Assembly: GCA_016937255.1 (NCBI GenBank)
Contig: JAFGWG010000021.1
Location: 1 to 37,266, forward strand
From: Bacteroidales bacterium
GTDB taxonomy: Bacteria; Bacteroidota; Bacteroidia; Bacteroidales; DTU049
Direction: 5' to 3'
Length of the DNA stretch: 37,266 nucleotides
Shown here: piece by piece, positions 1 to 37,266 of the stretch
Layout: each line of letters opens with the position of its first letter
How positions within the stretch are numbered: position 1 is the stretch's first letter
Program-made: the position numbers and the translations under genes
The notes under the pieces: model-generated
Seen by the model: the letters and a program-made list of their open reading frames with translations, nothing else
Told to the model about the DNA's origin: nothing
The model's database searches: none

Positions 1-108
1 ACAGAAGACCAAGGAAAAACTTACTTTTTGATACTCCTAAAGATGTTTTCTATAAACTTGTTGCATTTGGTAGTTGAATCTACCCAGTCGAGTTTTTGCA
101 TATCTAAT

Positions 109-139
109 TTTGGTTTTGCATTATATTATTGTATATTTA
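109..139 (+). promoter_or_regulatory. Candidate promoter of the protease pair
   Basis: A TTTG at 109-112 is followed after 19 bases by TATATTTA at 132-139, one mismatch from the Bacteroidota -7 element TAnnTTTG. It would give a leader of about 20 bases before the ATG at 166. A perfect TAATTTTG at 105-112 is an alternative -7 element but has no suitable -33 box. Confidence 0.35.
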
Positions 140-165
140 GTGCTTCAAACCAACCAAAAATAAGC

Positions 166-3100
166 ATGAGGGTATTTTTTTCGGTTCTGATACTGGTGTT
201 CAGTATGCAGGCTTTTTCTCAACACTTTGAGAATATTCGGGTACATAACCAAAATGAAATTTCTATTGTTCCCACTTTTTTCAGCATTGACCAAAATGTG
301 TCCACTGAAACATTTGCAACATGGTTCAATAAAGAATTTTCATTTGAAATAGATTATGATATTATTGGCACTGAAAAGGATCAATTGGGTATGATCCACT
401 ACCGTTGCCAACAAAAAATAAATGGGCATCCATTGCACAATGGAATATTCATTTTACATACCAAAAATAATTTGGTGCAATCGGTTAATGGAAACATTTT
501 TTCAGATGCGGCAATTATTAACAGTGATGCATTAAATGAATCGACTGCTCTCGATTTTGCACTCGAATCCATAGATGCAGATCAATATAAATGGCAAATT
601 CCTGAAGAAGAAGAGTTGATAAAATACATTGAAAATAATGAAAACGCCACATATTATCCAAAAGGCGTTAAAGTTTTAATCCCTTCCTCAGAAAAAGAAA
701 CTGATTTCATTCTTTGCTGGAAATTTAATATTTACGCCCACGCGCCAATGTCTAGGCAAGAAGTTTTTGTAAATACACAAAATGGTGAAATAGTAAAGGC
801 CCTCAATCTCATTCATGTAACCGATGTACCTGGAACTGCTGTTACTGCCTATAGTGGCACAAAAAATATTGTTGCCGACTCATATAGCGGATCGTATCGT
901 TTACGGGAAACCGGTCGTGGTGGTGGTATTGAAACCTACGACATGAATCAGGGCACCAATTATGGCAATGCAGTTGACTTTAGCGATACTGACAATAACT
1001 GGAACAATGTAAATACACAACAAGATGAATACGCAGGAGATGCGCATTTTGCAACCGAATCTACCTACGACTATTATTACAATAATTTTGGGAGAAATAG
1101 TATTAACGATAATGGATTAAAGCTGATTAGTTACATTCATTACGATGTTGATTATACCAATGCTTTTTGGAATGGCTCATACATGACCTACGGTGATGGT
1201 GGCGGAAGCTATTCTCCTTTAACAACTCTAGATATATCTGGGCACGAAATAACCCATGGGCTCACTTCTTATACTGCCAACCTTGATTATCAAAATGAAT
1301 CTGGCGGAATGAATGAAGGATTTTCAGATATTTTTGGAACCATGGTTGAGTTTTATGGAGACCCTGCATCTGCCGACTGGCTGATTGGCGAAGATATTGG
1401 CTCTGCTTTTCGCAGCCTTTCCAATCCTAATTCATATGGTTTACCCGACACTTATCTGGGCAATAATTGGGTTGCATCAGTAACTACACCAACTCAGGCA
1501 AATGATTATGGCGGAGTTCACACCAATGGCGGGGTATTGATGTATTGGTTTTACTTGGTATCAGAAGGCGGATCGGGAACCAACGATAACGGTGATTCGT
1601 ACAATATTACCGGGCTTGGAAAAAGCAATGCAGCAGCAATTGCTTATCGTTTACTTACGGTTTATCTGACCAACTCTTCTGATTATGCTGATGCCAGAAC
1701 TTATGCCATTCAATCTGCAGTAGATCTTTTTGGCGCATGTACCAGCGAAGTTGGAGTAGTTACAAATGCAATGTATGCCGTTGGAATTGGAGTCCCATAC
1801 GTACCAACTGTTCTTGCTGATTTTGACGCAAATTATACTACTTTCTGCGAAGCACCTGCTACAGTCGATTTCACAAACAGCTCTGTAAATGCAAGTACTT
1901 TCAACTGGGACTTTGGCGATGGTGCCACAAGTACAAGCTCAAATCCTTCACACACATATAATACTTTTGGAGATTATACTGTGAAGCTCTATGCAGATGG
2001 TGGCAGTTGTGGAACAGATAGCTTAATTGAAACTCAATACATTTCTGTTCAGTCAAGCAATCCTTGTATTTATGTTCTTGGTATAACAACTGGAAGCTCA
2101 GAAAATGGTTGTTCCGGCATATTATATGATAGCGGTGGTGATGGAAATTATCAAGATAATACCGATTATTCAGTTACCATTCAACCTGCAGGAGCTGATG
2201 ATATTACCTTAACATTCAATTCCTTTGACTTTGAAAGTGGTTATGACTATTTGTATATTTACGATGGTCCAAGCACGGCTTCATCTCAGGTTTCTGGTAG
2301 TCCTTTTGATGGGACCAGCTTGCCAGGAGGAGGATCAATAACTTCCAGTGGAAGCTCTATTACTATACGCCAAACAACCGATCAGGGATTAACTCGTTCG
2401 GGGTTTGAGTTGGAATGGCTGGCAAATTATTCTGGCGGCAGCATGGCAGCAAACTTTTCTGCCAACACAACTTCAACCTGTACTGGAGAAGTACAATTTA
2501 TGGACTCTACCACACATTGTCCGTTTGCATGGACTTGGGATTTTGGAGATGGAAACACTTCTTCTCAATCGAACCCATGGCATTATTATGCAGCAAATGG
2601 AACCTATACGGTAAAACTAATAGTAAGTTCAGCTAGCGGCACCGATTCCATCATTAAAACCAACTACATTACGGTGGCTCTTCCGCCTGCACCTTCGGGA
2701 ACTGGAGATCAGCAATGTGGCCCGGCGTCTCTTACACTATCTGCAAATGGCGCAGGCGTATTAAGTTGGTATGATCTACCCACAGGGGGCTCTTTACTTG
2801 ATACTGGAAGCACTTTTATTACCGGTACACTGAATAGCACAACCATTTATTATGTAGAGGATAATATTGAGGGGACTCCCTACTATGGAGCTTCTACAAG
2901 TAGTAATTCAAATGGAGACTATTTCCCTAATGCATATGTCCATTACCTTGAGTTTGATGTCTCCAAAAAAATTGTATTGAAGTCAGTTGAAGTAAATGCA
3001 GGATCTGCAGGCGACAGGGTTATTGAACTGCAAAATAGCAGTGGAATAACTTTGGAATCAAGTACCATCAATATTCCTTTAGGAATAAGCAGAATTGACC

Positions 3101-3831
3101 TGGATTATATTATTGATGCTGGAACCGGATACAGGTTGGTTGGACCGTTAAGTCCAAACCTGTACAGAAATAACAGCAATTGTAATTACCCTTATTCTGT
3201 TGGAAATTCCGTTTCAATAACCAAGTCTAGTGCTGGCACAGATCCCTATGGCTTCTACTATTATTTCTACGATTGGGAAGTAGCTGAATTCTGCACCAGT
3301 GCAAGAACTGCAGTTGCCGCTACAATTGATCCATCTCCCACTGCGTTGTTTAGTGCAATTGAAACGGGTTATAATGTAGATTTTACTGATCTATCTTCAA
3401 ATGTTGATTCTTGGCATTGGGATTTTGGCGATGGCGACACATCCAATTTACAAAATCCTAGCCATCTATACACTGCTCCTGCAAGCTATATTGTTACACT
3501 TACTTCTTATAATGAGTGTGGCAGCAATCAACACGCTGAAACTCTCAATATCATGAATGTCGGTATTGAAGAAACAGAGAATATCGCAATTGAGCTCTAT
3601 CCAAATCCAAGCAACGGATTTATAAACGTTGCATTTATGTCCGAAGCCAATACCCAATACAATCTAGTAATTCATAATGCGCTCGGTCAAAAAATATTTT
3701 CAGAGGCACTGAACGGAAACGGACAAATTATTGTCTTAGAAAAAGACTTCTCAAGTTTTGCTACAGGAATGTATTATTTAATGATGCAAAGCGAGAAAGA
3801 AAGTGTAGTTAAAACATTTAGTATTAAATAA
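166..3831 (+). CDS. Secreted M4 (thermolysin-family) metalloprotease with PKD, CUB and T9SS sorting domains
   Basis: This is a zinc endopeptidase predicted to be secreted by the type IX system. The ATG at 166 is chosen because a signal peptide (residues 1-19, ending AFSQ) starts there; the frame opens 46 codons earlier. Residues ~20-215 are an FTP/PepSY-type propeptide. The catalytic domain (~219-548) shows HEITH at 360-364, the third zinc ligand E384 in MNEGFSD exactly 20 residues after H364 as in thermolysin, and H452 matching thermolysin His231. Then come PKD1 (~551-633), CUB (~644-755), PKD2 (~761-836), an Ig-like segment (~839-899), an unnamed domain (~904-1055), PKD3 (~1058-1132) and a T9SS type A sorting domain (~1134-1221) with YPNPSNG. 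All catalytic residues are present, so it should be active. It lies 17 bases upstream of a C25 protease with the same tail, probably in one operon. The natural substrate is unknown. Confidence 0.93.
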   Translation: MRVFFSVLILVFSMQAFSQHFENIRVHNQNEISIVPTFFSIDQNVSTETFATWFNKEFSFEIDYDIIGTEKDQLGMIHYRCQQKINGHPLHNGIFILHTKNNLVQSVNGNIFSDAAIINSDALNESTALDFALESIDADQYKWQIPEEEELIKYIENNENATYYPKGVKVLIPSSEKETDFILCWKFNIYAHAPMSRQEVFVNTQNGEIVKALNLIHVTDVPGTAVTAYSGTKNIVADSYSGSYRLRETGRGGGIETYDMNQGTNYGNAVDFSDTDNNWNNVNTQQDEYAGDAHFATESTYDYYYNNFGRNSINDNGLKLISYIHYDVDYTNAFWNGSYMTYGDGGGSYSPLTTLDISGHEITHGLTSYTANLDYQNESGGMNEGFSDIFGTMVEFYGDPASADWLIGEDIGSAFRSLSNPNSYGLPDTYLGNNWVASVTTPTQANDYGGVHTNGGVLMYWFYLVSEGGSGTNDNGDSYNITGLGKSNAAAIAYRLLTVYLTNSSDYADARTYAIQSAVDLFGACTSEVGVVTNAMYAVGIGVPYVPTVLADFDANYTTFCEAPATVDFTNSSVNASTFNWDFGDGATSTSSNPSHTYNTFGDYTVKLYADGGSCGTDSLIETQYISVQSSNPCIYVLGITTGSSENGCSGILYDSGGDGNYQDNTDYSVTIQPAGADDITLTFNSFDFESGYDYLYIYDGPSTASSQVSGSPFDGTSLPGGGSITSSGSSITIRQTTDQGLTRSGFELEWLANYSGGSMAANFSANTTSTCTGEVQFMDSTTHCPFAWTWDFGDGNTSSQSNPWHYYAANGTYTVKLIVSSASGTDSIIKTNYITVALPPAPSGTGDQQCGPASLTLSANGAGVLSWYDLPTGGSLLDTGSTFITGTLNSTTIYYVEDNIEGTPYYGASTSSNSNGDYFPNAYVHYLEFDVSKKIVLKSVEVNAGSAGDRVIELQNSSGITLESSTINIPLGISRIDLDYIIDAGTGYRLVGPLSPNLYRNNSNCNYPYSVGNSVSITKSSAGTDPYGFYYYFYDWEVAEFCTSARTAVAATIDPSPTALFSAIETGYNVDFTDLSSNVDSWHWDFGDGDTSNLQNPSHLYTAPASYIVTLTSYNECGSNQHAETLNIMNVGIEETENIAIELYPNPSNGFINVAFMSEANTQYNLVIHNALGQKIFSEALNGNGQIIVLEKDFSSFATGMYYLMMQSEKESVVKTFSIK

Positions 3832-3848
3832 AAACTAACCCATCTAAC

Positions 3849-6800
3849 ATGAGAACATATTTAAGCATCTTTTTTGCGTTTGTTTTTTCACTAAGTATGA
3901 TGGCACAAGGAGAGTTTATCTCTTTTGGGTCAACTCAAAACAGTAAGGAAACCGAACCGATTCGTACCATTGATGACAATGGCTTAAACGGAATTGATAT
4001 TCAGTATGAATTTTCAGGAGCATGGTTTTCAACTCATGAAGTTGAAGGAACAAACTATCAAAAAATCAATATCCCGGGGTTTTCATACCTTATGGAAGTA
4101 GGCAAGCCTGCATTACCATCGCATAACGACATAATTGCCGTTCCGGTTGGCGCAACTGCTCAGGTAGAAATCATCAGCTATGATGTCACAGAAATTACCG
4201 ATGTCGTTGTGTTCCCTACCCTCAAGCCTGCGGCTGATTTTGTAGGTGCTCCAGAGCCAGACTTTGAAATCGACGGTGCTTTTTATCAAAGCAATACCAT
4301 TTATCCTGAAAAACTGGTGCAAATTAGCTCAATCAATTATTACCGTGGCGTTCCACTAGCTATTGTTCAGGTTCATCCTGTTCAATATAACCCAGCAGAA
4401 CGCAAATTATATGTCTTCAGTAATATTCAATATAAAGTCACTTTCAGTTCAGCATCAGAGTTTTTTAATAAAGACGAATTCTCAGATCATGCTCTTGAGA
4501 TTTTCCCAAATTATGTATTAAATGGTGAATCTGTAAAGGTCGAAATTGAGCAATATCAGACTCAGTTTCCGCAACGAGCTATTTCAGGACCCAGCAAAAA
4601 CTATATTCTCATTACTCCAAACGCATATCTTCAAGCAGCTGATTCACTGGCACAATGGAAGCGTCAGTTGGGATATTCAGTTGAGATCGTTTCACAACCT
4701 ACATGGACTAATACACAAGTAAAATATGAAGTAGCACAGAGATATGCCAATTGGACTCCCAAGCCTGATTATGTTTTACTTCTGGGCGACCATGATTTGG
4801 TTCCAGGAGAAGTTTTAGTAGGACCTTATGGTAATTTTGCCACTGACCTTTACATGGTTTGCATGGATGGAAGTTCAGACTATTATCCCGATATTGCCAA
4901 GGGAAGAATTTCTGTTTCGTCTGCTTCAGAAGCCATGAGTGTGGTTATGAAAATCATTAATTACGAACGCACCCCTCCAACACAGGCATCTTATTATACA
5001 AACGCAGTAAACTGTGCCTATTTTCAGGAATCGGCAACAACAGGCTATGCAGAACGTCGTTTTGCTCAAACCAGTGAAGATATTAGAACCTATGTTAATG
5101 GAACACTTGGCTATAACGTAAAAAGAATATACTTCACGGAAAGTAATGTTTACCCAACACATTGGAATAACGGAACTTATTCTGCAGGAGAAGATTTACC
5201 TCCGTCCTTACTTAAACCAGGCTTTGCATGGGATGGTGGTTATCAAGATATTATAGACACTATTAATTCAGGTGTTTTTTATGTTTTCCATCGAGACCAC
5301 GGTTATGAATATGGCTGGGGAGAACCAGCATATAGCAATTCCCAAATGAATGGCATGGCTAATGGAAATTTAACACCAATCGTATTTAGTATTAATTGCC
5401 TTACCGGAAAATTCTTGGAAACAGAATGTTTTTCTGAAAAATTCCTCCGTTATCAAGATGGTGGTGCATCTGGAGTATTCTGCCACGCAGAAACCAGCTA
5501 TAGTGGTTGGAATGATGGTCTTTCACTTGGATTAATTGATGCGATATGGGCAAATCCTGGTCTGGTTCCTAATTTTACAGGATCTGGAGGTGTAAATAAC
5601 CCAACGCTCTCGCCACATAGCAGCATTTACGAAATGGGAGATGTAGCCAATCAAGGACTTATCAGAATGGTTGAAACTTGGTCTGATAATGAATATACGC
5701 ATCAGCTTTTTCATTATCTCGGCGACCCTGCCATGAAAATGTGGACAGCACAGCCTACCACAGTAACTGCTACGCATACCAACAATGTTGATTGCGAAGA
5801 CAGTATTGTATATATTTATTCAAGCTCGCTTAGCGATGGATTAGCAACATTGGTTATTGATGGAGCTCTTATTGGCGAAACCCAACTTGTTGGTGGAGTT
5901 GGACAAATCAGTTTCACACCTCCTCTATCTGGAAACTATGCATGGATTACGGTTTCAAAACACAATTACAAGCCTTATGTTGCCAAAATTCCAATTACTG
6001 GCGACTGTGTTGATGCAAAATTCAGCTATACCCCTGGTACGACTTGTATAGGTGGAGATGATATTGTGTTTACTGATCAGTCAAGCGGTACTATTCTCAC
6101 CTATCTCTGGGACTTTGGCCCCAACGCCAATCAGGCCACAGCCTCTACCGCAGGGCCACACACCGTATCTTTCAACGGCTTTGGATATCAGGTTGTCACA
6201 TTAAAAGTATGGGGCGTTACTGATTCTGCTACATATGTTGACAGCGTTTACGTTGAAGAATACTGTTCTTACCTCATGTCGGGTACACAAACTATTACAG
6301 AGTGTAATGGTAAACTCTATGATGATGGTGGCACCAGTGATTATTCAGCCAATACTAATTACTCTACTACAATTTCACCTCCAGGAGCAACAGCCTTAAA
6401 TATTAACTTCTCTGTTTTTGATATTGAAGCAGGAACATCAGGTTGTAATTACGATTATATCTCCATTTATGACGGTCCTTCAACAGCCTCTCCATTAATT
6501 GGTAAGTATTGCAATAATGTTGGAAGCCCGGGAACTTTCTCTACCACCGGAGGTAGCGTTACTATTGTTCAATATTCCGATGCCAATGTTCAGGGCGATG
6601 GCTTTGAAATGTTGTGGAATTGTGTATATGCTGCCATACCTCCTGCTGCTGCATATATAGCCAGTGATACTAATACTTGTAATGCTACCATTGCGTTTAC
6701 TGATTTGTCTTTAAACGGAGTAAATTCATGGCTATGGGATTTCGGCGACGGTACAACCTCAACACTAGAAGACCCAGTTCATACTTATGCTACAAATGGA

Positions 6801-8030
6801 ACATTTACTGTTACTCTTATCGTAACCAACTCATACGGTTCAGATACACTTGAAAAAATAGATTATATTGTGATATCAGCCCCAGATATTCCTGTAGGTG
6901 TTGATGCACAGCGTTGTGGCCCAGGATCATTAACATTGAGTGCAAGTGCAAGTGGTATTGTTAGATGGTATAATAGCCCTACAGCAACTACTTATTTAGA
7001 TACTGGAAACACCTATATTACCCCTACACTCTCTGCTACTACAAATTATTATGTGGAAAATATGATTCCTGGAGCATCTTTGTATGGCGGAGGTACTTAT
7101 AATTCATCTAATGGTTCATATTACATTTCTACTGGAGAACATTATCTGGTATTTGATGTTTTCACAGATATTATTCTGAAATCAGTTGAAGTTCATGCCA
7201 GCGGAACAATGAATCGCACTATAGAATTACAAGATGCTAGTGGCAATACAATTGATTCAAGAACCATCAATATCACTGATGGAACCAGCAGAATTAACCT
7301 AAACTTCGATATTCCTGCAGGAAATGATTACAGACTTGCCGGACAGGCTGCACCCTATTTATTCAGAGACAGTGCTAATTGTAACTATCCGTATGATATT
7401 AACGGATTGGTTAGCATCAATAATAGTAGCGCAGGCTCAAACCCAACAGGATATTATTATTATTACTATGACTGGGAAATTGCTGAGTTTTGTACCAGTG
7501 GAAGAGATATTGTTACCGCAACAATCAATCCTGTACCACAGGCCAGCTTTACATATTCCACATTGGGCTTTGATGTCAACTTTACCGGTCTCTCACAAAA
7601 CTCCGATACTTGCACTTGGGATTTTGGAGATGGAACAACCTCAGGACTTGCAAACCCAAGTCATAACTATGTAAGCCCAGGCACATATATTGTGAGTTTA
7701 ACTTGCTCAAATGCTTGCGGATCTGACGTGTACAACGACACTATCAATATTATGAATGTAGGTATTGTAGATGGAAACTCAAATAGTATAATGGTTTATC
7801 CTAATCCAAGTTCAGGAATCATTAATATCAGTTTCTATTCGAGTGCTGAAAAAAAATACAGTTTAAGTATTCATAATGTTTTGGGACAGGTTCTTAGCAA
7901 TGAGATTGTAACTGGAACAGGACAAAACATTCTGATACAAAAAGACATGAGCTCATATGCAAACGGAGTCTATTACCTTAGAGTTCGCGCCGAGGATCTT
8001 AATTTGATCCGAAGCTTCGTAATAGAATAA
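3849..8030 (+). CDS. Gingipain-family (C25) cysteine protease with PKD, CUB and T9SS sorting domains
   Basis: This is a secreted cysteine peptidase. A signal peptide (1-20, ending MMAQ) precedes a gingipain-type propeptide (~21-243) and the C25 catalytic domain (~250-625). The catalytic pair is visible as H484 in FHRDHG and C517 in SINCLTG. The 33-residue spacing equals that of His211 and Cys244 in gingipain RgpB. An Ig-like region (~632-720) follows, then a degenerate PKD (WDFGPN instead of WDFGDG, ~721-808), CUB (~814-928), PKD (~935-1008), an Ig-like segment (~1013-1071), an unnamed domain (~1076-1228), PKD (~1230-1303) and a T9SS sorting domain (~1308-1393) with YPNPSSG. From the first PKD to the end it is collinear with the M4 protease upstream. 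Cleavage specificity (Arg, Lys or other) cannot be read from the sequence. A hairpin terminator follows. Confidence 0.92.
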   Translation: MRTYLSIFFAFVFSLSMMAQGEFISFGSTQNSKETEPIRTIDDNGLNGIDIQYEFSGAWFSTHEVEGTNYQKINIPGFSYLMEVGKPALPSHNDIIAVPVGATAQVEIISYDVTEITDVVVFPTLKPAADFVGAPEPDFEIDGAFYQSNTIYPEKLVQISSINYYRGVPLAIVQVHPVQYNPAERKLYVFSNIQYKVTFSSASEFFNKDEFSDHALEIFPNYVLNGESVKVEIEQYQTQFPQRAISGPSKNYILITPNAYLQAADSLAQWKRQLGYSVEIVSQPTWTNTQVKYEVAQRYANWTPKPDYVLLLGDHDLVPGEVLVGPYGNFATDLYMVCMDGSSDYYPDIAKGRISVSSASEAMSVVMKIINYERTPPTQASYYTNAVNCAYFQESATTGYAERRFAQTSEDIRTYVNGTLGYNVKRIYFTESNVYPTHWNNGTYSAGEDLPPSLLKPGFAWDGGYQDIIDTINSGVFYVFHRDHGYEYGWGEPAYSNSQMNGMANGNLTPIVFSINCLTGKFLETECFSEKFLRYQDGGASGVFCHAETSYSGWNDGLSLGLIDAIWANPGLVPNFTGSGGVNNPTLSPHSSIYEMGDVANQGLIRMVETWSDNEYTHQLFHYLGDPAMKMWTAQPTTVTATHTNNVDCEDSIVYIYSSSLSDGLATLVIDGALIGETQLVGGVGQISFTPPLSGNYAWITVSKHNYKPYVAKIPITGDCVDAKFSYTPGTTCIGGDDIVFTDQSSGTILTYLWDFGPNANQATASTAGPHTVSFNGFGYQVVTLKVWGVTDSATYVDSVYVEEYCSYLMSGTQTITECNGKLYDDGGTSDYSANTNYSTTISPPGATALNINFSVFDIEAGTSGCNYDYISIYDGPSTASPLIGKYCNNVGSPGTFSTTGGSVTIVQYSDANVQGDGFEMLWNCVYAAIPPAAAYIASDTNTCNATIAFTDLSLNGVNSWLWDFGDGTTSTLEDPVHTYATNGTFTVTLIVTNSYGSDTLEKIDYIVISAPDIPVGVDAQRCGPGSLTLSASASGIVRWYNSPTATTYLDTGNTYITPTLSATTNYYVENMIPGASLYGGGTYNSSNGSYYISTGEHYLVFDVFTDIILKSVEVHASGTMNRTIELQDASGNTIDSRTINITDGTSRINLNFDIPAGNDYRLAGQAAPYLFRDSANCNYPYDINGLVSINNSSAGSNPTGYYYYYYDWEIAEFCTSGRDIVTATINPVPQASFTYSTLGFDVNFTGLSQNSDTCTWDFGDGTTSGLANPSHNYVSPGTYIVSLTCSNACGSDVYNDTINIMNVGIVDGNSNSIMVYPNPSSGIINISFYSSAEKKYSLSIHNVLGQVLSNEIVTGTGQNILIQKDMSSYANGVYYLRVRAEDLNLIRSFVIE

Positions 8031-8050
8031 GGGGTTTATTGAATTCTCTG

Positions 8051-8085
8051 CCGGCAATTTCTGAAAAGAGGTTGCCGGTTTTTTT
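8051..8085 (+). terminator. Rho-independent terminator of the protease operon
   Basis: A perfect 7-bp stem, CCGGCAA (8051-8057) and TTGCCGG (8072-8078), is followed directly by a run of T to 8085. It lies 20 bases after the C25 protease stop codon. Confidence 0.85.
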
Positions 8086-8256
8086 ATGAAGTAATATTGA
8101 AAAAATAAGAAGTAGAAAAGTTAAACGCTTTTACTCGCAAAGACATGATTATCAAATAGTTTTGCATATATATTTTATACAAATGAAGAAGTAGATTCTA
8201 TTCTTAATCACTATTTTCCGGGGAATTCTTAAGATTAATATTTCATTTATTATTCA

Positions 8257-8279
8257 TGCCCTCAAGCCGGGCGGGCATA
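8257..8279. repeat. Small hairpin flanking the tandem array (left)
   Basis: ATGCCC at 8257-8262 pairs with GGGCAT at 8274-8279 around an 11-base loop rich in G and C. A related hairpin starting with the same ATGCC lies just right of the tandem array at 8435-8449, so the array is bracketed by similar structures. Confidence 0.45.
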
Positions 8280-8282
8280 ACA

Positions 8283-8410
8283 GTGTGAGTTTGGAGTGTG
8301 AGTGTGAGTTTGGAGTGTGAGTGTGAGTTTGGAGTGTGAGTTTGGAGTGTGAGTTTGGAGTGTGAGTTTGGAGTGTGAGTTTGGAGTGTGAGTGTGAGTT
8401 TGGAGTGTGA
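8283..8410. repeat. Minisatellite of 13-base and 6-base units
   Basis: The 128 bases resolve completely into two units: A = GTGTGAGTTTGGA (13 bases, eight copies) and b = GTGTGA (6 bases, four copies, identical to the start of A). The order is A b A b A A A A A b A b, with no mismatch. All copies are identical, so the array is probably young or kept homogeneous by slippage. It is not CRISPR-like: there are no unique spacers. The encoded peptides are low-complexity and unsupported. Confidence 0.95.
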
Positions 8411-8434
8411 GAGCGAAAATATTTTTATATCCTC

Positions 8435-8463
8435 ATGCCGGATAGGCATCACGCCAAGGCGTG
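8435..8463. repeat. Two adjacent small hairpins right of the tandem array
   Basis: ATGCC (8435-8439) pairs with GGCAT (8445-8449) over a 5-base loop. Directly after it, CACGCC (8450-8455) pairs with GGCGTG (8458-8463) over only two bases. This arrangement resembles REP-type palindromes, but only one copy is visible, so membership of a dispersed family is not shown. Confidence 0.5.
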
Positions 8464-8474
8464 ACAAAAATCAA

Positions 8475-8611
8475 GCGCTGAAGATTGAAAGCTACACAAT
8501 CACCTACGTTTCGCTAAAAGAAATAAACTCGGCAGCTCACTGCCTCAAACACTATTTCTTTTTTGACGCTTGACTTCGACGATTGTTTTATACGCTTTCA
8601 ATCTTAGGCGC
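8475..8611. repeat. Long imperfect fold-back (inverted repeat), possible MITE-like or structured element
   Basis: An 18-base arm at 8475-8492 (GCGCTGAAGATTGAAAGC) matches the reverse complement of 8594-8611 at 16 of 18 positions. Nested inside are a perfect 10-bp pair, AAAAGAAATA (8516-8525) with TATTTCTTTT (8553-8562), and an inner GGCAG (8531-8535) with CTGCC (8540-8544). The three arms nest in the right order to form one long hairpin. No transposase and no clear target-site duplication are visible. It could be a miniature mobile element, a non-coding RNA or a relic. Confidence 0.55.
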
Positions 8612-8708
8612 AGGGGCAAGGGTGTCATTCTCCAAATTACTGACTACCCATCAATACTTGTTGTTTAGCACTTTTTCAATATTTTAATCGGACAACAGTG
8701 ATTAAAAT

Positions 8709-8760
8709 TAAAATAATCTGCGTAAATCAGTAAATCAAATTAATCAGTGTATATCTGCGT
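8709..8760. repeat. Short AT-rich repeat with two ATCTGCGT copies beside mutY
   Basis: ATCTGCGT occurs at 8716-8723 and again at 8753-8760, separated by AATCAG-containing sequence. The second copy ends at the mutY stop codon. Similar short AATCAG/ATCTGCGT strings look dispersed in this phylum, but that is from memory and untested here. Confidence 0.3.
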
Positions 8761-9807
8761 CTACTTAAAAAACTCAAACATTAGCTTATGCATACCTTTT
8801 TCTTTAACCGAGTTTTCGTCGAGCCATTCCCAATGAGAAGGGAAATTGCCAGAACAATATATAGAATAAAAATCAGCCGTGATTGATTTATGCGTCAATT
8901 CATGTTTTCCTTGCATAAGAAATTCAGGGGTTTCAATCACTTCTAGAAAAGGATACTTTCTACTAAACTCTAAAACAATTTCATCCTTTGCATGTCCTTC
9001 AATGATAGGAAATTCATACAACCCCTTCCAAATTGAGCTGCGATTTCTCTTTACCAATGCAAATTTACCTGGCATATCAGCCCTTAGTATTTTGAAATAC
9101 AATAGTTGAAGCTTTGCTTTTTCTTTCTTTATTTTGGGAGATGGAAACTCGCTTATTGTATTCTTTTTATAAGCGCAACAGAACTCCTTTACTGGGCAGC
9201 AATCACAATCTGGCGATTTGGGTTTACAAATTAACGCCCCCAACTCCATCATGCTTTGATTAAAGAAAGATGGCTGATAATTCTTTATAATTTCCTCAAG
9301 CGCTTTACATACATCTTTAGAAACCGGATTACTAATACAAAAAATCCTTCCCATAATTCTACGCACATTACCATCGAAAACTGCCACAGGCATTTCATAA
9401 GCGATGGATGCTATAGCCGCAGCCGTATATGGCCCAATACCAGGTAATGATTGAATATCTGCCAATTCATTTGGAAATACACCCTTGTATTTTTCAATAA
9501 TAATTTTAGCCGCTTTATGCAAATTCAGAGCACGAGAATAATAGCCCAACCCTTGCCACAAGCGCAGCAAATCATCCTCCTTGGCTTTTGCAAGCGAAAA
9601 CACATCAGGATAAGTTTTCAGAATTCTATGATAATATGGAAGGCCTTGTTCAATTCGGGTTTGTTGAAAGACAATTTCCGACAACCAAACTTGATAAGGA
9701 ACAGGATTTGAACGCCAGGGTAATTTTCTAAAAAACTCAAGATACCAAGGGATCAATGCATTAAAAACCGATTGCAAAGAATTATTATCCATTTTCATAA
9801 CAAACAA
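8761..9807 (-). CDS. mutY: A/G-specific adenine DNA glycosylase MutY
   Basis: MutY removes adenine mispaired with 8-oxoguanine, preventing G-to-T mutations. The helix-hairpin-helix glycosylase core shows catalytic E44 in SEIVFQQT, the HhH hairpin LPGIGPYTA (121-129) and catalytic D145 in FDGNVRR. The 101-residue gap between E44 and D145 equals that of E. coli Glu37 and Asp138. Four cysteines in CKPKSPDCDCCPVKEFC fit the C-X6-C-X2-C-X5-C cluster for 4Fe-4S. The C-terminal ~120 residues fit the MutT-like 8-oxoG recognition domain. Length 348 is normal. The ATG at 9807 gives MFVMKMDNN; internal ATGs at 9798 and 9792 are equally possible starts. It is divergent from the HU gene. Confidence 0.95.
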   Translation of the reverse strand: MFVMKMDNNSLQSVFNALIPWYLEFFRKLPWRSNPVPYQVWLSEIVFQQTRIEQGLPYYHRILKTYPDVFSLAKAKEDDLLRLWQGLGYYSRALNLHKAAKIIIEKYKGVFPNELADIQSLPGIGPYTAAAIASIAYEMPVAVFDGNVRRIMGRIFCISNPVSKDVCKALEEIIKNYQPSFFNQSMMELGALICKPKSPDCDCCPVKEFCCAYKKNTISEFPSPKIKKEKAKLQLLYFKILRADMPGKFALVKRNRSSIWKGLYEFPIIEGHAKDEIVLEFSRKYPFLEVIETPEFLMQGKHELTHKSITADFYSIYCSGNFPSHWEWLDENSVKEKGMHKLMFEFFK

Positions 9808-9843
9808 AAATCATTTTTATGCAAAGCGTTCAAAAATTTTATC

Positions 9844-9851
9844 TATATTTG
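9844..9851 (+). promoter_or_regulatory. -7 element of the HU gene
   Basis: TATATTTG fits TAnnTTTG exactly and is followed by CAGCC, a context seen at other promoters in this window. No clear TTG is present at -33. The predicted leader is about 42 bases to the ATG at 9898. Confidence 0.5.
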
Positions 9852-9897
9852 CAGCCCTAAAATTAAGCTAAATAATTAAATCTCAAACCAAAGAGTT

Positions 9898-10185
9898 ATG
9901 ACAAAAGCTGATATTGTTGCTGAAATTTCAAATCGCACCGGAATCGAGAAAGTTACTGTACAGGTTACTGTAGAAGCGTTCATGGAAAGTGTAAAATCTT
10001 CACTTATTAATGGCGAAAATGTTTACCTGCGTGGTTTTGGCAGTTTCATCGTAAAACACAGAAAACAGAAAACAGGAAGAAATATTTCGAAAAATGTTTC
10101 TATTGTAATTCCTGCTCACAATATTCCTGCATTCAAACCTTCGAAAACTTTTACTAGCGAAGTTAAAGCTAAATCGAGTAAATAA
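9898..10185 (+). CDS. HU/IHF-family DNA-binding protein
   Basis: This is a small nucleoid protein that bends DNA. The 95 residues match the family: an N-terminal helical pair (MTKADIVAEISNRTG), the GFGSFIVKHR signature at ~46-55, the beta-arm region with the Pro-containing tip (IVIPAHNIPAFKPS) and a Lys-rich end. Fifteen bases downstream lies the 30-codon basic peptide gene, then rng, so the three are probably cotranscribed. It cannot be assigned to HU-alpha, HU-beta or IHF by sequence alone. Confidence 0.95.
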   Translation: MTKADIVAEISNRTGIEKVTVQVTVEAFMESVKSSLINGENVYLRGFGSFIVKHRKQKTGRNISKNVSIVIPAHNIPAFKPSKTFTSEVKAKSSK

Positions 10186-10200
10186 CTAAATCTTACGGCC

Positions 10201-10293
10201 ATGCCAAGCGGAAAAAAGAGAAAAAGACATAAGATGGCTACACACAAGCGCAAAAAAAGACTGCGTAAGAATAGACATAAAAAGAAAAAATAA
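10201..10293 (+). CDS. 30-residue, extremely basic AURKAIP1/COX24 (mS38/bS22)-like ribosomal-type peptide
   Basis: The ATG at 10201 opens a 30-codon frame ending TAA at 10291-10293. More than half the residues are Lys or Arg; the core reads KRKRHKMATHKRKKRLRKNR. The pattern KRxKMxxHKxKKRxRxxR matches what I know of the C-terminal domain of mitochondrial mS38 (AURKAIP1/COX24) and of actinobacterial bS22, which bind the small ribosomal subunit. It lies between HU and rng, 15 bases after HU and 54 before rng. Ribosome binding here is an inference from family resemblance. Its size means automated gene finders often miss it. Confidence 0.8.
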   Translation: MPSGKKRKRHKMATHKRKKRLRKNRHKKKK

Positions 10294-10347
10294 CATTTAA
10301 TCTTTTTTGCTTCTTATAGGTCATCATTGCGTTCGTCAATCTTTACC

Positions 10348-11892
10348 ATGGACAAAGAACTTATTATTAACTCTACTTCTAACGAAGTAACGATTGCCTT
10401 ATTGGAAAATAAGCGTTTAGTAGAGTTACACACTGAAACCAGAAACAACAACTTTGCTGTTGGCGACATTTACCTTGGAAAAATCAAAAAGATTATTTCC
10501 GGTTTAAATGCCGCCTTCATCGATGTTGGTTATGAGAAAGATGCTTTTCTGCACTACCTTGATCTCGGTCCTCAAATTCGCACGTTTAATAAATTCAGCA
10601 AAGAGAGAAAAAGCGGTCGTAAAGTTTCTGTCGAAACGTACACTTTTGAACCAAACATTGAGAAAGCAGGTAAAATCAATCAAATTTTATCAAGTGGGTC
10701 AGACATTCTCGTTCAGATTGCCAAAGAGCCCATTTCCAATAAAGGGCCAAGAATTACTACAGAGCTTAGCTTGCCTGGACGTTATGTTGTAATGATTCCT
10801 TTTTCTAATAAAATTTCTATTAGCCACAAAATCAAAAATCTCAGCGAAAAGTCGAGACTTAAAAAAATGGCTGATAGTTTACGTCCACACAATTTTGGGC
10901 TTATTGTTAGAACTGTTGCGGAAAATAAAAACTTTTCAGATCTAAAAAATGATTTAGACGAATTGACAGAACGTTGGGAAAGCATGTTGAATAGTCTCCA
11001 TAATAGCACCCCTCCGCAAAAAGTACTTGGTGAGCTAGATCGTTCATTAACCATTATTCGCGACCTATTAAACTCCTCTTTCAACAGCATTCATGTTAAT
11101 GATCCTGCCCTGTATGGCGAAATAAAAACATATCTCAGTGCAATTGCCCCAGAACAAGAGAAGATTGTTAAACTGCACAAAGGCAAGATAGATATTTTCG
11201 AGGATAAAGGCATAAGTAAGCAGATAAAGAGTTCATTTGGCCAGAAAGTTGCGCTTAAATCAGGCGCATATCTAATTATTGAAGCCACTGAAGCATTTCA
11301 TGTTATTGATGTCAATAGTGGATTTAAGTCTGACAACGACAAAAATCAAGAAGCCAATGCTTTAGAAGCCAATCTCGAATTGGCTGAAGAAGTTGCACGT
11401 CAAATGAGATTGCGTGACCTTGGAGGCATCATTGTTATTGATTTTATTGACATGCACCAAGGAGTGAATCGCAGAAAGCTATTTGAAAAGCTTCGCGATG
11501 AAATGAAAAACGATAAGGCCAAGCATACCATATTGCCTCCCAGTAAATTTGGCTTGGTACAAATTACAAGGCAACGAGTGCGCCCTGAAACCAAAATTGA
11601 AATCTCGGAAAAATGCCCTGTTTGTAATGGTAGTGGTGAAATCAGATCAAATACTTTACTCATCGAAGAAATCGAAAACACCATTTCCTTTTTGGTTAAA
11701 GAACAAAATGAAAAGAAAATTGTGCTCTATACGAGCCCCTTTGTTTATGCATATTTGAATACCGGATTCAACTCCATCATTAAAAAATGGCGCAAAAAAC
11801 TCAAGTGCAAAATCAAACTTAGTTCCTCTGAAAATTATCATTTCTTGGAATTTCATATTTTCAAAGCAGATGGAGAAGAAATTACTTTATAA
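10348..11892 (+). CDS. rng: Ribonuclease G/E family endoribonuclease
   Basis: This endoribonuclease processes rRNA 5' ends and turns over mRNA. An N-terminal S1 domain (~35-125) has GDIYLGKIKKIISGLNAAFI. The catalytic Mg-binding aspartates are D321 in VIDVNSG and D365 in IVIDFIDM, matching E. coli RNase E Asp303 and Asp346. The zinc-link cysteines are in CPVCNGSGE. The 514-residue length fits RNase G rather than RNase E, as there is no long disordered C-terminal scaffold. The ATG at 10348 (MDKELIINS) is preferred over an in-frame TTG seven codons upstream, because family members start at this point. The neighbours (HU, basic ribosomal-type peptide) suit a ribosome-linked operon. recX follows after 16 bases. 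Confidence 0.95.
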   Translation: MDKELIINSTSNEVTIALLENKRLVELHTETRNNNFAVGDIYLGKIKKIISGLNAAFIDVGYEKDAFLHYLDLGPQIRTFNKFSKERKSGRKVSVETYTFEPNIEKAGKINQILSSGSDILVQIAKEPISNKGPRITTELSLPGRYVVMIPFSNKISISHKIKNLSEKSRLKKMADSLRPHNFGLIVRTVAENKNFSDLKNDLDELTERWESMLNSLHNSTPPQKVLGELDRSLTIIRDLLNSSFNSIHVNDPALYGEIKTYLSAIAPEQEKIVKLHKGKIDIFEDKGISKQIKSSFGQKVALKSGAYLIIEATEAFHVIDVNSGFKSDNDKNQEANALEANLELAEEVARQMRLRDLGGIIVIDFIDMHQGVNRRKLFEKLRDEMKNDKAKHTILPPSKFGLVQITRQRVRPETKIEISEKCPVCNGSGEIRSNTLLIEEIENTISFLVKEQNEKKIVLYTSPFVYAYLNTGFNSIIKKWRKKLKCKIKLSSSENYHFLEFHIFKADGEEITL

Positions 11893-11908
11893 ATAGTTTT
11901 GATTCTCT

Positions 11909-12385
11909 ATGTCGGAAAACAGCGAAAGATTTCTTATTCAAATTGCATTGCCCAAAGCAGAGAAGTTTTGTGCATATCAGGAACGTAGTATTCATGAGGT
12001 AAAACAAAAGCTAAGCCGATTAGGTATCAGCTCAGACATACAAAATAAAATCATAGAAATTTTATTAGAAAAAGACTTCATTAATGAAGATCGCTATTGC
12101 GAATTATATATCAGGAGCAAAATAAACCAAAACGGATGGGGTCCTTTTAAGATAATACAAGAACTAAAGAATAAAAATATTTCAGAAGAGCTTATTAAAA
12201 AGTATATGGATGCTTTTCCAATTGAAAAACATGATGAAGTTTTAAACAAACTCATTGCGTCAAAAATAAGAGTTTTGAAAGAGGAAGATCCTTTTAAGAA
12301 AAAACAGAAACTTCTTCGTTTTGCATTCTCGAAAGGCTATTCAACCGACCAGATTAACAGGGTACTAAGAAAACACTTCGATTAG
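11909..12385 (+). CDS. recX: RecX family regulatory protein
   Basis: RecX-type proteins bind RecA filaments and limit recombinase activity. The 158 residues are all-helical, with the family's three-helix repeats. The signature around ~50-85 (LLEKDFINEDRYCELYIRSK, then GWGPFKIIQELK) is typical. The gene follows rng by 16 bases and is probably its last operon member. recA is not in this window. Its stop codon overlaps that of the convergent gene in ATTAG, leaving no room for a terminator between them. Confidence 0.87.
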   Translation: MSENSERFLIQIALPKAEKFCAYQERSIHEVKQKLSRLGISSDIQNKIIEILLEKDFINEDRYCELYIRSKINQNGWGPFKIIQELKNKNISEELIKKYMDAFPIEKHDEVLNKLIASKIRVLKEEDPFKKKQKLLRFAFSKGYSTDQINRVLRKHFD

Positions 12386-13287
12386 CGCAGTGTTATAGAT
12401 GTTGTGCCCAATTCATTATCCTCACTTAGAATCGCAATATTGTATTGTCCCTGTGGAAGCTCAAGAGATCCACGCAGAAAGTCAATACAAACGCTGACAG
12501 CTTTTTTCTGATAATTAATCACCTTCTTGGCCGAGTATTGTATGCGATTCCCTTGATATATAAAGGAATAACTGCCTTGCGTAAGAATAAGATTATCTGG
12601 CCTTGCAACACGAACATATATATCTTTCTGACCTGCGCTAACAAGTGTATTTTCTCCAATCACAAAACAAACCCTGATTAGATCAACCTTTTTAGCCTTA
12701 TCTGTTTCCGACATTTTTTCGCCGCTTCTTTGCTTATACGGTGTAGCAGAAATACTATATGCCCTTAAGTATGCAGCCTCATTAATTTGTTTATTCAAAT
12801 TGTCTTTGTCTTCTGTCAAATTGTTAGCTGTTTCATTAGCACTTTCCAAATCAGTGCGCAACCCTTGATTTTCCGCAACAAGTTTTTGATTTACCTGATA
12901 CAAACTATCAATCTGATTCACATATCCCTGCGTAATTTCACGCAAATAATCAAGTTTGCGTTTAATTCTTCGGTAGTCTGCCTGCGAATTAATGAGTTGC
13001 TGAATTTCTTCAGCTTGAGCCAAAATCAAACTATCCTGTCCAGCCAACTGCTCAGTAAGATACCCATACTCTTCTTTTATTGCATTGTATTCCGCCATGA
13101 TTGAATCATAATCAGCAACCAATTCTTTATTCATCTGCTCAGTCTTTTCCTTTTCAATTACAACCGTATCAATACTCGATTTGGTTGTAATTAAAAGCCA
13201 CGCAAGAACGGCAATTATTGCCAACTGAATGCCTATTATTATTTTATAGGTAGAATTTTTCTTCGTTTTATTTTCAGCATTCTCCAT
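12382..13287 (-). CDS. Membrane-anchored coiled-coil protein of unknown function
   Basis: I do not recognise a named family. The 301 residues begin with a basic segment, one transmembrane helix (~14-35) and a long predicted coiled coil (~40-180, rich in Glu, Gln, Leu and Asn with heptad spacing). A compact C-terminal domain of ~110 residues (~190-301) is beta-rich and contains VDLIRVCFVIGENTLV and GQKDIYVRVARP. The topology is probably N-in, with coiled coil and C-terminal domain in the periplasm. Proteins of this shape are common in Bacteroidota and usually annotated only as hypothetical. It stands alone, convergent with recX, with a -7 element 35 bases upstream. Confidence 0.85.
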   Translation of the reverse strand: MENAENKTKKNSTYKIIIGIQLAIIAVLAWLLITTKSSIDTVVIEKEKTEQMNKELVADYDSIMAEYNAIKEEYGYLTEQLAGQDSLILAQAEEIQQLINSQADYRRIKRKLDYLREITQGYVNQIDSLYQVNQKLVAENQGLRTDLESANETANNLTEDKDNLNKQINEAAYLRAYSISATPYKQRSGEKMSETDKAKKVDLIRVCFVIGENTLVSAGQKDIYVRVARPDNLILTQGSYSFIYQGNRIQYSAKKVINYQKKAVSVCIDFLRGSLELPQGQYNIAILSEDNELGTTSITLR

Positions 13288-13321
13288 AAAAACTAAGTTT
13301 TGGTTTCTGATTAAGAATTTG

Positions 13322-13329
13322 CAAATTTA
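13322..13329 (-). promoter_or_regulatory. -7 element of the coiled-coil protein gene
   Basis: On the minus strand this reads TAAATTTG, a perfect TAnnTTTG. It predicts a leader of about 30 bases to the ATG at 13287. No TTG is present at the -33 distance. Confidence 0.4.
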
Positions 13330-13388
13330 TTGATTTTTCAGCTGACTACTGATTTTTTTTATTAAAAACTACTTTTTAGATCCAAATA

Positions 13389-13421
13389 TTGCGAGAATTT
13401 CACAAAAAATATGCATCTTTG
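13389..13421 (+). promoter_or_regulatory. Weak candidate promoter of the ComF-family gene
   Basis: TTG at 13389-13391 is followed after 22 bases by CATCTTTG at 13414-13421, one mismatch from TAnnTTTG. It would give a leader of about 16 bases to the ATG at 13442. Confidence 0.25.
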
Positions 13422-13441
13422 TTTTACTGCAAAGATATAAT

Positions 13442-14125
13442 ATGCCTGTTAAATCACTTTTCAATTTGTTTTTTCCTGATTTATGTGCTGCTTGTGGTCA
13501 AACTCTAGTACGCGGGGAAAAAACAATATGCATTTCGTGTATAAACAAACTTTCATTTACTGATTACCACAAAAACGAAGACAATCCGGTGAGCAGAGTC
13601 TTTTATGGTCGGTGTACAATTGAACAGGCTATGGCAATGTGTTTATACGAACGTGACTCAACCATTCAACATCTTGTACATTTATTAAAATATAAATCGA
13701 GGCGCGATGTGGGCCTTCTTCTTGGCAATGAATTAGCAAAAACATTACTAAATAGCCCTCTTTATAACACCATTGATGCTATTATTCCAGTTCCATTACA
13801 CAGAAAAAAGGAAAGAATTCGTGGTTATAACCAGGCACTTGTTATTGCAGAGGGCATGAGCGAGACTTTGGGAAAACCTATAATTGCAGATGCTCTTGTT
13901 CGGGTTGAATTTACCGAAACCCAAACCAAAAAGAAACGATGGGACAGATATGAAAACGTAAAAAATATGTTTGGGGTTAAAAATGAAGACAAAATTAAAG
14001 AGAAACACTTGCTTCTCATAGATGATGTCATTACAACCGGAGCCACCATCGAAGCTTGTGCAAAGCATTTATTAAATGTTGAAAATGTGAAAGTAAGCAT
14101 TGCCGGGTTGGCTTCTTCGGCATAA
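13442..14125 (+). CDS. ComF family protein (zinc finger plus phosphoribosyltransferase fold)
   Basis: ComF proteins are required for DNA uptake in competent bacteria and are also found in species not known to be transformable. Four cysteines at 15, 18, 30 and 33 (LCAACG and CISC) form the N-terminal zinc finger. The C-terminal type I phosphoribosyltransferase fold has its PRPP-binding loop at 193-202 (IDDVITTGAT), plus IPVPLHRKKERIRGYNQ, typical of ComFC/GntX. The 227 residues are full length. It is a single-gene unit closed by a terminator shared with the opposing operon. A role in transformation here is only inferred; no com pilus genes are in the window. Confidence 0.9.
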   Translation: MPVKSLFNLFFPDLCAACGQTLVRGEKTICISCINKLSFTDYHKNEDNPVSRVFYGRCTIEQAMAMCLYERDSTIQHLVHLLKYKSRRDVGLLLGNELAKTLLNSPLYNTIDAIIPVPLHRKKERIRGYNQALVIAEGMSETLGKPIIADALVRVEFTETQTKKKRWDRYENVKNMFGVKNEDKIKEKHLLLIDDVITTGATIEACAKHLLNVENVKVSIAGLASSA

Positions 14126-14127
14126 AA

Positions 14128-14148
14128 AAAGCCTCCGAAGAGGCTTTT
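14128..14148. terminator. Bidirectional terminator between convergent genes
   Basis: AAAGCCTC (14128-14135) pairs with GAGGCTTT (14140-14147) over the tetraloop CGAA. It has T-runs on the plus side and A-runs (T on the minus strand) on the other, so it can end both the ComF-family gene and the surface-protein operon arriving from the right. Confidence 0.85.
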
Positions 14149-14163
14149 AATAAAAAGTTTTTT

Positions 14164-15852
14164 TTACTCAGCTGGCTTTTCAGCTGGATTTACAATGGTT
14201 GAAGGATGAACACCATTATGAAGTTCTCCATTCTCCCAATACAATCCTTGAGCATCATGCTGTGTATCACCATCATTGGTAAGACCATTATTAATTTTAA
14301 TCAGATAATTATGATCTGTAATCTCTGAAGGAATCTGTGGATTTTCATATCCAGCTCTTCTTCCAATAGCAATAAAAGAAACCTGAACACTTGATGTGGC
14401 ATTGGTACTTCTAATTGTAAATCCGCTGGCAGTTACTGATTCTACATAAACAGTTTCGGGAGTTCCCATAGCAGAAACAGTAACCACTACTGGAATCTGT
14501 GCAGAAACTGATGCTGCAAAAGCCTGATCGAATGGAACAAATACAGAACCGTTGCTCAACTGAGCAAGACCACTGCTTTGAATGGATACATCGGTAGAAA
14601 CATTAGTATATAGTGGCACCAGATCGCCAACACTTTTGTTAGCAGAGCCATTTTCCTGTAAATGAACATCCAAATTATTGATTACACGAATACCGTTTGT
14701 ATATAAAGCATAGCGTTCCCCCTCAATGAAAGAACCGTAAACCTGGCCATGAATATCAGCTCCAAAAAGTGAGCCCCATGCACCAACACCTATTCCCAAA
14801 GCAAGATCTGAGGAGGATTTCCCTGTACCAGATGAGTACCCTGCCGAACCATACACCCCGTATGTTGATGATCCGCTGTTTTTATATCCTAATATTCCCC
14901 AATATACACCGCTATAATTTGCTCCAAGTACACCACCACAGCGGGTATTATCATTCCAGTTAAACCCATTTACTCCAAAAGAATACATGTCGCCCCAAAG
15001 GTTATAACCTTTAATAGCAGAATTAGAAGAAGATGTTGAGTATGCTGTTCCATCATTTTGAGTATCCCTTGTTCTATATCCATAAATACTAGCCTGCCCA
15101 TCACCCTGAGAAATTCTTTCTCTTCTGTTTACATATAGAAAATAATCATTCATGGTATCATTAATATTGATATAGTCATCACTATTCCTGTAAAAACTAG
15201 CCAAATTGCCATTGCCAACTGGAGAATTAACATACAATTTATAAGATGAATTTAAACCATTAATTCCAAGATGTGCCCCATCATTTAAAAGGAAAGAGCT
15301 ACTTGCCCAACCAGTACCATCATGATAAATTGTATTATTGGCAGCACCAATTGGCATTTCAGGCAAGGTATCAGTATTGGTAACTGTAAAAGAAGGGAAA
15401 GTACCTGCCACGTCAATACCCGTTCCAGCATTAATCTCTACTGTATCCTGAGGGGCATAACCTGCCTTAGAAGAATACATGGCATAAGGAACACTTAAAA
15501 GCTGAGAAGTGCCCATTGTTATATATCCTGAGCCGGGGTTCATTTCAGTTTTAATAAAATAATCATCAGCACCCCAATCAATTGTAGAAAAAACACCTGC
15601 CACCACAGTTCCCTGACCTACAATAACATCCACCAAGCCATACTGGCTTGTGGTTACAGAAAAGGTCTCTTGATAGACCTCTGTTCCTGAAGGAGTGGTT
15701 TGTATAATGGTTACTCTTAAACCTACCGCCTGGCTACTAAGCACAGATCCTGAAGCATCTCTAATCAAAGCCTGATATTTAAAACCCTCAGGTGATTGGG
15801 CATTTACAGTAACGGCTACAATAGCCAAAAACAAAAACAATATTTTTTTCAT
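14164..15852 (-). CDS. Secreted Gly/Ser/Tyr-rich beta protein, tail-fibre-like, without T9SS tail
   Basis: Not a characterised family. A signal peptide (1-18, ending VNAQ) leads into an N-terminal domain of ~115 residues (FKYQALIRDASGSVLSSQAV to LLSVPYAMYSSKAG) that is common at the start of large Bacteroidota surface proteins. The middle (~190-400) is rich in Gly, Ser, Tyr and Asn with short GVYG/GVLG-type repeats, resembling trimeric fibre or tail-spike shafts. The end has a beta segment with IRSTNATSSVQVSF and a charged terminus. No T9SS sorting domain is present, so its export past the outer membrane is unexplained. It lies 12 bases downstream of a small T9SS protein and is almost surely cotranscribed with it. 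Confidence 0.8.
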   Translation of the reverse strand: MKKILFLFLAIVAVTVNAQSPEGFKYQALIRDASGSVLSSQAVGLRVTIIQTTPSGTEVYQETFSVTTSQYGLVDVIVGQGTVVAGVFSTIDWGADDYFIKTEMNPGSGYITMGTSQLLSVPYAMYSSKAGYAPQDTVEINAGTGIDVAGTFPSFTVTNTDTLPEMPIGAANNTIYHDGTGWASSSFLLNDGAHLGINGLNSSYKLYVNSPVGNGNLASFYRNSDDYININDTMNDYFLYVNRRERISQGDGQASIYGYRTRDTQNDGTAYSTSSSNSAIKGYNLWGDMYSFGVNGFNWNDNTRCGGVLGANYSGVYWGILGYKNSGSSTYGVYGSAGYSSGTGKSSSDLALGIGVGAWGSLFGADIHGQVYGSFIEGERYALYTNGIRVINNLDVHLQENGSANKSVGDLVPLYTNVSTDVSIQSSGLAQLSNGSVFVPFDQAFAASVSAQIPVVVTVSAMGTPETVYVESVTASGFTIRSTNATSSVQVSFIAIGRRAGYENPQIPSEITDHNYLIKINNGLTNDGDTQHDAQGLYWENGELHNGVHPSTIVNPAEKPAE

Positions 15853-15864
15853 CTTCTTAATTTT

Positions 15865-16338
15865 TTAATGAAATTCAACTTTGTAAACATTTGACTGACC
15901 TTCTTCGAGATCACTAATTCTTAACAAATACATCCCATTGGCATATTCTGAAGATTGAATACTCGTTTTACCAAAGAATGTTTTTTGAAGGAGTAAACGC
16001 CCTGCAGCATCAAACAAACTAAACTGCATTTCGTTTTGTGTCCCCACTTCAAGATAAATCACATCGCTCGAAGGATTTGGAAAGAGTACCACATCCAAAA
16101 GGAATTGTTCCTGTACAGATTGAAGCGAAATATCGGATTGCTGAAAACCTTCTGAAAGTTCATAACCTCCAGAGTTGTAACTATCTACCACAAGTTCTCC
16201 CAAAGTGAAAGACAAGTAGTAAGAGGACGCAGCCATTTCAGTGCCAGCACTTGCAATAACAGATCGATCAACGTTTTGACCAAACGATTGTATTACAATA
16301 AAACACACAATGGCTAGAAAAAGAATAATTTTTTTCAT
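15865..16338 (-). CDS. Small T9SS type A sorting-domain protein
   Basis: The 157 residues are a signal peptide (1-20, ending SFGQ), a short module of ~50 residues (ASAGTEMAASSYYLSFTLGE to YELSEGFQQ) and a T9SS sorting domain (~82-157) with FPNPSSD and the usual NGMYLLRISD near the end. The short module recurs in many Bacteroidota surface proteins. With no other domain, the mature protein is little more than a secreted tag, perhaps a partner or anchor for the fibre-like protein encoded 12 bases downstream. That partnership is inferred from the operon only. Confidence 0.85.
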   Translation of the reverse strand: MKKIILFLAIVCFIVIQSFGQNVDRSVIASAGTEMAASSYYLSFTLGELVVDSYNSGGYELSEGFQQSDISLQSVQEQFLLDVVLFPNPSSDVIYLEVGTQNEMQFSLFDAAGRLLLQKTFFGKTSIQSSEYANGMYLLRISDLEEGQSNVYKVEFH

Positions 16339-16393
16339 AGGCTTTAGTGATTAGTTAGAAAATACAAAATACCCCTCTTTATTAAAGAATTCA

Positions 16394-16425
16394 CAAATAT
16401 ATTAAATAATAATCCAAGTCTCAAA
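16394..16425 (-). promoter_or_regulatory. Promoter of the small T9SS protein operon
   Basis: Read on the minus strand: TTTG (16425-16422), 20 bases, then TATATTTG (16401-16394), a perfect -7 element. The leader to the ATG at 16338 would be about 50 bases. It is back to back with the rpmH promoter. Confidence 0.5.
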
Positions 16426-16460
16426 AAAAGAAAAAAAATATATCCCGAACAAAATATTTT

Positions 16461-16500
16461 TGCAAAAGTTTTTGCAGTACAAAAAAAAACCATACTTTTG
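16461..16500 (+). promoter_or_regulatory. rpmH promoter with an overlapping palindrome
   Basis: TTTG at 16471-16474, 18 bases, then TACTTTTG at 16493-16500 is a full match to the Bacteroidota promoter. The -33 box lies inside a perfect palindrome, TGCAAAA-GT-TTTTGCA (16461-16476), which could be an operator, although a chance AT-rich palindrome is possible. The leader to the ATG is about 20 bases. Confidence 0.75.
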
Positions 16501-16525
16501 CACTCCTATTTAAACAGAACGAATC

Positions 16526-16684
16526 ATGAAACGTACATTTCAGCCTTCAAACCGTAAAAGAAAAAACAAGCACGGATTCCGTCACAGAATGTCTACCGCT
16601 AATGGACGTGAAGTTCTGAGCAGACGTAGAGCTAAAGGAAGACATAAGCTTTCTGTTTCTGACGAAAAAACCCATAAGAACTAG
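16526..16684 (+). CDS. rpmH: 50S ribosomal protein L34
   Basis: This is a 52-residue basic protein of the large subunit. It begins [20 protein letters not shown] and continues [20 protein letters not shown], which is diagnostic for L34. The C-terminal extension of about ten residues after the usual KGR-x-K-L end fits Bacteroidota members. It has its own strong promoter and terminator. The classical neighbours rnpA and dnaA are not present here. Confidence 0.98.
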
Positions 16685-16709
16685 AACTTTTTAAAAGTTG
16701 ATATATTTA

Positions 16710-16733
16710 CCTCGCCTTTAGCGGGGTTTTTTT
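16710..16733 (+). terminator. rpmH terminator
   Basis: CCTCGC (16710-16715) pairs with GCGGGG (16721-16726), with one T-G wobble and a 5-base loop, followed by seven T. Confidence 0.85.
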
Positions 16734-16736
16734 GTT

Positions 16737-16744
16737 TATTTTAG
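16737..16744 (+). promoter_or_regulatory. Possible -7 element of the HU-CCDC81/SPOR gene
   Basis: TATTTTAG, one mismatch from TAnnTTTG, followed by CAGC as at the HU and tRNA promoters. It lies 18 bases before the ATG at 16763. There is no -33 box, so it is weak. Confidence 0.3.
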
Positions 16745-16762
16745 CAGCTAAATTGTCTTACG

Positions 16763-17767
16763 ATGTATTCAAAACTTGAACAGTACATATTTTTTGCCTT
16801 AAAGAAACACAGGCAAATACATTTACCCGGCTACGGGGTTCTGGAAATCGTTACAAAAGACGCAGAGTCTCACCCCGTGCATCATGAATATGAAGCACCC
16901 GCAGAGTTTATTCAATTTAGCGAAAATGCTGCTCACGGAAAAAATCTTGCTGAGATTCTGGCTACAGATGCTTCTTTAAAGAAATCGATGGCAGAAAAAA
17001 TAATCAATGATTTCTTTGAAACATTTTCACAAAAGCTAAACAGCGAAAACAAAGCTGAGCTGGAAGGAATTGGTGCCTTCTACTTAAAAGGTAAAACGCT
17101 GGAATTTCGAGCTGAACCCAATGCAGAATTATTGCAGGTTTATTACGGTCTTTTCAATTTTAAAGCCGGAACGCCAAAGGAAGTAAAACAAGACCATATC
17201 CCAGTTGCTAAAAAGAAGAAAAAACGTAAAATTCCGGCAATTGTTTTCATTATCCTTTTCTTTGGCGCCGCTATTACAGCAGCATTTTTCATTTTTCCGG
17301 AGCAAAGCAATGAAATTTGGAATAAAGCTATCTCCGTATTTGATAAGACTGACGAAAATCGTACGCCCATTGAGAACAATACCGATAGCATTCCCAACGA
17401 TACCGTTGCTATAGCAAATATCGACAGTACCATGGCAGACAGTTCCAATGCAGATACTGCAGATATCGACATCACTCAGAATACCAATGAAAATTCTGGT
17501 TCTAAAATTGAAAACAATACTGTTAGCTCTGGACCAAAATACTATGTAGTAGCAGGATGTTTCCAGATGAAAGAACTGGCCGACAATTTGGTAAGCAAAC
17601 TCAAAAACCAAAACTACCCTGCCCTTATTATAGGAACGACTCCTGAAGGATTGCACATCGTAAGCTTCAATAAAGGCTATTCCAGCAAAGATGAAGCACT
17701 GAAAATGCTAAATCAAATTCAAAGTCGGGATGGACGTAATGATTTATGGATTCATTACGGAAATTAA
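16763..17767 (+). CDS. HU-CCDC81-like and SPOR domain membrane protein
   Basis: The 334 residues join a cytoplasmic HU-like region to a periplasmic peptidoglycan-binding domain. Residues 1-~57 and ~58-140 fit the paired bacterial HU-CCDC81 domains (HLPGYGVLEIV; EGIGAFYLKGKTLEFRAEPN). A Lys/Arg stop-transfer run (150-157) precedes one transmembrane helix (158-178). An Asp/Asn/Ser/Thr-rich linker (~185-255) leads to a C-terminal SPOR domain (~257-334, starting PKYYVVAGCF). SPOR domains bind denuded glycan at division septa, so a link between the cytoplasm (perhaps DNA or protein binding) and the septal wall is plausible but inferred. trmB starts 8 bases downstream. Confidence 0.9.
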   Translation: MYSKLEQYIFFALKKHRQIHLPGYGVLEIVTKDAESHPVHHEYEAPAEFIQFSENAAHGKNLAEILATDASLKKSMAEKIINDFFETFSQKLNSENKAELEGIGAFYLKGKTLEFRAEPNAELLQVYYGLFNFKAGTPKEVKQDHIPVAKKKKKRKIPAIVFIILFFGAAITAAFFIFPEQSNEIWNKAISVFDKTDENRTPIENNTDSIPNDTVAIANIDSTMADSSNADTADIDITQNTNENSGSKIENNTVSSGPKYYVVAGCFQMKELADNLVSKLKNQNYPALIIGTTPEGLHIVSFNKGYSSKDEALKMLNQIQSRDGRNDLWIHYGN

Positions 17768-17775
17768 TATAAACT

Positions 17776-18462
17776 ATGACCAAACGTAAACTAAAGAGAT
17801 TTGACGAGAACAGAACATTCTCTCATTATTTTGAGCGCACTCATAATGAATTGAGTAGTTCTCCTTTTGAATATAAAGGTTCATGGAGTAAAGATTTTTT
17901 TGGCAACGACAACCCAATAATTCTTGAAATTGGCTGTGGCAAAGGAGAATATACTGTAGGACTTGCAAAGCGTTTCCCAGATAAGAATTTCATTGGTCTT
18001 GACATCAAAGGTGCCCGTATTTGGCGTGGAGCAAAAACAGTACAAGAGGAAAGCATAAAGAATGTTGCATTTATTCGCACTCAGGCGGGCTCCATTGACC
18101 TCTGGTTCTCAGAGAACGAAGTGAGTGAAATCTGGTTTACCTTTCCCGATCCACAACCGGGCGCCAGAGAAAACAAAAGGTTAATGTCTCCTCGTTACCT
18201 AAAAATATTTACCAAAATACTTAGGGTTGATGGAATATTTCACTTAAAAACAGATAGTGATTTATTGTACGAATATACCTTAGGAATGATTAAAGAAAAT
18301 CGGCACCGTCTTATTCACCAAATTAACAATGTATATAATGGTCAGATTTCGGGAGCGCTTACTGAAATTCAAACCCATTACGAACAAATATGGCTTAAAG
18401 AAGGAAGAACCATCAAATATATCTCATTCAGTTTAAATCCAGCAATATATGAGCAAGGATAA
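17776..18462 (+). CDS. trmB: tRNA (guanine-N7-)-methyltransferase TrmB
   Basis: TrmB makes m7G46 in the tRNA variable loop using S-adenosylmethionine. The Rossmann motif I is LEIGCGKGEY (50-59). The acidic FIGLDIKGAR and the family motif WFTFPDPQPGARENKRL follow. The usual bacterial motif is PDPWPKxRHxKRR; here PDPQPGAREN is a variant typical of this phylum. The 228 residues are full length. Its 3' end overlaps the next gene by 14 bases, so the two are probably translationally linked. It lies 8 bases after the SPOR gene. Confidence 0.95.
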   Translation: MTKRKLKRFDENRTFSHYFERTHNELSSSPFEYKGSWSKDFFGNDNPIILEIGCGKGEYTVGLAKRFPDKNFIGLDIKGARIWRGAKTVQEESIKNVAFIRTQAGSIDLWFSENEVSEIWFTFPDPQPGARENKRLMSPRYLKIFTKILRVDGIFHLKTDSDLLYEYTLGMIKENRHRLIHQINNVYNGQISGALTEIQTHYEQIWLKEGRTIKYISFSLNPAIYEQG

Positions 18463-18784
18463 AAGTGATTTTTTTGAACGAGTTTGGGCTGTTGTTGTTC
18501 AGATACCTTATGGCAGAGTAAGCAGTTATGGAGCTATTGCCGAATACTTGGGCAGCAAATCATCTTCACGCATAGTGGGCTATGCAATGAATGCATCACA
18601 TACGACCACTACAGGTATTCCAGCTCATAGAGTTGTAAACAGAAATGGTGTTTTGAGTGGCAAAAATCATTTTGGGGCGCCTGGTATTATGCAGCAATTA
18701 TTAGAAAGCGAAGGGATAGAAGTAATAGACGACACCATTATTGACTTCAAGAAACATTTTTGGAACCCATGTGTAGAACTCTAG
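18449..18784 (+). CDS. Alkyltransferase-like (ATL) DNA-binding protein, MGMT family without catalytic Cys
   Basis: The 111 residues match the C-terminal DNA-binding domain of O6-methylguanine-DNA methyltransferase: PYGRVSSYGAIAEYLG, an arginine-finger region, then the active-site loop. The catalytic PCHR is IPAHR here (58-61), with Ala59 in place of the methyl-accepting Cys. It therefore cannot transfer alkyl groups itself. ATL proteins flip and mark O6-alkylguanine and hand it to nucleotide excision repair; the best-known bacterial ones have Trp at this site. The gene starts 14 bases inside trmB in another frame. Confidence 0.9.
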   Translation: MSKDKSDFFERVWAVVVQIPYGRVSSYGAIAEYLGSKSSSRIVGYAMNASHTTTTGIPAHRVVNRNGVLSGKNHFGAPGIMQQLLESEGIEVIDDTIIDFKKHFWNPCVEL

Positions 18785-18830
18785 TGAATTTCTAATGAAG
18801 ATACCTCTATTCGAAATCGGGAAATATTTT

Positions 18831-18838
18831 TATCTTTA
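18831..18838 (+). promoter_or_regulatory. Possible -7 element of nadD
   Basis: TATCTTTA, one mismatch from TAnnTTTG, ends only 6 bases before the nadD ATG, predicting a leader of 0-3 bases. No -33 TTG is seen. Transcription from the upstream genes is the alternative. Confidence 0.3.
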
Positions 18839-18844
18839 CATACC

Positions 18845-19423
18845 ATGAAAAAAGAAACCGCCTTATATTTCGGATCATTCAACCCTCCGCATATAGGACA
18901 TACAGCGATTGCCAATTATATTCTCAACCATAGCGATGCTGATGAGCTGTGGTTTGTAGTTTCCCCTCAAAATCCACTCAAAGCTTCATCTTCTTTACTT
19001 CCTGCAAGAACAAGGCTTGAACTATGCAGACTGGCATTAAACGATCATCCAAAAATGAAAGTCAGTGATATTGAATTTCAACTTTCCAAGCCAAACTACA
19101 CAATACACACACTGATACATTTAGAAGAAAAATTCCCTGATCGTACATTTAGCCTTATTATGGGAATGGACAATCTTCAAAATTTTCACAAGTGGAAAGC
19201 ATACGAAAGCATTCTCGAATATTATAAAATACTTGTATATCCACGTCATGGGTATAATGTAGGAGAATATGAAGACCATCCTTGCGTAAAAATAGTAGAT
19301 GCACCTCTAATGCAAATCAGCAGTAGTTTCATTCGTAAAGAATTGGCTTCAGGTAATGATATAAGATTTTTTTTGCGTGAAAAAGTTTTTGCCATGATTG
19401 ACAAAGAAGGCCTTTACCAATAG
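18845..19423 (+). CDS. nadD: Nicotinate-nucleotide adenylyltransferase
   Basis: NadD joins nicotinate mononucleotide and ATP to deamido-NAD in NAD synthesis. The nucleotidyltransferase motif GSFNPPHIGH is at 10-19. The C-terminal ISSSFIRKEL corresponds to the (I)SSTxxR motif. MGMDNLQNFHKW fits the family's substrate loop. The 192 residues are full length and the start is the only sensible ATG. Confidence 0.95.
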   Translation: MKKETALYFGSFNPPHIGHTAIANYILNHSDADELWFVVSPQNPLKASSSLLPARTRLELCRLALNDHPKMKVSDIEFQLSKPNYTIHTLIHLEEKFPDRTFSLIMGMDNLQNFHKWKAYESILEYYKILVYPRHGYNVGEYEDHPCVKIVDAPLMQISSSFIRKELASGNDIRFFLREKVFAMIDKEGLYQ

Positions 19424-19492
19424 TTTAACGCAATTTGCTATTAAATTTCACCTTTCATCTATGATTCTCATGAACTTAAAAGATAAAATTCA

Positions 19493-19500
19493 TATCTTTG
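19493..19500 (+). promoter_or_regulatory. -7 element of the secreted unknown protein gene
   Basis: TATCTTTG, a perfect TAnnTTTG, lies 14 bases before the ATG at 19515. The predicted leader is about 10 bases. No -33 TTG is evident. Confidence 0.45.
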
Positions 19501-19514
19501 AAAGAAAAAATCAT

Positions 19515-20294
19515 ATGAAATCACTATTTTTCTCCATGGCGGCAGCATTTTTAATGTTTTTCACCCTTGCTATTCAAGCGCAGCCATTAAATAATCCTCA
19601 AAAAGATTTGGTACTCGTGATCAGCTCTGAAGAAGGCAATAATGGTATTGCTGTAACATATAATGAAGATAAAGATCTCTATTATGCAGCTTTTGGGGGT
19701 AATGAATTTTATCCACTAGAGGTATTCACTTCTTCAGGAAAAAATGTGTATTCCGAAAAAATTGGATTTGATGCCAGAGGTTTATCATATGACAAAAAAA
19801 CCAATTGTTTATATGGAAATGCCTACGATGATGGCGGTTATTTCAAAATTTTCCTCAACGATGCCGGCTTGCCCACAGGGCAAATGGAGAATATATTTAC
19901 AGGCATGCATCAACCTACCGAACAGTCTGGTGGTTTTTTCGATATGAAGAAAAAACTGGTATATTTCCGCAACGATGCCACCATTTACACCTATAAATTC
20001 AAAACGGGAACAAGCGTTAAACAATTTGATTTAACTGGAATTTCCTCCAGAGAGATTGAGAACTGCGTGGAGTATGTTGTTATTTATACGGGCAAAAAAG
20101 GCTATGAATTTATTTTAGTGAATTATTTAAGCCCTAAAATATATTTCTTCAACAAAAAAGGAGAGTATGTTAGCAATGTACATATAGACTACTCGGACTA
20201 CATGCATGACTTTTTTAACCTAAGCTACGCCAACGACAGGTTATGGATTTACAGTAAAGATAATCGAAAATGGACTGGATTTAAGATTTTTTAA
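19515..20294 (+). CDS. Secreted protein of unknown function, possible beta-propeller
   Basis: I do not recognise a named family. The ATG at 19515 is chosen because it begins a good signal peptide (MKSLFFSMAAAFLMFFTLAI, cleavage near QAQ). The frame is open upstream into nadD, but that start would bury the signal. The remaining ~235 residues look beta-rich with repeated blade-like strands such as ISSEEGNNGIAVTYNEDKDL, ARGLSYDKKTNCLYGNAYDD and SYANDRLWIYSKD, suggesting a small propeller like those found in periplasmic or surface proteins. There is no T9SS tail and no lipobox, so a periplasmic location is most likely. It is a single-gene unit with its own -7 element. Confidence 0.75.
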   Translation: MKSLFFSMAAAFLMFFTLAIQAQPLNNPQKDLVLVISSEEGNNGIAVTYNEDKDLYYAAFGGNEFYPLEVFTSSGKNVYSEKIGFDARGLSYDKKTNCLYGNAYDDGGYFKIFLNDAGLPTGQMENIFTGMHQPTEQSGGFFDMKKKLVYFRNDATIYTYKFKTGTSVKQFDLTGISSREIENCVEYVVIYTGKKGYEFILVNYLSPKIYFFNKKGEYVSNVHIDYSDYMHDFFNLSYANDRLWIYSKDNRKWTGFKIF

Positions 20295-20425
20295 TCTAGC
20301 TATAAAACGCATATATTTTTGAATTTCACTGCGATTTTATTACAAAATAACGTCTTTCAAAGCCATAAATCAGTTTACGGTCATCATTAATTTTTTATCG
20401 GTCCTCAATCTTACAAGATTTTTTG

Positions 20426-20433
20426 TATTTTTA
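20426..20433 (+). promoter_or_regulatory. Possible -7 element of tRNA-Ser
   Basis: TATTTTTA, one mismatch from TAnnTTTG, followed by CAGCC as at the HU promoter. It lies 12 bases before the tRNA. Confidence 0.35.
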
Positions 20434-20445
20434 CAGCCGGTTTGA

Positions 20446-20533
20446 GGAGAGATGCTCGAGTGGTTTAAGAGGCACGCCTGGAAAGCGTGTAGTCGCCGAA
20501 AGCGACACGAGGGTTCGAATCCCTCTCTCTCCG
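20446..20533 (+). tRNA. tRNA-Ser (anticodon GGA)
   Basis: The acceptor stem pairs GGAGAGA (20446-20452) with TCTCTCC (20526-20532), with discriminator G at 20533. The anticodon stem CACGC/GCGTG (20473-20477, 20485-20489) encloses the loop CTGGAAA with anticodon GGA at 20480-20482. The long variable arm GTCGC-CGAAA-GCGAC marks a class II tRNA. The T stem GAGGG/CCCTC (20509-20513, 20521-20525) encloses TTCGAAT. The 3' CCA is not encoded. It reads UCC and UCU. The Exb operon starts 56 bases after it. Confidence 0.97.
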
Positions 20534-20589
20534 CAAGAAACCAATAATTTGAATTGAAACCTTTTTAAAAAACAAAAATTAAATTCATT

Positions 20590-21408
20590 ATGAAAAAGTT
20601 GATCACACTGGTTGCTGTTGCGAGTTTGCTCATTTTCGGAGCGACCAACATGACTTATGCTCAGGGAGGAACTTCAGATCCAACTGCTACGGCACAAGTT
20701 GACTCTAACAATGTTGACTCTCCAGCTGCTGTTACAGAACAGCCTGTTGACGCCACTGCTGAAGTCGAAGAAACACAAACCTTCCACCAAATACTTAAAG
20801 AGAAGTTTATTGATGGTGGTGCAGAATGGATGACCCCAATTCTTCTTGTATTTGTTTTGGGTCTTGCCTTAATTATTGAAAGAATTATTTACCTGAGTCT
20901 TAGTCGTACAAACACTAAAAAACTTTTAGCTGAGATTGAGCAATCACTCGAAGCAAACGATGTTGAAAGCGCAAAAGAAATTTGCCGTACAACTCGCGGA
21001 CCAGTTGCCAGTGTTTTCTATCAAGGCTTAGATCGTTTCAACGAAGACCTTGATGTTATTGAAAAATCAATTGTTTCATACGGTGGTGTACAAATGGGAC
21101 GTTTGGAAAGCAATCTGAGTTGGATTGGTCTTTTCATTGCTTTGGCTCCTATGCTTGGATTTACCGGAACTGTAATTGGAATGATTGCGGCTTTTGATAA
21201 TATTGAAGCTCAGGGTGATATTAGCCCAACTGTTGTTGCTGGTGGTATGAAAGTAGCTCTTTTAACAACTGTATTCGGTCTTATTGTTGCTATTATTCTA
21301 CAGATTCTTTACAACTTTGTTGTAACGATTATCGAAAAACTCGTAAATGACATGGAAGATTCTACAATCAGCTTCATGGACATCATTTACAAAGTAAAAA
21401 ACAACTAA
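20590..21408 (+). CDS. exbB: MotA/TolQ/ExbB proton channel family protein
   Basis: This is the stator subunit of a proton-motive-force motor that energises outer-membrane transport through TonB, or a Tol-like process. The 272 residues carry an N-terminal signal-like helix (1-24, ending TYAQ), an acidic linker, then TM1 (~82-103), a cytoplasmic helical region, TM2 within WIGLFIALAPMLGFTGTVIG and TM3 within VALLTTVFGLIVAIILQILY. The GFTGTVIGM and ALLTTVFGL signatures are those of the MotA/TolQ/ExbB domain. The N-terminal extension before TM1 is usual for this phylum. It is first of four tightly spaced genes: exbB, a membrane protein and two exbD genes. Confidence 0.93.
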   Translation: MKKLITLVAVASLLIFGATNMTYAQGGTSDPTATAQVDSNNVDSPAAVTEQPVDATAEVEETQTFHQILKEKFIDGGAEWMTPILLVFVLGLALIIERIIYLSLSRTNTKKLLAEIEQSLEANDVESAKEICRTTRGPVASVFYQGLDRFNEDLDVIEKSIVSYGGVQMGRLESNLSWIGLFIALAPMLGFTGTVIGMIAAFDNIEAQGDISPTVVAGGMKVALLTTVFGLIVAIILQILYNFVVTIIEKLVNDMEDSTISFMDIIYKVKNN

Positions 21409-21421
21409 AAAGTCTTAAATT

Positions 21422-21814
21422 ATGAAAGCACTCAAAAGCCTTATATTAATTGTTGTTTTGGTTGTGCTTGCAGCGGTGATTATTTTTGGCGGAACCGATA
21501 CAAGACTCCGCTTAACATATATCATTCTGGGAATTGGATTTCTTACCTTTCTCGGATCTTCACTGTACAGCATTGTATCAAATGCCAAACAAAATGTAAA
21601 AGGACTTGTTGGAGGCGGCGGACTGATTGCGATGATAGTATTGTTTTACTTTATTGCACCCAGAAACGATGTACCGGTATCTCAGTTTGAAAAAACTGGA
21701 ACCAGCCTTAGCTGGGATCCCATCATCGGAGCAGGTCTCTATTCCATTTACGCTTTGCTGGCCATATTTGTGGTCTCATTCATTGTATTATCGATCAGAA
21801 ATTCTTTAAAATAA
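21422..21814 (+). CDS. Small four-helix membrane protein of the Exb operon, function unknown
   Basis: The 130 residues contain four hydrophobic segments (~4-23, 29-52, 60-79 and 99-125) and little else; between the last two is a short polar stretch, APRNDVPVSQFEKTGTSLSW. No catalytic motif is seen. It lies 13 bases after exbB and 7 before the first exbD, so it is very probably cotranslated with the motor. Similar proteins sit in the same place in other Bacteroidota Exb operons, to my knowledge without an assigned role. An accessory subunit or assembly factor of the motor is a reasonable guess. Confidence 0.88.
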   Translation: MKALKSLILIVVLVVLAAVIIFGGTDTRLRLTYIILGIGFLTFLGSSLYSIVSNAKQNVKGLVGGGGLIAMIVLFYFIAPRNDVPVSQFEKTGTSLSWDPIIGAGLYSIYALLAIFVVSFIVLSIRNSLK

Positions 21815-21821
21815 TAATCCT

Positions 21822-22397
21822 ATGGCAAGAAAACTTCCCGAAATAGCCACCTCATCAATGGCAGATATTTCCTTTCTGTTGCTGACGTTCTTTCTACTTA
21901 CGTCATCTATAGATACGGATTTGGGGCTTTCGCGGAGATTGCCGCCTCTGCCAGATGATATACCTCCTCCACCCGTAAAACAAAGAAATGTTTTTGTGGT
22001 TCTGGTAAACGCATACGATATGCTATTGGTAGAGGGTAAACCAGGCAATATTAAAACTCTGCGCGAAGACGCAAAGGAGTTTTTCCTGAACCCCAATAAC
22101 GATCCGAATTTGTCGGAAAGAAGAAAAATGGAAACCATTGAACACATTGGTCCATATGAACGATCAAAAGGAGTGATCTCTCTTCAAAATGACCGTGGCA
22201 CCTCATACAAAACATACATAGCTGTGCAAAATGAGTTAACCGCTGCATTTAATGAAATGAGAGACGATCTTTCCATAGAAAAATTCGGCGTTAAATTCGA
22301 TGACTTGACGAATGAAGATTACCGAAAGGCTATTCAGGAGGCCATTCCTGTGGCCATATCTGAAGCTGAACCAAAAGATATAGGAGGAAAAGACTAA
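21822..22397 (+). CDS. exbD: ExbD/TolR family biopolymer transport protein (first copy)
   Basis: This periplasm-exposed partner of ExbB has one N-terminal helix carrying the proton-relay Asp, seen as D15 in SSMADISFLLLTFFLLTS. The periplasmic part is longer than classical ExbD (191 against ~140 residues), with a Pro-rich LPPLPDDIPPPPVKQR after the helix and an acidic end. The ATG of the next gene shares one base with its TAA (TAATG), implying translational coupling to the second exbD. Confidence 0.92.
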   Translation: MARKLPEIATSSMADISFLLLTFFLLTSSIDTDLGLSRRLPPLPDDIPPPPVKQRNVFVVLVNAYDMLLVEGKPGNIKTLREDAKEFFLNPNNDPNLSERRKMETIEHIGPYERSKGVISLQNDRGTSYKTYIAVQNELTAAFNEMRDDLSIEKFGVKFDDLTNEDYRKAIQEAIPVAISEAEPKDIGGKD

Positions 22398-22864
22398 TGT
22401 CAAGATTTAAAAAGAACGAAAAAAAAGAAGTCCCGGGAATTAATACCGGGTCTATGTCTGACATCATCTTCATGTTCCTCTTCTTCTTTATGGTAATTAC
22501 TACCATTCGTGAAGCAACACTCTTTGTTAAAATCAATGCCCCTTCTGCAACTGAAGTTCAAAAACTGGAACGCAAAAATTTGGTTTCTTATATCTATATT
22601 GGTACGCCAATGAGAACCCAAGTTTATGGTACAGAACCTCGAATTCAGCTCAACGACCAATTCGCAACCGTTGAGGATATCGCAGAATTCATTGAAAAAG
22701 AACGTGCCGCTCGTAATGAAAACGATCGCCAGTTCCTTACTACCTCTTTTAAGATAGATAAAGATGTTAAAATGGGAATTGTAACTGATGTAAAGCAAGA
22801 ATTACGAAAAGTTGGTGCATTTAAGATCAACTATTCCACTAAACGTGGATCTGTAGTAGATTAA
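22397..22864 (+). CDS. exbD: ExbD/TolR family biopolymer transport protein (second copy)
   Basis: This is a second ExbD-type subunit of 155 residues. Its helix contains the key Asp as D22 in TGSMSDIIFMFLFFFMVITT, preceded by a Lys-rich cytoplasmic end. The periplasmic domain shares the ExbD/TolR fold (ATVEDIAEFIEKER; VKQELRKVGAFKINYSTKR) but is quite different from the first copy, so the motor probably uses an ExbD heterodimer. It overlaps the first exbD by one base and is followed by a terminator. tonB is not in this window. Confidence 0.92.
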   Translation: MSRFKKNEKKEVPGINTGSMSDIIFMFLFFFMVITTIREATLFVKINAPSATEVQKLERKNLVSYIYIGTPMRTQVYGTEPRIQLNDQFATVEDIAEFIEKERAARNENDRQFLTTSFKIDKDVKMGIVTDVKQELRKVGAFKINYSTKRGSVVD

Positions 22865-22886
22865 ACTTTTTTATTATTACTGTTTG

Positions 22887-22915
22887 AAAGGGCTGCATTA
22901 TGTGGCCCTTTTTTT
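22887..22915 (+). terminator. Terminator of the Exb operon
   Basis: AAAGGGC (22887-22893) pairs with GCCCTTT (22905-22911) over an 11-base loop, continuing in T to 22915. It overlaps an in-frame ATG at 22900, which argues that the true start of the next gene is further on. Confidence 0.8.
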
Positions 22916-22933
22916 ATTCACAGGAATTTGCAG

Positions 22934-22941
22934 TACCTTTG
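22934..22941 (+). promoter_or_regulatory. -7 element of the sacsin-like ATPase gene
   Basis: TACCTTTG, a perfect TAnnTTTG, ends 6 bases before the ATG at 22948. The predicted transcript would start 2-3 bases before, or at, the start codon. No -33 TTG is seen. Confidence 0.5.
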
Positions 22942-22947
22942 TTACGT

Positions 22948-25926
22948 ATGAAAGGCATTACGCTGAGTGAACATATTCGCCAATCGAAAATTGCCGTGGC
23001 TGCCAATAAAATAAAAGGCAACCGCCATGGGCAAATTCTCTCTATGCTTTATGCAGATCCCTATCATTTTATTGAAGAAATTATTCAGAATACGGAAGAC
23101 GCATGCAGAAATTTATCTAATTTTGAAGATAAGGGGATTTTAAGGGTATTGATTTTAGATAATGCCATCGATATTTATCACAATGGCAAAGCATTCGATG
23201 AGCAAGATCTAATGGCGATCAGCACATTTGCCTCTACCTCTAAAAAAGGCACACCCGATATTAATATGATTGGAAAATTTGGCATTGGATTCCGGTCTGT
23301 ATATGGTATAAGCGAAAACCCGGAGATTCATAGCGGCGAGCATCATTATCGTATCTTAGATTATGAAATACTCGAAACCTGCGAAAGTCGCTCCACACAT
23401 GAATTTACAACACTGATCCGACTGCCTTTTAAAAAAGATCTCGACTCAAGAATTATTGAATCTACACGCAATAAACTCCTGCAATTGGATCATACCCTGC
23501 TATTATTTTTAACTCATTTACGCAAAATTGAAGTAGAGAGTGGTGCTAAAAGATTGAGCATACAACGTGAAAATATATTATTGCAAAAAGACATATACAA
23601 AACTTCCTTACAAAGCAGTGGCATAATTTCTAAAATGGAAAATTACCTTGTATTCAGGAAAAACACCCATGGAAAACAAGAATGTGCAATAGCTTTTTGC
23701 CATGGAACGGAGTCCGATCATTTTATACCATTGGCAAATAAACCTGTGGCGGTGTATTTTCCCACACAATATTCGCTGAAACATTCATTTTTAACACACG
23801 GGCGATTCACTACAAATCCAACCAGAGAACAAATTATTTTTAATCGCGAATATTGCCCTGAAAATTTTAAGATAAGCACTGATCTAGGCGATTTATTACT
23901 TAAAAGCTTTAAGTTCTTGCGCAAAGAAAAATATCTGAATTCTTCATTTTATAGTTTGTTTAATTGGAATATCCAAAATCCTGATCCTCTTCATGAAAGT
24001 ATCGAATCAAGCATAGATAAATTTTTAAGAGAAGAAAAATCACTTCAGAATACTGAAAATCAATACAAAGAATGCAAAAGTCTTTGCATACCAGAGCATG
24101 ATTTACTTCGAAATCTCACCAAGAATAAAGATATTTTCAATATTTGGTCTCGATTCGATTTTCTGCACGAAACATTATGCAGAAATGAAACTTTTCTTCA
24201 ATACCTTCAAAGAAAACATAAACTCAAAAAGGCTGACTTAGATTCACTTGCCTTCCATATACGACAACATCCTGAATTTCTAAAGAAAAAGAAATTTAGT
24301 GAGTTGACTATTTTTTATCAAATTCTTTCAGAACATACAAAATACTGGGATACAAAACATGCCGATCGCTATTATTCAGTAAGATACAGCCAAATCATCC
24401 CCGACACTAAGAAAGAATTGAAAGCACCATTTCATACCGATGGGCGCCCTGCAATTTTTCTTGGCGAAATAAAAGGTAAAGTCCCACTGGTTCATCCAGA
24501 ATTAGCCGCCAATAGCGCAAATAGAAATTTTTTCAAAATGCTGGGTATTCCTGAAGGGAGTCCCGGTCTTGCAGAAGCGGAAAAACTGATTGCGGCTATT
24601 CGAATGCACAATGCCAATCCCAATTTATTTCGGCTATATCAACTGTATATTGACGGGAATTCCACACTAAAAGACCGAATATCTACTTTGCTCTTCAAAA
24701 CGAATTGCATCCGAACCATAGAATCAGGCAGCGGTGAGAAAAAACTTGATAAACCTGGAGAAATATATCTGCAAAAACCAGAACTGGAGAAATTTTTCTC
24801 AAATATCAATGTCTCTTTTATCAGCCCAGATCTTTACAAATATTTCGAATCAAATCAAATTTCGGAAAAAGAAACTGAATTCTTCTTAAATAATATTGGA
24901 GTCCAAGCGTTTCCACGAATAATTCCTATTAAAAACACCCTAAACGAACACAAGAAAAAAGAACTCAGAGGCGAAATTGAGATTCACCCTATTGTAAAAG
25001 AAGAAATTATAGACTTCAGCATTGAAGGCCTTGATGAATTCCTTAGTTTTCCATCCTTTGAAGCATCGGTAGCATTGTGGGCATTGCTTTGCAATATGCC
25101 AGAAGAGTATTTTGAAGCCAGCTATACTTTTGAATCGTACGTTAGATCCGAATGTGTTTCATTTATACCAGATTTTATTCAGACCCTAAAAAAGACTGCA
25201 TTTCTGTACGACAAAAACATGAATGCAAGATCTGGCAATGAAATAAATGCAGACGAGATGCATGATGCCTATGAAAAAAACGCTGGGAATTATAATCGCA
25301 TTCTCAATATTTTTCAGATTGACGGGTCTTTATCATCTTCACTCAACAAAAATGAAGAAGACCTCATCCGTTTTATCCGCCGTCAGAAAATAGATCCCCT
25401 AAAATTCATTTCAAACGAGAAAATGAGTAGATCTGATCATGAATATATCTTTACAAAATATAATGGTGATTTATCTGAATCACATCAAAAAAGTGGTGCA
25501 GATTTTAACCAATGGTCGCAACTGGCGCAGAGCCTTCCGTTTAATTCTGAATATCAGCCAGATATTGAAGCCCTTGATTTCTTTTTAGACACTGCTACAC
25601 AAAAAATAAGGGAACATTTATTAAAAAATGTGTATGCAGAGTCGAAAAGCATAAGCATAGCATTTAAAAGCAATGGGATTTTGAAAATAATGGAAAATGG
25701 CGATTTTCTATCATGGGTTTTCATTGGACAAAGAAATGCTTTTGGCGGCTATATCATGATGCATCCATATATCGAACAACTATTGCTTGAGCGGCCCAAT
25801 CGCAGAGATATTATCGCATATATTGCAGATAAGCAACATTGTATGTTGGTTGAATCAGAAAATATAGACAAATTCTTGAAAAACAATATCTTACTCACCT
25901 TAAAAAGAATGAAATTCACCCGCTAA
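22948..25926 (+). CDS. Sacsin-like HSP90-type (GHKL) ATPase protein, function unknown
   Basis: The 992-residue protein has an N-terminal ATPase of the sacsin/NOV type. The Bergerat N-box is EEIIQNTEDA (E44, N48, D51). The second motif is HNGKAF (78-83), typical of sacsin-like rather than HSP90 proteins. The lid glycine motif is IGKFGIGFRSVY (108-119). A downstream FLTHGRFTTNPTREQI resembles the sacsin segment that follows the ATPase. The remaining ~650 residues are helical, charged and unrecognised, with no nuclease, helicase or transmembrane signature. The ATG at 22948 is preferred over the one at 22900, which lies inside a terminator. The TAA overlaps the tilS ATG by one base, so the two are translated together. 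Chaperone-like action or an antiviral role are both possible; neither is shown. Confidence 0.85.
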   Translation: MKGITLSEHIRQSKIAVAANKIKGNRHGQILSMLYADPYHFIEEIIQNTEDACRNLSNFEDKGILRVLILDNAIDIYHNGKAFDEQDLMAISTFASTSKKGTPDINMIGKFGIGFRSVYGISENPEIHSGEHHYRILDYEILETCESRSTHEFTTLIRLPFKKDLDSRIIESTRNKLLQLDHTLLLFLTHLRKIEVESGAKRLSIQRENILLQKDIYKTSLQSSGIISKMENYLVFRKNTHGKQECAIAFCHGTESDHFIPLANKPVAVYFPTQYSLKHSFLTHGRFTTNPTREQIIFNREYCPENFKISTDLGDLLLKSFKFLRKEKYLNSSFYSLFNWNIQNPDPLHESIESSIDKFLREEKSLQNTENQYKECKSLCIPEHDLLRNLTKNKDIFNIWSRFDFLHETLCRNETFLQYLQRKHKLKKADLDSLAFHIRQHPEFLKKKKFSELTIFYQILSEHTKYWDTKHADRYYSVRYSQIIPDTKKELKAPFHTDGRPAIFLGEIKGKVPLVHPELAANSANRNFFKMLGIPEGSPGLAEAEKLIAAIRMHNANPNLFRLYQLYIDGNSTLKDRISTLLFKTNCIRTIESGSGEKKLDKPGEIYLQKPELEKFFSNINVSFISPDLYKYFESNQISEKETEFFLNNIGVQAFPRIIPIKNTLNEHKKKELRGEIEIHPIVKEEIIDFSIEGLDEFLSFPSFEASVALWALLCNMPEEYFEASYTFESYVRSECVSFIPDFIQTLKKTAFLYDKNMNARSGNEINADEMHDAYEKNAGNYNRILNIFQIDGSLSSSLNKNEEDLIRFIRRQKIDPLKFISNEKMSRSDHEYIFTKYNGDLSESHQKSGADFNQWSQLAQSLPFNSEYQPDIEALDFFLDTATQKIREHLLKNVYAESKSISIAFKSNGILKIMENGDFLSWVFIGQRNAFGGYIMMHPYIEQLLLERPNRRDIIAYIADKQHCMLVESENIDKFLKNNILLTLKRMKFTR

Positions 25927-27254
25927 TGCAGAAAAAGTTCATCCAATCTCTAGAAATATTGGCTCCGGGATACAAATCCAACAGGTTTTTACTTGCGGTG
26001 AGCGGAGGTATTGATTCAATGGTGATGCTGCATCTATTTATGAAAGCAGAATTAAATTTTGTCATAGCGCACTGCAATTTCAAGCTTAGGGGTGAAGAAA
26101 GTGAAAGAGATGAAAAATTTGTGCGCGAATTTTGCAAAAAGCATAAAATCAAGCTGTTTTTTGAAATTTACGATGCATCAGAATATGCAATAACCCATAA
26201 AGTAAGCATACAGGAAGCTGCTAGAGAAACCCGATATTCATTTTTCTTAAAAGTCTTAAATGATAGCTCCAGCAATTATATTGTAACCGCACACAACAGA
26301 GATGATGTGCTGGAAACATTTTTCATAAATCTTAATCGAGGAGCAGGAATTAAGGGATTGGCATCCATTCCTCCAAAAAATGAATTAACCATACGGCCAT
26401 TGCTTAGATTTTCGAGATTAGATATTGAAACTTATGCAAAAAAGCATGGAATTGAATATGTAGAAGACAGCTCCAATGCAGAAGACAAATACCTAAGGAA
26501 TCGCATAAGGCATCATTTATTGCCATTGGCGGAGGAAATTATGCCCGGTTTTGCTAATGCTTTACAAAAGAGCACATTGCACTTGCGTTCATTATCAGAT
26601 TCACTCGACGAGGAGCTTGATTTGAGGCTGGAACAATATGAAATGAATGATTCTAAAGACGCTCTGGATATTATTCCCTCTGAGCTCATAAATGATCCTT
26701 TTGCCGAGCAATTATTGCTAAAAATCATTCAGAAATTTGGCTTTCCTACAGCTATTATAGATGATGTGTTTCTATCTTTCTTCAGCAATGAGAGTAAATT
26801 TTTCTATTCCGGAGAAATGAGAATGATTGTTAGAAGCGACAGGCTAACAATTTCAGAAATCCCCGATGTGAATGATGCCGAATATCTGATTTATGAAGAC
26901 TTGAGTTCTGAACATCTAACCATAAACCTTAAAGCAGAATTTGCAAATTATGAATCGCTTTCAAACATCATCACGAATAAAAAAGTACTCCAGTTAAATA
27001 AAAAGAAACTGGTTTTTCCATTAAAAATTAGACGTTGGAGAGCTGGTGATCGATTCAGACCATTGGGCATGAAAGGCAATAGAAAAATCAGCGACTACCT
27101 GACAGACAAGAAGTTAACTGCAATAGAAAAAGAAAAAGTATATGTATTGGAGAGTAAAAACGAAATTGCAGCAATTTTAGGCTTTGAAATCAGCGAAAAC
27201 TTTGCTTTGCGAGACTTCCCATGCACTGCCCTTATTTTGAAAATATCTAAATAA
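25926..27254 (+). CDS. tilS: tRNA(Ile)-lysidine synthase TilS
   Basis: TilS converts C34 of the CAU-anticodon tRNA-Ile to lysidine so that it reads AUA; it is essential in most bacteria. The PP-loop SGGIDS is at 26-31. Other family signatures are AHCNFKLRGEESERDEKF, TAHNRDDVLETFFINLNRG and a C-terminal domain with RRWRAGDRFRPLGMKGNRKI. The 442 residues are full length. Its ATG overlaps the stop of the sacsin-like ATPase gene (TAATG), an unusual partner. Confidence 0.96.
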   Translation: MQKKFIQSLEILAPGYKSNRFLLAVSGGIDSMVMLHLFMKAELNFVIAHCNFKLRGEESERDEKFVREFCKKHKIKLFFEIYDASEYAITHKVSIQEAARETRYSFFLKVLNDSSSNYIVTAHNRDDVLETFFINLNRGAGIKGLASIPPKNELTIRPLLRFSRLDIETYAKKHGIEYVEDSSNAEDKYLRNRIRHHLLPLAEEIMPGFANALQKSTLHLRSLSDSLDEELDLRLEQYEMNDSKDALDIIPSELINDPFAEQLLLKIIQKFGFPTAIIDDVFLSFFSNESKFFYSGEMRMIVRSDRLTISEIPDVNDAEYLIYEDLSSEHLTINLKAEFANYESLSNIITNKKVLQLNKKKLVFPLKIRRWRAGDRFRPLGMKGNRKISDYLTDKKLTAIEKEKVYVLESKNEIAAILGFEISENFALRDFPCTALILKISK

Positions 27255-27267
27255 TTCACTATTTTTG
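27236..27267 (+). promoter_or_regulatory. dsbD promoter inside the end of tilS
   Basis: TTTG at 27236-27239, 20 bases, then TATTTTTG at 27260-27267 matches the full Bacteroidota promoter. The -33 box lies in the tilS coding region. The leader to the ATG at 27303 is about 30 bases. Confidence 0.65.
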
Positions 27268-27302
27268 TACATTCTTTTGAGAACCATATAAAAACCATTG
27301 AA

Positions 27303-29396
27303 ATGAGTAAGTTGAGATTCCTTATTGTATCCGTTTTTGTGCTTGCACTTAGCGGCATGGTACAGGCGCAAATGCTGAATCCGGTAAAATGGACCGTTTC
27401 TGTACAAAAAATCTCTGAAACAGAAGCAAACATAGTGTGTACTGCTACCATGGATCCAGGCTGGCATTTATATAGCCAATATGTGGGAGAGGGTGGTCCA
27501 TTGCCAACGGTTTTAACCTTTGAGCCAAATTCCTCATACAAGCTTCTTGGAAAACCTTACGAATATCCAAAAGCACATGTTGAATATGATCAGACATTTG
27601 AGATGGATGTAGGTTCATGGGCTGGATCTGCTTCATTTACTCAAAGAATTAAGCTTTTAAAAAGCGAGAAATTTACAATAACAGGTATAATTGAGTACAT
27701 GACCTGTAATGAAGGAAGTTGTATTCCGTTGGATTATGATCTTTCAGTAAATGTGGATGGTACTCAATATTCTCTTGAAGAATCAGGAGACGAAAGCCCA
27801 GACTCAATTGCTGTAGATTCAATACCTATTGATACTATCACTCCTGATACTGCTGGGACAAATGCGACTACAAATCTTGGTGATGATACCGATGAAAATG
27901 ATTTGGCAAATTCATCCCTCTGGAGTATTTTTATCATTGCTTTCTTAAGTGGGCTGATAGCGATATTCACCCCTTGTGTACTACCCATGGTTCCAATGAC
28001 CGTTACATTTTTCCTGAAAGGTTCTGAAAATAAATCGAAAGGAAGAAGACAGGCCTTTTTCTTTGGTTTTAGCATCATAGTGATCTTTACTGTAATTGGT
28101 TCAGGCCTATCAATAATTTTTGGGCCTACCTTATTTCAGTGGCTAAGTACTCACTGGTTGCCAAATATTCTATTCTTCCTGATATTCATGATTTTTGCTT
28201 TCTCATTTTTCGGAATGTTTGAAATCAAAATGCCATCAGGGTTAATCAATAAGTCTGATCAACAGGCAGATAAAGGCGGTCTTTTCGGTCCGTTCTTTAT
28301 GGCATTAACACTGGTATTGGTTTCATTTTCATGCACAGTACCCATCATTGGAGCTGTAGTAGTAATGCTTTCCAACGGTGAGTTTCTACAACCCATTGTA
28401 GCCATGTTTGGCTTTGGATTAGCATTTGCCGTTCCGTTTACTCTATTTGCATTATTCCCAAGATGGTTGGGGAATCTGCCAAAATCAGGTGGCTGGATGA
28501 ATACTCTGAAAGTAGTTCTTGGATTCATAGAAGTAGCTCTTGGATTAAAGTTTTTAAGTGTGGCTGATATGGCCTACGGTTGGCATCTTCTCGATCGTCA
28601 GATATATCTCGCCCTTTGGATAGTAATCTTTAGCTTACTGGGTCTATACCTTTTAGGAAAACTCAAGTTCAAACACGACGGTGATGAAAAACATATCGGT
28701 GTTCCTAAGTTGATGCTTGCCATCATTTCATTATCGTTTGCTATTTACATGCTCCCCGGCATGTTTGGTGCCCCAATTAAAATACTCTCAGGATTCCTTC
28801 CTCCTCAAACCACAAATGAGTTTGATGTAAGAGATATTGTAAGGGAAGAGATTGAAATAAGTCAATTCGCGGGAGGAAATAGTGAAAGCCATATTTGTAC
28901 TACCAATCCAAAATACTCAGAAGATCTTGAACTTCCTCACGGGCTGGAAGGCTATTTTGATTTGGAAGAAGGTTTGGCTTGTGCAAAAGAAATGAAAATG
29001 CCAATCTTCATTGATTTCACTGGTAAAGGCTGTGTGAATTGTAGGAAAATGGAAAATAATGTATGGGTTGAACCAGAAGTCTTAAAACGTCTTAGAAATG
29101 ATTATATCATTGTATCCCTATATACCGATTATAGACACGAACTTCCTGAAGATGAATGGGTGTCTGCAGAGATTTCATATAGTGGTAAAGTGATCAAAGA
29201 CTATGGTAAGAAAAACCAGGATATTCAGATTCGTAATTATGGTCAAAACTCCCAACCACAATATGTATTGCTTGATTATGATGGTAAGAAACTGATCAAA
29301 GAAACAAAGGCATATGATGCAGATGTGGATGATTTTGTGCGCTTCCTTGACGAAGGATTAGAAGCGTTTAAGAAACGCGAAGCTGAGAAAGAATAA
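27303..29396 (+). CDS. dsbD: Thiol:disulfide interchange protein DsbD
   Basis: DsbD carries electrons from cytoplasmic thioredoxin across the inner membrane to periplasmic thiol partners. A signal peptide (1-22, ending VQAQ) leads to the periplasmic alpha domain with the Cys pair MTCNEGSC. An Asp/Thr-rich linker (~165-200) precedes the eight-helix membrane domain, whose two redox Cys are in FTPCVLPMVPM (~222) and SFSCTVPIIG. The C-terminal thioredoxin-like domain has C577-V-N-C580 in GKGCVNCRK. All three redox pairs are intact. The 697 residues are longer than E. coli DsbD, mainly in the linker and C-terminal domain. It is a single-gene unit with its own promoter and terminator. Confidence 0.94.
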   Translation: MSKLRFLIVSVFVLALSGMVQAQMLNPVKWTVSVQKISETEANIVCTATMDPGWHLYSQYVGEGGPLPTVLTFEPNSSYKLLGKPYEYPKAHVEYDQTFEMDVGSWAGSASFTQRIKLLKSEKFTITGIIEYMTCNEGSCIPLDYDLSVNVDGTQYSLEESGDESPDSIAVDSIPIDTITPDTAGTNATTNLGDDTDENDLANSSLWSIFIIAFLSGLIAIFTPCVLPMVPMTVTFFLKGSENKSKGRRQAFFFGFSIIVIFTVIGSGLSIIFGPTLFQWLSTHWLPNILFFLIFMIFAFSFFGMFEIKMPSGLINKSDQQADKGGLFGPFFMALTLVLVSFSCTVPIIGAVVVMLSNGEFLQPIVAMFGFGLAFAVPFTLFALFPRWLGNLPKSGGWMNTLKVVLGFIEVALGLKFLSVADMAYGWHLLDRQIYLALWIVIFSLLGLYLLGKLKFKHDGDEKHIGVPKLMLAIISLSFAIYMLPGMFGAPIKILSGFLPPQTTNEFDVRDIVREEIEISQFAGGNSESHICTTNPKYSEDLELPHGLEGYFDLEEGLACAKEMKMPIFIDFTGKGCVNCRKMENNVWVEPEVLKRLRNDYIIVSLYTDYRHELPEDEWVSAEISYSGKVIKDYGKKNQDIQIRNYGQNSQPQYVLLDYDGKKLIKETKAYDADVDDFVRFLDEGLEAFKKREAEKE

Positions 29397-29420
29397 AGAA
29401 TCAAATCTATTTCAAATAAA

Positions 29421-29449
29421 AAACCCCGGCAGTTTCCTGTCGGGTTTTT
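29421..29449. terminator. Bidirectional terminator between dsbD and the lectin gene
   Basis: CCCGGCAG (29425-29432) pairs with CTGTCGGG (29437-29444), with one wobble and a TTTC loop. T follows on the plus strand, and an A-run to the left gives T on the minus strand. The two genes converge here. Confidence 0.85.
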
Positions 29450-29467
29450 CTTTTAGAATATATCCGC

Positions 29468-30331
29468 TTACTGCTTTATAAAAGAGCCGCGGAAATTAAG
29501 TTCTCCAACTGCTTCAACAAAATATACACCTGTTGCCAACGATGAAATATCAATTAAGGCAATAGCTTCAGAATTTTGCTGCATAATTAAAGATCCTTTT
29601 GGGTCAAAAACCTTGATGAGATATGTTCCAGGCATTGGCAATTCAATTTGTAATTCATTTGCGGCCGGGTTTGGGTAAAGTACCATTCCTGCATCAGTGT
29701 TTTCATTTATCGCAAGAATATAATCGTATTCAATCACATAATAGCAAAGGCTGGTACCCTGTATATCGTTCCACTCTCCTGTATCTCCCAATACAGTAGT
29801 GCCCGAAGGCCATCCGGTAAGGCCAATTGCTCCACAATCCTGTCCTGCACCATAATCATCGGGTTCGTTGGGAATTCCTGAGCCGGCACCACCCCAGTTA
29901 ATATACGCACCACCAATTGCTGCACCGGTTCCCGCCCCATTAGCCCCCTCACCAGTCCAGAAATTGGTGCCTGAAGCGTCATTATCTCCGTCCCAAAGCC
30001 AAGTTCCTTCTGTTTCATTATCGGTTGCACCAATCCATACGTATGCAATTCCGCCACCATTGGAAATAGTAGTATACGTAGGAGAAACCCCAGCCCCACT
30101 AATAATTGCATCGAAAACAGCATCCTGCTCAGCCTGAGAAGAGATATCTACCAAATACCCACCACGCTCCAAAGCACAGGCCGCAGCATCAGGCCATATT
30201 TGCATTTCCATAACCACTTCATAGGAATGTCCGGCATAATCAAATCGGTAAATATTGGAATCATTTGCACATTGTGAGAAAATTTCCAGAGCAAATAAAA
30301 TTAAAACCACTGATAAAGCAAAATTTTTCAT
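29468..30331 (-). CDS. C-type lectin domain protein with T9SS sorting domain
   Basis: This is a predicted surface or secreted glycan-binding protein of 287 residues. A signal peptide (1-20, ending FSQ) is followed by a C-type lectin domain (~28-205). It shows the family order: W-x-x-A-x-x-x-C (WPDAAACALERGGYL), WIGATDNETEGTWLWDG, an EPDD motif near the usual EPN/QPD sugar-binding site, and GEWND before the last strand (YYVIEYD). The EPD variant leaves sugar preference open; ice or protein binding also occurs in this fold. A T9SS sorting domain follows (~215-287) with YPNPAAN and GVYFVEA. It is a stand-alone gene. Confidence 0.9.
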   Translation of the reverse strand: MKNFALSVVLILFALEIFSQCANDSNIYRFDYAGHSYEVVMEMQIWPDAAACALERGGYLVDISSQAEQDAVFDAIISGAGVSPTYTTISNGGGIAYVWIGATDNETEGTWLWDGDNDASGTNFWTGEGANGAGTGAAIGGAYINWGGAGSGIPNEPDDYGAGQDCGAIGLTGWPSGTTVLGDTGEWNDIQGTSLCYYVIEYDYILAINENTDAGMVLYPNPAANELQIELPMPGTYLIKVFDPKGSLIMQQNSEAIALIDISSLATGVYFVEAVGELNFRGSFIKQ

Positions 30332-30349
30332 TTCTAGCTTAATTTGTCA

Positions 30350-30357
30350 CAAAATTA
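30350..30357 (-). promoter_or_regulatory. -7 element of the lectin gene
   Basis: On the minus strand this reads TAATTTTG, a perfect TAnnTTTG, giving a leader of about 14 bases to the ATG at 30331. The nearest -33-like TTG is at an unusual distance (13 bases). Confidence 0.45.
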
Positions 30358-30398
30358 TAGCTTAAGTCGACAAAAAATAAAATACTTATTACAAGTTT

Positions 30399-31004
30399 TC
30401 AATACTTATTTGTTTGTATCAAATTTTGTATCCAGTTTTCAGGCTGTTTGAAATCGAATCTATGTATAGCATCCAAGAGTTCTTCGGGCTTATCATTAAT
30501 TATTAATGCCTGTAAATGTTCCTTTTTCAGAAAGCGTTCTTTTACGGCATGCATCAGGAAATTAATAACCGAATCAAAATACCCATTGGTATTTAAAATT
30601 GCAATAGGTTTAGTCATTAAGCTCAATTGAAAGGCGGTAAGAACTTCAAACAATTCATCTAAAGTTCCAAATCCACCGGGCAATGCAATAAAAGCATCTG
30701 ATCTATCCATGAGAATAGTCTTGCGCTCTGCCATATCTTTAACCAGAACAAGTTCAGTGAGATCATGACGCACCACTTCTCTGGCATCCAAAAAATCAGG
30801 TACTACCCCAGTGATTTTTCCACCGCCATTCAGCATTTCTTCAGCCAAAACACCCATCAGCCCCACACTTCCGGCGCCATATAAAACATGGATTTTCTGT
30901 TCAAGAAAAAGTGCAGCTATTTTTCTAGTTTCGTTGGCATACAAATCATTGTCGCCTGATGATGAGCCACAAAACACACAAATATTTTGAATTGAATTTT
31001 GCAT
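30399..31004 (-). CDS. LOG family protein (TIGR00730), putative nucleoside-5'-monophosphate phosphoribohydrolase
   Basis: LOG-family enzymes release the base from N6-modified AMP (cytokinin activation) or AMP itself, and resemble lysine decarboxylase only by old annotation. The Rossmann fold starts ICVFCGSSSGDNDLY. YGAGSVGLMG is at 42-51, the conserved R94-K95 in MAERK is present, and the diagnostic PGGFGTLDE is at 109-117. The 201 residues are full length. It is divergent from manA, with start codons only 86 bases apart. Confidence 0.92.
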   Translation of the reverse strand: MQNSIQNICVFCGSSSGDNDLYANETRKIAALFLEQKIHVLYGAGSVGLMGVLAEEMLNGGGKITGVVPDFLDAREVVRHDLTELVLVKDMAERKTILMDRSDAFIALPGGFGTLDELFEVLTAFQLSLMTKPIAILNTNGYFDSVINFLMHAVKERFLKKEHLQALIINDKPEELLDAIHRFDFKQPENWIQNLIQTNKY

Positions 31005-31008
31005 TCCG

Positions 31009-31039
31009 CAAAGATAATACTTGCAATCGAGCCATACAA
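31009..31039 (-). promoter_or_regulatory. Promoter of the LOG family gene, predicted leaderless
   Basis: Read on the minus strand: TTG (31039-31037), 20 bases, then TATCTTTG (31016-31009). The -7 element ends four bases before the ATG at 31004, so transcription should begin at or within 1-2 bases of the start codon. Confidence 0.6.
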
Positions 31040-31062
31040 GTAGTTATTAAATCAGAAAACAC

Positions 31063-31070
31063 TAAGTTTG
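31063..31070 (+). promoter_or_regulatory. -7 element of manA
   Basis: TAAGTTTG, a perfect TAnnTTTG, lies 20 bases before the ATG at 31091. There is no TTG at -33. It is back to back with the LOG promoter. Confidence 0.45.
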
Positions 31071-31090
31071 CAAAGCCAAATTTGAACAAG

Positions 31091-32077
31091 ATGAATACTC
31101 TTTACCCCCTTAAATTCGAGCCCCAATTCATGGAAAAAATATGGGGAGGCACAAAACTTCTAAAAACTTATTCTCTTGAAGAAAAGTACAATAATATTGG
31201 TGAAGTATGGCTATTAAGTGCGGTGAAAGACCATGAAAGCAAAGTTGCAAATGGATTTCTCGCCGGAAACAATCTTAGCGAACTTAGCGAGATATACATG
31301 GGCGATCTGCTTGGAGATGCTGTCTTTGACAAATTTGGTCATGATTTCCCTTTGCTGTTTAAAATCCTTGACACTTCCGACTGGCTTTCTGTTCAGGTTC
31401 ATCCCGACGATATTCTTGCTAAGAAGAAGCACAATCTTCTGAATGGAAAAACAGAAATGTGGTACGTGATGGAAGGAGGCGAAAAAGCTGAAATTATTAG
31501 CGGGTTTAATACTATTACCGACCGTATTAAGGTTCAAAATACCATTCAAAACAATACCCTGCAGGAATTACTTCAATCCTATAAAACCCAGAAAGGGGAT
31601 CTGTTTTTTACTCCTTCTGGAATGGTTCATGCCATTGGGCCAGACGTTACTCTGGCAGAAATTCAGCAAAGTAGTGATGTCACTTATAGGCTATGGGATT
31701 GGGACAGAACAGATGCAAACGGAAAGAAAAGAGATTTGCATATTGAAGCTGCACTGGACGCATTGAAGTATGAGTTTGAAAAAGGTGGAAAATTGGAATA
31801 CCCTATTCCAAAAAATGGCAGTTCTAACATGGTGTCTGAATCACAATTCACTACAAATCTAATTCAATTGGATAAAAACATGTTATTGGAGAAAGATATT
31901 TTTCCAATAGATTCATTTATTGCTTATCTCTGTACAGAAGGAAGTGCAAATATTCGTTCAAGTTCCACATCAGACTCTCTGGTAAAAGGAGAGCTCATTT
32001 TGATACCCGCAGTGATGGATGAAATTCAAATTGTGGCTGCAGAATCCTGCACAATTCTTGAGACATATATTATATAA
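31091..32077 (+). CDS. manA: Mannose-6-phosphate isomerase, class I
   Basis: ManA interconverts mannose-6-phosphate and fructose-6-phosphate, supplying GDP-mannose synthesis or using mannose as a carbon source. The zinc-site motifs are present: VQVHPDD, GKTEMWYVME and SGMVHAIGPDVTLAEIQQSS. The start at 31091 (MNTLYPLKFEPQFMEKIWGG) fits the family's usual beginning; the frame runs 44 codons further upstream through the divergent promoter region and into the LOG gene, which is not credible. The 328 residues match the short bacterial class I form. Confidence 0.94.
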   Translation: MNTLYPLKFEPQFMEKIWGGTKLLKTYSLEEKYNNIGEVWLLSAVKDHESKVANGFLAGNNLSELSEIYMGDLLGDAVFDKFGHDFPLLFKILDTSDWLSVQVHPDDILAKKKHNLLNGKTEMWYVMEGGEKAEIISGFNTITDRIKVQNTIQNNTLQELLQSYKTQKGDLFFTPSGMVHAIGPDVTLAEIQQSSDVTYRLWDWDRTDANGKKRDLHIEAALDALKYEFEKGGKLEYPIPKNGSSNMVSESQFTTNLIQLDKNMLLEKDIFPIDSFIAYLCTEGSANIRSSSTSDSLVKGELILIPAVMDEIQIVAAESCTILETYII

Positions 32078-32108
32078 AAAAATCCCGCTGTAACACAACG
32101 GGATTTCA
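32076..32108. terminator. Bidirectional terminator between manA and the PorE-like gene
   Basis: AATCCCG (32081-32087) pairs with CGGGATT (32099-32105) over an 11-base loop. The A-run at 32076-32082 gives a strong T tail on the minus strand for the PorE-like gene; the plus-strand tail is weak. Confidence 0.8.
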
Positions 32109-32127
32109 TACTAGTTTTCTCTAAATA

Positions 32128-34176
32128 TTACTTTTTGGTAATTTTGAATTCAGTACGTCTGTTCAATTGTCTACCTTCATCAGTAGCATTACTAGCAATA
32201 GGTTTATCAAATCCATACCCCACATAAGTCATACGTCCGGATGAAATTCCAACACCAATCAGGTAATCCACAACAGATTTGGCACGTTGCTCTGACAAGG
32301 TTTTATTGTACGCGGCAGAACCAATATTATCGGTATGTCCTGAAATCTCAATTTCTAAAGTAGGATTGTCTTTCATCAGTTGAGCAAGTCTTTCCAGTTC
32401 AGATTTAGATTCAGGGCGAAGTGTTGCTTTGTTAAAATCGAAGAAGATATTACGAAGCACAATCTCTTTTCCAACTTCTACTTTCTTCAAATAAATATCC
32501 TTTTCAATTTCCTGATATGCAGCGGCATTTGGAATATCAAAGTTTTCTGAGTGGAATAAATATCCATCAGCATTTACAGCAATACCATAGTTTTTACCAC
32601 TAGGCAAAGAAACCAGATATTTACCTGTTGCGCTATTTGAAGTAAATGTTGCCAATTGCTCCCCTGTGGTATTATCAGTAAGAATAATCTGAGCTTCAAC
32701 AGGTTCTTTGGTTGATTCATCAAGAACACGCCCTTTGAGTAGAGTTAGAGATGCCGTCATTACATCCACGGTGTTTTCAATTACCGTCTCACTCACAGGC
32801 TCAGTTCTCCAAGCAATCAGATTGTCCTCAGAATTTGTGCTAAGAGGTTTTTCCAAGAGAAAAGTAACGAGAAAAATATCCTGTTCTCCAACACCACCTG
32901 CACGTGCAGAACTCATATATGCATGTTGTCCACTGGCTGAAATGGAGAAAAACACATCGTCATCAGCGGTATTGATAGGATATCCCAGGTTTTCTGGCTC
33001 TGACCATTTTCCATTTTCATAAACAGATTTGAATATATCAAACCCACCCATAGTTTTATGACCCTTTGAGCTGAAATATAAAGTTCTGCCATCTGGATGA
33101 ATAAAAACAGCTTCCTCATCATATATGGTATTCAATTCTTTCAGGTTTATGGGCTCTCCCCACTTGCCTTTATCATCAAGATAGGTTATGTATATGTCAC
33201 GTCCACCAACTCCATCTTCACGATCGCTTACAAAATATAACGTGCGCCCATCAGGGCCAAGAGAAGCACTACTTTCATGAAATTTGGTGTTTATGCTTTT
33301 ACTCATACGATCTGGCTTTCCCCACTCTGTACCTTTAAGTTTACATTCATACAAGTCTCCACCGTTTTCACCTTTGTATACATAAAGAGTTTGACCATCA
33401 GGACTTAAACCTACTGTTGCATCATGTAAATCACTATTCAACGGTTTCCCAGGATTGGTAACTTTCCAGCCTTCTCCTGCGCGATCAGCTATTAGAATGT
33501 CCTCATAGAATTTTCCATCTTGAGGATCTCGTTTCCCACCTGTGGTGCTTTCTCTACGAGATGTAAAGATCATCATTGACTCATCTGCATTAATAATAGG
33601 ACAGTATTCTGGATACATTGTATTGATAGAAGTTCCCAAATTATCAATAAATACTTTTGCTGGCTTTTTCACCAGTTCTATACCCACTTCACACTCAGAA
33701 ATTTTCTTATTCAATGAAGGCGCAACAGAATTATACTCCTTTGGAGTCAGCTTATTCTTATATGCCTTATACTTCTCAATCGCCATTTCAAATTGGTGAT
33801 TTTGATGATATGCCTTTCCCAGCTGAAAATAAAGATCAGGCGCACAATGTGGATTCAAGTCCTCTGCTATCTTTAAATAATTAAGAGACTTTTCTTTATC
33901 CAAAACACTATAACACATTCCTACTTTATAGTTCAGAAGAGCATTTTTTGGATTAAACTCATTGGCCTTCAGATAAAAATTCAAAGCATCAACATACATC
34001 CCTTTCCCTCTTTCAAAGTATCCATCTCCTTCTTTGATATTACTCAAAGCCTGTTTAAGACCTTTTTTATCTGAAAAATTCTTCTTATCGAATTCAACAT
34101 TCTGAGCCTGAAGAGCCATCATAGATGTTAATATAAATGTCAGGCAAATTACAGCGGTATATTTAAATATTTTCAT
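32128..34176 (-). CDS. PorE-like OmpA-family protein (TPR, PD40 propeller, CRD, OmpA domains)
   Basis: The 682 residues carry a signal peptide (1-25, ending LQAQ) and TPR repeats (~45-150). A PD40/WD40-like propeller (~190-470) has repeated blades such as LYFVSDREDGVGGRDIYIT and LYFSSKGHKTMGGFDIFKS. A carboxypeptidase regulatory-like domain (~490-560) and a C-terminal OmpA peptidoglycan-binding domain (~575-682, FFDFNKATLRPES, SGHTDNIGS, LSEQRAKSVVDYL) follow. This order and length match PorE (PG1058), a T9SS component of Porphyromonas gingivalis, but the phylum has many paralogues of this type. I see no lipobox. The ATG at 34176 follows a GGAG; an ATG at 34197 overlapping the upstream stop (TAATG) would add seven residues. 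It is cotranscribed with the TPR gene. Confidence 0.88.
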   Translation of the reverse strand: MKIFKYTAVICLTFILTSMMALQAQNVEFDKKNFSDKKGLKQALSNIKEGDGYFERGKGMYVDALNFYLKANEFNPKNALLNYKVGMCYSVLDKEKSLNYLKIAEDLNPHCAPDLYFQLGKAYHQNHQFEMAIEKYKAYKNKLTPKEYNSVAPSLNKKISECEVGIELVKKPAKVFIDNLGTSINTMYPEYCPIINADESMMIFTSRRESTTGGKRDPQDGKFYEDILIADRAGEGWKVTNPGKPLNSDLHDATVGLSPDGQTLYVYKGENGGDLYECKLKGTEWGKPDRMSKSINTKFHESSASLGPDGRTLYFVSDREDGVGGRDIYITYLDDKGKWGEPINLKELNTIYDEEAVFIHPDGRTLYFSSKGHKTMGGFDIFKSVYENGKWSEPENLGYPINTADDDVFFSISASGQHAYMSSARAGGVGEQDIFLVTFLLEKPLSTNSEDNLIAWRTEPVSETVIENTVDVMTASLTLLKGRVLDESTKEPVEAQIILTDNTTGEQLATFTSNSATGKYLVSLPSGKNYGIAVNADGYLFHSENFDIPNAAAYQEIEKDIYLKKVEVGKEIVLRNIFFDFNKATLRPESKSELERLAQLMKDNPTLEIEISGHTDNIGSAAYNKTLSEQRAKSVVDYLIGVGISSGRMTYVGYGFDKPIASNATDEGRQLNRRTEFKITKK

Positions 34177-34196
34177 AATCTTTTCTCCTTTCAGCA

Positions 34197-35243
34197 TTAC
34201 TTACACATTTGTTTGGCATAGGTGTCAGCCGTTTTGAGCCCAAGCTCAGACGCTTTCTTCCAATCCTCACAAGCTCCAGCAAGGTCACGAAGCATCTCTT
34301 TAGTATTCCCCCTATTCAAATAAGCAGAACCATAAGAACTATTGATGGTTATGGCTTTATCAAAATCTGCAAGTGCTCCTTCATAATTATCTATTTTATA
34401 CTTCGCACTACCACGATTATTGAATGCATAAGCGTAATCACTTTTCTTTTCAATAGCTTTTGAAAAATCAGCAATTGCACCTTCATAATCACCTTTTTCA
34501 AACTTAGCCAAACCTCTGTTATTATAAGCAATATAATATTCAGGGTCTGCACTTACAGCCTTGGAATACTCAAGAATAGCCTCATCGTATTTTCCCAACT
34601 TGCGATATACCGTACCGGCATTATTATATGCAAATGCAAGCTTAGGATTGATTTTCACTGCCTCTCCATAACAACGAAGAGCTTCCTCATAATCTTCTTT
34701 CATCTTATAACAGCTCCCCATATCATTATATGCGTAGGCATAATCCTTCTTGGCAACAACCGCCTTTTTATAATCCTCAATGGCGGCATCGTAATCTTTC
34801 TCATCGAAAAATACACTTCCACGATAATAATATGATTGCGCATGCATGTTATCAACACCCAGCGCACTGGTATAATCAGCCTTTGCACCATCAAGGTCAT
34901 TAGCCTTATATTTAATTTGGCCACGCATAAAATAGGCATTTGCTGTTGGCTCCAACTCAATTACTTTATTAAAATCGAGCATAGCTCCATCATTATTATT
35001 CAGTTCCATTTTTACAATGCCCCTGTTATAATAGGCTTTTGCAAAATCAGACTTCATACTAATTGCTTCATCAAATTTCTTCAAAGCGTCTTTAAAAGCT
35101 CCACTTTCAAAAAGAACAGTACCCTCATTATATAGGCGTTCTGCCTTCTGTGGATCATCTACCGGCACACGCACGGTGTCAACCTGAGCTTGCATGTTTA
35201 GAACAAAGCCCATTACAATTAAAATGGAAATGGCGTATCTCAT
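34197..35243 (-). CDS. Secreted tetratricopeptide repeat protein
   Basis: The 348 residues are a signal peptide (1-20, ending MQAQ) followed by about nine TPR units of 34 residues from ~33 to the end. They show the usual A-x-x-x-Y-N-N-x-G pattern (AYYNRGIVKMEL; AYNNRGLAKFEKGDYEGAIA; AFNNRGSAKYKIDNYEGALA). The conserved Y-N-R-G spacing is very regular, suggesting a continuous superhelix for protein binding in the periplasm. It ends at or overlaps the start of the PorE-like gene, so the two probably act in one envelope complex; that is inferred from the operon. Confidence 0.92.
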   Translation of the reverse strand: MRYAISILIVMGFVLNMQAQVDTVRVPVDDPQKAERLYNEGTVLFESGAFKDALKKFDEAISMKSDFAKAYYNRGIVKMELNNNDGAMLDFNKVIELEPTANAYFMRGQIKYKANDLDGAKADYTSALGVDNMHAQSYYYRGSVFFDEKDYDAAIEDYKKAVVAKKDYAYAYNDMGSCYKMKEDYEEALRCYGEAVKINPKLAFAYNNAGTVYRKLGKYDEAILEYSKAVSADPEYYIAYNNRGLAKFEKGDYEGAIADFSKAIEKKSDYAYAFNNRGSAKYKIDNYEGALADFDKAITINSSYGSAYLNRGNTKEMLRDLAGACEDWKKASELGLKTADTYAKQMCK

Positions 35244-35382
35244 AATGGTCAGATTTTTATATGCGAAGATACATATTTTTGGAATATATAAACACTTCAG
35301 TAAATATTATTCATCACTAAACAATTATTAATCCAAACCTTAAAAACTTTTAATAAGCCTACCTTTTTACAAATGAATTCCT

Positions 35383-35390
35383 TAATTTAG
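35383..35390 (+). promoter_or_regulatory. Possible -7 element of the acyl-CoA synthetase gene
   Basis: TAATTTAG, one mismatch from TAnnTTTG, followed by CAGC as at 16737. It lies 17 bases before the ATG at 35408. No -33 TTG is seen. Confidence 0.3.
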
Positions 35391-35407
35391 CAGCAAAAAG
35401 TTATACT

Positions 35408-37266
35408 ATGGTTACAAAAGCACTCATTCAACCCCGCAGCATTGCTATAATTGGAGCTTCAAATGATATTCGTAAGCCCGGAGGCAAAGTTTTAAAGAAT
35501 ATCCTCGACCATCAATTTAGGGGAGAAGTGTATGTTGTAAATCCCAAAGAAGACAATATTCAGGGTATTCTATGCCATAAAGATGTGAATGAGTTACCAC
35601 AGGTAGATATGGCCATTTTAGCTATTGCTGCTAAATATTGTCCAGATACAGTAGATATTCTCACTAAAGAAAAAGATACCAAAGCTATAATTATTTTAAG
35701 TGCTGGTTTCAGCGAAGAAAATGAAGAAGGCAAATTACTAGAAGACCGCATTGTACAAAGATGTGACGAAGCCGGCGCCAGCCTAATCGGGCCAAACTGT
35801 ATTGGCGTAATGACCCCTCATCATGCTTCTGTTTTTACCACTCCAATTCCAAAATTGGAAAATAAAGGAGTCGATTTCGTTAGCGGTTCAGGTGCCACAG
35901 CCGTTTTTATTATGGAAAGCGGAATTCCAAAAGGACTAACATTCTCTAGCGTATTTAGTGTCGGAAATAGTGCACAACTTGGTGTAGAAGACATTATAGA
36001 ATATCTTGATGAAAGCTATGTAGAAGGTGAAAGTTCTAAAATAAAACTGCTTTATATAGAAAGCGTTAATAAACCGGCAAAACTGCTTAAACACGCAAAG
36101 TCATTAATTGCAAAAGGTTGTAAAATTGCTGCTGTTAAAGCCGGATCGAGCGAAGCCGGAAGTCGTGCTGCATCTTCTCATACTGGTGCATTGGCCAGTA
36201 GCGATGTTGCTGTTGACACCTTGTTCAAAAAAGCTGGCATTGTACGCTGCTATGGGCGCGAAGAACTTACCGCAGTAGCATCAATCTTCAATATGAACAA
36301 ACCCAAGGGTAAAAATGTTGCCATTGTAACTCATGCTGGTGGACCCGCAGTGATGCTTACTGATGCATTATCAAATAACGGTCTAAATATTCCTCATATT
36401 GACGGTTCTGCTGCAGATGAATTGCTTGAAAAACTTTTCCCCGGATCTTCTGTAGCTAATCCTATCGATTTTCTGGCCACAGGAACAGCACAGCAACTCG
36501 ATGATATTCTCGAAGCCTGCGAAAACAAATTCGACAATATTGATGCTATGGCCGTCATTTTTGGCAGTCCCGGACTTTTTGAAGTGTACGATGTATATGA
36601 TGTTTTGCATAAACACATGCAGAAAGATAAGAAGCCAATTTTCCCTATCCTTCCATCTGTAATCAATGTGGAAAAAGAAATAAAATATTTCATTGAAAAG
36701 GGTAATGTTTTCTTCCCAGATGAAGTGGTATTTGGAAATGCTCTTGGGCGAATTATGAATACAGCTAATCCTGAAAAAGAATCAGCATTGCCACAGGTTG
36801 ATACTTCTGCTATTCGCAAAATTATTGATTCCTCAAAAGAAGGATATCTCGACCCAGATAAAGTTGCTGAACTTCTCGATGCTGCCGGTATTCCACGTGC
36901 CGGAGAAGCCACTGCTTCCGACTTCAGCATTTTGCTTGAAAAAGCCCATAAACTAGGATACCCTCTCGTAATGAAAGTAGTAGGCCCAGTTCATAAAAGC
37001 GATGTAGGTGGAGTTGTGCTTAACGTAAAAGATGATGATACGTTAAAACGTGAATTTGAGCGCATGATGCAAATTAAAGACACAACAGCGATTCTCATTC
37101 AGCCTATGCTTAGTGGAACTGAACTTTTTGCAGGAGCCAAACGCGAGGGTGATTTTGGACACATGATACTTTGTGGACTCGGTGGTATTTTTGTGGAAGT
37201 GATGAAAGACGTAGCAGCCGGTCTATCTCCCATATCTCAAAAAGAGGCAAAAGCCATGATTGAAGG
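35408..37266 (+). CDS. ADP-forming acetyl/acyl-CoA synthetase, fused alpha-beta subunits (3' end missing)
   Basis: This enzyme makes ATP from acyl-CoA, ADP and phosphate (or runs in reverse), typical of fermentative acetate formation. The frame is open to the window edge: 619 codons are seen and roughly 70-80 are missing. An N-terminal CoA-binding domain starts IAIIGASNDIRKPGGKVLKN. Two succinyl-CoA-ligase-like domains follow, with the phosphohistidine H258 in SSHTGALA, matching His257 of the Pyrococcus furiosus alpha subunit. An ATP-grasp domain (~475 onward) has GYPLVMKVVGPVHKSDVGGV. Alpha and beta parts are in one chain, as in many bacterial members. The related protein acetyltransferase Pat also has this architecture but carries an extra GNAT domain; the visible part has none. 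Confidence 0.92.
   Translation, partial: MVTKALIQPRSIAIIGASNDIRKPGGKVLKNILDHQFRGEVYVVNPKEDNIQGILCHKDVNELPQVDMAILAIAAKYCPDTVDILTKEKDTKAIIILSAGFSEENEEGKLLEDRIVQRCDEAGASLIGPNCIGVMTPHHASVFTTPIPKLENKGVDFVSGSGATAVFIMESGIPKGLTFSSVFSVGNSAQLGVEDIIEYLDESYVEGESSKIKLLYIESVNKPAKLLKHAKSLIAKGCKIAAVKAGSSEAGSRAASSHTGALASSDVAVDTLFKKAGIVRCYGREELTAVASIFNMNKPKGKNVAIVTHAGGPAVMLTDALSNNGLNIPHIDGSAADELLEKLFPGSSVANPIDFLATGTAQQLDDILEACENKFDNIDAMAVIFGSPGLFEVYDVYDVLHKHMQKDKKPIFPILPSVINVEKEIKYFIEKGNVFFPDEVVFGNALGRIMNTANPEKESALPQVDTSAIRKIIDSSKEGYLDPDKVAELLDAAGIPRAGEATASDFSILLEKAHKLGYPLVMKVVGPVHKSDVGGVVLNVKDDDTLKREFERMMQIKDTTAILIQPMLSGTELFAGAKREGDFGHMILCGLGGIFVEVMKDVAAGLSPISQKEAKAMIE

What the first reader, a model, noticed from the sequence alone, without database searches (positions are those of the whole stretch)
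1800..8030. Two unrelated proteases share one ~670-residue C-terminal module
The M4 metalloprotease and the adjacent C25 cysteine protease have unrelated catalytic domains. From ~1800 and ~6010 respectively, both run through the same order: PKD, CUB, PKD, Ig-like, unnamed domain, PKD, T9SS tail. The two stretches are nearly equal in length (about 2.0 kb each), and matching phrases occur at the same points (for example IYDGPSTAS, LKSVEV, YDWE-x-AEFCTS, NIMNVGI). This looks like duplication of a whole display cassette behind two different enzymes, in one operon. The pair may act together on one substrate or surface site.
Basis: partly seen in the sequence, partly recalled or inferred. Interest (0 to 1): 0.7.

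Follow-up and report, generated by a model that had tools for sequence, protein, structure and literature searches.

The report
Two proteases with part-copied shared tails
Two neighbouring bacterial genes encode unrelated, probably secreted protein-cutting enzymes with look-alike tails; most of that likeness is an old, common design, but about the last 30% of each protein appears to have been copied from one gene to the other.

Summary
In detail: an M4 metalloprotease (166-3831) and a gingipain-type C25 protease (3849-8030) carry the same seven-domain tail, PKD-CUB-PKD-Ig_7-U-PKD-T9SS signal, 45% identical. "Duplication of a whole cassette" is only partly right. The same series stands behind other M4 and C25 proteases of the order, mostly on different contigs. 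In the window the tail is a mosaic. M4's PKD-CUB-PKD is 56% identical to another genome's M4 but 41% to its neighbour, 54th of 68 non-self matches. From Ig_7 to the end (~380 residues) the two are each other's best match in 295 genomes (421-424 bits; next 281 and 304). The change-point lies near M4 residue 845. An old one-block copying between the genes fits best. Ig_7-U segments are also more alike between enzymes of one genome than between genomes. U has no confident Pfam or NCBIfam match and is predicted to be a beta-sandwich, perhaps PHR-like. Precedents: KLIKK proteases and gingipain/HagA adhesin modules. A new variant of a known kind.

The parts
166..3831 (+). M4 (thermolysin-like) metalloprotease gene, 1221 aa, with T9SS sorting tail
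   Evidence: HEITH at 360, NEGFSD at 383, GGVH at 449 (roles of these motifs recalled)
361..1788 (+). FTP propeptide and Peptidase_M4/M4_C catalytic domains of the first protein
   Evidence: Pfam, (coordinates shifted by 4 residues to the ATG start); thermolysin 5a3y E 2.9e-63
1816..2682 (+). N part of M4 tail: PKD1-CUB-PKD2, of M4-family ancestry
   Evidence: best relative an M4 of another genome, 345 bits 56%; neighbour C25 150.5 bits 41%, 54th of 68 non-self matches
2683..3828 (+). C part of M4 tail: Ig_7-U-PKD3-T9SS signal, shared with the neighbour gene
   Evidence: neighbour C25 421 bits 52%, next in 295 genomes 281 bits
2596..2868 (+). inferred boundary of the shared block in the M4 gene (best M4 residue 845, bootstrap 5-95% 811-901)
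   Evidence: change-point test
2881..3339 (+). U: unnamed ~150-residue domain, M4 copy
   Evidence: no confident Pfam/NCBIfam match
3586..3828 (+). T9SS type A sorting tail of the M4 protein
   Evidence: Por_Secre_tail E 4e-10, TIGR04183 34.8 bits, cut-off 23
3832..3848 (.). 17-bp gap between the two genes (tandem, same strand)
3849..8030 (+). C25 (gingipain-type) cysteine protease gene, 1393 aa, with T9SS sorting tail
   Evidence: HRDHG at 481, INC at 515 (catalytic residues recalled)
3993..5990 (+). Propeptide_C25, Peptidase_C25 and a weak C25 Ig-like domain (C25_C, below its cut-off)
   Evidence: Pfam; gingipain R2 4ief E 2.5e-22
6015..6881 (+). N part of C25 tail: PKD1-CUB-PKD2, of C25-family ancestry
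   Evidence: best relatives are C25 proteases of G255, G063, G169; window M4 not listed at E<=1e-40
6882..8027 (+). C part of C25 tail: Ig_7-U-PKD3-T9SS signal, shared with the neighbour gene
   Evidence: neighbour M4 424 bits 52%, next 304 bits
7080..7538 (+). U: unnamed ~150-residue domain, C25 copy; predicted beta-sandwich, perhaps PHR-like
   Evidence: AlphaFold2 mean pLDDT 92; VIA-align Z 11.9, rmsd 2.8, 132 aligned, 3no8_A PHR domain
7785..8027 (+). T9SS type A sorting tail of the C25 protein
   Evidence: Por_Secre_tail E 6e-11, TIGR04183 39 bits, cut-off 23

Best explanation
A tandem pair of secreted or surface proteases, an M4 metalloprotease and a gingipain-type C25 protease. Both end in a type IX secretion (T9SS) sorting signal and carry a rod of beta-domains that probably places the enzyme on a substrate or the cell surface. 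The seven-domain rod is an old design of this bacterial order, attached to each enzyme family before the sampled genomes diverged. Later, in this lineage, the last ~380 residues (Ig_7-U-PKD-T9SS signal) were copied as one block from one neighbour to the other, by gene conversion or unequal recombination. The tails are therefore mosaics: an enzyme-specific PKD-CUB-PKD base and a shared, pair-specific end. Shown by sequence: the domains, the mosaic, its boundary, and T9SS genes in the genome. Inferred: the age of the rod (from the trees), the recombination mechanism, its direction (no firm answer), export and surface anchoring, and binding roles.
For: Same architecture and 45% identity. Over the N part the pair has 37.5% (M4-C25 pairs from different genomes: mean 38.8); over the C part 51.8% (mean 34.6, sd 3.3, max 43.0; 291 pairs). 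Change-point statistic 2.44 against a maximum of 1.78 in 256 different-genome pairs and of 1.25 in 8 other genomes with both tails. Four searches of 295 genomes agree. C-half tree: the pair are sisters, SH-aLRT 99.9; N-half tree: all C25 on one side, SH-aLRT 100. Within the own genome, with M4's last 163 residues as query, the partner scores 168 bits and the next match 93. SprA 2655 bits and PorU 1341 bits are present.
Against: Forcing the pair together in the N-half tree costs 23 log units, but the AU test does not reject it (p 0.114). The careful whole-cassette tree puts the two in separate enzyme groups and alone would argue for vertical descent. Over Ig_7+U alone the pair (53%) is only tenth of 80 same-genome cross-enzyme pairs; the M4-C25 pair of G063 has 55%. 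Other genomes show raised likeness in single segments, such as G095's sorting tails, 46% against 27%, though its two genes lie on different contigs. DNA identity is too low (41-60%) to see conversion tracts. Only the best 6-8 candidates per genome were scored, so ranks are approximate.
Confidence: 0.72

Rival explanations
1. One reading: the whole ~670-residue cassette was duplicated behind a second enzyme in this operon.
For: Same seven domains in the same order, nearly equal length, adjacent genes, 45% overall identity. The AU test does not reject the pair as sisters over the N part (p 0.114).
Against: M4's PKD1-CUB-PKD2 is 56% identical to another genome's M4 and 41% to its neighbour; the neighbour's N part is closest to C25s elsewhere; N-half tree holds all 12 C25 rows on one side; the same series occurs where the two genes lie on different contigs.
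Confidence: 0.07
2. Pure vertical descent: each enzyme family got the cassette long ago, and the likeness of the C parts is slow evolution or a style common to the genome.
For: Whole-cassette tree separates C25 from the rest with 100/99 support; Ig_7-U identity is raised between enzymes of one genome in general.
Against: C-part identity of the pair lies about 5 sd above different-genome pairs while the N part is at background; the partner is an outlier inside its own genome for PKD3 plus sorting tail (168 bits, next 93) and among 295 genomes.
Confidence: 0.1
3. Both genes received their Ig_7-U-PKD-signal end from a third gene of the same genome, or from a transferred one, and not from each other.
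For: In the Ig_7+U tree the pair's next neighbour is an M14 protease tail of another genome, 96/89; tails of different enzymes also pair up in other genomes.
Against: No third copy of this flavour was found in the genome: its other confident U copies score 142 bits or less against 307-310 and sit in other groups of the tree. The assembly is 96% complete in 254 contigs, so a donor may be missing or lost.
Confidence: 0.15

Closest known systems
KLIKK proteases of Tannerella forsythia (PMC4404884; abstract start and passages seen)
   Same: [quoted passage not shown] the authors call the near-identity unusual, suspect a common and rather recent origin and say that explaining it needs further research. 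That the six belong to different catalytic classes is recalled beyond the two serine proteases named in the passages.
   Different: There the shared end is the last 86 residues, virtually identical, with a conserved 30-residue motif further up; here it is ~380 residues of four domains, ~52% identical and old, on M4 and C25 heads behind an enzyme-specific PKD-CUB-PKD base.
Gingipains RgpA and Kgp and the adhesin HagA of Porphyromonas gingivalis (PMC5266723; passages seen)
   Same: C25 protease heads followed by adhesin modules that are shared between separate genes, with rearranged modules and a conserved ~80-residue C-terminal domain.
   Different: Their modules are cleaved adhesin domains and DUF2436, with identical repeats within and between hagA, rgpA and kgp; here CUB/PKD/Ig_7/U domains join two unrelated enzyme classes.
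PHR domains (BTBD2, MYCBP2) and CBM6/CBM35-type carbohydrate-binding modules, compared with U
   Same: The predicted fold of U matches PHR domains best (Z 11.9-11.1, rmsd 2.8-3.0, 128-132 of 153 residues); carbohydrate-binding modules match at Z about 6-7.
   Different: PHR rows have 7-12% identity; baseplate and capsid chains follow closely at Z 10.0-10.3 with rmsd 4.4-8.6; Foldseek's best E is 0.004; no sequence-family link. A shared fold shows no function.

Membership tests
Peptidase family M4 | thermolysin-type catalytic domains with HExxH and downstream Glu/His | tested here: met
   Pfam M4 5e-38 and M4_C 1e-41; HEITH 360, NEGFSD 383, GGVH 449 (roles of the residues recalled)
Peptidase family C25 (gingipain type) | C25 domain, C25 propeptide, catalytic His and Cys | tested here: met
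   Pfam C25 3e-59 and Propeptide_C25 2e-18; HRDHG 481, INC 515 (catalytic roles recalled); not PorU: 45.5 bits against cut-off 420
T9SS type A cargo | C-terminal sorting domain, with SprA and PorU in the genome | tested here: met
   Por_Secre_tail and TIGR04183 above cut-offs in both proteins; SprA 2655 bits, PorU 1341 bits
T9SS type A cargo | actual export, signal removal and surface attachment | not testable with these tools
   needs experiment
KLIKK-like set of proteases with a shared recent C-terminal domain | virtually identical C-terminal ~86 residues ending in the KLIKK motif | tested here: not met
   Sorting tails of the pair are 46% identical and end in FSIK and FVIE; resembles the set, is not a member
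PHR domain family (for U) | PHR-type beta-sandwich fold and sequence | tested here: inconclusive
   Z 11.9 to 3no8_A, but no PHR model among the 16 Pfam families that any of 30 members matched at E<=1
Carbohydrate-binding module (for U) | glycan binding | not testable with these tools
   only fold similarity at Z about 6-7

The most novel reading that the evidence does not exclude
Ends of T9SS cargo proteins (Ig_7-U, the PKD before it, less so the sorting tail) evolve in concert within each genome across unrelated enzymes (M4, M14, C25, papain, trypsin, SprB-repeat proteins), because they are repeatedly copied between genes. The window pair is a clear tandem case with a readable boundary, and it offers a general answer to why unrelated proteases of one bacterium share a tail.
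Probability: 0.4. Interest if true: 0.65.

Novelty: new variant of a known kind. Interest (0 to 1): 0.45.

Why it matters
A shared tail on several T9SS proteases of one bacterium was noted as unusual and unexplained for the KLIKK set (PMC4404884, passages). Here such a sharing can be placed after the split of the enzyme families, its edge can be located, and the same within-genome likeness can be measured over many genomes, so the origin of shared tails becomes testable.

Tried and rejected
Whole-cassette duplication: not supported, though not formally rejected by the AU test. House style of the genome as sole cause of the pair's likeness: not supported for PKD3 plus sorting tail, though a general same-genome excess exists. 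Composition as cause of that excess: it survives regression on whole-protein composition in four of five segments (PKD before Ig_7, Ig_7, U, sorting tail; 0 of 500 shuffles each) but not in the PKD after U (168 of 500). The excess in the PKD before Ig_7 means that, over all genomes, the shared unit does not begin sharply at Ig_7.

Conserved adjacency: 4 of 16 genomes with both (E<=1e-100 for C25, E<=1e-75 for M4; my count, which scored at most 4 and 7 candidates per genome), in three families; contig breaks may hide more. Adjacency was not shown to go with tail likeness: C-part identity is 42.0 in G062 and 36.4 in G170 (neighbours), 42.3 in G095 (different contigs); G063's C25 frame has no sorting tail, so that pair is not in this count. 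Direction of copying: no firm answer; the best further match of C25's C part is a C25, whereas the first two further matches of M4's C part are not M4 (G080:C26 M14 and G050:C24 divergent C25, heads). PDB sequence search with U gave only WD40-repeat matches over 23-25 residues, taken as chance.

Literature: the searches listed 5, 0, 1, 2, 1 and 0 papers; no title or abstract start named tail exchange between M4 and C25 proteases. PMC5266723 was then read in passages; the others were seen as listings only.

Rows dropped: 19 of the 107 matches (74 bits and weaker) were not fetched. Near copies were removed before (44 to 39 rows; 88 to 76; 102 to 90); searches left near copies out of the background. 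M14 and papain heads were assigned to whole BLAST clusters from one Pfam-scanned member each; C25 heads other than the window's by BLAST alone, split at 38% identity; four heads stayed unassigned. The bootstrap of the tree had not settled. Trees are of the quick kind.
Full report
What is there. The window opens with two genes on the + strand, 17 bp apart. The first (166-3831) is a thermolysin-type M4 protease of 1221 residues; the second (3849-8030) a gingipain-type C25 protease of 1393 residues. Motifs of both active sites are present (their roles are recalled). The C25 is not PorU: the genome's PorU is elsewhere at 1341 bits, against 45.5 for this protein. Behind both heads Pfam finds PKD, CUB, PKD, Ig_7, an unassigned stretch, PKD and the T9SS sorting tail. 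The tails align end to end at 45% identity.

How common the design is. I looked for the unassigned stretch (called U, ~150 residues) in 118 related genomes, own included: 35 have it, with 107 matches (matches summed by me). I fetched the surroundings of 88 of the 107. Heads in front of U were M14 carboxypeptidase 26, M4 24, divergent C25 17, gingipain-type C25 8, papain 4, SprB repeats 2, sortilin 1, M6 1, trypsin 1, unassigned 4. With 20 more stretches, chosen for their M4 or C25 heads, the complete seven-domain series stands behind 16 M4, 11 gingipain-type C25 and 2 M14 proteins, window included, of 102 U-bearing ORFs (my count; 102).

Linkage. In a sample of 295 genomes of the order, 28 have a gingipain-type C25 (E<=1e-100) and 16 of these also an M4 (E<=1e-75) (my count). 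The two are neighbours, M4 first, in 4 of 16: the window, G063, G062 and G170; G062 and G170 are one genus. In the other 12 the matches lie on different contigs; these are draft assemblies, so some adjacency may be hidden.

The tail is a mosaic. In the 44-row alignment the pair's identity is 29, 41 and 41% over PKD1, CUB and PKD2, no more than the background of 27, 44 and 45%. From Ig_7 on it is 53, 52, 58, 51 and 46%, against backgrounds of 35, 40, 46, 34 and 24%. Over the N part the pair has 37.5% (M4-C25 pairs of different genomes: mean 38.8), over the C part 51.8% (mean 34.6, sd 3.3, maximum 43.0, 291 pairs). A change-point test puts the edge at M4 residue 845 / C25 residue 1017 (bootstrap 5-95% 811-901) with a statistic of 2.44; the maximum is 1.78 among 256 different-genome pairs and 1.25 among 8 other genomes with both tails. 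Single segments are raised elsewhere too, for instance G095's sorting tails (46% against 27%).

Four searches of the 295 genomes agree. M4's C part (382 residues): the neighbour gives 421 bits, 52%; the next match 281 bits. C25's C part: neighbour 424, next 304. M4's N part: the best match is another M4 (345 bits, 56%) and the neighbour comes 54th of 68 non-self matches at 150.5 bits. C25's N part: the best matches are C25s, and the neighbour is not listed at E<=1e-40. These searches scored only the best 6 to 8 candidates per genome.

Trees agree, with caveats. The careful Ig_7+U tree (88 rows) joins the two window copies at 99/88; its bootstrap had not settled. The quick C-half tree joins them at SH-aLRT 99.9, and the AU test rejects one clade of all C25 there at p 0.040. 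The quick N-half tree holds all C25 on one side at 100, but the AU test does not reject joining the window pair there (23 log units, p 0.114). A tree of the whole cassette is dominated by the enzyme split and puts the pair apart.

Not only this pair. In 76 Ig_7+U rows, identity between different enzymes of one genome is 44.7% (80 pairs), between different enzymes of different genomes 39.7% (2224) and between like enzymes of different genomes 40.6% (539); 0 of 2000 permutations reach the first value. The best cross-enzyme match lies in the same genome for 27 of 68 rows, 2.6 expected; the window pair, at 53%, is tenth among the 80. The excess stays after correction for composition in the PKD before Ig_7, Ig_7, U and the sorting tail, but not in the PKD after U. 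What sets the window pair apart is the whole block: with M4's last 163 residues as query in the own genome the neighbour scores 168 bits, the next 93. The general pattern fits repeated copying of tail segments between genes, or selection within genomes; I cannot separate the two.

What U may be. AlphaFold2 gives mean pLDDT 92. The best structural matches are PHR domains (Z 11.9, 11.3, 11.1; rmsd 2.8-3.0; 128-132 residues), followed by baseplate and capsid chains (Z 10.0-10.3, rmsd 4.4-8.6), esterase beta-sandwiches (about 8) and carbohydrate-binding modules (about 6-7); Foldseek alone is weak (best E 0.004). Thirty members have no confident Pfam or NCBIfam family. "PHR-like" is therefore tentative, and a binding or spacer role is an inference.

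How it most likely works. Shown: both proteins end in a sorting tail, and the genome has SprA, PorU and at least 150 matches to the sorting-tail family, the number scored. From established knowledge of T9SS, such proteins are exported and often fixed to the surface after the tail is cut. Inferred: the PKD/CUB/Ig/U rod places two complementary proteases on the same surface or substrate, and tandem position allowed one block of the rod to be copied between the genes.

Against what is known. The nearest precedent is the KLIKK set, whose near-identical C-terminal domain was called unusual and left unexplained (PMC4404884, abstract start and passages). The next is the adhesin modules shared by RgpA, Kgp and HagA (PMC5266723, passages). 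The present case resembles these but differs in length, age, enzyme classes and domain content. I rate it a new variant of a known kind.

Noticed in passing
window 29468-30331 (-): A 287-residue protein with a C-type lectin domain and a T9SS sorting tail.
   Followed up: partly
own genome, all contigs: At least 150 matches to the T9SS sorting-tail family (150 of 257 candidates were scored, all 150 matched): a large T9SS cargo set for 3.9 Mb.
   Followed up: no
own genome C37 (L037) and C190 (L038): An M14 and a divergent C25 protease whose Ig_7-U tails form a second flavour, grouping with divergent C25s of other genomes and not with the window pair.
   Followed up: partly
L117 1259-5569 (G170:C146): Next to the M4-C25 pair lies further C25 sequence in two separate reading frames, with one stop inside the match.
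   Followed up: no
L041 647-4966 (G063:C361): The C25 neighbour of G063's M4 has no T9SS tail in its reading frame, which ends after the PKD that follows U; cause not decided.
   Followed up: no
window 22900-25926 (+): 1008-residue protein with a Sacsin-type domain match (PF25794, E 1.2e-11).
   Followed up: no
L180: U domain on a contig of a MAG labelled Candidatus Delongbacteria: transfer or mis-binning.
   Followed up: no
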